From NCBI GenBank assembly GCA_019828595.1, contig JAHQRK010000011.1, forward strand, positions 1,178,001 through 1,242,000: a stretch of DNA of 64,000 nt, given 5' to 3'. Made by a program: the position numbers and the translations under genes. This stretch comes from Aphanomyces cochlioides. Taxonomy: Eukaryota > Oomycota > Saprolegniomycetes > Saprolegniales > Verrucalvaceae. Positions 1 to 64,000 of the stretch are shown one piece after another (positions within the stretch are counted from its first letter, which is position 1; every line of letters begins with the position of its first letter). The notes under the pieces are model-generated. The model ran no database searches, was not told the origin of the DNA, and worked only from the letters and a program-made list of their open reading frames with translations.

Positions 1-1192
1 TCATCCATGGAATCGACCGAATGCGCATCGGTGCTGCGTTCGCGACCGGCATTTCCGCAGCCATGGCGTCCATCGGGCGGAATTTTTTCTGGAACTCGGG
101 GAGAAGCAAGCGCAGATCCTTGACTACTATCTGGGACGATGGTTCATGCGTGTGAATGTGTGGAAAGAGCGTGATCGTCATGGGCGTCAACTTGGCTTCA
201 ATGTCTACACAAGATCGTCAACTGTTTGCCCATGACGTCAGGACGGACTGGATTTGACTCCTCCAGTCATAAATTCGACAGTTGGGTCGTCCGGTGGAGC
301 GGAGTCGTCGTCGGACGCTTGAGCCATCGGATGCAGGACGATCGTTTTGGATTTCCTCGACTCCTTTGTCTCGACACGTTGCAGTCGAGTAGTCCGTCGC
401 TCCGACAGACTGGCTTTGGCACTGGCACCAAAGTTGACAAAGAACGCATTGAGCTTGAAATGCATGGATTGGAAGAAAGAGACGTAGTCATGCAGTTTGT
501 CGGATTGAACAGACTACGACAGCGACAGATGAGCAACGAACGAACTAGAACGACGAGGAGACCAAGTAACCGAGGTCAAAGACGAGGCGATGGACGTCGG
601 CTTGGTTCAACGGCGGATCGGCGTCGGGATCCCATTTCTCCCATTTGCACCACCGCCCTCGCATGAGCATCTTGACGGCGTTTTGCGTCAAGTTGGCCGT
701 CCGACCTTCCATTAAGATCGTGCCAAGTCCCAAGTACAAATGCGAGAGCTACAAGGACAAGCGAGCAGTCAAGAGCATGTTGTCCATGCGCGTCGTGGCG
801 TACCATGGACGGCGTGACGTGTGATTCGCCCTGGGATACAAGTGGCCACCTACCGCGACGCCACTGCAGTCGAGCTTTGACACGGGGAGACCTTACCACT
901 GCGCTAGACATAGCTCAATCGACGGAAGCTGGATGAGGAAGTTGATCTGGACAGTCGACATGGCCATGAATTCGAGCAGCAGCTTGATGTCGCTCGATTT
1001 GGCCATCGGGCTCTTGACGCACGGCGATGAAAAATGTTCGAGGTCGGCGACTTGGACGGCCATCGCTTCTTCTTCCTTCTTCCATGAGTCGAGGGACCGC
1101 AGCGCCGCGACAAAGTGGATCATCGACTTGCGAAGAGGACAGCCAGCAGTCACGACTGTCGTCGCGTGTCGCCGCAAGTTGGTCGTACTCAT
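1..1192 (-). CDS. Unrecognised protein, 5' part of a gene running off the left edge
   Basis: Five exons can be joined in phase: 1192-897, 849-804, 748-563, 513-249 and 204 to beyond position 1, with GT-AG introns of 44-55 nt. The start is the ATG at 1192, which lies 34 bp downstream of the stop of the next gene on the same strand. About 330 residues are visible. They mix hydrophobic, beta-rich stretches (for example around TVQINFLIQLPSIEL) with an acidic linker after LHPMAQASDDD. No zinc-binding, kinase, transmembrane or catalytic motif is visible. The style recalls N-terminal parts of very long proteins such as bridge-like lipid-transfer proteins, but that is only an impression. The exon structure is well supported by phase and amino-acid texture; the function is unknown. 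Confidence 0.6.
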
Positions 1193-1226
1193 GTCTAAAG
1201 ATAGTTTGACACATTATGATTAAACG

Positions 1227-1916
1227 CTATACCAAGCTGCCGCCTTTGGGGCTCACGCTTCGATGGAGAACGACGTCGATCTCGTCTTGGGACATGCCTG
1301 TTTGCAGCAATTCCTGTCGTGCTTTCGCCTGCGCGACTTTGAGTTGCAGCTCGGCTTCTTGCGCTTTCGCCAGTAAGATTCGTCGGTTGATCTGTGCTTC
1401 TTCTTCTTGCCGTGCCAACTTTTGATCGACACGGGCATTCTTTTGTTCCTCCAGAGCCATTCGGCGGCGTTCCATGTCCCATCGGTGCTCCATATCGCGA
1501 CGTCTCAACTCTCGTTCGTCTTTGTCGATCCACATCTTTGGTTTCTTGTCGCACTTGTCGCCTTTGTGCATTTTCGCCGGCCGCGTTGGCATGATCAAAT
1601 CCGGCACGTATTCCGTCACAAACTTGCATTTCGTCAAGTGTCGGCGCATGTCTGGAATGCGCGACACGATAGGGGTCGGTTCAGGCGCCTCTAGGTCGTT
1701 GCCAGGCACAAATCGCATCTGGAATGCATTGCGACACCCTTTGCATTCAACGTACCAATAATTGTGGTACTTGCCAGCGTCTTTGAGCTTTGTAAAATGC
1801 TGCCAAATGTCTTCGTTCTTCGGTGGACCACGGCTTCGCTTCGGAGCAATACCAGACTCCTTGTCGGCCTTGGGATCGTGAGCTTTAGCGCCGTCTGGCT
1901 TGACCACTTCCGCCAT
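1227..1916 (-). CDS. BED-type zinc finger protein with shared C-terminal coiled-coil module
   Basis: A single exon encodes 229 residues. Residues about 30-100 look like a BED zinc finger: aromatic residues (IWQHF, YWYVEC), a CKGC pair and a distal RRHLTKC, the usual C-x2-C then H-x(3-5)-C/H pattern. BED domains bind DNA and are typical of hAT transposases and proteins derived from them. No hAT catalytic or dimerisation domain follows. Instead residues about 140-217 form a charged helix with EHRW, MERRR, EAELQLKV and AKARQELL, then a short GMSQDEID end. The same tail closes the three genes to the right. A basic Lys/Arg linker lies between the two parts. A domesticated transcription factor is the likely role, by inference. 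The start codon is 43 bp from a TCCGGATAATCCGG element at 1959-1972. Confidence 0.8.
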   Translation of the reverse strand: MAEVVKPDGAKAHDPKADKESGIAPKRSRGPPKNEDIWQHFTKLKDAGKYHNYWYVECKGCRNAFQMRFVPGNDLEAPEPTPIVSRIPDMRRHLTKCKFVTEYVPDLIMPTRPAKMHKGDKCDKKPKMWIDKDERELRRRDMEHRWDMERRRMALEEQKNARVDQKLARQEEEAQINRRILLAKAQEAELQLKVAQAKARQELLQTGMSQDEIDVVLHRSVSPKGGSLV

Positions 1917-1958
1917 GACCGCCTTGATGGAGAATGTGCGCTGGATACGCGCAAGTCA

Positions 1959-1972
1959 TCCGGATAATCCGG
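1959..1972. promoter_or_regulatory. TCCGGATA promoter element, double
   Basis: TCCGGATAATCCGG lies 43 bp upstream of the start of the BED gene and about 105 bp upstream of the gene starting at 2077 on the other strand. It is one of seven loci with this motif just before a start codon. The regulatory role is inferred from recurrence only. Confidence 0.45.
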
Positions 1973-2076
1973 TTCTTGAGAGAAATTCTTCAATTTTGAA
2001 ATATTCAAAAAAAAATAAAAAAATTCCCCATTATTTTATTTTGAATTTATTTAATTTTGTTTATTTTTGAAAGTGG

Positions 2077-3479
2077 ATGAATTCCCATGGCGTCCTTCAC
2101 GACGATGGGCCTCTGCCAGGCCATGTAGGCGACGACAGAAATAACGCCAGACCGCCGCTACCATCAAGTATTTCCACTGAAAAAGACTACTTTGAAATGG
2201 CCAGGTCGTTTGGGCTTGTCAAGGAATGGGGCGGAGCGTACAATGCAGCTCAAACGTCGTTTGCGACGGACAACGAACTCTCGGATCGAATTGCAGGGTT
2301 TGCGAACATGGTTGGGTTCCACGTCAAGTCAAGCACCACAGGCGGGACCACGCGAGTGTACACGTGCAAGTCGTCACCCGAATGTCCCTTTTTGATCACT
2401 ACCAACATTAGCAATTCAACAGGCATCACGCGCATCTCACGCCGACTGCATTGCTTTCGACACAACCATCCTCTCGGGAATGCAGTCTCTTCATTTGCGT
2501 GGAGTGATTCTCGAGACACTTTGCCAAAACGAAAAGCGTTTGCTGCTTTCCATGAGGAACCATCCCAAGATGATGCACCTGCACCGGCGCCTCCGCAAGT
2601 GTGTACCGAAGTTGAGTATTTTGCCGTGGCTCGTGCAATTGGTCTTTGCAGACGGACTGGCCCGTCAACCGTGCGCCCCGTCAACAAAGTATTCGAGTCA
2701 AAGGAGGATTTACTCGAGCGAATTCACTTCCTCGCCTGTCGAGTTGGCTTTCAGATCAAGCATCGCGACGGCACGTTCCGTTATGTTTGCAAGTCTGTTG
2801 TCGACTGCCCATTTTCAATCTCCATCAATGTCCGTCCATCAGGCACGGCGAAGTTATCCGAGAAGCTGTGCTTTTTCCCCCACAACCATCCCTTTGGAGT
2901 CCTTGACCAGCCATCCACGGGCAAAAACACAACACTCAACTCCGCTATCGTAAGTTGGAATGCTGATACTCTCTCTGACTTGAGATGTAGATTGCGTACA
3001 GCATTGCCGCTTCTGGCATGGACTGGGCTAAAGCCACGCACATGGATTTCCGCAATCATTGCATTGCTACATTTGGCGTTCCCATCGGTCCAACGCGGTC
3101 AACTACAGTTCGTCGCGAGCTTGAGGAACCTGGTGTTGAGCGCCATATTGAGAGATACAAAAAGCTGGACGATGCAATGCGCACAGCCTTGGAACGCATC
3201 CGCTCGCATGCAGCCGCGAATCCACATCCTCCCGACGCCAAAGATGTCCACGCAATTCGGCGTGAAATGCACCATCGGTGGGAAATCGATCGTCGTCGTC
3301 TTGCCTTGGACGAGCAATGCCATGCTCGTGCTGAAAACGAGGCTCGCATTCAACACCGCGTGCTCCTTGCCAAGCTCCACGAAGCTGAAGTGAATTTCAA
3401 AGTCACGAAGGCGAAAGCCCGGCACGAATTGCTCGCCGTTGGCTTGTCTCCTGCTGACATCGATGCTGCATTAGCTTGA
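2077..3479 (+). CDS. Protein with two tandem FAR1/WRKY-GCM1-like zinc domains and the shared coiled-coil tail
   Basis: Exons 2077-2949 and 2991-3479 join across a 41-nt intron to give 453 residues. Two zinc domains of the WRKY-GCM1/FAR1 class are visible. The first (about residues 40-137) has C-x5-C in CKSSPEC and a distal FRHNHPLG. The second (about 180-283) has CKSVVDC and FPHNHPFG. Each is preceded by a similar YF-x-(M/V)AR stretch, so the domain was duplicated inside the gene. After the intron comes a helical region shared with the gene at 4616 (an FGV-x-(I/L)G block), then the C-terminal module with HHRW, DRRRL, EAEVNFKV, AKARHELL and GLSPADID. FAR1-like heads are typical of MULE transposases, but no DDE domain is present. 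DNA binding is likely; any regulatory role is inference. Confidence 0.8.
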
Positions 3480-3824
3480 TTCTATTTAACAGTCAAAGAA
3501 CCACGAAGTTTCATGTAGAGTCATCTCCTTTCATCGTTGCATTCATCTTGCAAAGACTTCACATCGTTGGTGTCAGGAAGTCCTGGCCAAAACGGTAAAA
3601 ATTTGTATGCCAATGTACATTCAGAGCTCTATCACAGTCGAGTAATCTCCACAGTCCATTCATTCATTCACTGTCTCGCTTGGCAATGCCCATGGCGTCA
3701 TGTTTGCGTTCACCGAGTCTCCAAATCACTGAAGAACATATCGCGGAAAATTATGTCGATCGGTGGATTCGAACCGAGGGCCAATTGCAAAATGACTGGT
3801 AGATTAATTTGGAACTGAAACTCA
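3480..3824. other. Intergenic region before U6
   Basis: No convincing gene. GGATTCGAACC at 3765-3775 is the reverse complement of a Pol III B-box consensus. The flanking bases do not fold as a tRNA T arm, so no tRNA is called. The segment probably holds the U6 promoter. Confidence 0.4.
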
Positions 3825-3847
3825 GGAACCCTTCGGGGTCATCCGTA

Positions 3848-3878
<31 letters not shown>

Positions 3879-3926
3879 GGCCCCTGCGCAAGGATGACAC
3901 GCATAAATCGAGAAGTATCGCACTTT
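3825..3926 (+). ncRNA. U6: U6 spliceosomal snRNA
   Basis: A 5' hairpin (ACCC-TTC-GGGGT) is followed by the highly conserved U6 core: AATTGGAACGATACAGAGAA (the ACAGAGA box that pairs with the 5' splice site), then GATTAGCATGG and the AGC/CATGGCCCCTGCGCAAGGATGACACGC region that forms the internal stem-loop, read here as separate blocks. The gene ends in a run of seven T at 3924-3930, a Pol III terminator. U6 forms the catalytic core of the spliceosome with U2, in keeping with the many short introns in this window. The exact 5' end is uncertain by a few bases. The sequence match is essentially unmistakable. Confidence 0.95.
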
Positions 3927-3930
3927 TTTT
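3924..3930 (+). terminator. Pol III T-run terminator of U6
   Basis: Seven consecutive T directly after the U6 3' end, the standard RNA polymerase III stop signal. Confidence 0.85.
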
Positions 3931-4580
3931 GCATCCCGCGCCGCTTGGACAGCTCCAGTCTCCTTTTCGCTCACGACTTGCGCCTCCCCGCTGTTTGTTC
4001 TGCAATGGAAGCTCTTCCTTCTTTGTGGTTGAGTTATCCGCTGCGTTGTTTTGTTCTTGTGAGGAAGACAATGAGTCTACTTTCGTGTGCTTTAGATGCT
4101 TTAGATAGCGGAATCACCAAAGTGAGATGGTTGGCAAGAGCGCTCGAGTTTGAACGAGAGGCTCCTGTGTTGGGCAGGACACAGGCGGCGTTCAGTTGAC
4201 AATGGGCTGTTTCCACGACGACTGGAGTTGGAGAACAAGTGTCTTGGGTCACTGAGGCAGCTACGGTATCCCCCTCGCAAGTCAAGACGGGTGAGAAGGA
4301 GTAGAACCTCCAGCATTATCTGCGTTGCGGTTTGTGCTTGTCTTTCGAGGTTACGCAGAGCTTACTATAGGTAAGAACGCAATGGAAAACTGGAGAAACA
4401 ATGCACACGAGTCCAACGTCGCGACCGCGTCGAATATGAAGCATTCTTATTATGCTGGCAGATGACTAGAGCAAGCTCTTCGACCGCTTGCTTTCCTAGC
4501 TCTTGAGATAGCGAGGTAAGTTGATGGTCATGACAATATGCGCTCGTCGGTGACTGCTGCTTCGTTGTGACAGAAAGAGT
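3931..4580. other. Intergenic region after U6
   Basis: No recognised gene. A 64-codon reading frame on the + strand (ATG at 4008, stop near 4199) is open but has no motif and no convincing splice continuation. It is left uncalled. Confidence 0.4.
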
Positions 4581-4590
4581 TCCGGATAAT
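4581..4590. promoter_or_regulatory. TCCGGATAAT promoter element
   Basis: TCCGGATAAT ends 25 bp before the ATG at 4616. It overlaps the in-frame upstream ATG at 4589, which argues for the start at 4616. Confidence 0.4.
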
Positions 4591-4615
4591 GTGCCATATT
4601 GCAAAACCAAGAAGT

Positions 4616-5540
4616 ATGCATCAAGGTGGCGGCGGAAGCGACTACGACTCTCTCTGGACCATGGCGGAATCGCTTGGCCTGATGGTACGTACGCCGTCGG
4701 GATTTGAACCGCCGTCGACAATGTTCGACAACAAGGGCGATTTCGCAGACAGTGTCATGCAGCTCGCAGTGAAACATCGCTTTCAACTGTGGCAGAAACA
4801 CACCAACATGCACTTGTGCTATCGATGCAAGTCGTATCCCGACTGCCCGTTCACCATCCGCGGATATGTTCAGAAGTCAGGACAGATCAAAGTCACAAGC
4901 TCCGATTTCCGTCACAATCATCCCTTGGGCGTCCAGGCGCTCCCTGCCAAGTCGCGGAATACCATGCTCTGTACAAAGACGGTATAGTGCTGTCTCTCTT
5001 ACCAAGGGATGCTAAGCATGCCGATAGCTTGCACAGAGCCTTCTTGTGGCTGACGTGGACTACGTGAACGCAACCGTTGCCCAGCTCCAAGCCCATTTCA
5101 AATCTGCCTTTGGCGTTGACCTTGGCTCCAGTCGCATCTACGGCATCAGGAAGCTGCTAGAGAGCGGAACGATGGGCAACGACGTCCACAAATTCCAAAA
5201 AATCGCCAAGGCGCTTTCTGTAAAGCCCAAAATGGACTCTGACAACGATGACGACGATGACAGCGACGAGTGGCGGCCGACGCCAACCGATGCTGAAGTC
5301 GAACTGGAAAGCCTGAGACGCCAAGACCAAGAGCACCAGTGGGAAATGGAGCGGCGGCGACTCGTCATGGAAGAGGCGACAAATGCCAGACTGGAAGAAG
5401 AAAGTCGGGCCAAGCGGCGACTCGCTGAGCTCGAAGCTGAGACTGCCGAGATGCACGTCAGAGTCACCACGGCCAAAGCCAGGCATGACTTGCTCCAGAC
5501 TGGCATGGCGCGCGAAGATGTCGAGCTATTGCTTACGTAA
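4616..5540 (+). CDS. FAR1/WRKY-GCM1-like zinc domain protein with the shared coiled-coil tail
   Basis: Exons 4616-4981 and 5028-5540 join over a 46-nt intron to give 292 residues. An in-frame ATG at 4589 would add nine residues but overlaps the promoter motif. Residues about 10-105 hold one zinc domain with CKSYPDC (C-x5-C) and a distal FRHNHPLG, closely matching the two copies in the gene at 2077. After the intron, a helical block contains FGVDLGSSR, like the matching block in that gene. The intron lies at the same place relative to both blocks, so the two genes are paralogues. An acidic Asp-rich linker (DNDDDDDSDE) separates it from the C-terminal module with EHQW, MERRRL and AKARHDLL, then GMAREDVE. 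Probably a DNA-binding regulator derived from a MULE head; no catalytic domain. Confidence 0.8.
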
Positions 5541-5702
5541 CGAGTGTTTTAAGTGTTTTCTCTGGGTATGTTCCATGGCGATGGCGGGAAGTAGCGGCAG
5601 GAAAGCGCCACTCAGCGCTGGAAAAGTGACATGACACTCAAATGAGTAGACAACATGGATTTTCTGCGCAATACTGCTAAATAACGAATAGAAGCACCGA
5701 CG

Positions 5703-6458
5703 TCACTGCAACAGCGCGTCGATTTCGCTCGGTGGAATACCAGCTCGCTCGAGCTCTTGCTTGGCTTTTGCACGTGCAACTTTGAGCTGCAGTTCGGCTT
5801 CTGTAGCTTTGGCGAGGAGGATGCGTTCGTTAAGCTGCGCTTCCCGTTCAATACGTTCGTTCGTTTGTTTCTCGATGGCTAGTCGTTCTCTTTCCATTTG
5901 CCATCGATGCTCTAAGTCTCGTTGCTGGAGAATACTTTGGTCGACTTCAACACCTCGTTGTACATCTTTTGGGACATCTTGAGACTTTGGCGCGCGTTTC
6001 TTGTATCCACGAATGAAAATCGCAACACTTGAGCTTTCTGAGAGCGGTGTCATACCTCGTTCAAGCGTTGCACCTGGTGTTTGCACCTCAAGCGACGGAT
6101 GCCGATGGATGAATCGACGATACCAGCCTTCGCCGAGCGTCGCGTTTGGTTTCAGCTGCTTGATCAAGATATTGGCACGCTCAATGATTTCTTTTCTCGT
6201 GACGGGTGTGCCTGAGTTTTGCATCTCGAGCATCCACGCCAGCAGCTCTTGCTCATAATTGAGCGCCAAACTTGGTTTTGATCCGCGCTTCTTCTTCTCA
6301 ATCACAATACCGCGCTTGCGCTCTCGGACTCGCTGCATCAACGTGCGGTATGGAATGCCTGTTTCTTTACTCACAGAGATACCACGCTCTTTGTTCTCGA
6401 CGATTCTGCTCACGGCATAGTGGAGCTCTGCTTCCGAGTACAAACCGCGTCGACGCAT
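5703..6458 (-). CDS. Psq/CENP-B helix-turn-helix protein with the shared coiled-coil tail
   Basis: A single exon gives 251 residues from the ATG at 6458. Upstream codons stay open for six more residues but contain no ATG. The N-terminus (about 5-45) is a Pipsqueak-type HTH (YSEAELHYAVSRI, then GIPYRTLMQRV). Residues about 65-120 fit a CENP-B/Tc5-type HTH (YEQELLAWMLEMQ, GWYRRFIHRHP). This pair is typical of pogo/Tigger transposases (Tc1/mariner superfamily) and of proteins domesticated from them, such as CENP-B. The DDE catalytic domain is absent. Residues about 174-251 are the shared module with EHRW, MERERL, EAELQLKV and AKAKQELE. The gene is divergent from the one at 6802 across a CCAAT-rich promoter. 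DNA binding is likely; the target is unknown. Confidence 0.8.
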   Translation of the reverse strand: MRRRGLYSEAELHYAVSRIVENKERGISVSKETGIPYRTLMQRVRERKRGIVIEKKKRGSKPSLALNYEQELLAWMLEMQNSGTPVTRKEIIERANILIKQLKPNATLGEGWYRRFIHRHPSLEVQTPGATLERGMTPLSESSSVAIFIRGYKKRAPKSQDVPKDVQRGVEVDQSILQQRDLEHRWQMERERLAIEKQTNERIEREAQLNERILLAKATEAELQLKVARAKAKQELERAGIPPSEIDALLQ

Positions 6459-6516
6459 GTCCTCGTCGTTGAACACTGCGTCAAATAAAAAATGAAATTA
6501 TGATATTTATTCTGAG

Positions 6517-6762
6517 CCAATCAAAATACTTCATTAAAATCTACATTATTTTGATTGGATTTAATGTTTATTTTCCACCAATAAGATTTTAATATTGTGG
6601 TGATTTGTGCAATCGAGGAGGTGGAGTTCTAGCCAATCATGAAGTTTGTTGAGTCAATTACATGAAACTTGATTGGCTAATACTAAAACTATTGGCCAAT
6701 CACTTTTTATTATTTCAAGTTTTCTGGATTTTAATTGGCTAATATAATATTTATTATCCAAT
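6517..6762. promoter_or_regulatory. Cluster of CCAAT boxes in a divergent promoter
   Basis: Nine CCAAT pentamers on either strand (at 6517, 6554, 6579, 6633, 6672, 6691, 6696, 6734 and 6758) lie in the AT-rich gap between the genes at 6458 (-) and 6802 (+). Many read (A/G)CCAATCA. CCAAT boxes bind NF-Y in eukaryotes in general; binding here is inferred. Confidence 0.55.
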
Positions 6763-6801
6763 CATATCGGAATAAGTTTTGGATCTGCTCAAAAGAGCAA
6801 G

Positions 6802-9419
6802 ATGAGCGTCGTGACGAGCATGTGGAGCTTGGCCCAAGCCACGCGCGCGGAAGAACGGACGCACAACCTGTTTACACCGCATGTGGAGAACGACATCAAG
6901 AATATTGTCAAGAAGAATATGGCACATCAGTCCCGCGATCTCTCTGGATGGGATTTCGACAAGAAAATTGCTGTCCTCACCGAACTTCAAGACATGATCG
7001 AAGCTCCAAGCTTTAGATTTGCAGATTGGGGCGAACAAGTGCCGGCGAAATTCAAGTCTGTCCCAGTACTGCCGCTTCTTCTTGGCCAGGAAGCCCTCTT
7101 GGATCTTTGGGACTACATCATGGAATTTTGTGATGTAGTGCCTGTTCGGACAGGCGCGCGCAGTTTATTTCTTCGTTTGGCAGGATGCATCTGCCGTCGA
7201 CTGGAATTTACCCACGACGCAGAGCTCAACGGCGTGCCGATTAAAATTGACGTGGCCAGTACGATCTATCTTGCTATTGAGTGCATGAAGCTTTTGTAGT
7301 CGAACAACGCTTCAACGGTCTACTCGAGTCCAGCATGCGCTACTGCGCGCTCAAGTTTTCAAAAAGCCGCATCTTGACACAAGACCATGCTTATTTTGCC
7401 TCACACATCTTCACAGCAGCGTTCTATCGCTATCCATCCGTTGCGGCGCCGCTCATTTTGGACGCCGTTCAAGACGTGACGACTCAAGTGCGCCACAAAT
7501 CCAAGCCAGGAATTGAAACCAAACGAACACACAACCATGAGCACGAGACCATGTGGCTCTTCGTTCCAGGTACACCTCGTTTAATGCTGAGCTCTCCTTG
7601 ACTTTATTTTGTCTAGATGCAGCATCAACATGCTCAGACGACGGCGGGACATCGTCCGATGAGAACCCAGCTTCCAACGACCTCGAGGGATCTTCATCCC
7701 CAAAGTCGCCAAAGTCTCCACAGTTGCCAAAGCAGCATGATAACTCACAGGAACCAAGTCAAACACCGCTCGCAGAGCGCCGCGCACAGGTTCTCGACAA
7801 ATTCCGCGCTTACAAAGCCTCTCGGCTCGTCGAAACCTCTGAAGTAATTCCAATCACGCCGCTCTTACCTGTACAGTCGTCGTCCGATGAGACGCTTGAG
7901 CTCGTCTTTCAAGCGGTTTGTTCTCCTTACCTTTCGCCATCTAATCCTTCCTCTCGTAGAGCCTTCAACTCTCTCAAGAAGACGATGAGGCAAAATTCAT
8001 CGCCGCATGTCCTCAATTGTACGATGAACCGCGCTACCTTCAAGCCACAGTCGTCGAGATATCGCTTGCGCCGTTCCTCGACCGACTACGGGCACCTTCC
8101 AGAGATGCCAACCTCGTTGCAATCTTCGTCTCGACGTTCCTTGAGGACTCGTCGTCGTGGGCGAAAGCTCTCAACCGCGGCACCATGCTGTGGCATTGCA
8201 TTCCTGGCTATTTCGTCTTGGTGCGCGCCTTTGCCGCGATCTTTGCCAAAGTGTGTATGCGCCGCAAGAAACGCGAGACACTCAACAAAGAAGCCGACAT
8301 CGTCGTCGATCCTTGGTTTCCCTACTGGGAATCGCACGAACTCGAACCGATTTACGATGGACTCACAGACGTCCTGAGCCACGGACCGCTCCTCAACGTC
8401 TTTGTCCAAGTACGCAACTTCTTGTGTCTCCCATGGCGCTGACTACTGCTTTCCATGTAGATGATCCTCGAGAGCACCAACATGTACGACCCGCAGAGCG
8501 TCGACTACTCGTTCAACATCCTCCAGAACGTCTTTGAATGCGCCGCGGAAGTCAACGGCCCGAATCATGCGCGGGAAAACGCCGTGCGCGGCCATTTACC
8601 GCTCAGCTTTGACGTTGCGTACTACCTCGAAGCGCTACGGAAAGCATTGACGTCGTCGCATTTCCAAATTATCCTCAAAGTGCTCGCGTTCCTCTACGCC
8701 ACAGCAGGTATATCCATCTACTCTCCATGGGGCCCGTCATAAAGCGACGGCGCGTTGTAGATCTGCTCGAATCGAAGCGGCGACAAAAACTGCTCTCGGG
8801 CGTCATCCTCCATGAATACTTCTTTGAACTCTTCCTCCACTGGAATGAAGAAGTCCGCCGCATGTTCTCCCATCTCCTCGTGTACAAACTTTTCTGCTCC
8901 TCGCGGCTCGACTTGCCGCTCGTCTCGGATCGCGTGCTCCTCGCCACGAGTCCATTCTTTCGACCGTACAATGCGGTGCAGCCCCATGTCTTGCAAGGAC
9001 TCGCGACGTATTTTGCTCCGCCAAAGAGACCATCAGCGCTGTCATCGCTGGACCATTCTACCGCGCTAGAGCGCCTCATCGTCTGGGACACCACGGCGGT
9101 CTTGAAGCAGTCGAACCAGAAGCAAAAGCAGGAGCGGCTCTTCCGCGACAGTCTCTCCGACGACGAACTTATGCTCGATCTCTCTATGACGAGCAAACTC
9201 GATGCGGTGCTCAAAATGATCGCCGACCAGATCAAATTGCACGACTGCACGACGTATTACCCGCGCCATCTTCAAGTCTATGCTCAGCGAGCCATCGCGC
9301 AGTACATTGGTCTCCTCTATGGGTACTACCAAGCGGCATTTGACCATCCATCGACGCCGCCACCCGCGCCCATCTTGGAGTTTAACGTCCAGAACTTCTT
9401 TGGAAATGCAGAGCAGTAG
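6802..9419 (+). CDS. Large conserved-looking protein of unknown function (possible DUF1765-like)
   Basis: Six exons (6802-7258, 7300-7569, 7617-7915, 7960-8409, 8461-8707, 8761-9419) join in phase to 793 residues. The introns are 41-53 nt. The N-terminal third is helical (TELQDMIEAPSF, LDLWDYIMEFCD). A Ser/Pro-rich linker follows in the third exon (SSPKSPKSPQLPKQ). The rest is helical again, with aromatic stretches such as MLWHCIPGYFVLVRAF, FPYWESHELEPIYDG and LHEYFFELFLHWNEEVRRMF. No clear membrane span or catalytic signature is seen. The layout loosely recalls fungal/oomycete DUF1765 proteins, but this is memory of style rather than a motif match. The gene model is strong; the function is unknown. 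Confidence 0.8.
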
Positions 9420-9487
9420 GAAAGACGCAACCGCGCTACACATAAACATACAAACATGGCGATTGCAGTCTCTCGAGGATGTCATCA

Positions 9488-9835
9488 TTAGCTCATACTC
9501 GCATCGTTTGACGAAGACGAGGGGTCGACGGTCGAAGTCATTTCGACGTCTTCTGCGTGTTTTGGTCGCATCATACTCGTGCAATACGTCGTCCAGCTCT
9601 TGGCGATTGATTGCAGTTCGTCTCCCTACCGACTGCCCATGAGCGACAATGTGAAGGAATCAAAGTGAACGCACCACGTCATTCAAACGCTCCAAGTTTT
9701 GGTTCAGCGTATGCAGGCCAGTTAGGACTTCACGAAGTTGCTATAGGAAGGCCGTGAGTCTCGCTGCGGGGCTTGGAATACCTCGAGAATCGCGTCACGG
9801 AGCTTGTCTTTCTCTTCTTTGTATGCAGCACTCAT
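9488..9835 (-). CDS. DAD1: DASH/DAM1 kinetochore complex subunit Dad1
   Basis: Three very short exons, 9835-9782, 9740-9675 and 9625-9488, join in phase over introns of 41 and 49 nt to give 85 residues. The helical core reads KLRDAILEQLREVLTGLHTL, then NQNLERLNDVGDELQSIAKS and WTTY. This fits the Dad1 family pattern: a long helix with L-x-x-LN-x-NLE, then a VG-(K/D)-E(F/L)-x-S-(I/V)A-x-(L/S)W block. Dad1 proteins are usually about 80-100 residues, so the length fits. The C-terminal 25 residues are Ser/Asp-rich. DASH is a ring-forming complex that couples kinetochores to microtubule ends, best known in fungi. The gene is divergent from TAD2 with only 50 bp between the starts. The identification rests on this short core. 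Confidence 0.75.
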
Positions 9836-9885
9836 TTTGAAAATTACCCGCCAAAGTACGCAAGCAGGTCCTACAACTCGAAAAG

Positions 9886-10619
<734 letters not shown>

Positions 10620-10891
10620 AGATGACGACCCAAACCACCTCTCAAGAACCCTGTGCATCAACGATAGCATCAAGGGTGAAGTCAAATATCACGTTCAATT
10701 CCCTCTGCTGTCGTGTTCCTCCTCTGCCTGTCATGTAATATCCCATCTACCTGCCAAAAAAATCCATCCCAGTCCATCCTGAGCCATTTTCCCGCAAGCT
10801 ACAGAGCCTCATGGAGCTTGCGTTAGCCTTGCGATGGACCCCGATGTCTTTGTGGAAGAGGTTGGTACGATTCAACAGAGTTCTATGCATG
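10620..10891. other. Short intergenic gap between convergent genes
   Basis: Nothing recognised; probably 3' untranslated sequence of the two convergent genes. Confidence 0.4.
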
Positions 10892-13693
10892 TTAGACGCT
10901 GTTGCTGGGCAGCGCCGACCACGACGACAAGTCGCGGACACTCGGTCGATGGTGGACTGGCTCCAGCGCCGAGTCAGAGCCTTGACGCTGAGCATCTCGG
11001 ACGCTTGGGCGACGCTGCATCGACTCATACGGCTCACGTTGCGGAGTCATGTCCGCCTTGAGATGGCCGCTCCCCGTGCGGTAGAGCACGGGGCTAAACG
11101 TCGACGCTGACGCTGTTCTGTACTCTGGCGGACTCAAATGCGACGCGCTGCCCGTTCGAGCCAAGTGCTTCGACTCAGTGTTTCCACCGGCAGCGCCTGG
11201 CGCTCCATGAGGAATCAACCCCTTGAGGTATTCGTCCGCTTGATCAAACAAGCGCTTCTCGTGCGACGTTGCCAAGCAGCACCGGCGGACATATCGCGGA
11301 AGAATCTTGCCGCTCACCTAATGCCGTCCCAAGGTCAGTACCGCCGCCTTTGCGTGGAATTGCTTCATTTACCTTTTCAAAGATGACATCCACGCCTTCC
11401 ATCTTGAGCGTCTTCTTCTCAAGCGCGGCGCCGCGGAGAAAGATCGGACCGTGGCCGATTTCGTACTTGCCGTTGACCGTCATGGCAAGGAGATAGACGC
11501 TCGCGAGCACGTTCGTTGTGATTCCTTTGCGCTTGTCATTCCGCTCCATCATCTTGAGCTCCAGGCCCAGCACGACCTTGTCCACGTATGGATTGCGGTA
11601 GACGGCAAAATCGCGGACGGACGGATTTTCCAAGAGCTGACTCAGTTCATAGACTTCCTTGTCGACGAAGGAATCCCCCACGGGCGCGTCGAGCACTTCA
11701 AAGTCAAAGAGACTTGGCACGATCGCGCCTTGGGGTTTCTCTTTCGGCTTTTTGTCGCCATCCTCTTCCCAGGGATCGACGTCGCTCTGCGCGGCAAAGA
11801 GTTCAATTTCAACTTTCTGAAGCTTGTCGATCGGGATCTCGAGCTTCCCGCAGTGGAGATACGACCCACGGAGACGCAGTTGCTTGACGTGGTGGCGGTA
11901 GAATTCGTTCTCGCCGTCCGGGCTGTCGAAGTCCACAAGCGTCAAGCAGATGGTGTAGAGGAAGAACGACACGAAGTCGGCTTTGTCGAACGTTTTGAGA
12001 ATCCCCGCGCGGAATGTCCGCAGCATGCGCTTCTCTTCATGGCTCACGTGTTGCCCGACGGGAACACCACGGACTCGCGCGTACTCTTTGCGGATCGCGA
12101 CGGAGATTTCGTGCTGCACGGCCGAGAGACGATTCATGGTCATGAACGTCTGGCAGCTCTTGAGCATCGCCAAGTACTTCTCGTCGCTCTCGCTGTTGCC
12201 GGCAAACCACTGCGTGAATGGAAGGTAGCAGAGCGCGATGATGACGATCGAGTACAAGACCATGGACCAGAACATCGTGTCGGCAAGACCCGCCGGACCC
12301 GGATCGATGCCGCTCGACTTGCAGTCGACATAGTAACTCTGGTAGAGGAAGAAGATCGTCCAGACGGCCGTCATGGCGGACGCGATGCCCGTCATATCCC
12401 AAGCGCCGACGCCGATGCGTTTGCACATGGTCCGTGCATCGTTGATGAAGGCCGACTTGGATGCTTCGTCCGGTTCCTTGTCGACAAACATTTGGACGAC
12501 GGTGTTGTCATGAAGGAAGACGGAGAACCACTTGATGACGAGCGTGACGCGCGCGAGGAAGACGGCGAGCTCCTCGGCGAGCAAGAAGGGAAGAATGATA
12601 GCGAGCCCGTCAAAGAAGCGCGTGTTCATCTCCTGGAATTCCATCTGCGTCTTGACGAAGGTGAAGAAGACGAAGAGCGTGTAGAGCGTCGCGCCGACGA
12701 CGACAGAGCCAAGCGAGATGGTGCCCGTGACCTCTTTGAACCGCTTGCTCCCGTCGACGTCCGACCGGATGTTGTCGAGAACTGTCATGACCAACTGATG
12801 CAAGATGCGCTTCTTGTGCTCCTTGTCGTCTGTCGAGACCTACAAGATCACCACGTCAGTCGTGAGCATTCCATGAAGAGATGTACCAACTCATCAATGC
12901 GTGGCTGGCGCACTCGGTAGTCCAGACACGCTTCCCATTCAAGGCGCAGGAAGAGTTTGAGCGCTTCGTACTCGAGTTTGAAGGCGGCGCCGTACGTTCG
13001 AAGCTCTGGACGTGGAAGAATGCCGACCAAGACAGCCCAAGCATAAACTGCAGAGCCAAAGCCAACGAGAAGGAAGTACATGAAGAAGATGCTCGCGGCG
13101 AGGACCCAGTTGGCGATCGTGACGAGGAGAGCCAAGCAAGGGCCCGTGACGATGAGGTACAGCTTGCGGCGATGCGTGATGGGTAGCTGAAGAAGCGTAT
13201 GGATGGACAGGTTGCGTAAGAGGTAGTCCGGCGCGTCTTTCCACTTGCGCTGCGAGTGGTTGGCGAGGATTTCCTCGATGGGTTTGTTCAAGACGGCCTC
13301 CCATCCTTCTTCTTCGTCTTCCGAGGAGGAATACCCGTCGTCCATGTCGCCGTCGCCGTCCGATGCCGTTGAAGAACGATATCGCCAGAGATTCTTGAGC
13401 TTGTTGACGCCAGCGACCATATCCTCTTTTGTCGGACTGAGCTTCTTTAGGGTTTCCATCTTGCCGAGGAACTTGCCTTTCATCGTCGGGCTCTCCCCTC
13501 CAGACCGTGGGCTCCGCGTGATGTCGACTTTGATGTGGCTGAAGTCGGTTTTGACCTCCCGGGCCAAATCCCGCGCTGTTTCCTTGACTTCTGCCGCAGT
13601 TTCCGTCACATATCCGTCAACGCGAGCGATGTCCCGGTGCATGTCACGCGAGAGCCGCCTCACGGGCGACTTGGGTTCCTTTGAGTCTGCCAT
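10892..13693 (-). CDS. Large multi-pass membrane protein of unknown function
   Basis: Exons 13693-12887, 12839-11373 and 11317-10892 join to 899 residues over introns of 47 and 55 nt. The start is the MADSKEP ATG; upstream codons stay open but lack an ATG. The first 160 residues are charged and Ser-rich, with an acidic stretch (YSSSEDEEEGW). Hydrophobic segments follow: LYLIVTGPCLALLVTIANWV and a second just after it, then further spans around VVVGATLYTLFVFFTF, LAIILPFLLAEELAVFLARV, GIASAMTAVWTIFFLY and FWSMVLYSIVIIALCYLPF. The C-terminal third is soluble and ends in a Ser/Pro/Arg-rich tail with two RRPSVRD/HRPSVRD repeats, likely phosphorylation sites. I do not recognise the family. A long reading frame on the opposite strand (11451-12920) is an antisense artefact. 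Confidence 0.8.
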
Positions 13694-14078
13694 TTTCGAC
13701 AATGAGCCGGCGACCTTCCGAGTGTATCTTTTAGCGACGTTTGGTCCACCAATCAAACGTCAGAGCAGAAAATCCACAAAAAATTCGTAAAAATCACAAA
13801 ATAAAAAATCCTAAATTCGATTACTCGTACAAAGTATTTCTTTGTAAATAACATAATTCCATCTACAAATTCATGTAAAGGTGCACCAATTCACTTGGAA
13901 GAATTAGGAGCTGCTGGCACATTGGATATATTTGTTTTATTTACGGAGACCCTCAGGAAGGAGGCATTGACGCACATGGTCGTTTCTAAAGAGCTGATTT
14001 ATTTTCAGAATTTACAAATTTAGTTTCTTTTAAAAGGAAAATGATTTTAGATTTTTTTTAAGAATTCTATAAAATCAT
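13694..14078. other. AT-rich divergent intergenic region
   Basis: A CCAATCA box lies at about 13750-13756, upstream of the membrane-protein gene. The rest is AT-rich with no coding texture. Confidence 0.45.
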
Positions 14079-14140
14079 TAAATTAAAGAGTGAATTTTAA
14101 ATAGTTTTAAAAAACTATTTAAAATTCACTCTTTAATTTA
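14079..14140. repeat. Perfect 30-bp inverted repeat (62-bp palindrome)
   Basis: The left arm 14079-14108 and right arm 14111-14140 are exact reverse complements with only two bases (AA) between. The arms contain AAAGAGTGAATTTTAAATAG and its complement. The palindrome ends at the TATCCGGATA element at 14139-14148, 60 bp before the Trm7 start. It could be a MITE-like insertion, a terminator-like hairpin or a cruciform; none of these is proven. Confidence 0.9.
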
Positions 14141-14148
14141 TCCGGATA
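14139..14148. promoter_or_regulatory. TATCCGGATA palindromic promoter element
   Basis: A perfect 10-bp palindrome 52 bp upstream of the Trm7 ATG at 14201. It belongs to the motif set described under findings. Confidence 0.45.
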
Positions 14149-14200
14149 TTCGTACTTTATTGAGCATTGTTCATTGCTGGTTGTTTGATATCGGCGCGAG

Positions 14201-15186
14201 ATGGGGAAGACGTCCAAGGACAAGCGGGTAAGAAAGGACGACAGTTCTTGCGAAGCATGACAAGCTCGCTGTGTAGGACATATACTACCGCAAGGCGAAG
14301 GAACAAGGTTATCGTGCTCGATCTGCCTTCAAAATAATTCAACTGGACGACACATTTCACCTGATGCAGAGTAGGACACGTCCACGAACGCAGTTCTTTC
14401 TGACATTCTCCAAATGTAGACGTGACTCGAGTCGTGGATTTATGCGCTGCACCTGGAGGATGGACGCAAGTGATTACAGAGAGATTGCAGCCATCGTATG
14501 CATTGTTGACTTCCAGGAGGAATGATTGCTCGTGTAGGACAAACCCAATCATTCAAATTGTAGCGGTGGATCTCATGGAAATGGCGCCACTTGACCATGC
14601 AGTGCAAATCCAAGGTGACATTACAGCCCAAAGTACTGCCGATGCAATCATCAGTCATTTTCACGGAGGAAAGGCCCAACTGGTTGTGAGCGATGGCGCC
14701 CCAGATGTGCTTGGACTACACGATCTTGACGAATATTTGCAAGCGCAGCTGGTGCTTGCCGCATTGAATATCAGCTTGCACATCTTGGAGGAAGGCGGGA
14801 CGTTTGTGGCCAAGATCTTTCGAGGCAAAGAGGTATCTCGATTGTATGCCCACCTTCGACTCTATTTCAACGACGTGGTGTGTGCCAAGCCCAAGGCAAG
14901 TCGCAATTCAAGTTTTGAGAGTTTCGTCGTGTGTCGTGGTCTCCGCTTAGATCATTCGAAGCCTCCATCTCTTGCGCTCAATCTCTTCGACCTTCCCTAC
15001 GTCTCCGAAGAGGAAATAATCATCGGCGCGACGGACGTTCTTTTCCAGTCCTGCGGTGATGTCGATGGATGGGATGCTGATCAATCATACCCGATCGACG
15101 ACGGGGATACGTACGTCCATCAAGAGCCGCTCCAGAAACCCATCAATCCGCCTTACGCTGTCGCAAAGAAAACAAAGACAAAATGA
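14201..15186 (+). CDS. TRM7: tRNA 2'-O-ribose methyltransferase Trm7/FTSJ1
   Basis: Exons 14201-14227, 14277-14370, 14420-14495 and 14538-15186 join to 281 residues. The N-terminus [20 protein letters not shown] followed by [13 protein letters not shown] is diagnostic for the Trm7/FTSJ1 branch of the RrmJ/FtsJ family. The SAM-binding motif I is [14 protein letters not shown], motif IV includes [13 protein letters not shown], and the K-D-K-E tetrad residues fall in RSAFK, DGAP and [10 protein letters not shown]. Trm7 methylates the ribose of positions 32 and 34 in the anticodon loop of several tRNAs with partner proteins Trm732 and Trm734. Length and order fit the family. The C-terminal 50 residues are more variable and end in a basic KKTKTK. 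Confidence 0.93.
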
Positions 15187-15324
15187 TGACGAATTGTCCT
15201 GAATTTGGAGGAAAATGTTTGAAAAAATAGATAAATTCAAATTTGTTTACAAGAATGTCATTGATTTTGCTGAATTTTGAGGTATTTTTCGAGAATTTAT
15301 TGTCATTGATTACGTTTTGAATGT

Positions 15325-16416
15325 ATGCGACGTGAACGTTCCACATACGACAGAGATCAGGACCGAGACGGCCAGTTGGCGTCTCCTCTGGGACAGAAAC
15401 GACAGCGCGACGGCGACAAGAGCGACGAAATGAGCTCCTTTGGCAAGTACGAAGTGCTAGATCCGTGCGATATTGAGAGGCTGTCGCTGGAAGAAGAGCG
15501 CCGCGAACGTCGAGCAGCAATCGAACTACTCCACGAGAAAGAAATGGAGGAAACGTTGGCTCTCTCGCGCGCAGAGCAGGAAGAAGAGGAACTCTTGGAT
15601 GAATTGGCTGCCAAAGATGGCGATGAAGAAGCGTGGAAAGACGGTGATGACGAACAAGAGCTGGCCGAATTCAAAGCCAAACTGGAAGAGAAGCGACGTA
15701 AGCGTCGAGATACGGAAGCTCTCTGGGACGAGCGCGTGATGGAAGCTGTGATGCAGGCATCTCTAGCTGAACATAATGCACGTGGCCAAATCGAAAAGCA
15801 AGCTCAGGAAGAGGAGATGCGACGACAGATTGAGATGGACAAGGCGATGCGCGAAATCGAACGTCAGAAAGCTATTGCCAATGCTGAACGATATCAAAAG
15901 GTGCAGCGTGTGCTGGACATGAAGAGACGCGCCCATGCCGCGAAAGAAAGCGCTCGCCTTGCAATGGAAGAGTATCAACTAAAAGAACGTGAAAGGCAGG
16001 TCAAGCTCTTAGAGCTTGAAGAAGAGCGCAAGATGCAAGAGCGACAGCAACAGCTTGACGAAATCAAGCGGAGGCAAGAAGAAGCAATCCAAAGGCGAGA
16101 GGAGGCAGAACTCCGAGCGCAAGAAGCTGCTAAACGTGCACAAGAGCTACGCGAAAAGGCTCTCGCAGCCACCAAGTCTCTGCGTCCTTCATCTCGGCGT
16201 CATCTTGAAGCAGTTTTGGCTGGAGAAGATGAGATTCGCGATCCAAACCACCAGCCACAATCAAGCCATTTCGCCAGAGATATGGATGACGCTGCTCGGA
16301 TACGTCTTGAGCAAGAAAATCTAGCGCTTGGCAAGATGGATCACGCCGTGCGACTGCGAAATCCACCGTTGATTGCCGCTGTCAACCACGTCAGAGCCGA
16401 CGCCACGGCTGCATGA
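15325..16416 (+). CDS. Coiled-coil protein, single-repeat paralogue of the next gene
   Basis: A single exon gives 363 residues. After a charged N-terminus the protein is almost wholly Glu/Arg/Lys/Ala-rich coiled coil. Blocks such as RRDTEALWDERVMEAVMQAS and VQRVLDMKRRAHAAKESARL have counterparts at the same place in the gene at 16605, so the two are tandem paralogues. The block RRQEEAIQRREEAELRAQEA onward occurs once here and four times there. It ends without a CaaX box. No enzymatic motif is visible. A cytoskeletal or scaffold role is possible but unsupported. An ATG four bases upstream (15321) is out of frame. Confidence 0.85.
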   Translation: MRRERSTYDRDQDRDGQLASPLGQKRQRDGDKSDEMSSFGKYEVLDPCDIERLSLEEERRERRAAIELLHEKEMEETLALSRAEQEEEELLDELAAKDGDEEAWKDGDDEQELAEFKAKLEEKRRKRRDTEALWDERVMEAVMQASLAEHNARGQIEKQAQEEEMRRQIEMDKAMREIERQKAIANAERYQKVQRVLDMKRRAHAAKESARLAMEEYQLKERERQVKLLELEEERKMQERQQQLDEIKRRQEEAIQRREEAELRAQEAAKRAQELREKALAATKSLRPSSRRHLEAVLAGEDEIRDPNHQPQSSHFARDMDDAARIRLEQENLALGKMDHAVRLRNPPLIAAVNHVRADATAA

Positions 16417-16604
16417 CGAGTTGGGTAATATCTGGATTCTTTATCCGCAACTTTGTCTTTTTTCTTATTTTACTGGATTTTCCTATCTCCTTTTTCTCAA
16501 CAATTCCAGACGTTTCTCCATTTTTCCTGAATTTTTTCTGGGAACTGTACTTTCATTAAAAATTTATTTAGCCAATCACAATCGCCCAAAATATTTATTA
16601 GCCA
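16417..16604. other. Short AT-rich intergenic region with CCAAT box
   Basis: GCCAATCA at 16571 and GCCAAT just before the ATG at 16605; no gene. Confidence 0.4.
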
Positions 16605-18476
16605 ATGGCGTCGATTGGTGAATCGATCCGCCGGCGTGATTCGATTGAACGGGGTCTGGAAATTCGTATCAAATCAACAATATCATGAACGGGTTTTTCT
16701 TTGAAGCCGGACAGGGCAGTGTTGGACAGTGCACCACGACTCCTGGAACAACTTGCAGTCCAGTCGAAGGTTGAGCTGATCCTGACGAGAATGCCAAGCA
16801 TTGTGGAAGGAATCCCGATTGCCACCGAGAAGAGCAATGAAATCCACTCCCCAAGGGCTACATCTGTCGAAGACGACGAGCTGTCATGTGCAGAAGACGT
16901 ACAAGCCAAAGCTCGAGTGGAGTTTGAAGCTGCAGCTCGAGCCACACAATTAGCCCAAGAGCGCATTGAACAAGAAGCTGCAGCTTATGCAGAACAACTC
17001 AAAGCTGAAGAAGAGGCATCTCTAGCAGCGTTTCGTGAAGAGCTTGAGATCAAACGAAAGCAAAAACGAGAGGCAGAGCTGCTCCATGACCAAAAAATCA
17101 TTGAAGCCGTTTGTGCGGCATCGCTCTCTGAATTCAACGAACGCCAACGCGTGGAGAAACAACTCGAACAAGAAGAAAAAGATAGATCGGTCATGGCTGA
17201 AGCTAGACGGACCGAGTTGGAAGCTACAACGACTGCTGCACGACGCAGCAAGACCTCAGCGGTTCAAAACGTATTGGACCTCAAGACAAAAGCCCATGAA
17301 GCAAAAATGAATGCTCGAAAGGCCATTGAAGAGTATGAAGCCAAAGAACGCGAACGTCAAGAAAAGCTCGCTCAATTAGCAGAGCTCGAATCTGAACATC
17401 AATTGCAACTTGAGCTTGAAGCCGTGAAGAAGCGTCAGGAGGAGGCAACTTTACGACGCCAAGACAGCGAGCGTCGAGCAGCCGAAGCCGTTCGCCGGGC
17501 AGAAGATATGAGACAACAAGCTTTGAATGCCACAAAGCAGATGCGAGCTGCTTCGAAAAAGAATCTTGAGGCTGTCCTTGACAAGGAAGACCAAATTCGA
17601 CAGCATCAGTACGCCAGTCAACTGAGCGCTCTGCATGCGACACAAGAAGAGGCCACCCGTCGACGTCTGGAAAGTGAGCGGCGTGCTCAAGAAGCAGCCC
17701 AACGAGCCGAGGAATTGCGGCAACAAGCCATCGACGCAACCAAGCGAATGCGGTCAACTGCCAAGGAAAACTTGGAAGTTGTTTTCGAGACAGAGGAAGA
17801 GCTACGAGCACAGCAGTACGAAAGCCAACTGAGCGCTGTTCGATCAACGCAGGAAGAAGCAACGCTGAAACGCATCGAACTTGAGCGTCGGGCTCAAGAA
17901 GCAGCTCAAAAGGCCGAGGATTTGCGGCGAGAAGCCATGAATGCAACTAAACGCATGCGATCAACAACCAAAGAAGGCATTGAAGCCGTGCTTGAGAGAG
18001 AGGAAAGGCTGCGACAGCAACAGTACTCGAACCACCTCAGCGCTGTCCAAGCTATGCAAGAGGAAGCGTCGTTGAAACGCCAAGAGAGCGAAAGAAGAGC
18101 TCATGAGGCAGCTCGCAAAGCCGAAGAAATGAAGCAAATGGCAATTGATGCTGCCAAGCGAGTGCGACCCTCGTCGAAAGAAGGCATCGAAGCCCTTGTA
18201 GCATTTGACGTGGCGCCTCCTGCGCAGCAGTTCGAGAAGCAATCAAGTGGTGTCCAAGTGGAGAAGGAACAAGCGACACCGGCTCCAATTACCTCGGAAG
18301 GAGCGGCGTCCAAATCCCCCGAACGGACCTTGCGCGTGCCATCGTCGGTGCCATCTACTGCTGAAGTTTCGTCACCCACTGTGACCATGACATCAGTTGC
18401 CACCGGGCCACCAGTTTCGTCGCGTCGATCTGTCAAGACAAGAGCGGGGAAGGAAAAGAAGTGCGCCATTATGTAA
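16605..18476 (+). CDS. Coiled-coil protein with four 69-residue repeats and a C-terminal CaaX box
   Basis: Exons 16605-16665 and 16720-18476 give 605 residues. The short first exon is chosen because phase closes over a normal 54-nt intron; the next in-frame ATG is 16791. The middle matches the gene at 15325. From 17439 four repeats follow at an exact 207-nt period, beginning near 17439, 17646, 17853 and 18060. Each has EEA-x(3)-R, ERRA-x-EA, then ATK-x-MR. The last copy is the most diverged. The tail is Ser/Thr/Pro-rich and ends in KTRAGKEKKCAIM: CAIM fits a CaaX prenylation box (Met favours farnesyl transfer) behind a polybasic patch, a usual membrane-anchor signal. Membrane tethering is an inference from that motif. 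The family is not recognised. Confidence 0.85.
17439..18266 (+). repeat. Four in-frame tandem repeats of 207 bp
   Basis: Intragenic repeat units start near 17439, 17646, 17853 and 18060, each exactly 69 codons. They are diverged at the DNA level but clear at the protein level (EEAT/EEAS start, AQEAA-(Q/R)-(K/R)-AE block). The single related unit in the upstream paralogue suggests expansion after gene duplication. Confidence 0.85.
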
Positions 18477-18492
18477 ATAAGTTAATAATAGA

Positions 18493-19683
18493 TTAGTCGG
18501 TCGCTACGATGCTGGTTTGGTTGACAAGTTCGTCATAGAGCAAGTCACGGTACGAATTGCTTTCGTCAAAGCTGCCATTGTCGCTGCTGTTCTCTGTCTC
18601 TGAGTTTCCCGAGGCGGCTCGAAATACAATCCGCGGGGACTTGGAAGACACTGATGACCGATATGCTGTTGAGTTTTTCACAACCCAAGGGTGCTGAAGG
18701 AGATCTGCTACGGTCGGACGTGCCTCTGGGTCCGACAAGAGCACCGAGCGGAGGAGATCTTGGACTGATTCAGAGAGATGATCGGGATACGCGATCTCGT
18801 TCTTGTAAATATCTTGACGGAGAGTCACAAACGAACTGTCATTGAAGGGAGCGCACCCCGTGAGCAGGGCAAACAGTAAGATTGCAGCACTCCAAACGTC
18901 TGCAGGGCCACCCCAAACGCCATCATCTCGTGTATTTGTAGGCAAAAAGAGCAGCTCAGGGCTGCAATACAGTGGAGTGCCACAGACAGAGCTCAGCCTT
19001 GATAAGGTACGTTCGGACAAGCCAAAGTCAATCAGCTTTACGTGAAACTCGCGGGTTATCAAAACACTATAGAAGGCATTAGAGAGAGCTGACAGGACGA
19101 GAGGCGTACTTTTCGAGTTTGAGATCTCGATGCCAAATGTTGAGATCATGGCAAGCTTGAATGGCACGGAGAAGTTGCTCAAAGACATGAGCCGCAAGTG
19201 CCTCCTCCATCTTTTGGTACGTCAAGACGTAGTCAAGCAAGTCATGTCCATCGACCAATTCATGCACAATACAAATACGGTGGGACGTTTCGTAGCCCCC
19301 GAGAAACCGAATGACATTAGCATGGTCGAGTGCTTGTGTGATTTCCAGTTCCGTGATGATCTTCTTGAGTCGGCGTTGTGCTCGCGCGACTGCCGTTTCC
19401 CTTGACACATATTCATCTCCGAGGATCGACTGTCTTGTTTCAATCATTTGCGCTTTGTCAAATATTTTGATCGCGACGCGTTCTCCTGACTTGTGATCCA
19501 ATGCTTCATATACTTTTGCCGTCGCTCCGTTTCCAATCACCCGTTCAAACGTGATCTACGTTGCGCCATTCCTTTAGCCTCCAACGACTCGTGGAGAACG
19601 CGTACCTTCTCGAGAAGCTCCTCCTCTGTGATCTGCGGTCCCAGGACGTCGCGTAGTTGCTGGTCGATCGTCCTCCTCACCAT
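18493..19683 (-). CDS. Ser/Thr protein kinase
   Basis: Exons 19683-19606, 19555-19110 and 19066-18493 join to 365 residues. All core kinase motifs are present: glycine loop GNGATAKVYEA, VAIKIFDK with the ATP-anchoring Lys, HRDLKLEN with the catalytic Asp, and DFGLSE with the metal-binding Asp. Next come GTPLYCSPEL in place of APE, and DVWSAAILLFALLTGCAPF. HRDLKLEN is restored only when the 43-nt intron at 19067-19109 is removed, which supports the splice model. An insertion of about 30 residues follows the catalytic Lys (around EYVSRETAVARAQRRLKK). After the kinase fold a Ser/Asn-rich tail of about 60 residues remains. The motif style is CAMK/SNF1-like; the subfamily is not assigned. Confidence 0.9.
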
Positions 19684-20491
19684 GAAAATCGCTTACTTTC
19701 TCAACGTGGTCGTCGTCTTCTTCCACACTCCTCGCATCAAGCGTGGCTAGATTTCCGTCGTCCAATCTCCACCGCGCAATGAAACCTGTCAGACCTCAAT
19801 AGCCAATCAGCGTCGAGTATAAATTTAATCAGCCAATCAGATGTCGATCTCAAGATATTACCTTGAAGATCTCACAGGTTTTATGCGACGCCGGTTGAAT
19901 GTAATAAAATACATTTGAATCTCACTTTATACTACGAAATGTATCCTTTGCACTCAATTTTATTTTATTTTGTATCGGAAACCCATTGAAAAAGTCAATT
20001 GGGAGGAGAATGAAAGCACCGTTGCGAGTTGATATCACCAAGGATGGATCCAAAAGTGCACGAACGACGGCGGTGTTCGTTCCAGCGAAGGCGAGAATGT
20101 GTAATGTACATTATGCGTAGGACCACTGTGCCGGGCGTCGTCGGTTCAAACTCACACAACCACCACACATTGCCACTCTGTCTCTGTCCAGACCAATTGT
20201 CCAACCAGAGTCCGAATTGAAATTAGTGAGGTCACAAAGAAGTTTTCTTCTACGTAGTACTGTACTTGGATTCAGTATAGAATATTTTAGCCAATCAAAT
20301 AAAATCATTTTACTCAAGAAAATGGATTTAAAAAGAATATTCAAAGTATTTTTATCAATTTTTGAATTTAGTGACATGGCCTGAGTAGTGACATTTGAAC
20401 ATAGTGCCACATCATCCGGATAATCGATGGAGCAATTGATTGGCCCATGACATCTTGAAGTGAGCATTGGTCGCGACAGCTTAATTCCGAG
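19684..20491. other. Divergent intergenic region with CCAAT boxes
   Basis: AGCCAATCA occurs at about 19800, 19832 and 20289. A 36-codon frame (ATG at 20010 to TAG near 20120) is open but unsupported. GTCGGTTCAAACTC near 20145 resembles a B box, yet no tRNA cloverleaf fits around it. Confidence 0.45.
20415..20424. promoter_or_regulatory. TCCGGATAAT promoter element
   Basis: Lies 67 bp upstream of the BRX1 start codon at 20492; same motif as at six other starts in the window. Confidence 0.45.
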
Positions 20492-21571
20492 ATGGCCCCC
20501 AAGCGCAAAGCCTCCGCGATCGACGAGTCTGTGGACAAGAAGAAGCAAATTGATGAAGTCTTGAAGCCTCAAGACTTGAGTGTGAAACCCGTCAGTGGGT
20601 ATGTCAACAAACAGCGCGTCTTGGTCTTTGCGTCGCGCGGAATCACGACTCGATACCGACATTTCCTCGACGATTTGCGAAAGCTCTTGCCTCATCACAA
20701 GAAAGACGTCAAGGTAGAACGATTCCAGTCACTTCAGACGATTAATTTTGTTGATTCTAGCTCGACGCCAAGGACACGTTGCATGTCGTGAACGAAATTG
20801 CCGAAATCAAGGGCTGCAACAACACCGTCTTCCTCGAGGTAGAGCCTGTCTGTTATTCTTGCAGGTGCTGATGGAAAATTGCAGGCACGAAAGAGGCAAG
20901 ACTTGTACATGTGGGTAAGCCGAACTCCTACCGGTCCCTCGGCCAAGTTCCTTGTTCAAAACGGTAGGCAGTATGCTGGAATTGCAAAGTTCTTACAGGA
21001 GTCCTTCATGATAGTGCATACAATGGATGAACTCAAGATGACAGGCAATGCTCTCATGGGATCCCGTCCTCTCTTGACGTTTGACGCTGCTTTTGACGAG
21101 ACTGCGCACATGAAGTTGATCAAAAACATGTTCATCCAAGTGTGGGGAACGCCCAAGGGACATCCCAAGAGCAAACCTTTCATCGACCGCGTCATGAGTT
21201 TCTACTTTGCTGACGGCAAGATCTGGTGCCGCAATTTCCAACTTGCCGACGAAGCCGACACGAAGAAGCTCGAACAAGCAGCTGCCCATCGAGGCGAAGA
21301 ACTGACCAACTTAATTGAAATCGGACCTCGCTTCGTCATGACGCCGATTCGCATCTTTGACGGCAGCTTTGGCGGCATGACACTCTACCAGAACCCACAT
21401 TATGTCGCACCGAACGAAGTGCGCAAGAACGCCAAGCACGACAAGCGCGACAAGTACGTCACGCGCAAATTGGCTCAAGACACGCGTGCGAGTCGCAACC
21501 AAGTGAATGTCCATCCCGAAGATCCATTTGCCGACGTCTTTGCTGGTGGCGCCGCGCCGTCGAGTCCGTAA
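20492..21571 (+). CDS. BRX1: Ribosome biogenesis protein Brx1 (Brix domain)
   Basis: Exons 20492-20713, 20761-20838, 20885-20963 and 21015-21571 join to 311 residues. The Brix domain begins at NKQRVLVFASRGITTRYRHF and continues through CNNTVFLEARKRQDLYMWVS, GPSAKFLVQNVHTMDELK and the long block ending in RIFDGSFGGMTLYQNPHYV. These are hallmark positions of the Brx1 branch rather than Rpf1, Rpf2 or Ssf1. Brx1 acts in the nucleolus during early assembly of the 60S subunit. The N-terminus carries a basic KRK cluster and the C-terminus is rich in KHDKRDKY-type residues, in line with nuclear location and RNA binding. Confidence 0.92.
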
Positions 21572-21605
21572 GAATGCTTAAAATATATAATACTCCAATG
21601 ATCAT

Positions 21606-22648
21606 TCACTCGAGTTTCGACAGAGATGGAACAGCTCCTTTTGATGGCGACCGACGTCGTTGAGGAGGACTCACAGGGGCGAGGACGACAGACGCAGCTG
21701 GAGGCTTGGAACTGCTTTCGTCATCGTCTTGCGCTGGTGGTGGAGGCATTTGTCCATTGTGGAGCTGCGTGAAGAGGACAGCTTCTAGCAGACGGACGCG
21801 ATGCATTGGTCGATCCATGTGAAGCTCATGCTCCAACCGATGATCAGTCATCTCTAGACGGCATTAGGGGACTCACAGTCGCCAGGAAGCTTACCAGAGA
21901 GCGCGAGGCCGTCAATGCCATGATCCATGAAGAGCGGGACGTACTGTGACATGGCTAGCTTTCGCAAGAACGCCGCGACTTGCGCTTCCGACCAAGTTTG
22001 GATAGCAGGATGACTCCCCTGTCGTCGCCGACTCGACCACGTGGGATCCCAACTGCGCAGAAGTAGGACGACAGACTGATGGCCTTCCTTGAGGGCTAGA
22101 TCGAGTGGTGTCGCGCCATCTTCCAGCGTCGTCAAGTCCATTTGGGCTCCCGCGATGAGGAGTTCCTTGGTGCACGCAAGGAATCCTTCGGCTGCAGCAA
22201 GGTGCAACGCTGTATATCCAAGTCTGTTTTGATCGTCCAAGAGCGCACCGCCATGGATTAGCGCTTGGAGACTCTTCTTGGAGTTGTTTTCCGCCGCGAG
22301 ATGAAGCGCCTACAGTCAAATCAACTCTAGTCGACGATGGAAACCTACAGTGTTTCCATCGGGATCTTTCATGTGGATATTGGCACCACGGCTGCATGAA
22401 GAAGAGAAACCATGAGGGAGGCAATATGGAAGGACGTACCGCAAGAGGAGACTGACGGATTGCGACGCGTTCCACGCCGCCGCGAGCATCAGAGGCGTCC
22501 GATCGTGCATCCCAAACGCATTGATATGCTTCAGGCCGCCTTCCTGAAGGAACGTATCGAGGAGATGCACGTCGTCTGCCAAGCACACATCGATCAAAGC
22601 GTCAGGAACGGAATGAAACTCGGGCGAGAACTTTGGCTCAATCTTCAT
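21606..22648 (-). CDS. Ankyrin-repeat protein with a SAM domain
   Basis: Exons 22648-22440, 22391-22349, 22309-21895 and 21853-21606 join to 304 residues over 39-48 nt introns. At least four ankyrin repeats are visible, with consensus hits DRTPLMLAAAWN, NTALHLAAENN, YTALHLAAAEGF and ATPLDLALKEGH. A SAM domain follows: TWSEAQVAAFLRKLAMSQYV, then FMDHGIDGLALSEM across the last intron, then RPMHRVRLLEAV. SAM domains mediate protein-protein association. The C-terminus is Pro/Ser-rich and presumably disordered. The protein is probably a scaffold or adaptor; the partner is unknown. The head-to-head gap to the next gene is only 53 bp. Confidence 0.87.
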
Positions 22649-22701
22649 CGTGGATGGACTCTACAGTTACAAGGAGGGGTTGAAGTCGTCAGGGAACGAG
22701 G

Positions 22702-24264
22702 ATGGGACAGAACTTGAGCGCCGATGCGACGGAAATCGTCCACTTTAGAAAGATGGTGCGTCGCCGTCTTGGTCAAGTTTTGACGCGTGGTAGGTCAAGC
22801 ACACGTACTACAACAACGTCGCCAAGCTCGAGAAACACACGTTGGAAGCATCGTTGGGTTTCCAGGTCGGTCGCAATGGAAGCGATCATGTTTGGAGCGT
22901 GGACGTAGATCTCACGAGCAAGTTTCCTCGAGCTTTGCAACCGTACAGAAGGTAAGATGCGCGCTGGGAGCTGTTGATTGACGTGGCGGAAGGACGGATT
23001 GCTGCCATCGCTGACACAAGACAGCGCGAAGCAAAGATGGCGAAACACGTCGACGAAAAGATGGAATTCTTCGCGGCAGTCGAAGAAGGCAAGTAACTTG
23101 GACCTGCTCATGTTGGCTGAATGGAGTAGGAAAGATCGTCTTGGGGGATACACTTCTCCATCTTGCAGCTCGGCTAGCCCATGTCGACGTCATTGAATTC
23201 CTGCTGGAGAAAGGTCTCCATGAGAATGTGCCCAACTTTCACGGTACTTCACTCCCCAGCCATTGCTTCTTAGCATAGATCTCGTAGGCCACTTTGCGCA
23301 CCAAGTGTGTTTGCATCCGTCGATTCAAATGCTCATGGACGATGTCGTCCTGGTTCACGACGTTCTTGGCTTTGACCACGACGACGAAGCCAAGGTAGCA
23401 TGCCTCCTTCCAGTGTGCACTTCAACACTGCAATCGTCGTAGGCGCATCGGATCGTGCGCAATCTACGGCGCCTGTGGCCTCTTTGGGTGAGTTCCTCTC
23501 CTCCTACCGCTCATCACACCTTGACGTCACTCATCATGTAGATGTTTGATAGCTCTGAAACAGGTAGCATCTCGTCGTTACGTCATGCACTCATGGTGTC
23601 CGCAGCTCATCTTGTCAAAGTCGTCGGCGACGTGCGCAGCTCCCATCCATTCCTCAACAAATACATCAAAATCGCGAATGCCATGGCCGACCGGTGACGA
23701 CGTCCATCATCTCTTCGTCAATGCTGACTGGAACATGCAGCTATCGCTTCCGCGTCACGATGACATGTCTGCCGATTGCGATTGAGTTGCTCCAGCAGAA
23801 CGAAATCAAAGCCTACGATGCCAAGAGAGCGTTTCAAGCATGGCCAACACCCGACAAACTCCAGTTGGTGTGGGATGTACTCCATGCTCGCCTACCGTCG
23901 TCGTGGTGCTCATGAGTCATCTGTAGGTTCTGACGACGCATTTTCCAAAGTGGACACATGTCCACGACGTGGAGAAAGACGTCGCCTACTTGGTACATCC
24001 CCCTCTTTGTTCCTCTTCGTCATTGTCGACGTCTAGCAATTCATCCAAGACGCCATGGCCGCTTGGATCACCATCGCGGACGATTTCCGCTTGTACTACC
24101 AGGATGAAGCCGCCAACAACATGCCGACCCCCGACACGTTGCAGAACTACGAGCGCCAGATTTGGAAGTCGCGGCTTGGACCTTCGCAGGACGAGGTGGA
24201 AGATCTTTGTGCTCACATTGACGGTGTCCAGCGGTTCACGCGGCTCTCGCAACTAAAGGCATGA
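22702..24264 (+). CDS. Ankyrin-repeat protein with N-myristoylation signal, unknown function
   Basis: Ten exons join to 375 residues: 22702-22755, 22794-22951, 23021-23088, 23130-23243, 23288-23394, 23443-23487, 23542-23693, 23741-23876, 23927-23992 and 24037-24264. The intron 23089-23129 is GC-AG (GCAAGT donor). Exon 2 would read through an in-frame TAA at 22953; the GTAAGA donor there allows a 69-nt intron that removes it. The N-terminus MGQNLS fits an N-myristoylation signal. GDTLLHLAARLAHVDVIEFL is an ankyrin repeat. The C-terminal half is helical and acidic (DDFRLYYQDEA, CAHIDGVQRFTRL). The general layout is reminiscent of ANKRD13-like proteins but without a decisive motif. Confidence 0.72.
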
Positions 24265-24295
24265 CGGCACCGAGTAAACATGCAATCGAGTTGGC

Positions 24296-26286
24296 TTAAC
24301 CAAATTTACCATCAAACCCGACGAAGCCCGCGAGCTTGAATACCGGAAAGAATTTCTTTCCATGGAGACGCGAGCACCAGTTCCATGCGCTCGTGAGACG
24401 GCCGTCGATGCATGATCCAGCGTCAAAAAAGTTGTCGGCGCCGCTTCCATCAAAGGCTTCGCGGAAGAAATCGACCAAGATGTCCTTCTTGAGCGCTTCC
24501 GTGCCGCCAAAACTCGTCTCGATGTACGCCTTGAGCTCGCTCGACTTGGTCACGAGGACGTCGATCTCATCGATCGTTCGGACGATTGGTCGCAGGATGT
24601 GGCCGACTTGAGCGTACTTGTCGATGAACATGAGCGCATTGGGAACGTTCTTGTCGCCCAAGTGGATGACTGAACTGCCGACCCAGTGGTCTAGCTTGGC
24701 TTGCGTCGAGTGGAGGATCACATGCATCGCTCGGGAGATGCGCGGCGATGCTTGGATGCGATGAAGACCTTGACCCGTGTCCGTGAGTTGGTAGGACGAG
24801 TTGGGGGCGAGGAGGTCTTCGTCTGTGAGGCACCAGAGGCGGAACATGTCGTGGGCAATTTCACGCCATAGCGTCAGCGACTGAAGCACGTAATTGTACT
24901 GACGCGCATGGGAATGCGAGAGACGAGCACCGTCGTTTCCAGAGAAGATCGCGAGCGAATACTTGTCATCCTCCGTGGCAAAATGCGTCGTCAGCAATTG
25001 GATCATGCGGTCAATCGGGTCGCGCTCAAAGTACAAGTGGTAGTTGTTGTCTGCAATCGAGTAGAGGCATTGCTGGATGTCGTCGGCCCGCAGCGTGGAT
25101 GACATGAATCGGTTCGTGATGGTCTTGATCGCCGCGTCTTTGGCTTTGATTTGCGCTTGAATCTTCGCCCGTGACTTGCCTTCAGGGGCGACGACCATCG
25201 TAGCCTGTTCGATGAGCGGATGGTCTAAAATAGCAAGCGCATCGTGCGATTCTAAGAGCGCATAGACTGTCTTGAGTGGCTGGATGGGCGAAAAGCCAAG
25301 AAGATCCTGGATCGCTGGCGACACGGCATCTTGTAGCAAGTACATCAGAATGCCGTACTCGCCGCGCATTTTCTCGGGGTTCATGATCTTATACCGACGT
25401 CCGAGTTCGAACAAGTCGCCAAAGAAACCAGCGAGAGGCTCAAACTGTTTGTCGTCCAAGAGGGTCTGACCTGTAGCGTAGTCCATCGAGATGACAAGGC
25501 CCAAGAGAAAGCCGGCGATTTCTTGAAGCTGCATACGCGTTCGCTTGGAAGCGACAGTCGCCGACGTGTCAATTTTGTCCGTGTAGTGGCATACGTTAAG
25601 GGCAGCTTCCAGAGTCCGAAGGCGCTTCCGTTCTTCATACGTGAGGCGCAGGGGAATGTACTTGGCTCGTTCTCGCATGGATCCATTTGGCGACGATAGA
25701 GAAGGCGTTGGCGCGGGTGTCTCGGTTGTAGAAGACGTTCCATAACCACCTAAGAAGAAGGAACCCATCAAATTACAGATATTCCTTGAGGACGATCCAC
25801 GAAAGCGGGACGACAACGTCGAGCTCGATGAAGATTCATTTTCATGGGCATCGTCACTGTCATCACCTTCTATAGATCGGGATTCCTGCAATGTGGTTGT
25901 CGCGGTGCTCTCGGAGGCTGCATCCTATCGCGTCCATTGTCAGTACATTTCTGACATCAAATGCCATATCCCACCATGTCTTTGCCGGGCTGCAAAATGG
26001 GCTGATATGTGTGTGTCTTGCGGTTACCTTTGCGATGTTGGCCGCCATAGCAAAGCTTGCAAAAGTGGTCGTGGCATTGTTCGCAAAATACTTCAGACGC
26101 TTGATGTCGACACTCGATGCAGACAGATGCATCCAGTTCCGCTTCATTGTCAACAGAGCCGGTCGCATCTCCCGATCCGACGATTTGGAACGCAGGGATG
26201 TCTACTTCACCCGCCGGGTCGTCTCGATCATGATCCAGGAGTTCCGATAAGCGCCGAAGACGCACCAACTCTGTGCAGTCCGTCAT
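24296..26286 (-). CDS. UPF0652 (DUF2009)-type protein with N-terminal B-box zinc finger
   Basis: Exons 26286-25975 and 25924-24296 join to 646 residues over a 50-nt intron. Residues about 55-100 form a B-box-like zinc finger: SVCIECRHQASEVFCEQCHD, then FCKLCYGGQH and a distal H in RKTHTYQP. After an acidic Ser-rich linker the long C-terminal part has the features I associate with the DUF2009/UPF0652 family. These include LTYEERKRLRTLEAALNVC, YTDKIDTSA, GYLLFQD-like MYLLQDAVSPAIQDLLGF and PNALMFIDKYAQVGHILRPI. The family is found in plants, amoebae and other protists; no biochemical role is established that I can name. It is convergent with the preceding gene, 31 bp apart. Confidence 0.82.
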
Positions 26287-27291
26287 GAGCTCGATCCTGA
26301 AAGTCCACCCACCGAAACCACCTTGCAATTGTTATGATTGGTCAAAATCTAATATTATTGACCAATAAAAATGCTCAAAGGACGAACATAACCAAGACAG
26401 AAACGACGTCCGAAGACTCTCAGCACAGGACCTGGAAGCCCACCCATGCTGGAGACAGAGCTTGTAACACAGCAGACCACGCGCTGAATAGTCTGCTAGA
26501 AGTGCTTCCTAGACGTGCTTCCTAGGCTGTTGTAAGCGTATGCGCCCGAAGACTCTCTCAAATCGAGTGATTGTCTGGTGTAAAACTAGCCCGCACGAAC
26601 TGATTCATGCTTGCGATCAATTCTCGATGGCTTCGACGAGTTGCTCATCGTAGGATTCAATTCACAGTGAAGGTCGTGGTGATAGTCAGGCTGAGCAACT
26701 CGCTTTCTCAAGACTTGATGGAGTGTTGCTTTGAATCCATAACAACCGCTTGATTTTTCCAGGTCCATGAGAGAGACAAAGTAATGGGAGATCGACCTCT
26801 ATTCACTTGCACTTTGCATTCTCAAGTCAGCGTTTTAACCATTGCTGAATGCAAGGAAAGCATTGAGAAGAATCAAGCTCTCGCCAGGATTTCCTTTTGA
26901 GGCGGTATTCATTGCCAAGAGGCGCCTCACTTGGGAGTTCATTTTGGTCACTTCTAATTGGCTGAAAATTAGATTTTAATAGCCAATTAAACGACGAAAT
27001 CATTTTCAACCAGGAGAACTTGCAACTTTGTCATCGAATACGACTCTACGCAAAGTCACCACATGAGTATTCGCTCCATGTCGCTGGCCAGTGTGACTTT
27101 GTCCGCCCTTTCGCTCTTTGTTCTCAGCATGAATCGTCTCTAATGGATCGCGACGCTACTCCCATGCTCCCAGTGCCTCACACATGTTTGGCATATCGAA
27201 GATGATTTTTAACCAATCAAATCTCTTGAATGATAAAATCCCCTTGGAAAGTGGTCATTTTCGAATCGGCCACTCACCAGACACGTTGAAA
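26287..27291. other. 1-kb intergenic region with CCAAT boxes and short direct repeats
   Basis: CCAAT-type boxes occur at both ends (about 26336, 26362, 26956, 26982 and 27211). CCGAAGACTCTC is repeated at 26410-26421 and 26546-26557. GTGCTTCCTAG is repeated in tandem at 26502-26512 and 26515-26525. Two short frames on the minus strand (26586-26768 and 26827-27009) have no support. No known ncRNA is recognised. Confidence 0.45.
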
Positions 27292-28602
27292 ATGGCTGAC
27301 GTGAACGAAGTGCAAGTCGAAGTGGAAGAAAAGCCATCGGTGGAAGAAGCCCAAGCTGCTATTGAAGCCGCCTCGATTGCTGCCCAGCCAGCCAAGAAGG
27401 CAGCGCCTGCTCCTGTCCCTTACGAATCCCGCCTCAATGAAGTGCGCGAGTGGAAAAAGTCCACTTTGTCCCTCGACGAGCGATTTGAAATTTGCAAGAG
27501 CGTCGGTGAAGAATGCATCAAGGAAGAAGAATTGCGTCTTCTCTTGGAAAAGAAGGAACATCCAATCGTCTACGATGGTTTCGAGCCCAGTGGTCGTATG
27601 CACATTGCTCAAGGTGTTTTGCGAATGATCAACGTCAACAAATTGACGAGTGCTGGCTGCATTTTCCGCTTCTGGGTCGCCGATTGGTTTGCTCTCTTGA
27701 ACAACAAGATGGGCGGCGATCTTAAGAAGATTCGCAAGGTGGGTCAATACATGATTGAAATCTGGCGCGCTGTGGGCATGAACATGGACAACGTGCAGTT
27801 CCTTTGGGCCTCCGACGAAATTAATGCTCACGCTGACGAATACTGGACGCGTGTGATAGATGTTGCTCGCAAATTCAACATTGCCCGCATCCAGCGCTGC
27901 TGTACCATCATGGGCCGCAAGGAAGCCGACGATATGAGTGCTGCACAAATGATGTACCCTTGCATGCAATGTGCCGATGTTTTCTTCCTTAAGGCAGACA
28001 TTTGCCAATTGGGTTTGGATCAGCGCAAGGTCAACATGTTGGCTCGTGAGTACTGCGACGAAGCCAAGATCAAGTTTAAGCCCGTAATTATCTCTCATCA
28101 CATGTTGATGGGCTTGAAGCAAGGCCAAGAAAAGATGAGTAAGAGTGACCCTGACTCTGCCATCTTCATGGAAGACACTGTGTCTGATGTGAGTCGCAAG
28201 ATTAAGAAGGCTTACTGTCCACCCGGTGAAATTGAAGGCAACCCCATCATGGATTACATGAAGCACATCATTTTCCCCATGTTCCCTCAAGGTGTTATTG
28301 TCAAGCGAAAGGAAGACTTTGGTGGCGACAAGTACAATTTTCGTGGCATTTTCATCCTCAAGCTGTTTTCTCTAGGACGTACATGACGTACGACGAAATG
28401 GCCGCCGACTACCTTGCCGAAGCCATCCATCCTGGTGACTTGAAGCCCACGTTGACGGAATACCTCAACCAGTATGCTCCATGATGAAACCAGGTGTCTC
28501 AATTGTTTGTGTAGAATCCTCGAGCCTGTGCGCAAGCACTTCGAACAAGGCGAGCCCAAGAAGCTCCTCGCGGAAATCAAGAAGTTCAAGGTCACGAGAT
28601 AA
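27292..28602 (+). CDS. YARS: Tyrosyl-tRNA synthetase, eukaryotic/archaeal type
   Basis: Exons 27292-28331, 28376-28471 and 28515-28602 join to 407 residues. It is a class I synthetase: the HIGH-like motif is FEPSGRMHIAQG and the KMSKS motif appears as EKMSKSDPDSA. LGLDQRKVNMLAREY and YPCMQCADVFFLKADICQLG hold tyrosine-binding residues of the archaeal/eukaryotic form. There is a 45-residue Ala/Glu-rich N-terminal extension and no C-terminal EMAP-II-like domain. No mitochondrial presequence is evident, so it is presumably cytosolic. The third-last segment reads DKTYMTYDEMAADYLAEAIH once the 44-nt intron is removed, as in other eukaryotic TyrRS. A 338-codon frame on the opposite strand is an antisense artefact. 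Confidence 0.95.
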
Positions 28603-28620
28603 AGCATGAAACATGTCTAC

Positions 28621-29513
28621 TTAGGATTGAAAGTGTTGGCATCGCAACTCGTACAGAGGATGGTTGGGGTCAATGATTTGCTTCGGGTCGTCTGTAACCA
28701 GCCACAACGTCAAGGCGAATCGCTGAGCTGCAACATCGCTTGGAGAGTTTTCGCATGGTTTGACGTCGTGCACGACTTGGTCACTCCAAAAGACGGCCAA
28801 AGTGTCTGATCGTGGCTCGACTACGTGCACGCCATCTTTCGCGTAAACTTGGAGTTGACCGCCATGAGATGGCTCCCAATTCGGGTTCAAGTAGTAGACC
28901 ATGGTGACTTTGCGCTGGTCAGGGAGCCCGGCAGTGTCACAGTGCTTGGGATCTAAATTGAACAGTGATCAGACAGGTCAAACCGAAAAGACTGACATGA
29001 CGCTCCATCGCCAAGGGAGACTGCGAGCTTTGTTGCATATGCGCGAGAGCTGATTTGGAGCTCAGGGAACATTGAGTTGAGCATCTCGGGAGCTTGGAGC
29101 ATGACGCTTCTCGTGTAATGGAGAATCGTAGGTGCGACATCCCATTCGTTTCCATCAAGCTCAGATGCGAAGACGTTGTCTTTGGGAAACGATCTCCCAT
29201 GCTCGTCCACAGACATGGATTGAAACATGTATCCTTCGTCAAAGAGCCGCTGGGCTTCATTGCGCATGGCTTGAGCGACATCCTTCGATGCAAAGTTTTT
29301 CAAGATGCAAAAGCCATCTTCTTCCAGGCCACGACGTAGAACCTCGCACGTTGCCGGTGGAAAGAGCGGGAGTAAGCCATATTCTTCAACGATGTTTGAA
29401 GAAGAGAACGCTCTCGAAGTGCCGAAGCCTTTAGAGCGCAGGAAGCGCGTTATCATCCATCGACTTGTCCGCAGCATAGGTACGCGCTTTGTGCTCAAAT
29501 TCGCGTTTGACAT
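28621..29513 (-). CDS. EGLN/PHD-like 2-oxoglutarate/Fe(II) prolyl hydroxylase
   Basis: Exons 29513-28997 and 28952-28621 join to 282 residues over a 44-nt intron. The iron-binding triad is visible: H and D in SYPKHCDTAG, and the distal His in FWSDQVVHDVKPC. The 2-oxoglutarate-binding Arg is in AQRFALTLWLV. YYLNPNWEPSHGGQLQVY and EPRSDTLAVFWSD match the pattern of the EGLN/PHD (oxygen-sensing prolyl hydroxylase) branch more than collagen-type P4H. The N-terminus is rich in Arg/Ser and lacks acids (MLRTSRWMITRFLRSKGF), suggesting a mitochondrial presequence or membrane signal; ATGs at 29513 and 12 codons later are both possible. It shares a 49-bp divergent promoter with the gene at 29563. The substrate is unknown. 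Confidence 0.83.
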
Positions 29514-29516
29514 TCA

Positions 29517-29538
29517 TCCGGATATATTTCCGGATAAT
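29517..29538. promoter_or_regulatory. Doubled TCCGGATA element in a 49-bp bidirectional promoter
   Basis: TCCGGATA at 29517-29524 and TCCGGATAAT at 29529-29538 fill most of the gap between the starts at 29513 (-) and 29563 (+). The spacing of 12 bp puts both on nearly the same helix face. Confidence 0.5.
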
Positions 29539-29562
29539 GTATTCACTTTCGAATTGGATCGC

Positions 29563-30105
29563 ATGGCAACAACCCAGGTCTTCGTCTACGGCACACTCAA
29601 ACGCGGCTTCCCAAACTATGCGCTCTATCTAGGACCCGCTGAAGAAAAAAAGAAAGCTGTCTTTGTTGGAGAAGCAACGACATCGACAGCGTATCCCCTT
29701 GTCGTTGGCGGCGATAGATACGTCCCATTCTTACTCAATGTTCCCGGAGAAGGCGTTCCTATCGCTGGTGAAGTGTTCGCTGTCGATCAATCCACGCTCG
29801 AAGCTTTGGATATCCTCGAGGGAACGAGCACTGGTTATTACAAGAGGGAGTTGATTCCCGTGCAATGCAACGGGTTGACGATCGAGTGCTTCGTGTACAT
29901 TCGACTCGTGCAAGAGAACGACCCCCTGCTGTCTTTGGAACGCCAGTCTTCTTACACGAAAGAAGCTGCCCAAGGATATCGCTCGAGAAGTGTCCTGCCA
30001 AACATGGATATTCTGGCACTCATTCATGACTTGGATGCAACCAAGTGGCACGATGTTCAAACCAAACTAGAAGCTGGCGTCTCTCTGCGTGATGCTTTGC
30101 CATAA
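29563..30105 (+). CDS. Gamma-glutamylcyclotransferase/AIG2-like protein
   Basis: A single exon gives 180 residues from the ATG at 29563; the frame is open upstream but that part is antisense to the hydroxylase gene. The N-terminus QVFVYGTLKRGFPN is the signature of the GGCT/AIG2 fold (VYGTLxxG). GEVFAVDQSTLEALDILEG holds the acidic residue region used as catalytic Glu in this family, and GTSTGYYKRELIPV follows as in gamma-glutamylamine cyclotransferases (GGACT). Such enzymes release 5-oxoproline from gamma-glutamyl compounds. Which substrate is used cannot be told from sequence alone. Confidence 0.85.
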   Translation: MATTQVFVYGTLKRGFPNYALYLGPAEEKKKAVFVGEATTSTAYPLVVGGDRYVPFLLNVPGEGVPIAGEVFAVDQSTLEALDILEGTSTGYYKRELIPVQCNGLTIECFVYIRLVQENDPLLSLERQSSYTKEAAQGYRSRSVLPNMDILALIHDLDATKWHDVQTKLEAGVSLRDALP

Positions 30106-30142
30106 AACTTTACAGATATCATAGATATTATCTAACGCAGCA

Positions 30143-31120
30143 TCAATGCCACTCGCCTGTTCGAACGACAATGCAAGTGATGTCGTCTCGACTACCACGG
30201 GCGACAGCTTCTTGGGCTATTGCTTCGCAAGCACTGGCACAGCCAACTCGACCGTCGTGTGCAACCTGATTGTCGAGCCATGTATTCTCTGCCAGACATA
30301 AGACATCTCGGTTTGACATGACATCCCAGACGCCGTCAGTTGCCAGGACATAAATGCTGTCCTGACACAGTTTGTCTTTGTTGATCTCAGGGTCTGCGAT
30401 GACCCAGCCTTCCATGCCAGGCATCTTAACATCCAAATCACCTATTGAGCGGGATGGAGCAAGTACACCAGCGACACGGTCCATGACAACAACACCACCC
30501 GCCTTCTCGATTCGCTCTTTCTCCATTGGACAACTTGCCTTGTGATCTGTCGAAAGAGCCTTATATTCTCGCTTGGATGGCTTCGAGCCACCGCGTTCCA
30601 ATGCTGAAATACGGCAGTCACCGCAGTTGATGACATACCGTGTGTGACTTCGGTCTTCAAGAATGACGAGGGCAACGAAGCAAGCACCGCTAAAGTCCTT
30701 GGCTTCAGTCGCAATTTCTGTAAATCGTCGCTCTAATTCTTCCGTCGCATGCCGCAGTGTTGCCTCGTTCAATTCGGGTTCTTCGTCGATAACTTGAACA
30801 ATGTTGTTCTTGACATATTCAGACGCCATGTCGCCACCGTGGCCGTCCATGACTGCAAACAAGCTAAATCTTGAACCTCGATACTCCACATATCGATCTT
30901 CATTCGCATGGGACGGGCTCTTCCATGAGACGACACCACTGGTGAGTGGGAGTGGTGCGTGCTCTTCTTGGTTGTTCTCCAAACCGTCGCCTAAGACCTT
31001 GAGCTCGAACGCGTCTGTTGGCTTGCTCGGCGGCAGTGCAATCCTCCTGGCAAACTTGATCGGGTCTTCCATCGCGACAATGGCTAATCTAATGTTGGAG
31101 CGCATGTATTGTTTTTCCAT
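30143..31120 (-). CDS. PP2C-type (PPM) protein phosphatase
   Basis: A single exon gives 325 residues from the ATG at 31120. The frame stays open about 30 codons further upstream with coding-like texture (ETLAGAACDPVAPLTDPS) but no ATG, so an upstream exon is possible. PPM motifs in order: FAVMDGHGGDMASEYV (metal-binding Asp, Gly), NCGDCRISALERGG, APSRSIGDLDVK, YVLATDGVWDVMSNRDV and GSRDDITCIVV, giving the four metal-coordinating Asp. PP2C enzymes are Mn/Mg-dependent Ser/Thr phosphatases. The first 80 residues are not part of the domain. The protein is convergent with the preceding gene, 37 bp apart. Confidence 0.92.
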   Translation of the reverse strand: MEKQYMRSNIRLAIVAMEDPIKFARRIALPPSKPTDAFELKVLGDGLENNQEEHAPLPLTSGVVSWKSPSHANEDRYVEYRGSRFSLFAVMDGHGGDMASEYVKNNIVQVIDEEPELNEATLRHATEELERRFTEIATEAKDFSGACFVALVILEDRSHTRYVINCGDCRISALERGGSKPSKREYKALSTDHKASCPMEKERIEKAGGVVVMDRVAGVLAPSRSIGDLDVKMPGMEGWVIADPEINKDKLCQDSIYVLATDGVWDVMSNRDVLCLAENTWLDNQVAHDGRVGCASACEAIAQEAVARGSRDDITCIVVRTGEWH

Positions 31121-31735
31121 TCTCGAGCGACCACGTACACTTGGATCTGTCAATGGAGCAACGGGGTCACAAGCCGCTCCAGCAAGAGTCTCTGTTTCAC
31201 CGAAAGGATGATGTAATGAAATGCCAACATGATATATACAAAATTCAAGTATAATTCACGACTAATCATTTAGCTAAAATTTTCACGACGAGATAAATTG
31301 GCTTCAATTCTCATATATTTCGGTGTTTTATATGATAGACCCTCTCGTCGTACCACAAGGTGTTGCAGGAGTGACATATTGAAACACTCAAGCAGCATGT
31401 TTGCTGAAAATTTAAAAGGACTTTGTATTATGAAATTTGCAGAAAACTTGCTTCTTTATTCTGTAAAACAGCACACATTTTGTTCAGTGCACATTGACGT
31501 CATATTGTTGACTTCTTCAATCTTCCATACAAATTCCAAGTCATTTCAAAAGTTTGAAGAACGCAGCGACTCGAGCTCCATGAAGGCCTCAGCGTGGACG
31601 AAGAAGTAAGCGATGAGAGCCCGCGAGTGTCTCCAAGATGATGGAAGATTAGTGCAATGACTTGTTGACGATCTCGGCAGTCAAAACGTCCTCTAGGGAC
31701 TAAAAATAGATCCAAGCCTCAAAGCACAATTCAAG
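31121..31735. other. Divergent intergenic region, AT-rich
   Basis: No convincing gene; may hold the missing 5' exon of the PP2C gene near 31120-31215. Confidence 0.4.
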
Positions 31736-33795
31736 ATGACAATCACGACGCGGTCGAGGCGGGCGACGTCATTCTCTAGTGGCCATACACCAGCAGTGGT
31801 TGGTCCAGGCACGTATGCGCCTGAGCATGCACTCCAGCCTACGATTCATCCGAGGTATGTAGACCATGGGAGGCTGATTTTCACATTAACATCGTAGCTA
31901 TTCCGCATTTGCGAGCTCGAACAAACGCGACTTGAACAAAAACGTTGGGACTTCGGCCATCACACCAGGTACATAGCATGACCACAATGCCCAATGCACA
32001 AACTATTTGCCTAGGACCTGGAGCCTATATTACAGAGGTTCCACCGAGTACTGGTGGTGCTGGAGGTCATTCCTCCAATGTCTTCACGACCAAAGTAACG
32101 TTAATCATAAATAAGCTCATGCAAGTTGTGAGCTGTTCCTTGTAGGTGCCGAGATTTGCACCTCATGCTCCTGGATCGACGATTTACCTTCCATCGACCG
32201 TGCAGGAGAATCCTGGTCCAGGGGCGTACACTTGTCCCAGCACACTCGAACCAACCGAAAGAGTCACGGCATTACGGCCGCCTTCCCATCAGTTTTCGAA
32301 CCTGCTCAAGCAAGGCGTGCCTACTATTCCGCGGAAAGAGCAGAGCTACGGCTACAGCACTGACGAAGATGGCGAGCTTCATCGACACTCTGCACCAGCA
32401 TCGACATATTCTGGTCTTGGCCAAGACACTGTGGGCCCAGCATGTTACAACGTTCGCAAGGAACCTGCCGAAGACATCACAGCCACAGTCGCCAGTCTCA
32501 AGTCCACAACGAAGCGTGAAGTCTGGGACGAATTATCACCGCGAATACATATCCCAGTGAGAGGATACAACGAAATCACCTCTGAAAGACATGATTTAGG
32601 GCCCTGGCCACTACAACCCAAAGAATACGCTCTTGAAAGGCGAGAAACCCAGCGCAGTCTTTGCATCAAAAGTGCCTATCCTGCCTGAACCCAAACGCAT
32701 TCAACCCGACGAAGAGAAGGCTCTCCTCTTAGCCCTAAATGAACAGAACCATCCAGTCAAACAAAAATACAGAGGGGTCAAAAAGGAACAATTCGGCTCG
32801 ACTTCAGGCCGCACGGATATTGCCTCCAACATCTCAACACCGTTTATCACACCAACCTGCAACGAGACACCAGGACCAGGCACTTATGTCGACAAGAAGA
32901 CGAATCGTTTTGCAGCTAGCCATCGCCCTCACCAACGACCGACGCTGCGGGACGATGGCGTAGGATTCCAAGCCGTCTCCGAGCGTCCATGTTTAGCCAA
33001 AACCAAAACAAACAACCCAATGGTACTCATCCAACACAATCCATCTAAAGTGTCATCTAGGGCCCTGGTGCTTATAATCCAGTCGGACAAGACTTGACGC
33101 TCGAGAAGAAAGTTCGGCAACGGCAAAACGTCGGACGCATGGGACAATTTGGATCCACCACGGAGCGTTTCTTATGGAACATGACGCCAGAATCCATGGA
33201 ACCAGACGAACAAACACCAGGTCCTGGTACTTACGCCCCAGAACAACCTCAAAACAACGCCCCACCTCGCAATGGCCGACGCCCACGCGTGTACACATCG
33301 TCCGCATTTCGAAGTACAACCAGTCGGTAAGCTCATCCTTTATCGAGTCCTTCCTTGATCGATCCCGTGGTGCTTAGATTCCCCAAAAGTAACAACAATC
33401 ACGCGCCAGAATTTCATATCGTTGGGGCTTGCGCGGCCCCTGCTGTCGGTGAGTATGATTTGATTAATGTTCCTCAGCACAAAGTGGCAACGAATCCATA
33501 TTTGAACATTCCGTTCCTATCGCAGGGACGACGAACAGAAGTGGGCTACGAGACAGTTTGCTTGGACCTGCCAGGTCCAGGGCAGTACGAAGTGATGTCG
33601 CCGAGGGATGTCTCGCTTGGTGGTCATAGTCGAACTCGAGCGAATGCAGTTCGATCCACAATGGCAACCAAGCCTCGCTTCGAGAAGGATCCGACAAAGC
33701 CACATCAACTGCTCGGCCCAGGATCGTACGCGATTCCATCCACAATCGGCACCAAGAGTTTCAACGTCACGATGAAGCCGAAAACGACCGTGTAA
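31736..33795 (+). CDS. SHIPPO/STPGR-repeat protein (ODF3-like, flagellar)
   Basis: Seven exons (31736-31854, 31898-31968, 32015-32094, 32146-32556, 32600-33022, 33061-33326, 33378-33795) join to 595 residues. The protein is built of irregularly spaced Pro-Gly-rich repeats of the STPGR class: VGPGTY, TPGPGAYITE, ENPGPGAYTC, GPGHYNP, TPGPGTYVDK, GPGAYNP, TPGPGTYAP, DLPGPGQYEV and LLGPGSYAIP. Several introns fall exactly before the GPG codons, so the repeats appear only after splicing. These proteins are found in sperm tails and protist flagella, many as microtubule inner proteins. That fits the motile zoospores of oomycetes. The exact axonemal position is unknown. Confidence 0.9.
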
Positions 33796-33817
33796 TGAAT
33801 ATTATAGATCTCTATTT

Positions 33818-36405
33818 CTAATCCGACAGACGGCGCGTCAGATGATGGCGTTGGCCTGCGTGTAGCGAGTGCTCTTTTGCTCGGTAGGCGAAGTATAAGA
33901 AGTCGGCTTCGCCTATCACACCATCCTCGTCACTGTCCATGGCACCGATTATAGTCGACAATTCATCTTGCGTAGCGTAGGCGTCTACGAGCAGAGCACA
34001 TCAGGCCTGATACAGACTCAAAACAAACCTTTGTCTTGTTCTTCCAAGAGCTGACCCAGTTTCTTCTTTGTCAACTGAGCATTGTCATCTCTTGTGACGA
34101 TAGCAAAGTAAAGTTTCAGAGCTCTCCATTCTTCAGTTGTAAATGATTCAGCGGTAAGTTGCTACGATCAGTCAGTGTCAACTTAGTTCAAATGGCTCAC
34201 TACCTTTTTGATGGTTGCCTTGGTTAAAACTTCTTCGGTTTTTGCCTTCGGTTTCGTTTCTTTCTTCCCTTCCCATGCTTGAAGAGCATTGACAATGTCA
34301 ATTTGACCTTGAAGTTTCTCCACGCTTGGCCGTCGTTGGAGACTTCGTGGATCTGGCAATGGTCCCAATTTCTTTTCAGTTTCTTCATTTACTTTGGTTT
34401 GCCATGCACGTCGGATTTGAGCCACGCGCGAGTCTTTCAAATCATACTCATGGAAAGATCGTGATCGCTCTTTGGCTTTTGAATGCACTTCTTCTTCTTC
34501 CTCGCTTTCTTCATCTTCGTCAACGTTACTTAGTGATCTTGTCGGTTGACACATGGGAAGTCCACTTTTTGTGACGGACTGGAAGATCTGATTTTGGAGC
34601 TCTGCAATTCGAGAGGAGACTTTGATGCACGCGATCTACAGCAGTGTAAGTTGAAGATCTTTGAAAGAATAAACCTCTTTTTGTTGGGCAGCTTTGACTG
34701 CGGCGGGATTTATCTCAGATGGAGGAGTGAAATTTGACGAGCGCTTTCCTCGTGATGAGCCAGTGTTTGACCTTGGCTCACTTGGCTTAGGCTTTGGTTT
34801 TGTCACAGGCAATGGCTTTTCGACATCGATTGATTGCTTTCGCTTCATCCACTGAGAAAACATATTTGTTGTCTGGGTCAATAAGCTAATTTTCTTCCAT
34901 GCTTTTTGGCTTGGTGTAGCCACCGCTTGGACGACGTGCAATCCAGGGCCAACTTTACTGCAAAGTGTTACTAATTGTGGAAACAACATAGGAAGAAATG
35001 GAATTTCGGAGGCCAAAAAATTTTCAATCGCATCTCCTTCACTACAACGCAAGAATCATGTGAGCTGGACGAGCACGCGTAATAACACTTACTTTTCAAC
35101 GTAGACAGAATTTTCAGCAATCGAGCGTTTATGCTGAACAAAATCTAAATGGCCATGCCACTCGAACGTCAAAAATAATGTCGCGCCCTACGTGAGTTGT
35201 GTCAGTACCTTGTAGCATTCAAAGAACTTACCATGTTCTGGTATACACCGCAATACTCTGGGGCAGAGAACACCGTGACGACAGGAGGAAACGATTCCAA
35301 AGAAATGTTAGAAGTATAATGCTCATAATGGCCCGCTTCTTCCATCTAAGAATATTTTAGTGACATAGGACGAGGTTATAACTTACTTCATGGGCACGGA
35401 TAATCGCGAGTAAATTGTTTCGTTTGAGAAAGGAACGTACTAATTGCTCACTGAATAAATAAGAGCATCCTCGGACGGGATTTGGAGCCCAATCTTCGTT
35501 CTGTTCTTTGTCTTTCGATGGATCGGACCAAAGCAAGTCGCAGAGAGCGCCAGACGGCTTGGGTTCAACGAAACGATCCAAATCATTTATTTCATCAATC
35601 GTTTGGATTTCTGGGGAGAGACCTCCATGGAGTGCCAATAATACGCCATAATCAGTCTCGATCGTGGCCGCGAGTGGCATACTTTCAAAGCATGAGATCA
35701 TTCGACTGTAGATCAGAAGGCCGTATTTTCGCCGGCATTCCTCGCGAAATCCGTAGTGCGTACTGACACTCCGGCACTCGTGATTCCCGCGAAGCAAATG
35801 GAGGTAGAGTGGAAATTTGATTTTGTACGCAAGGAGAAGCAACATGATCTCCGAAGAAGAAGGACCGCGGTCAACGTAATCTCCCAAGAATAAATATTGA
35901 TTTGTTGGTCCTGGATCTCCATGGACATGTAGCAAGTGAAGCAAATCAAAGAATTGACCGTGCAAGTCTCCCACAACTACGAAATAATCAAACAATCATG
36001 CCATAAAATTCACGTACTGATGAGTGGAGCGGTAAGCGACAGTGTATTTGGCTCAAACGTCATGATATCTGTTGCCTGTTTGAGAATGTCAAGAGCTGAC
36101 GCGACTGGGAGGCTCAGTCCTTGACGAAACGCGTGACATACAAAGAATGGATCAATATCAGGCTTCTTGACTCGTCCTTCTGTCACGCACGTCGTGATTG
36201 CCAGTGTTCGAAAGTAGTTGATTGCCTTTTCATCTACACCAAGAACGTCGTGAGAGGGTTTCCAGGAAGAGAAAGTACCGATTGCAGTGGTTTCGAGGTT
36301 GCATTTTTCGACCCAATCCTTCTGAAGAGCCGACACTGGTGGTGGGGCTTTTTTAAACGCAACAGGTTTGGACGGCGTTGAGCTCAGGAACGCGGCGAGC
36401 TTCAT
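33818..36405 (-). CDS. PPP-family Ser/Thr phosphatase with C-terminal EF hand
   Basis: Eight exons (36405-36018, 35976-35387, 35345-35232, 35187-35093, 35041-34675, 34635-34204, 34161-34029, 33984-33818) join to 761 residues. The PPP catalytic motifs are complete: IVGDLHGQFFD (GDxHG), FLGDYVDRG (GDxxDRG), LLRGNHECRSV (GNHE), HGGLSPE and SAPEYCGVYQN. The catalytic core resembles calcineurin A, but no clear calcineurin B-binding helix or autoinhibitory loop is seen. A long Lys/Ser/Glu-rich linker follows. The last 80 residues carry an EF hand, MDSDEDGVIGEADFL, and probably a degenerate one before it (TTEEWRALKLYFAIV). Direct calcium control, as in PPEF/RdgC phosphatases, is a reasonable inference. 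The gene ends 22 bp from the convergent SHIPPO gene. Confidence 0.88.
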
Positions 36406-37571
36406 CCTTCGGTCTTCGCGGCGATATGCAGATTATCCTCTCACGAACTCCTTGTGCAATCCCTCAGTGTTACAAATTTCCAAATGTTGACTTTCTCCGA
36501 CAGGACCTCCCCCATTAAATATTATATACAAATATCAAGTATACCTCACTCGGTGGGTGGGGGACCCATAAAAACATATTCGAGAAAGAAGCACATTGGT
36601 CTGTGTATATGGCTCTCGCCTTGGATGGCTATTGGCCCGTGAGGGTTGCCACTGCTGGCCTGATGACAAGAAAACAACCTCCTTGTCGTCATTGTCTATT
36701 GTGCAGCTGCTCATCATCCAGGGATGGATCTACGTCGTATGTGGCATCAGGCTCAAGTCACTACAAAGAGGGCTTTTTACTGTGTACAATGAGAGTGCGG
36801 CTCCAGTCAATGAAAGATATTGAGTCAATAAACAGCCAATACTGTAGATACAATGAGGAGGCGCTAGGCAGTTTGGTATGTGGAACCCCCCACACAATAG
36901 CTTTACCGCAATGTAGTTTTTTTAATTTGCATAGAGAGCGCATTGAAACGTCAAGAGGACGATTGTCCAGGGTTGGATCTATAAAGATTGAATGCCACTG
37001 CCCGGAAAGAAAAATCCAGCTACAAGATCGACAACGTACGCTATGTTGAGTGTCTTGACACATACATTAGCCCACGCTCCAAGTTGTTCCTCCCCCGTCA
37101 TCCTTGTTCGTTACCCTTATCTTTAGTCGCCGTCAGTACAACCACCAAATCTATCAAGTGGTGCTTTTCCTCCATTAGCAATCGATCACCTTAGAACACG
37201 ACCGACCGTAAATTGAGCATAATATGGAGTAAATATCTGCATATATTTCTTGTCATAATATATTATCATTCCAAAAACCTCAGAATTATGTTATAAAATA
37301 AATATATTTTATGCATATAATTTGTGTAAAATGAACCTTACCCAAGATAAGAAATTTCTTAAGACGAGTACAGTGATGGTCATTGTTGGGAGAGTCGATT
37401 TGATGGATCAAGTGTCAACCGGATTTGACTGGAAATTTGTAAAGCGAGCTCGAACAGGTACTTTACTGTGGGAATTTCACTCACCGACATCAAACGTTTT
37501 GATTGGCTCGTTGGAACTGACCAGAAAGGGCGGTTTCATCTCCATTATCAAATTTGCAACCACAGGGAAAT
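36406..37571. other. 1.2-kb intergenic region, no gene recognised
   Basis: The left half is moderately GC and the right half AT-rich. An 83-codon frame (ATG at 37331, stop at 37579) overlaps the next start and has a CCAAT box inside it, so it is not called. Box-like bits such as TGATGA near 36662 do not build a full C/D snoRNA. I see no tRNA or snRNA. Confidence 0.4.
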
Positions 37572-39243
37572 ATGAGTGACAACGACGCACCAAAGTACAC
37601 ACTCGACACACCGAGCGAAGAATTGTGGGCTGCCCTCGATGAAATCCGCGCCAAGCGTGATAAATTGGTACGCTATCGAACCATATTTTGAATCGATATC
37701 TGACCCTTTTATAAAGATGACAATTTTCCGTGCTCAAGACCGCGGATTGCAGATGAACCAAGACAATTATAAACGCCAAACCATGAATCCAGCGACAAAG
37801 CAAAATGCTGAAATGCAACTGCGAATGATTCAAAATCAACGGTCGTTGGCGGAACAAAATCTTCGTCGCAGCACGGATAAACTCGATGCTGAAAGTGACG
37901 AGATCAATCGGTTGCTCGAAGAAAAGAAAGTGCGCGGTACGACATCTATTTGATTCCGCCAGTCTAATTTCAATTGATTTCTAGATCAACGCGTGCTGGA
38001 AGTTGGATTGACCGAGGTCAAGAGTGATGTGACTAATCTGAAGCTCACCACCAGTGCATTGACTGGACAAATTAATGCCCTCAAGGCTGAAGCCCAAGAA
38101 CGCAAAAAAGAGTTTGATGCAAGCATCTCTGAAATTCGTCAACAAGCCACTTCTGCTGCCGAGTGGAGTGAAGAAATGTACTCTCAAATCTACACACTCC
38201 AAGCTCAATCCCAAGTCTTGATGGCAGAGTATGACATCAAGCAAAAAGCACTTCGTGAAAAGCAGTACATTGAAGAGAACCCTGCCTATGCTCGTGTCTA
38301 CATGACCGTTTGCTCGAAAATGAACGAAATTTTCATCGCATCAAAAGCCATTGCAAGTGGAATGGTCACCCGTGAAGCTTACTCTGATGGAGAAAAGATG
38401 GCGAGCTACATGAGTCTCCTCGGCGATCAAATTCCTTTTCCCCCTGCTCAAATGGTCATGCAATGCCTTACCAATCGTGTCGAAGGGCTCGCTGCTGAGC
38501 GAGAAGAAGAGCGTGTTGGCAATATCTCTGCCAATGCTAGCAGCTTCGCCGAAATGGATGAGGTAATGTTTTTATTTCCATCTCCACGAAGCTGATTGTT
38601 TTTGTAGCTCTGCGATTCGATTGCTCGTGGCTTAGTGTTTGCCTTTGAAGAGCAGATCCAAGCTATGACCATGAAGGGTGTAACGACGTTCAGCGAATGT
38701 CTAGTCCGTGGTGTTATGGAATTCCTCAGCACGCCTGAGGCCGAACGTGATGCCGGCTTGCCCTTCCATTCTACCAAGGAAAATCCAATGGAACCAGGAG
38801 CCTTGCTTGTTTCCCAACTGCTTGTCTTCCTGTGTCGCACAGACTATCAGACGAACGAAACAGCAGTCGAGAAACTTTCGTCGGGATGCTTCTCTTTCCT
38901 CAACTTCGGAATTCTTGCTTCATTTAGTAAACGGTCTGGTCCCGCTGCCACGCTCGAACGTGCCAAGGATCCCGTACCCATCGAATGCCGCATTCCCGAA
39001 GTCGAATGGACCGATGTTGGCATTTTCCAACTTTCAGGCATGCGCACATTGACGGGAGACATTTGGTATGGCGATGACTCTCGCCCTGATATGTATGGCT
39101 ATCGTCTTGGCAGCCTCCGAGACGCTGCTCAGCTGCGATATTTGCAATACTCAGAGCGCACCACTAGCCGAGTGTTGCCGTTGAACCAAGACCAACTCGA
39201 TCGCAACCCAGAAGCCCATCGCAAGTTCTGGGAAGGCAAGTAG
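37572..39243 (+). CDS. Coiled-coil protein of unknown function
   Basis: Exons 37572-37667, 37717-37936, 37985-38562 and 38608-39243 join to 509 residues over 45-49 nt introns. Residues about 20-240 are helical with coiled-coil texture (RSLAEQNLRRSTDKLDAESD, LKAEAQERKKEFDASISEIR). The rest is globular, with a conserved-looking QIPFPPAQMVMQCL segment, FLCRTDYQTNETAVEKLSSG and a C-terminal domain around PIECRIPEVEWTDVGIFQLS. No transmembrane span, zinc site or catalytic motif is visible. I do not recognise the family. The gene model is strong because every junction keeps phase and texture. Confidence 0.8.
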
Positions 39244-39306
39244 GCGAGCACTTCGATGTTGATACTATGTTAATGAACTCCATTTTGTGTGAATCAATCC
39301 TCGTCC

Positions 39307-42186
39307 TCATTTCTCAAGCGGATGCTCCTCATGAATCAGCTGCCGCAGCACAGTGATCAAGTTCTTGATGCGGTCGTCAAATGTCTGAAAGCTAGTCAGC
39401 AATGGCAGGAAGAGCATTATCTGCGACGACTTCTGAGTTCTGTGGACTCGATCTATGGAGGTTGTCAGGGCACTCGATAGATAATTTGGGGCAAACCATG
39501 CTGGCAGATTGCGACTAAGAGCCGCAGTGACCACATGACAACCTCACAAGCTGTCTTTGGCATTGCCGTCGGCGTCTGTGCAATGTACATTGACAGCATT
39601 TGAAGCAGACATTTCTCGATGGAATCCTGAAACTCCATGATAAACTCCATGTTGGACTCTACCGAAGCCATGAGACACAAGCTCATCCAGGTTGATGAAC
39701 CATGCTGCGCACTGACGACCAAGTTTTTAAGCGCCCATTCCTGCACCACTTCGTTGTCTTCATGATCGAGGAGGCATTGTATATCACAACGCAGCACCAT
39801 CGTCGAGAGCTCTTCCACTTGCTGGAGTCTGTTGTAATTCGTCGTGAATGCGACGTAAATCAACTGCAGAATCGAGATACGCAACGCTGGAGCGCCTCTC
39901 CGTTCTGCCAAACCAGACAAAACATGTTCAATGCCACTCCGATTCGCCTGCTCCTTGGCAACAGCTTTTTGGACATAATGAGATTCCTCGCAAGACGACG
40001 CCTTACCATCACGCTGAGCCAAGTTGCGCACGAGGCGAATTCCCCACGACACAATGTCAGGATTGCCAGAGTGTTCTTGAAGAAGAGGTGTGACTTTATT
40101 CAGTCCAAATGTTGTATAACATGCAGGCAAGGGCTCTTCTTCCGGCAATTTCGAGTCTGCATTGGCGATGATGAGACTTCCATCAAGGTACACCACTAAA
40201 CCTGCAATGGAGAGCAAGGAAACAATACCGAGGAGGCTCCTGATCATGGTTTCACTCGCTTTCGTCGACTCGACCAGAAAGTAAAGCGCAGTATCAAGCC
40301 TACAATCTACTTCGAATATGCTTCCCATTCGACGCACCCGATGCAATCATTGTCGAGGAAGATTTGGCGGCAATTGTACTTGGCCAAGACAAAGAGCACG
40401 CAGCACAAATCTTCGATCATCCCTTTCGGCATAGCTTGCGATTTCGCTCGCACCAGCAACTCAATCAAGAAATTGTTCTTGTCCGCTGCGAATTTAGCCG
40501 TGTGTTTGATCTGCACGCCGGACAGCGGCTCCGTCGCCAGTGGGTGGAAGATTGCTCGCAACGCTGCCACGCAAACTCTACGAAAGCTTGTCAACCGACA
40601 GCGGTGAAGCATTCCCAACTGGAGAAAACAAACGTCATCTCGAAATCGCCGCGCGGCCACTTGAATGTTTTCAACAAATCGCTCTTCCATGCACTCCTGA
40701 ATGGCTCGAGCTATTCACAGAGAGCTCACTGCACGCCGCCGCCATTCAACTTACGCAGAGCTGTGCAAATTTGCCGCGCCGACTCAATTGCAAATTCCTA
40801 AGCGAGCATTCACCCGCTGACGAAAGTCGTTTTATTGTACCTGTAGCTTGATGTTGAATGGGAAGCGCTCCATGGCGTCTCGAAGCGCGGGGAATATGCG
40901 CTGCGTGACCAGGCGACCGTGCACGAGATTGGTTTCCGCGACGTCTTCATCCTCCGTCAACCCCAAATTTACCGCAAAAAGAGCTGATACCTTCGGTCAA
41001 GCAGCATGTCATGTACGCTCCCCACACTTGAACGATTTCGTCGCTCGGCAAGCACACCATTGCATCAACGATTCCTAGCTTGTCGTTGAACACTTGTGTC
41101 TCCGACTCCTGCGCAGCTCATCAAGGATTTCAAGGCTCTAGCTGCCCTTGCCTTGATGCGATAGAGGTTTGCTAGCTGGTCACGTTGCTTGTCCAGGCTG
41201 TGTTTGCTCTCGTCGGCTTGAGCGATTGCAACCCGGTATCGCGCGACGGCATCCTCCAACTGAGCATGGAGCTCGACGCCTACAGAAGAGTACATAAGAT
41301 GCAAATGTCCGCGAAGGAATCAACAAAGAAGTCGCTGGTCTCTGGCTTGGACGTCACGTTGCCGCAGAGTTCGATTCGCTTCAATCAAGTGACTCCGTCG
41401 ATCATCCTGGAGCTGACACATCGCTCGATACGCCTATTCTCCATCCATTCCATGCTGCCGCTTCCGACTATGTTGGCTTACCATCCACTCTTCGACCCGT
41501 GCACTAAGGACATCTTCATATTCCAGCTCGGATTGCTCGGCTAGCTGCATCATTCTCTCGCATTCCTGCTCGAGCTCGTCGTGCATTCGACGCTATCGTA
41601 CGGCACAGTGGGGAGAAGATGTGAAGAACTTACGCATTCGTTTTCGCTCGATGCCATCGTTGCAACTTGTTTCTGCAATGGAGAGAGCACAATTTCATCG
41701 AAGTGCTGCCACGTGGCGACTTCAAACGGAGCTTTATTCGCCTAAAGCCATCGTTAATCCTGAGCCACAAGGTGAGCAGGAGAGGGGGACGCACCGTGTC
41801 GAGAATGCCAAAGTCCGCGTGATGATCGATCAAAATGTGGATGATCTCGGTGAATCCTTGCTTGCAAGCTAAGTGCAGTGCCGTCGAGCCTACCTACTCC
41901 ATCGTTACAACAGGAGATCTTTGTATTGAACTTTGTTCTGCGCATTCACATTGACGCCATACTTGAGCAAGAGGATCGCCATCTCGACGTTGTTCTTTTG
42001 AGCAGCAACGTGCAATCCCGTCGCCTGCATGGCTGCTGGCAGGCGGACATCCATATCAATCTCATGGCTGTGCCTCTGTAAGAAGAGATCCAAACCCGCG
42101 ACGTCGTTCTTTGTCACGAACGACCAGTACGACTTGACAAGTTGGTCAGTGTTCAATCGTTTCGCGACATCTTCCAACTTGACCAT
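39307..42186 (-). CDS. Ankyrin - coiled coil - armadillo-like protein in 13 exons
   Basis: Exons 42186-41932, 41893-41795, 41741-41634, 41592-41482, 41433-41358, 41279-41152, 41108-41028, 40990-40841, 40797-40755, 40710-40338, 40299-40202, 40156-39548 and 39500-39307 join to 774 residues. The intron 41109-41151 is GC-AG (GCAAGG). Two ankyrin repeats come first (TGLHVAAQKNNVEMAILLLK and GSTALHLACKQGFTEIIHIL). A coiled coil of about 150 residues follows (MHDELEQECERMMQLAEQSE, LEDAVARYRVAIAQADESKH). The rest is all-helical with armadillo/HEAT texture (IRSLLGIVSLLSIADSKLP, EVVQEWALKNLVVSAQ). No catalytic motif; probably a scaffold. Two exons are only 43 and 76 nt, so simple gene callers would break this gene. 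Confidence 0.75.
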
Positions 42187-42377
42187 GGATACGCGAGTCG
42201 CGAAAGGTCAACCCGGCAGTTTCGACCGCATGTCGATCGAATGCCATGGCGTAAAGCTCCTCGTCTCGATGGACATGCCGCGAATTCCCCCTGGAGATGA
42301 GCTCGGGTCGTCTCTGGACAGAGTGCAACATGCATAACCGTACATTAACGAATCGATATCCTACAGAAGACAGCATG

Positions 42378-45300
42378 CTATCGCTTGACGTGGGAGATGA
42401 AATGCTGCGCAAGGAAGGCTCCCATGCGGACGACAAAGATGCACAGAGCAAGATAGACGACGTTGATCACTTTGTTGTCGATGGAGATGCCGCCGCCAAA
42501 CATTTGATCGATGAAGGCTTGGATCGTCGTGTTTTGCGGAGACAATCGCGTGCCTTCCGATCCGACGATGATCGACTTGGCATTGTCAGAGTACTGCGTG
42601 CACATGATGCCTTCGAGCGTGTAGTGGAGCGGCGACATCCAGTAGAGAATACTCCATCCGTCTGGAATGCTGTGTTTGTGGATGAAGAAACCAGCAAAGA
42701 GCGAAATGAGCGAGTTCAATCCACCCGTCGCGACGACTGCAGTGCGTAGATCCGGCAGGACTGCGACGAGGAACTGGCCCAAGTACGTCGCGAAGAGGTT
42801 GTAGAGCATGTAGTAGAGGTAGAACCAAAAGAAGGCGCTTGAGTCTGGCTTGAGGTCGATCATGAAGTAGAACACGACCGAGAAGACGAGCGAGTTGAAG
42901 AGCACGTACGGGATTTCGACCAGCGAATACACTGTCGCGTACGGGTAAGTTGCATACATGCCAGAAGCGCGCTCTCGGAAGAACACCATGCGCTCTGCAT
43001 CCACGACGGGAAGGCCTAGTGGTCGAAAGGAGCTTCCGAAGCAGTTCGATCGAGCCACGTACCGGTCAGGACGGAAATGATGCCCATAAACAACGGCCCG
43101 ACAAAGATGAGCGACGCTTGCGCTTGGACTTGCGTCGTGTAGTCGAGAGCGCCATTGCCTTGGAAGAGAATGCCAAAGATGACAGCGACAAAGATCGCAA
43201 TGAGCACTCGCCCGACACTGTAGTCGCGCGTGCGCCAGTATTTCCGCATCGTGCGGAGCCCAAGGTAGTAAAACTGCGTCGAGTATGGACTCGTCTTCTT
43301 GACGAGTATGGCGTTGTCGCCGCTGACATTTGTAGTCGACCGTCGGAAGCGTGAAGTCTGTTCAGGCTTGGCGTCGGCGTTGGTTACCTGCACCGCCATC
43401 GAAATCGCCGCGTCGTTTGCCTTGCAGAGCGTCGACGCCAAGTAAATGGACGTGAAATCCACCGACGGATTCGCCGCCATGACGTCGAGCATGTACGTGG
43501 CAGGGTTTTCCCGTCGTTTGATCTTTCGCATGGTTGGAATCTCTTCAAAGTAGTCGACGATAGCCTTCCCATGGTCGAGCGGACCAAAGTAGACCATCGT
43601 GCCGCCCGTCCGCAGCAAGACAAGCGAGTCAAACATCTCAAAGAGCACAAAACTCGGCTGATGGATCGTGCAAATGACCGTCCGGCCCGATCGCGAGATG
43701 CGATGGACTGCATCCAAGACGACTTTGGCGGCGTGGACGTCAAGACCACTCGTCGGTTCATCCCTACGTCCACGTTGTCAGCTCCAATGTCCAAGTTGAC
43801 GTACAAGAAGAGCACGGACGGATTTGCCACGAGCTCGACGCCGATCGTGACGCGTTTGGATTGTTCATTGGATAAATCCGAGATGCGGCGATCGCTTTCC
43901 CCGTCGAGCTCGAGGATTTGCAGCGTCGAGCGAATGATCTGGCGGATGTTGCTCCCGCTCGGCAAGCGGAGATGCGCGCTAAACTCGAGCGCTTCATGGA
44001 CTGTCGCGGTCAAGCAATGCAAGTCGTTTTGCTCGACGTAGCCAAATTGTTTTTGGATTGCAGGCGTGAGTGGAATCGAGTTGACGCACAAGATGCCTTT
44101 GATTTTGCCAGAATTTTTGCGTCCAGCGAGCACATCCAGGAGCGTGCTCTTCCCCGCCCCGCTCGTGCCCATCAATGCCGTCATCGTGCCAGGCACAAAT
44201 TGGCCATGGATGCCGCCCAGCAAGTCGACCGTTTTCACCGTGGCCTTGTTTTGTTTCTGCGGCAACTACACGGTGAGAGATGAGTGAATCTGCACGAGAA
44301 TGGCGATCGCTCCTTACTGGAATCGTGTAGTACAAACTGTGAAAGGCCAGCGTGACGGGCACGAATTTGACGGGATTTTCCCGAAAGCTGCTCGCGCTGT
44401 CGGCAGTCTTGGCTCGAAGCAATGCAAGTTGACGCAATGCTTCGGCATCCCTCGAGACAAAGCGCTTGCTGTAGCGCACGAAGCGATACCCGATGGCCGT
44501 CATGACCGCAAGGAAAATGTAGCAAAAGACAAGGTAGCCGATGGCCCAATTGATATACTTGTCGTCGAGAGTGATGCCGTAGGAGAGAATATAAAAGTCA
44601 CCGACGCGCATGCCGAGAGCTGGATTCACCGCGTCGTATTCGGCAATCTTGGAGCGGAACTCATTGAGCATGATGCCCCAGAAGGTCCAGCTGCCTGGAT
44701 TAATGTCAAAGAGCCATCTAGAGCATCCACAACGTCAAAACTTGTCGGCGCCGACGGTCCACGTACACGAAATAACTCGGAATGGATGGCCCTGGAATCG
44801 CAAAGCCTGAAAAGATGATGAGGATGAACGCCGTGGCGGCGCCGAGAATCAATCCCGAGACGGACGACGGCGCAAACGCAGCGATGCATTTGAAGCACTG
44901 CGAGATGGACACGCTGTTGAGAAAGATGAGCACGTAGTAGTTTGCATACGGCCGGCCATTGTCCGCATCGGAGAACTCACACATCCAATATGTCGTCACC
45001 GTGAAGAGCAGCACCTGCAACGACGTACACAGGACTTCAAAAATACTCTCCGCCACCGCGTATGTCCACGCGGGGTACATGCGAAACGCTGCTTGCTTCT
45101 GGAAGACGCCACGGAGCTCAATCGTCGTTGCAATGTTGGCCAGCGTGATCACGGACGTCAACAAGATCGTCAAGAACATGAGACCGACTTTGGACGCGAT
45201 GTTGGTTGGACGAAAGCCAAGTTTCCCAAAGAGAAGCCCAATCGCAAGACCCATGATGAGACTCTGACCAAAGCGGACCGTGTTGAACTTGACATCGCGC

Positions 45301-46424
45301 CGCACCAGTTTGAATTGGCGCTGGAAAACCATCCAAGCGAGCTCAAGGTACACACGAAACGTGCGGCTCTGCGCGACTTTTGGAACGGCTCCCAGTGGCA
45401 CGACTTGGTTTCTACCAGCCTCGTTCTTCGTGATGGTCGTCGTTTGAATCCGTGGCAAATCTAATGTGGCAAATCCAGACGACTCTTTAAACGCTTGATG
45501 GAACTCGAGAGCCGTCGATGGGACTTTGGGCTTCCGTGGATTTTTGAATTCCTGCCCAAAGGATGTCGTGACCTCCTGGAGGAAATCCGCATGGTCCGTG
45601 TTTGATGGACATTGAAATCCAATGTCGACGAAATGGTTGACTGCATGCGCGCAAGGGCCAAAGTACGCCAAGTGGCCTTCCGACAGGATGAGAACGTTGT
45701 CAAAGAGCTCAAAGACTTCTGGCGGCGGCTGCAGCAGTGCCGTGATGACGGTATATTGCAGTGTGGTGCACATTTTTTTCAACTTTTGCGTGATATCCGT
45801 CGCGACTGTCGTGTCGAGACCAGTTGTGTATTCATCCAAGAGCAGGATGGGACTTTGGCCAGTGAGCATTTCACCCATCGTGACGCGGCGCCGCTGGCCG
45901 CCACTGACGCCTCGGACTGCATCGTTGCCCACGATTGTATTCTGACACCCGGAGAGTCCAAGCATGTCAATGATCGCTGCAGACCCCTTGGCGCAATCAA
46001 AGTTGGGGTGGATGTTGCGGCACGCGTGGGCAAACTCGAGGGTTTCCTTGACAGTGAGTGTTGGGATGTGTTCATCCTTCTGGGCGACAAATGTAACAAG
46101 CTGTCGAAGGTCGTCGTGGATCAAATTCGAGTTGATGCCATTGTACAAGATCAAACCAGAGCCTTGGAGGTTCTTTGGCACGGAGAAGACGCCCGCAATT
46201 GCCTTCAAGAGGCTCGTTTTACCACAGCCAGGGGGGCCCAAGATGAGAGTCATTGATCCAAGCTTGAATCGAGCATTGATGTCAAAAAGTACGTACTCGT
46301 GTGCATCCTTCTGCTTCTTCTTCCACGTGTACCCAGTCATGCATATCTCCGTGGGCGGACCGCACTCCTGACGAGCCTTGAGAGCCTCCAGGAAGTCGAC
46401 GTACGCACTCCGCGTCTCGGCCAT
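42378..46424 (-). CDS. Full-size ABCG/PDR-type ABC transporter
   Basis: Exons 46424-44767, 44717-44318, 44265-43805, 43763-43063 and 43015-42378 join to 1285 residues. The layout NBD1-TMD1-NBD2-TMD2 is that of the pleiotropic drug resistance family. NBD1 has Walker A GPPGCGKTS, signature VSGGQRRRV and Walker [16 protein letters not shown]2 has [20 protein letters not shown], a degenerate signature LSNEQSKRV and [20 protein letters not shown], the last formed across the 41-nt intron. Each TMD has about six spans, with PDR-type loops FSGFAIP and NPATYMLDV. These pumps export lipids and toxic compounds across the plasma membrane; the substrate here is unknown. The gene is GC-richer than its paralogue at 48021 and shares four intron positions with it. 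Confidence 0.95.
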
Positions 46425-46527
46425 CGTTGTGGCTATTTTGACGATCGGTTATGTCGGTTTCACCCGAAATTTCATGAAACCGCTGACAACATAGTCACAT
46501 ATGACAAGCAACCAAGATCTATTTAAA

Positions 46528-47557
46528 TTATCGCGTCACGTGAGAGATAAACTTCATGGCGAGGGCGTGGAGGATGCGGAGACTGACAATCCAAACGAGA
46601 ATCGCGACGAGATCGATAAAGCGATTGTCGTAGGAAATCGAGCCATCAAAGAATTTGGCCACGTACTCTTGGACCGCCACGGGCTGGGGGGACAACGGGC
46701 CCGTCGATTTCGATCCAAGCGAGATATTGGCCGGGTTTTGTAAGAACTGGATCGACATCACGCCTTCCATCATGTAGTGGAGGGGGCTAATCCAGTAAAG
46801 AAAACGCCACGCGAGGGGAATATCAGGCCGATGGATGAAAAATCCAGAAAAAATGGAAAAGACCGAATTGAGAGCCGCCGACACGACTGTCGCTGTTCGG
46901 AGGTCTGGCAGAGCTGCGACGAACACTTGGCCCATGTACGTTGCATACAACGTGTAGCAAAAGAACAAGAGGAGGAACCAGCCAAAGCACTGATACCTCG
47001 AATCATTTCGTTCCACACTCGAGTATGCGCACAAGTCTTCAGGCCCAATGCGTCGACGACAGCAATGGCAGATTTCTGCCATTCGGCGCTTCTTGATGGA
47101 CCTCGACATGCGTGTGCAAATTCGAGAGTTTCAAGGACAGACAGCGTTGGGATGTGTTCATCGGTTTGGCCAACAAATGTGACCAAGTCGTGAACTTGAC
47201 TCAGTTGTTGTCCGTTGTACGTAACGCCGCCGGACATCTGTGATGTTGACTGTCCTTTGTAATGAAAAACTCCAGCTAGTGTCTTCAGTAATGCTGTCTT
47301 ACCGCACTGGGGTGGTTCTAGCACCTGTATTGCGCATCAGACTCAAGCTAACTCAAAAGAATGCTTACGAGTGTCATTGTGCCTGGCTTAAGAGTGCCCA
47401 TGACATCGTGGAGGATATAGCTTGGCTCATTTGGCGGAGAGGACGATTTACGAAAGGTGAAATGATCAAGCATGATTTCCACAGGCGAGCCAACTTGGCC
47501 TGTGTCTTGGAGATGCTTTAGGTATTCCTTGAACGCATCTGTTGAGTTGCTTGTCAT
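46528..47557 (-). pseudogene. ABCG/PDR transporter pseudogene with large internal deletion
   Basis: The 5' part (47557-47369 and 47324 to about 46996, with a 44-nt intron) encodes the start of NBD1: SYILHDVMGTLKPGTMTLVL, a damaged Walker A (EPPQCGKTA instead of GPPGCGKT), [16 protein letters not shown] and WNEMIRG. At that point, where VSGGQRRR should follow, the sequence jumps in another reading frame to the last part of TMD2: YTLYATYMGQVFVAALPDLR, then FIHRPDIPLAWRFLYWISPL and LAMKFISHVTR with a stop at 46528. About 900 residues are missing compared with the neighbours. The frame change, the deletion and the altered P-loop all indicate a dead copy. It lies in the same orientation between two intact paralogues. 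Confidence 0.88.
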
Positions 47558-48020
47558 GCAGATTGTCCGCGATGTCTTTGGCCAGGAATAGAGAGTTCAT
47601 GCATGAAAGTGCGGGTTACTATCGAAACTGTCCAGTCGACCTTTGACAGAGTCATCTTGCCTTAAGTTTGACATGAATTTGACGTGTTGTGATAACTCTG
47701 TCGCGTTCAAACGACAAATTTGCTGCAAATTCAGCAAACTAATGTGGCGGTGTCATGTAGTTAGGGTAATTCCATGTCAAACCCCAGGTTCTCTAAAGTG
47801 TTGTAGCTACTCTGTCCATACAACTCGACAGCATCTCGCTAAGAGTGGTCTGTAAGTCTTCAGATTGACATGGTATTCTCATCGATCACTTGTATTTCGA
47901 ATTAAGATATGAGGAAAGCGCATGGAGGAGGGGGAGGCCAAATATAATGTCCCACAATACGAAGCTTACATTAAACAATAATGCACACTCTACACCACAT
48001 GAACGAGTCTTCACAAATCT
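47558..48020. other. Spacer between ABC pseudogene and next ABC gene
   Basis: AT-rich; holds the former promoter of the pseudogene and the 3' side of the next gene. No further ABC fragments noticed. Confidence 0.4.
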
Positions 48021-51000
48021 TTATCGCGTCACGAACGACAAGTATTGTTGGCCCAGGAAGATGAGAATTCTTGTGACAATGACAATGAGCACCAAAATTA
48101 ATATGTTTGTGATTTTGTTGTCCAAAGAGAGGCCACCACCAAATTGCTCCAATGTATATTCTGCAATGGTTGTATTGACGGGCGATAAAATTGCTCGTTT
48201 GGAACCAACAAATATTGGCGTGTGTTTATCGAGAAACTGTGTAGCAAGCATACCTTCAGCAGCATAATGCAGCGGAGAAGCCCAATACATGAAGCTCCAC
48301 GCCGTGGGAATTTTATCTTTGTGGATAAAAAAGCCAGCAAAGAGTGAAAAGATGGAGTTTACCCCTGCTGTAGCGACAATTGCAGTCCGGAGATCAGGTA
48401 AGACTACAACGAGTAATTGGCCGAGATAGGTTGCAAAGAGATTATACAAAATGTAAGAGAGAAAGAACCATCCAGATGCTTGGGGGGATGGATCAAGACC
48501 AAGCATGAAGTAAAATATTGTGCAGAATACGACCGAGTTAACTATCACGTATGGTATCTCCACGAGAGCATAAACCAGGGAATATGGGAATGTGGCATAC
48601 ATGCCAGACGATCGTTCGCGAAAAAATACCATTCGCTCGGCGTCCACAACAGGTAAACCTACATCACACGCAGAGGTAAGTATTATTTCTAGATCGTTGT
48701 AACCTGTAATGACGGCTATGACTCCCATGAAAAGCGGTGCAATGAAGACGAGGGATAATTGTGACTGCAGCTGTGCAGTATATTCAATTTTGTCGTTGCC
48801 TTGAAAGAGTACTCCAAAGATGATTGCGACAAAGACTGCAATCAGCACACGACCTAAGCTGTACTCAACAGTTCGCCAATACTTTCGTGCAGTGCGTTGT
48901 CCCAAATAAAGAAGTTGAGTCGAGTATGGTACTGAACGGCTTGGTGAAATGTCGCCTGCTTTGCATTTCCTGGAGGTGTTTACTGTGACGTTCGCATCTA
49001 AATTCTTGCTCTCGTTTGAAGATTCATGAGCACCCGACAAACTCAAATTCCTTTTGCATAGATCCGAGCTCCAGTACAGGGATGTAAATTCAATGGTGGG
49101 ATTTGCTGCAAGGACATCAAGCATATATGTAGCCGGGTTTTCTTTCAGGTGTAAAGCTCGTACACCAGGAACGGCTTGAAAATAGTCCACAACAGCTTGT
49201 CCTCTGTTGAGAGGTCCAAAATATACCATTTTACCCCCAGAGCGAAATAAGAGCAATGCGTCAAACACATCAAACAGGACAAAGCTCGGTTGATGTATAG
49301 TGCAAATGACTGTCCGACCAGACTTCGAAATACGCTCCACTGCGTCCAATACGACCTTAGCAGCGTGTACATCCAAACCACTAGTAGGTTCATCTCTACA
49401 AGTGACAAATTAATCTCGCCGCGAGATTTTCCACATTACAAGAATAGAACTGCAGGGTTGGCAACTAACTCGACTCCAATTGTGACACGCTTGGATTGCT
49501 CGTTTGATAGAAGTGATATTCTTGTATCACTGTTTTTTTCAAGTTCAAGTATTTTCAAAGTTGCTTGAATCAATTCGTTTGCATTTTTGGTGTCAGCGAG
49601 CCGCAGATAGGCAGAAAATGTCAGCGCTTCTTTAACATTTGCAGTCAAACAGTGCAAATCATTTTGTTCGACATAACCAAATTGCTTTTGCATTTCTTTG
49701 GTTAGAGGTTGTCCATTTACAGCAATGGTGCCTAGAAGATGAGGAATAAGTGTATGTCCCGTTGCTTATACAAACCTTTAATTTTGCCCGAATTCTTTCG
49801 ACCAGCCAATACATCCATTAAAGTACTCTTGCCGGCACCACTTGTCCCCATTAAGGCTGTCATTGTACCCGGAGCAAAAAAGCCATGAATATCACTCAGT
49901 AATTCGACCGATTTGCTTGGTCCATTCTTTGATTTGGGAAACTACAAACATTATTACTACTCATTTGAAAGATGCTATACCGTTATCGTGTAATGAAGAC
50001 TATGAAACGATACAGTTGAAGGTGTAAAATTAATTTGTTGCTGAGATATAAGTGTCGCTGATTTCATCAATCCATGCTCCACTTTCTTCTTGGGTGGATA
50101 TTTCTTGGCATGACGAATAAATTTGTACCCAAATGCTGTTGCGAAGGCCATAAAGAAATAGCAGAATACTAGGTATCCGATGCCCCATGAAATATATTTA
50201 TCATCAGTGTCCACACCAAACAAGCGGATGAAGTAATCACCCATGCGCATACGGGACAATGGATGAGGCATGTCATATTCGGGGAGACTTGATTTATATT
50301 CATTGATAACCAATCCCCAAAACGCCCAGCTACCTGGATTAATATCGTAGATCCATCTACAAGCAATGAGTGAATTCCTCGGTGATCTTTTGCTTACGTC
50401 AAATACGAGGGAAATGCCGAGCCTTGAATCGCAAAGCCTGAAAAGATGACCAAAATGAAGAGAGTGGCGGCTCCCAAAATCAATCCACCCACGGCTGTAG
50501 CCACAGTAGCAGCAATAAATTTGAAGCACTGTGTGATTGCCAGGCTGTTCAAAAAGACTAGAAGATAGTAGACGCCGTATCGCGATCCATTTTCAACATC
50601 CGAAAACTGACACATCCAATATGTAGTAATTGTGAACAAGAATACTTGAATTGCACCTGCGATCAACTCAATGATACTTTCAGCCGCAGCATACGCCCAC
50701 GCTGGGTACATATGAAACACGCTCTGCTTCAAGAAAACACTGCGAATCTGGGAGACGTGTAAGGTAATGACGAGGACGTAGCTTTCCCAACCTGAATGGT
50801 GTAGGCTATGTTAGCCAATGTAATAACCGATGTTGTCAATATTGTCAGGAAGATCAGCCCAACTTTTCCAGGCACATTTGCAGCGCCATATCCCAGTCGG
50901 CCGAACAGAGAGCCAATGACAAGCCCTGTAATGAGACTTTGTCCAACTCGAACCATGTTGAATTGGCGATCTCTCAGCACAAGTTTCAGTTGCCGCTGGA

Positions 51001-52130
51001 ACACCATTCGGACAACTCGGAAATAGCTGTGTTGTGCAGGGGAAGGAAGCTCGATTATGGGTTGCCCACCAGTGTTTTCCCCAGGTAGAACCTTTTGAGA
51101 CGTCATTGTTGTTCCCACAACATGAACCTCATTTTTTACACTTGGCGTCAGATCCAAATCAGTCCAAACAGGTGACTGACGAAATGCTTTATGAAAGTCG
51201 AGACCAGTAACTAAACACAAATGAGCTACGTCATGTTTATGTCGTACCTGGAACGGAAGGTTTGACTGCGTATCGTTGACCAAATACTGTTGAGACCTCT
51301 TGTAAAAAGTCAGCATCGTCAGTATTGGACGGTCGCTTGAATCCTAGGGATTCAAAATAGTCTACGGCCTTTGTGCGAGGACCAAAGTAAGCCAGATTGC
51401 CTTCTGCAAGAATGAGAACGTTGTCAAAGAGCTCAAACACTTCTGGTGGTGGTTGCAATAGGGCTGTCACGACAGTGTATTGTAGCGTGTTGCACATTGT
51501 GCGTAATTTTTGGGTGATATCAGTAGCGACAGTCGTGTCAAGGCCGGTTGTGTATTCATCTAAGAGTAAAAGAGGACACTGTCCTGTAAGCATTTCTCCC
51601 AGCGTGACGCGACGACGTTGCCCACCACTAACTCCTCGAATAAAGTCGTCACCCACGAACGTGTTTTGACACCCCAAAAGACCAAGCATGTCAATGATAG
51701 CTGCTGTTCCTTCGGTAAAATCAAAGTTGGAGAAATTATTTCGGCAGGCGTGAGCAAATTCCAGGGTTTCCTTGACAATAAGTGTTGGAATGTGTTCGTC
51801 CTTTTGACCTGCAAACGAGACTAAATGGTGGAGCACTGACTGCATTTTGGTTGTTTTGACTCCGTTGAACGCAACATAGCCCTGAATATTGCCTGAACGA
51901 AATACACCTGCGATTGCCTTGAGAAGACTCGATTTGCCACATCCAGGAGCTCCGAGGATTAGAGTCATGCTTCCTGGTTGAAATTTCGCGTTAATGTCAT
52001 ACAAGATGTAGTTTTCCGCCTTCAGACTCGATTTCCAAGTGTACTCTGATACACAGACTTCAATAGGGCGTTCACATTGCTTCCGTGCCTTGATTTCTGC
52101 GAGAAAGGCGGCGTACTTGTTCACCGCCAT
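48021..52130 (-). CDS. Full-size ABCG/PDR-type ABC transporter
   Basis: Eight exons (52130-51248, 51210-50792, 50747-50398, 50356-49981, 49941-49776, 49731-49440, 49395-48704, 48658-48021) join to 1271 residues. NBD1: [33 protein letters not shown]2: [39 protein letters not shown] across an intron. Both membrane domains and the PDR loops are complete. Four introns match those of the gene at 42378; three more (51211-51247, 50748-50791, 49732-49775) are unique here. The intron 48659-48703 is 45 nt with no stop in frame, so its retention would add 15 residues. The coding sequence is AT-richer than the paralogue. The start is preceded by a perfect TCCGGATA inverted repeat shared with the divergent gene. 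Confidence 0.95.
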
Positions 52131-52181
52131 CTTCGCAACTCTGAACAAAGTTATGTCAAAAGTGTAACTGAAACCGAAAAT

Positions 52182-52204
52182 GTTATCCGGAAGTTCCGGA
52201 TAAC
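52182..52204. promoter_or_regulatory. Perfect 11-bp inverted repeat with TCCGGATA core between divergent genes
   Basis: GTTATCCGGAA, one G, then TTCCGGATAAC: a perfect palindrome in the 154-bp gap between the PDR start (52130, -) and the CW-protein start (52285, +). The dyad form suggests binding by a dimeric factor; this is inference. Confidence 0.6.
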
Positions 52205-52284
52205 ATATTAGATTTAAAGCATTTTGCCATCCTGCAACGAGAGTTCGACATCGAACCTCCTTCCACCGCGACGTCCTCGTTGAG

Positions 52285-53840
52285 ATGGCAGACTCAGACA
52301 ATGAAAGCTCTGACTCATCGCCGCCACTGAAAGCCCAATATGGTAGGCAGCATATATCTGATGATTTGATTGCGATTGTTTTTCCCGGACATGTGATGAC
52401 CAGTCTCTGAGTAGACGAGTGGATCAAGGAGCCACTCGTGGCTGAAAAGTTGGACGTGTACCTCCTCCATTGGGACAAATCGACCCAAAGCGCGCCTGAT
52501 GTACTTGACACCACAATATTCAAACCCAAGGATCCTTCGACGATTTTTCGACAAGCCATGGACTGTGTTATTCATTACCACGACACAACATTGACCAGAC
52601 TGCAATTCGAGGCCGAATACGGCATGCCTCCCAGGACTCGCGATAACGAAGTCATGCGCTTGCGCCATGCCATCGTGATGCAGTATCTCACTGAATTGGA
52701 GATGGAGGAAAAGAAGTACGTTCATGTGCTCAGCTTTATTAAACGATGACTGTAGGAAAACAGCCCTTCAGGATAACGAAGAGTGGGAGCGAGAAGTCTT
52801 GTCTGTGGTTCCTACAGCGCTACGGAGCCCCAAAATGAATCCCACTGAGCGTCTCAAGTATATCACTTCGCTATGGCCGACCAATATGCCCAACTTCCCC
52901 GACGCAGACGACAGTCTGAAGTATTATGGCTTTCAAGTCGGAATCTATATGGAGAAAGAGGATGACAGCGGTGAAAAAGAAGAATCCAAAGACGACGTAG
53001 ATAACTCAGACGAGTCTATACCTCCGACAAACCCAACATTGACTGCCAAGGAAGAGAACTGGGTTCAATGTGACAAATGCCAAAAGTGGCGCAAGTTACC
53101 AGGTCTCCCACCTCCACTTGTTTTCTTGGTTTAAGCATGCTGTCGTAGATTCTGTCGATTTATCTGAACTTCCAGCAACCTGGTATTGCCGCATGAACAA
53201 ATGGAGCAGGAAATACAATGTACTACTCCCTTTCTTTTATGCAGCTTCTCATAGACCCGTTAGAAATGTTCCGCCGCGGAAGAGGTGACTGTCGTACCAT
53301 CTCTTAAAGACACGGATGCAAAAACGATACGAGAGCGGAAATTTGCGCACCAATTTGCCCAGCGACTCAAGCGTATGGAAAAAGCTTTCGCTGAGCTGAA
53401 GTATACCGATATGAAGGAAGACAACGGTGTACGGCTCTACGTGACTTGCGTTGAATGCGGCAAAAAGCGACCGCTCCTTGGCGGTATGAACTTGCGCAAA
53501 ATACCACAGGTATGCTGCACTAGGCATGAAACCTTTGAGGACAGTACTCTAGCCGTTTGTGTGCTGGATGAATCGATGGGATGAAATCCACGCGAGCTGC
53601 TCTGCACCACAAGGAGCCCTGTTGGACCGTGTGACGAGTCATGCAGAGACGTCGACTTCAACGAGCGAGAAGAAGGCAATTAAGGCAAAAAAGAAGGAAA
53701 AGACGAATAACGCGACCATCAAAGCCACAAAAAGAAAGGCAGAGGATCCTCCTCCGCCGCCACCGCCGCTCTACTCGTCCTCAGATGACGAAAAGATAAA
53801 AAAGAAACGCAAAGAAGATCGTCCGACCAAGAAAAAGTAG
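52285..53840 (+). CDS. Protein with two CW-type zinc fingers
   Basis: Exons 52285-52342, 52415-52715, 52756-53102, 53149-53219, 53264-53509 and 53553-53840 join to 436 residues. The first CW domain spans two introns: WVQCDKCQKWRKLP, then LPATWYCRMNKW and CSAAEE, giving the four Cys and the conserved Trp. A second, more diverged one follows: VTCVECGKKRPL, then PFVCWMNRWDEIHASCSAP. CW domains read methylated lysine 4 of histone H3 in plants and animals. The N-terminal 230 residues (LDVYLLHWDKSTQ, HYHDTTLTRLQFEAEYGMPP) are not recognised. The C-terminus is Lys-rich with a polyproline run and likely carries a nuclear signal. A chromatin reader role is inferred from the fingers. The gene ends 6 bp from convergent HslU. 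Confidence 0.82.
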
Positions 53841-53846
53841 CCCTGG

Positions 53847-55512
53847 TCAAAGAATGTATTTGGTTAGATCCGTTTGCTTCAAAATGTCCTTGAGGTGCTG
53901 CTGCACGTACTCCTTGTCGATGGTTACACTCGAGTTCTTCATCGATGGAGCATGGAACGACACGTGCTCTGTGATTTTGCTGACGACAGTGGCCAAACGA
54001 CGAGCACCAATGTTGTCAGTTTGGGAGTTTACTTTGGCAGAGACACTGGCAATTTCTTCCACAGCGTCTGCGGTAAATACAACTTGCACGCCTTCTGTTT
54101 GCATGAGGGCTCGGACTTGGTCAAGCAAATTAAACTATCACCACAGTCAAACATTCCTTCAACAAAGCATAGACTCCTACTTGGGTTTCTGTTAAAATAC
54201 ATACGAAATCCTTCTCAGTCAACGGAGACAAATTGACACGGATAGGCAAACGCCCTTGCAACTCAGGCATCAAATCCGATGGACTGCTCTTGTGGAAAGC
54301 ACCTGGTACAAACGAGGTCCAGAGCAAAAGTTTTGTGATGCTTACCACTTGCGATAAAGAGAATATGATCCGTGTAGACGATGCCATGTCTGTTATTGCA
54401 CATTGAATGAACTCGGCGAGCAAAAGAGAGTACCTCGTGTTCACAGCACAGCCTTCAGTGAGTGCCAACAGCTCCTTTTGCACACCTTCACCTTTGCGAA
54501 AACTGCGATGTTGGTCGTCGTTTGCCAACTTGTCGATTTCGTCGAGAAAGATGATTCCATTATTCTGGACATTTTCAATGGCCAGACGCACAATGTCTTC
54601 TTCATCGACAAATTTTGCCGCTTCTTCGGCTTCTAACTTTGGCAACGCTTCCTTCACAGTCATGGTTTGGCCCTTGGCTTTGTCCTTCTTGTCTTGGCGC
54701 ATGCCAAGTACTTGAGATACTTGTTTCATCATTTGTTCAAGCTCAGGTGGAATTTCCATCGCCATATCCTATGCCAATACGTATATCATGATGCTTCAGT
54801 ACATAGATGCATCGCTCCTTACTTCGTTTAAGCGGGAGCGTGATGGCTTTGCAACAACTGGCTTGATGGTCACAGTCACAAACCGATCGTCCGCAGCACC
54901 AAACTCGATCTCTTCACGTAGGCGACGACGTAAAGCTTCCGAGACCGAGTCAGAACGTTGGGTCAATGCGGTAACCAAACGGTCAATAGCACGTTCACGC
55001 GCGGCGGCAGCATTCTTCTTCTGAGCAGCTTCTCGCTCCATTTCGATCGCTACTTCGACAAGATCCTTAACCATACTTTCAGCATTTGCACCAAAGACAC
55101 CAATTTCCGTGAACTTGGTTGCTTCGACTTTGACAAACGGCGAGGCAGTCATTTTCGCTAATCGTCGTGCGATTTCCGTCTTACCAGAGCCTGTCGGGCC
55201 ACTCATGAGAATGTTCATGGGTGAGATTTCAGCCCGCATTGGTCCTTCGATTTGGCGTCGACGCCATCGATTGCGAAGGGCAATAGCAACAGCTTTCTTG
55301 GCATCCGTTTGCCCAATGATATGTTGATCCAATTGATAAACCACTTGCTCCGGAGTCAGTTCCAGCGAGCCTTCGAATGGAACAACTGGAGACTCAACGA
55401 TGGTGAAGTCAGAAAAGCATCGTCGCGCCACGGCGGGGAAAAGACGGCGGCTCGATCGCAAGCGGCACAAGCTCAGCATGTTGTTGACGAAGGCTCTGGA
55501 ACCTCTGATCAT
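53847..55512 (-). CDS. hslU: HslU, ATPase subunit of the HslVU protease, mitochondrial
   Basis: Exons 55512-54823, 54768-54434, 54389-54346, 54302-54181 and 54134-53847 join to 492 residues. HslU signatures: [20 protein letters not shown], Walker [40 protein letters not shown], Walker [15 protein letters not shown], and [20 protein letters not shown]. Next come [32 protein letters not shown] and [12 protein letters not shown]. The variable I-domain lies between. The first 35 residues are Arg/Ser-rich without acids ([18 protein letters not shown]), a typical mitochondrial presequence. HslVU is a bacterial-type protease kept in the mitochondria of several protists. The HslV partner is not in this window. 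Confidence 0.95.
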
Positions 55513-55615
55513 TTCATTAATTATTGCCAGAAGTTGATTTGTTAATTTTTAACCAATGAAATATTATAACATTTCCTCAATAACTTTGGCGGGACAACGA
55601 CGGGCTGGAACGACC

Positions 55616-56548
55616 ATGAACCAGAACCATCAAAAAGTGCTCCAGTTGCTGCTGGTAACCAACTTCTCCTTTCACACCATGACGGCAAGATGTAGGCAAA
55701 TGGAGCTGTGAAGGAAACAGAGTTTAAAGCGATGTGTGAGGACATATTCAACGTTCGAGGTAAGCGTCCACTCCGAAATGCAATGTGGACGATGGACTCA
55801 ACATAGGCTTTTCCCAGCACGATTTGGATGAACTGCGAGCATCTATTGCAAAGGATATTCGATCGTTCTCGCTGGACATCAAGCAATCTATGTTTGACGA
55901 CGGTCACATGTACATTGGGATTGTCAACACGGTAGAACTACCATGAATAAAGAGTCAGAGCGTGATGAGTGTAGAGCAACGACGACTTGACGAAATTGAG
56001 CCATCGGTTCAAACCTTGGTATGCTCCTCTCATTTCTGTGCCTGCCTCAACCAGGTTCCTCGTAGGGAAATCATTTTGTTTCGTAAAGCCATCGAAGCCA
56101 TTGTGGACAAGTACGATGCTGTATTATGCCCTTATCCTCACTGAAAATACATAGTGAGGATGGAGAGATTGATCGAACTGAACTGTTAAACTTGCGCGAG
56201 AATAATAGCGTGAGCGAAGTACGTGCACTGGTAGATCGGTTGGCCCTTGAGAAGTGGCTCGCACCAAGCATTTTGAACGACGATCTCTACACACTCGGAC
56301 CTCGCGTATTTTTGGAATTGGGCATGTTTATTCGAGACTTGGGAGTGCTTGAATGCTCCATTTGCCACTCGGATGTTTTGCAGGTCGGTTGGAACTATTT
56401 TTGATGCATCCTTATGGTTTGGTTTTTGCAGAGCGTTCGATGCAAAACACCCGACTGCCCAACACGGGTCCACGAATCATGCCTTCAACAAAACCAAAAA
56501 AGTGGACTTTCATACCAATGTGCTCCATGCAGAAAGCCATTGAGATGA
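55616..56548 (+). CDS. NSMCE1: SMC5/6 complex subunit Nse1 (RING-like E3)
   Basis: Seven exons (55616-55654, 55696-55759, 55807-55931, 55975-56018, 56066-56110, 56155-56383, 56432-56548) join to 220 residues. The N-terminal half has the winged-helix features of Nse1: DDGHMYIGIVNTSNDDLTKL and FKPWEIILFRKAIEAIV. The C-terminus is the variant RING of the family: CSICHSDVL, then VRCKTPDCPTRVHESCL and YQCAPC, giving the C4HC3-like zinc ligands. Nse1 pairs with Nse3 and acts as a ubiquitin ligase subunit in DNA repair. Several exons are only 39-64 nt. The length is slightly shorter than yeast Nse1. It is divergent from HslU across about 100 bp containing a CCAAT box. Confidence 0.85.
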
Positions 56549-56671
56549 GGGCCGCAGAGTACGAGCATAAAGACGCTTCAGTCATGATGTGAGCGTTTTA
56601 GCGCGGAAATACCTCCGCCAAATAAATCTTGAATATAATTATATCTTCAAATTCATACAATTAACTAATGA

Positions 56672-58150
<1,479 letters not shown>

Positions 58151-58278
58151 ACTCTAGACGACATCTCTTGATGGAATACAATCTTGTACTTGATTTCCTT
58201 TGCCTTTCTTCCTTTCCATGGTATGTCCAATGGATTGGCCTTTCATCAGGTGACCATCATTCTTAAATTGGTTTTTGT

Positions 58279-58767
58279 ATGAGCAAGGCATTTGAAGCAG
58301 TGTGTCCTGTGGCAGATCTGCCAAACAATTCTCGACGATGTGTGCTCATTCCAAGCTCGGGGCGCAGCGTGTTGCTGGTCCATCACCGGAATGTAATATA
58401 CTGCATGGACCAAGCGTGCTATCATCATGGAGGACCGCTAGCAGCCGGTGACATTGAAGACATGGGAGGCATCTTGTCAATACGATGTCCGTGGCACAAC
58501 TACAAGATATCGCTTGAGAAGGGCGAAGGATTATACATGGGCCTCGAAGTAGGCAACATGACGACACCAGTGCTTAAAAGCAAAGGCGTGAGACAACGGA
58601 CGCATCCTGTCAAGGTTGAAAATGGCATGATCTTAGTCCACGACAGCTCCTTGGATGGTGGCGATTCGATCGCAAGTGATGCGTACGCATTTGAAACCAA
58701 AGGCATCCCCGACCTTGAGACGAAAAAAGACCCTGAAGAAATCAAGCTGCATTCGCGGATGCTGTAA
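58279..58767 (+). CDS. Rieske [2Fe-2S] domain protein (RFESD-like)
   Basis: A single exon gives 162 residues. Both cluster-binding boxes are present: C-x-H in QACYHHGGPL and C-x2-H in IRCPWHNYKIS, about 20 residues apart, as in soluble Rieske ferredoxin-like domains. No transmembrane anchor or signal peptide is visible, and no oxygenase catalytic domain follows. The type resembles vertebrate RFESD and bacterial NirD-like small Rieske proteins. The C-terminal 40 residues are charged. The likely role is electron transfer; the partner is unknown. Confidence 0.88.
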   Translation: MSKAFEAVCPVADLPNNSRRCVLIPSSGRSVLLVHHRNVIYCMDQACYHHGGPLAAGDIEDMGGILSIRCPWHNYKISLEKGEGLYMGLEVGNMTTPVLKSKGVRQRTHPVKVENGMILVHDSSLDGGDSIASDAYAFETKGIPDLETKKDPEEIKLHSRML

Positions 58768-58918
58768 GAAGGACGCAAGAAGCCCAAGCAGACCATCCTC
58801 CACAAACGACTGAGGTTTTTTGTCGTCAGACTGTAAAATTGGATATTTCGTTAATAAAGCGTCGGATCGAAATCAACGATGGGTTCATTTGACTGCGTCT
58901 GAGAGGTCCTGGAGTCGC

Positions 58919-61900
58919 ATGTCGCCGAGGGGCATGATTGCACTTGGACCTGCATCTTTCCATGTTGAAACGGTTCCAAGAATCTCCCTTTGAATTAAAT
59001 GACCTTAATATTTGTATCGGTGTTTCTAAAATTGCAAATATTTTATTTTATTTGGCAGATCGTTTTTTCGTCGATGTCCAGGGTATCCTCCTTCTTGATG
59101 CGCGCCGTGGACAGTGCTTCAGATCTCAAGACTTTACACCGCGTGTCGCCAATGACCGAGTTAGTTGTAGAAGGAGATGATGAGTTAGCTCGAGCTACAC
59201 CGCCGCCAGTGCTTGAGAAGCAGCCTGCAACTCCTGTAAGCCATGGACGCCTCACTATTCGAGGTTTGAAATTATGAGCTAAGCCGCACTAACCGTGATC
59301 AAAAGTTATAGAAGGGTGTGATTTGCCATCGATGAAAATGGATCCAATCCAAAGTGTTGCCAAAACGACGTCAGGATGGGTGAAGTCGCTGAAAAGAGGT
59401 CTCAGCAATGGCCGCAATACACCAATAGAGAACAGAAGTATATCCAAAGTGTCAGTATGTGTCGTTGTACACTCAAATGGCGAGCCTCGACACAACTATT
59501 CAACAGAGTGCATATTCATAGCTCATGAAATGTGGAATGAGGTATTTTTTTATTCAACAGCACCAACGAAAAGCATTGTAGGACTTCACTATTGACTCGG
59601 TTTATTCTGAAGAGACTCTTATCTTGTATGGCCTGGATCGAATGCAACACACTCCGCACTATGACCTACCTCTGGACCTGGAGGAGCATCCTGGACTCCT
59701 CGGCAAAGGTAGGAAGATAATTCATACTCCGTTGTGAAGTTTTCCCAGTGACTATACCACTCTCGCGGCTTCCCGAAAACGAAGAAATTGAGCAATGGTA
59801 TTCGTTTACTGGAAACTCATTAGCACAACCTTTAAATCGCGCCGCCATCCGAGTGAGCCTCAAGTATACGACTTCCGAGCCTATTCCTTGTACGAGCCCT
59901 CTTCTCCAGTCTCGCCACTCAAGCTTCATATATGAAGCACCCAGTGACCCTACAATGCAGCTTGAAGAATCTAGTCATTGTCCGAACCCTGATCAATCTC
60001 TCCCAACAGGCCTCATCGATTATATTTTGCTTGTTGGTCCCAATGGCTCGCAGGACAATGTGGTCTTGAGGAGATATCCATCTGAGGATAGAGTGAAATT
60101 CCCACTGCCGACAAAAATTGAATGGTTTTGTTTTCCTAACGGCTATGAAGTGGTCTCATCGGACACTCGCCCTCCTACAAAACAGTTTACATTTGTTTTG
60201 TCAGGTGGAACTGATGGTTTATCCAAATGCCATGGTTCGTGCTTGATCACGTATTATTCAGATATTCATGGCGAATGGAAAGCAGCGTGCCTTTGTATTT
60301 TATCACGTGTTCCATTAGTGAAGTTTATGAAAGAAGTCCTTGTAGCCTTGACATGGCAATATTTGGACGATGTCAGCATGGCCGATTTGTATTTCCACGA
60401 GCTGACAAGAAATATCCCAATTCCTATTCGAAATCTACTCGACGTATCAATTAAGTTAGCGGGCCAGCCCTGGACATTATCATTACCTGGCCATTTTCAA
60501 ACTGACCACTCATCTCATCTGAATGATCACTCGAGCGTTCTTCTTCCACCAGTATCACATTCTATGAAAACATTTTTTCAGACCTTTCCACTGCTAACTG
60601 TTATTCACCTGGTCGTCATGGCATTATGTGAGTACCGGATAGTTGTGCATTCGACAAATTTATCTCTCCTTTGTCCTATTACAGAATCGCTTAAAGCACT
60701 ACTGTATCCATTTAGATGGCAGCACCCTTATGTACCAATATTACCACTAATTTTATCTGAGTACTTGCAAGCTCCTTTGCCATATATACTTGGAGTCCAA
60801 AGCTCATGGTTACCGAATCTATTTGAGTCTGGTCGCCCTGATCACTTAATTTTGGTCGATGTTGATCGTGGTGTCATTGTGACTGCCAATGAAGCGCATT
60901 TGCCTTCATTGCCCATTGCGTTGACTCGAGAGCTTTATTCTCGCCTGAGAAAAATTCTGGAAGAAGAGTGGAGTTCTTTCGTTCAGCAGAATATTCGCTT
61001 GGCATTTGCTACGTACTTGACTACAATGATTAAAGGGTAAGCTATTTCTACTCTCTGTGATAGTCATTTGCCTCTCTAGATATCGGGATTGCTTGTTTTT
61101 CGTAAATTCAAGCTTTCCTGTTTTTAATAAGAGTAGATTCTTGTCAAGCTATGTTCCTCCTGAGATGATACCTATGGTCACCAAGATTCTAAACACTCAG
61201 GTATAGTCGATTTCTCATGAGCTGCCGAGTAACACGTATGTTGAAGGCATTCGAAACATTTTTGGAAAGTCATAGCTTCAGTAATATGAACGCATTCCAT
61301 GCGATTTACACTCTGTTGTGCCAGTCACAAGAGCAAATTTGGCTAGGATGTCCAGCCGAGATGTTCTCCAATTTTAGAAATATGACGTTGTTTGTGGAGT
61401 TAGCTCAGCCATCAAACAGCTCTACCACTCTACAAGAAATGGCGTTGGCGATTGAAAATTCAACATTTAAAATCCAGGAGCACGATCGCAATGTATCTTA
61501 CCAAAAAAGATCATGGACACTTAGTGAAGTTGCGTCAGCAATTGGTGTAAATCAAACCATTCTGGAGGAGGCAATATGCCCTAAACGTACCCAAGATTGC
61601 CCACAGAACACTCTTCATCGACAACTCTCAACAGAAGAAGAGAAAGTTGAGCAAAGCATACACAAATGTTTGGTAGCAATATTTTCTTCAGATGAAGCAA
61701 TTTCTGAGAGCACAAAGCAGGTAAGAAAATAAGAAGATTACTTCTAGGGATTTATCTTATCACACAACTAGGCTTGTGAGAATAGCTTTCAAGCACAATA
61801 TGCAAGAGAATTATTTGTGTTAATTCTTATGCAGCCCCACCATAGACCTCAAAAATCTGAGAAATATAATCCTCGTGGCTCAGGGCGATGCTTGGGTAAA

Positions 61901-62462
61901 ACTGGCTTTCAATTATTGCTTGGATTAGCTACAATTGTGTTGGAACAATGTGCGGTAAACGAAGACTTTACGAACGCTCGGGGATTGCTTCAAGTTTCAA
62001 CTCAATTTTATCGTATGGTTGAATCTAACAATCAGAAACAAGTTGGGTTCGGAGGTGCGTTTGCTTGTTGTTTTAATGTGCTTTAGCATGTGACATAGGC
62101 AAAAAAGAATATCTGCTGCAGTACCTTAAATCACATGCAATATGTCGGTCCTTGGACATGTGGCAGCATGCTTTGAGGTATTGTTGACAAAATGGAAGTA
62201 ACCAAAGGGAATATGCAGTAGAGACATTGAAGCAGCGATGAAGGCAGACCAGGAAGCCAATGTTAGCGATGATTTATTCTTTTCCCACATGGGTTCCTTG
62301 GTGTACGATATGCTCAACGTGGATGTCCCTGTGGCACATTCACACACGTTCGTGTCAGCCATGTGCAACAAGTACTCTAAAGGACTGGAACTTCAAGAAA
62401 CATTAGCACAACTTGTCGAAAACCTCAACCGTGCAATTGTTTTGTCGAAAGACTCTGGTTAA
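58919..62462 (+). CDS. DENN-domain protein with C-terminal KIAA0513/SBF-like domain
   Basis: Ten exons (58919-58972, 59059-59263, 59312-59541, 59582-59708, 59749-61036, 61080-61200, 61247-61720, 61772-62054, 62099-62177, 62219-62462) join to 1034 residues. The tripartite DENN module occupies about residues 260-700: LIDYILLVGPNG, WFCFPNGYEV, FTFVLSGGTDGLSKCHGSCL, then ACLCILSRVPLVKFMKEVL, FRWQHPYVPILPLILSEYL, PLPYILGVQSSWLP and HLILVDVDRGVI. DENN domains act as GEFs for Rab GTPases. The C-terminus (GLLQVSTQFYRMV, KKEYLLQYLKSHAICRSLDM, MGSLVYDMLNV) fits the KIAA0513/SBF-type helical domain found in several DENN proteins. The ATG at 58919 is chosen because it opens phase into exon 2; the first intron is long (86 nt), so the 5' end is the weakest part. 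Confidence 0.85.
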
Positions 62463-62857
62463 TTGTAAATATAGCATCTTGTCGATTACTTGAATCTGAA
62501 TCGAAAACGAACGACGTGTTGTCCTCAACGAGAAGATTGTTTAAATGCCGATTGACGCACATCAATGTGCTTAAATTTCATGTTTTCACTGAACGGGGGT
62601 AATGCTAACAAAATTATCGACGTTCGGATGGGTGAGCAATACTATAATATAGTAAATCTCATTTACGATTGGCTTAAATAATTTGATTATCAAGTGAGTA
62701 CGCCAATCACATTCGTAAATTCTCATTAAAACTTATAAGGTCAGCCCATATTTCGTGTTGCTTATCTACTCCCCTGGCAAAAATATGCACTCTTACTTTG
62801 ACTTCACCATCATTATAGATTTTCGAGGTGAGGTCGATATATTAAATGCTACAGCTT
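62463..62857. other. AT-rich intergenic region
   Basis: CCAAT boxes at about 62671 (minus) and 62703; no gene recognised. Confidence 0.4.
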
Positions 62858-62867
62858 TATCCGGATA
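62858..62867. promoter_or_regulatory. TATCCGGATA palindromic promoter element
   Basis: A perfect 10-bp palindrome 87 bp upstream of the ATG at 62955, identical to the copy at 14139-14148. Confidence 0.45.
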
Positions 62868-62954
62868 CTTCGTTGGTGACAAAGCGGGGGAGCAGTTCGT
62901 CAAAAAGGGTGGTGTCACCCACCGGCAGCACAAAAGAGGGTCAAAATTTAAATC

Positions 62955-64000
62955 ATGACTGAACTACTTGGCGCGCATTTCCCGACACTTCCTTCTGCTG
63001 TCAAAGCAGCCAAGGAATATGCGACCCAGCAAGGCTATGAAGTGCAAATTGACAGGTCATTCAAGCACGATGACGCGAAACGATTGATCTGTCGACACCG
63101 AAACCAATGCGGATGTTCTTGGAAACTTGACGTTGAAAAAGATACCAATACATTGACATGGAAGCTTGTACTTGTCGACTCTTCCCACTCTGAAAGATGC
63201 CAAGCTAGCCGCGTTTCACACCAACCACCTATGCATTCGTCAGATCATATCCTCCCTTTCAAGCCAACAAAAACGCATGAAGAAATCAACCAGCTACCAA
63301 AAGTACCGGTTGCGTCTACACCTGCAACCATTCAAAGCTCATTTGCCTCTGGGAGACAACAACTTACGTTAACACATGATATGAGGTGGGCAAGTGCGAA
63401 AGAAGCGTCTCGTGCTGTCAACGATTTTGCACTCTTTTCCCAAAAAAAGCGCGCCCGCATGGACAAAAAGACAAGCGGGGGACGGAATAAGAAGTACGTT
63501 TGTTCGTGTGAATCCTGTGGGTGGTATGTGCGACTGCTTCGAGCTCCAAAAACTGAAAACTGGAAAATATCGTCGATGAATCTACAACATTCAGAACACT
63601 GCACCGGTATTGCTCAACCCACAGCTCGACAGCTTGCCGATATGGCTTCATTCCGTCAAGCCGTTGTTTCCCATTCAAAAGCCCACGGGAAGCTATTAAC
63701 AGATGACTTTTTATCGTCTGCAGAAGAAGGAATCAAGATTCCTCTTCGATTGGCGTATCGCGCAAAGAAACTCATTGCAGTTCATTCCCAAGATGATTTG
63801 GTGGAAAGTTACAAGTTTATTCCATCTCTGCTCGCATCATTTGAGAGGAAAAATCCTCACTCGGTCGTTAACTATAGCACAGACTCTGGGGGACATTTTG
63901 TTCGAGCATTTGTGATGCCTGGTGTCAGTCAACAGGCAGTCCTGGCGATTCAAAAGATCGTTGGTGTTGAAGTGGTTCCTTGCACCAGCCAAGATTACAA
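62955..64000 (+). CDS. MULE-like transposase or derived protein, 5' part, cut by the window edge
   Basis: One exon stays open from the ATG at 62955 to the end of the window, 348 codons without a stop. Two zinc domains of the FAR1/WRKY-GCM1 class are visible: CRHRNQCGCSW with a distal SHSERC (about residues 45-85), and YVCSCESCGWYV with a distal QHSEHC (about 175-220). This is the usual N-terminus of Mutator-like transposases. The later part (SFERKNPHSVVNYSTDSGGH, FVRAFVMPGVSQQAVLAIQK) fits the segment just before the MULE catalytic core. The DDE residues and any SWIM finger would lie beyond 64000. Whether it is an active element or a domesticated copy cannot be decided here. No terminal inverted repeat was recognised upstream. 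Confidence 0.8.
   Translation, partial: MTELLGAHFPTLPSAVKAAKEYATQQGYEVQIDRSFKHDDAKRLICRHRNQCGCSWKLDVEKDTNTLTWKLVLVDSSHSERCQASRVSHQPPMHSSDHILPFKPTKTHEEINQLPKVPVASTPATIQSSFASGRQQLTLTHDMRWASAKEASRAVNDFALFSQKKRARMDKKTSGGRNKKYVCSCESCGWYVRLLRAPKTENWKISSMNLQHSEHCTGIAQPTARQLADMASFRQAVVSHSKAHGKLLTDDFLSSAEEGIKIPLRLAYRAKKLIAVHSQDDLVESYKFIPSLLASFERKNPHSVVNYSTDSGGHFVRAFVMPGVSQQAVLAIQKIVGVEVVPCTSQDY

Follow-up and report, generated by a model that had tools for sequence, protein, structure and literature searches.

The shared tail of four neighbouring Aphanomyces cochlioides genes appears to be a Harbinger accessory module on other transposase-type heads

Four neighbouring genes on one contig of the root-rot water mould Aphanomyces cochlioides (genes A to D) encode proteins that end in the same tail. 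Judged by sequence comparison, this tail is the C-terminal module that two-gene PIF/Harbinger transposons carry in their Myb/SANT accessory protein. Since the tail would itself be transposon-derived, A to D and the further genes like them appear to be chimeras built from two sorts of transposon component. The genes lie within a window of 64,000 nucleotides (the whole stretch of DNA analysed), and all four are present with open frames in its ORF listing. Their arrangement is as follows:

Gene A, 1227-1916, minus strand: 229 aa; BED-like zinc-finger head at 1530-1916 (by motif), followed by the tail
Tail of A, 1230-1514, minus strand: carries a 7-residue insert
Gene B, 2077-3479, plus strand: 453 aa; intron 2950-2990; two C-type zinc-finger heads, middle segment, tail
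Tail of B, 3246-3476, plus strand: placed by tail alignment and genome tail search
Gene C, 4616-5540, plus strand: 292 aa; intron 4982-5027; Mutator-type DNA-binding head, middle segment, tail
Tail of C, 5295-5537, plus strand: placed by tail alignment and genome tail search
Gene D, 5703-6458, minus strand: 251 aa; head of Psq-like HTH and CENP-B/Tc5 HTH (PF03221), tail
Tail of D, 5706-5939, minus strand: placed by alignment, genome search and AlphaFold

The splice of gene C is backed by the A. euteiches protein P0007, which has an identical splice. The introns of B and C fall away from the tail boundary.

The tails of A to D form one homologous module of about 75 residues with 17 invariant columns in the alignment. 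Smith-Waterman scores of all six tail pairs lay above those of shuffles (z 7.4 to 27.9), and because every pair outscored all three kinds of control (1000 free, 1000 heptad-register and 1000 hydrophobic-class shuffles per pair), the similarity is not a product of coiled-coil chance, an explanation that the profile shuffles described below rule out as well. The tail common to four neighbouring genes, as first proposed from the sequence, therefore withstands shuffled coiled-coil controls. The set itself is real but larger than four: a genome search found a close form of the tail at nine places, and a tenth gene, L084, combines an A-like head with a Harbinger-type tail.

Among the heads named in the preliminary description, that of D is backed by Pfam (PF03221, 3.7e-11), whereas that of C remains below the curated cut-off (PF03108, 21.7 bits against 25), that of A is assigned by motif, and that of B is called Mutator type because it is similar to C (E 9e-11 and, for the second head of B, 7e-27). 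By their sequences, B and C are paralogues. A genome search with the C head returned C, both B heads, one weak match and nothing else; besides each other, the B and C heads have no close relative in the genome. The Psq part of the D type gave a weak match only, in its relative P0002 (Pfam, 0.082). The A head is similar to genes that carry paired BED-like fingers but lack the tail, and its sole Pfam match, to zf_C2HC_14 (0.12), is at chance level. In Pfam searches, D showed its HTH but no DDE part, C no transposase domain, and none of A to D a Myb/SANT match (E <= 1). Pfam was also run at E <= 10 on seven heads and gave no match for those of B, L005, L008, L009 and L084; a match of the L006 head to Ntox1 (0.0036) was under the cut-off and dismissed as chance. 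By eye only, the L009 head looks Myb/SANT-like and the L008 head BED-like, while no head was found for L010.

The link to Harbinger elements emerges from several comparisons. Beyond the nine close places, all 15 further matches of the D tail and all 14 of the A tail (E <= 0.1) fell inside Harbinger accessory genes or a short way downstream of them, an assignment that used 40 of the 121 listed rows, the last ten picked for nearness. Comparing a profile of seven host tails with one of four Harbinger tails gave a P-value of 9.9e-10 and a score of 53.3, and 120 column shuffles of this comparison scored at most 18.8. Searched against 36 proteins with filters off, the host-tail profile by itself matched 21 of 28 accessory proteins at E < 1e-5, among them Phytophthora infestans P0021 and Sorochytrium P0030. 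The genome holds 95 Harbinger accessory loci, and all 150 of the candidates scored, out of 994, are PF13359 matches. Of 37 accessory loci that have a DDE_4-type match at most 3 kb downstream, 36 are convergent with it (120 of the 121 tail rows, with the L084 row omitted, against the 150 PF13359 rows). Two of the genes with close tails, L009 and L010, are likewise convergent to a DDE_4-type nuclease, that of L009 being split over two ORFs.

In a good number of these elements, the tail lies on a last exon of its own. It forms a separate ORF at 19 of 30 Harbinger accessory places, these being the places above the script cut-offs, counted after rows had been merged to places by hand. A phase-0 intron directly precedes the tail in the accessory genes P0015 and P0016. 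Seven accessory gene models could be mapped: four lack an intron ahead of the tail, and in one more the intron sits in the head.

AlphaFold predicts similar architectures for the accessory-protein tail and the D tail, each with a long helix that a break separates from a short one; in D the two span residues 170-238 and 243-250. The long helix is modelled with high confidence and the overall pTM is low (0.41 and 0.29). The tail has no Pfam family above the curated cut-off. Several matches below cut-off were taken as composition, namely HAUS-augmin3 (0.022), PA26 (0.038) and VIR_N (0.44) for the C tail, GA-like (0.082) for the D tail, and cwf21 (0.028) and RecX_HTH1 (0.078) for two Harbinger accessory tails. 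The same holds for ribosomal protein S6, which supplied the best solved-structure chains for the tail profile (E 0.004 and 0.009). A search of solved structures with P0009 returned MEX67 at 0.8 only, and the best Foldseek match of the accessory model was the Sap1 DNA-binding domain (E 0.26). The NAM-associated C-terminal domain of plant proteins (PF14303) is a charged, helical C-terminus like the tail here. It had been singled out as a known domain to exclude, and neither the Pfam matches listed for proteins of the window (E <= 1) nor those listed for a pair of Harbinger accessory proteins (E <= 0.1) contain it.

In eight genes (A to D, L005, L006, L008 and L084), the tail is joined to heads of other types, and searches around them found no Harbinger nuclease. 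Taking best matches as orthologues, D is represented in three further species (A. euteiches, A. stellatus and A. astaci) and L006 in two of them, A. euteiches and A. stellatus, together with an A. astaci fragment; C has a counterpart in A. euteiches (P0007). The remaining five, A, B, L005, L008 and L084, are known here from A. cochlioides alone, and all host-type proteins among the matches listed are from Aphanomyces. At the protein level, with linker borders drawn by hand, D and L006 share 76-85% identity in the heads and 72-89% in the tails with their A. stellatus and A. astaci counterparts, against 39-51% in the linkers. In the comparison with A. euteiches, linker conservation comes close to that of the domains and the gap is small or absent. 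D, L006 and C, with their relatives, thus show the features of domesticated genes, being single-copy, open in frame and represented elsewhere. A modular, regulator-like set built on transposase-type heads, as suggested in the preliminary description, is in keeping with the recurrence of D and L006 in Aphanomyces; the transposon origin of the tail had been missed.

Compared with PIF/Harbinger accessory proteins (Myb/SANT or MADF; ORF1 of Ping/Pong and Harbinger3_DR), A to D have a homologous C-terminal module, as seen in a same-genome comparison, and a similar predicted long helix, but they carry BED-like, Mutator-like or Psq plus CENP-B heads in place of Myb/SANT and have no Harbinger nuclease found nearby. 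NAIF1, HDP2 and ALP2 (PMC7282668) and insect MADF proteins (PMC9710019) are likewise host genes derived from the Harbinger accessory protein. In those cases the whole Myb or MADF component was domesticated, with a degenerate Myb in ALP2, whereas here heads of other types occur in several combinations. The transposase-type heads of A to D have parallels in the FHY3/FAR1, ZBED, CENP-B and Psq transcription factors (PMC10027918), from which A to D differ in all sharing a tail that is foreign to their heads and comes from another superfamily. Both Harbinger components and the DNA-binding domains of MULE, hAT and pogo elements are known to have been domesticated; here they occur together, with one module of a two-part transposase placed on several unrelated DNA-binding heads.

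We consider it probable that A to D are single-copy genes in which DNA-binding parts of other transposases were joined to the Harbinger accessory tail and recruit a shared nuclease. Part of the transposons supplies the module as a ready-made exon, and since it forms its own last exon in many elements, exon shuffling could have carried it to new heads. We propose that the long helix and a terminal helical clip would dock a shared Harbinger-type nuclease, its domesticated descendant or a nuclease-bound complex; the nuclease could still be active, or it could be a domesticated one that has lost catalysis, like ALP1/HDP1. This role is proposed because the accessory C-terminus meets the nuclease N-terminus in zebrafish Harbinger, Ping, HDP2, NAIF1 and ALP2, as given in the results and discussion of PMC7282668, where the C-terminus is the nuclease-binding region of the domesticated NAIF1, HDP2 and ALP2. 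The abstract of the same article assigns ALP1 binding to the ALP2 N-terminus, opposite to its own results section, and for the Ping Myb C-terminus it describes binding in one two-hybrid orientation only. In yeast, the localisation of the two Ping proteins was unaltered by co-expression (PMC2836001). The direct observations from which this proposal departs are the homology, the gene structures, the lack of any adjoining Harbinger nuclease found, the cross-species conservation of two heads with their tails, and the predicted fold. Several proteins with different DNA targets might then bring one shared effector to chromatin, with regulation or transposon silencing as the possible outcome. If docking holds true, it shows a route to many new DNA-directed regulators with one effector. 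More tentatively, the Harbinger accessory exon may be a portable adaptor that makes each DNA-binding half recruit one common Harbinger-derived nuclease or chromatin complex, and whose repeated capture gave rise to a multi-specificity, split-transposase-like regulatory or genome-defence system in Aphanomyces.

Other readings of the tail concern its function. It is possible, though in our view doubtful, that the tail is a homo- or heterodimerising helix that forms mixed dimers among the chimeras or with accessory proteins and needs no nuclease. The long helix predicted with high confidence would suit such a role, and four genes in a row could form mixed pairs, but a scan of two tails gave no clear heptad period, and the conserved glycine and E-I-D end would exceed the needs of a zipper. 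The nuclease binding of the accessory C-terminus in PMC7282668 also speaks against this reading, and docking has the better motivation in published Harbinger biology. The chimeras could instead be dominant-negatives against transposons, in which a docking tail diverts the Harbinger nuclease from its accessory protein and the heads play a minor part. The Harbinger-rich genome, with its scored PF13359 matches and accessory loci, speaks for this; however, the heads of D and L006 are about as conserved as their tails between species, so DNA binding seems constrained too, and we regard this reading as unlikely.

Two further readings concern whether A to D are host genes at all and in which direction the tail travelled. 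That A to D are pieces of decaying or active chimeric transposons is suggested by their transposase-type heads, by the close-tail genes L009 and L010 that adjoin Harbinger nucleases, and by a Myb/SANT match 4.1 kb from L006. Against this stand the open frames and the counterparts that D, C and L006 have in other Aphanomyces species. Furthermore, none of the 150 scored PF13359 matches (of 994 candidates) lies within 15 kb of any of the eight host-type genes, BLASTP with the L012 nuclease found no match in the window or at L005, L006, L008 and L084, no inverted repeats of at least 16 nt enclose A to D (window 1-7400), and no near copies were found of A (DNA search) or of the tails and heads searched, which makes a transposon identity very improbable. 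It is also highly unlikely that the tail is an old host module later captured by Harbinger elements: the short tail tree leaves the root unfixed, but the tail is present in accessory-type proteins from Phytophthora and Sorochytrium as well as Aphanomyces, and the host-type proteins are confined, among the matches listed, to Aphanomyces. In this tree, which is built on 81 columns and has long branches, four changes between host and Harbinger tails are drawn and the well-supported branches force one; it hints at two recruitments of the tail sequence onto host heads, with a single one also possible.

The four neighbouring genes A (1227-1916, minus strand), B (2077-3479, plus), C (4616-5540, plus) and D (5703-6458, minus) lie on a contig of 2,604,000 bases (C3) in a genome of 76 Mb. 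Their reading frames are open, those of B and C being spliced once.

2950-2990, plus strand: intron of gene B, its splicing needed for an open frame
4982-5027, plus strand: intron of gene C, its splicing backed by A. euteiches protein P0007

The common C-terminal tail claimed in the preliminary description was borne out. The alignment of the last ~75 residues of A-D contains 17 invariant columns, and each of the six tail pairs outscores its shuffled versions, with z between 7.4 and 27.9 (three kinds of shuffle, free, heptad-register and hydrophobic-class, 1000 of each per pair), so that the similarity survives the coiled-coil control. The head assignments held in part. Pfam identified the D head as Tc5/CENP-B HTH (PF03221, E 3.7e-11), the Mutator-type domain of C (PF03108) reached 21.7 bits, under the curated cut-off of 25 bits, and neither A nor B gave a match at E <= 1. 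By their sequences, B and C are paralogues. The A head is BED-like by motif, and has relatives among genes with paired BED-like fingers lacking the tail in the same ORF.

contigs C56 and C30: L085 and L086, genes encoding BED-like fingers; of the three BED-type ORFs seen, two have them paired

In L085 and L086, neither a tail nor a transposase was noticed in frame with the fingers.

A genome search with the D tail returned 24 matches at E <= 0.1, nine of them strong (E <= 3.1e-6), comprising A-D and five further loci with a close tail.

contig C3, 919-923 kb: L005 and L008, the latter encoding A. cochlioides protein P0006 (AC1031_002789)
contig C45: L006
contig C12: L009
contig C1: L010

All 15 remaining matches (E 0.0087 to 0.098) lie in, or at most 265 bases downstream of, genes for Myb/SANT-like proteins on the same strand. 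The A tail gave 23 matches, of which the 14 outside the nine close places (E 6e-4 to 0.097) are likewise located at Myb/SANT-like genes; with this query, L008 and L010 score in about the same E range as those 14. The Myb/SANT naming rests on PF13837 at 20.2 bits, against a cut-off of 27 bits.

One such accessory protein used as query yielded 121 genome matches (148 of 155 candidates scored), which were merged into 95 loci. For at least 37 of these, a DDE_Tnp_4 (PF13359) match follows on the downstream side at no more than 3 kb, in convergent orientation in 36 cases. The count is a lower bound, since scoring covered 150 of the 994 nuclease candidates; among those 150, none lies upstream of the 95 loci. 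At locus L012, exact 15-base inverted repeats flank both the accessory gene and the nuclease gene, whose product matches PF13359 at 4.8e-34. These pairs are two-gene PIF/Harbinger elements.

The relationship between the two kinds of tail was also evident at the profile level. A profile of seven host tails, that is, tails on other heads, matched a profile built from four Harbinger tails, three of which belong to a single subfamily, with P 9.9e-10 and a score of 53.3, compared with best control scores of 15.2 (60 class-preserving column shuffles), 18.8 (60 free shuffles) and 13.0 (reversed profile). From 7926 candidates the accessory profile retrieved 28 proteins, of which 22 carry the name Aphanomyces, 2 Phytophthora and 1 Sorochytrium. 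In a 36-protein set with filters off, the host-only profile recovered 21 of the 28 at E below 1e-5, with P0021 of Phytophthora infestans at 25.4 bits and P0030 of Sorochytrium milnesiophthora at 21.1 bits among them; two were weak (0.011, 0.063) and five not listed. Host-type protein searches found at least eight proteins, one of them from L008, all from Aphanomyces among the matches listed (7998 candidates scored in the second search). The A. astaci gene model P0036 combines an accessory-profile match with PF13359; it is either two genes wrongly joined in one model or a Harbinger in one piece.

Positions common to host and Harbinger tails include R-L-x-[IL]-E, R, [IL]-L, E-A, K-V, G and E-I-D, the G being present in all rows of the alignment. 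In the AlphaFold models, accessory protein P0009 has a small helical head, a helix at 179-272 (pLDDT mostly above 90), a break and a helix at 277-283, and D has two helical DNA-binding units, a helix at 170-238, a break and a helix at 243-250. Because alignment depth was 19 and 8, and pTM 0.41 and 0.29, respectively, only local shape was used.

L009 and L010 carry tails of the close set, yet are convergent to Harbinger nucleases, which are ~41% (spread over two ORFs) and ~45% identical to the L012 nuclease, respectively. No Harbinger nuclease was found beside A-D, L005, L006, L008 or L084 among the 150 of 994 PF13359 candidates scored. Six of these eight host genes (A-D, L005, L008) occupy one contig, in two clusters ~256 kb apart. 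To the eye, the heads of L005 and L006 resemble FAR1/Mutator and the L008 head resembles BED; Pfam gave nothing useful on the three. Myb/SANT matches lie 4.1 kb from L006 and ~10 kb from L009. L084 (C4:2425200-2427900) joins an A-like, BED-like head (against the A head, E 0.004 genome-wide and BLASTP E 2e-7 within a very small set) to a Harbinger-type tail. It lies upstream of an ORF whose product resembles MCM replication licensing proteins.

In a maximum-likelihood tree of 39 tails and 81 columns, for which the program warns of long branches, the L084 tail clusters with one Harbinger subfamily (support 83/95), away from the other host tails, which are unresolved together with L009, L010 and the rest. 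The tree draws four host/Harbinger changes (3 to 4 over bootstraps), of which well-supported branches force one. The tree hints at two recruitments of the tail, and a single one may also account for it.

A last exon that begins in phase 0 can readily be joined to a different gene by splicing. Of ten annotated accessory proteins compared with the loci, seven could be mapped. A phase-0 intron directly precedes the tail in two of the seven, P0015 (L014) and P0016 (L072), whose second exon opens with LERRNAIE or LKQRQEDR, ~5 columns after or 2 columns before the onset of host-gene resemblance in the 39-tail alignment (LQQRDLEH in D, LRRRDMEH in A). The tail start lacks an intron in four others (P0009, P0010, P0011, P0019), and in P0012 the intron lies in the head. 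Across 30 distinct places above script cut-offs, collapsed by hand, the tail occupies an ORF separate from that of the head in 19, shares the head's ORF in 7 and is otherwise split in 4. The 19 separate ORFs have at most 2 residues ahead of the profile match in 15 cases, 8 in one and 16 in three. The tail exon of an accessory gene may have been spliced onto other heads.

Conservation bears on whether these are genes of the host or remains of transposons. D has close relatives in A. euteiches, A. stellatus and A. astaci, as does L006, whose A. astaci relative is a fragment; C has one in A. euteiches. All are taken as orthologues on sequence similarity. Head, tail and linker of D are 81%, 72% and 51% identical to A. 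stellatus, and 76%, 75% and 39% to A. astaci; for L006 against A. stellatus the values are 85%, 89% and 45%. The comparison with A. euteiches says little, since all parts are 92-100% identical and the L006 linker is unchanged.

According to PMC2836001, the Harbinger superfamily requires two element-encoded proteins; the zebrafish accessory protein binds both terminal repeats and nuclease, whose nuclear localisation depends on it, and the Ping proteins co-expressed in yeast showed unaltered localisation. In PMC7282668, results and discussion assign binding of the nuclease N-terminus to the accessory C-terminus for zebrafish Harbinger, Ping, HDP2, NAIF1 and ALP2. The Ping C-terminal fragment showed binding in one orientation only, and the abstract of PMC7282668 gives the ends of ALP2 reversed. 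Recurrent co-domestication of both Harbinger proteins in insects is described in PMC9710019. We infer, because of the position and role of the tail in the element, as in these published systems, that the A-D tails would dock a Harbinger-type nuclease or a domesticated descendant.

In open-literature listings, no account appeared of a Harbinger accessory tail joined to a head other than Myb. A related idea with other domains is found in PMC10027918, which mentions metazoan THAP genes that have Harbinger-associated or DDE_Tnp_4 parts. Passages of PMC5907361 contain a single mention of PIF-Harbinger, where it is the class given to short Aphanomyces elements.

The window also contains the following features.

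3827-3929, plus strand: U6 spliceosomal RNA gene between B and C (Rfam RF00026, 104 bits)
6506-6764: CCAATCA/TGATTGG blocks repeated in direct and inverted copies upstream of D, which may be promoter elements or what is left of a small transposon
11244-12803, minus strand, and 11451-12920, plus strand: two long ORFs, one on each strand, that overlap for the greater part of their length
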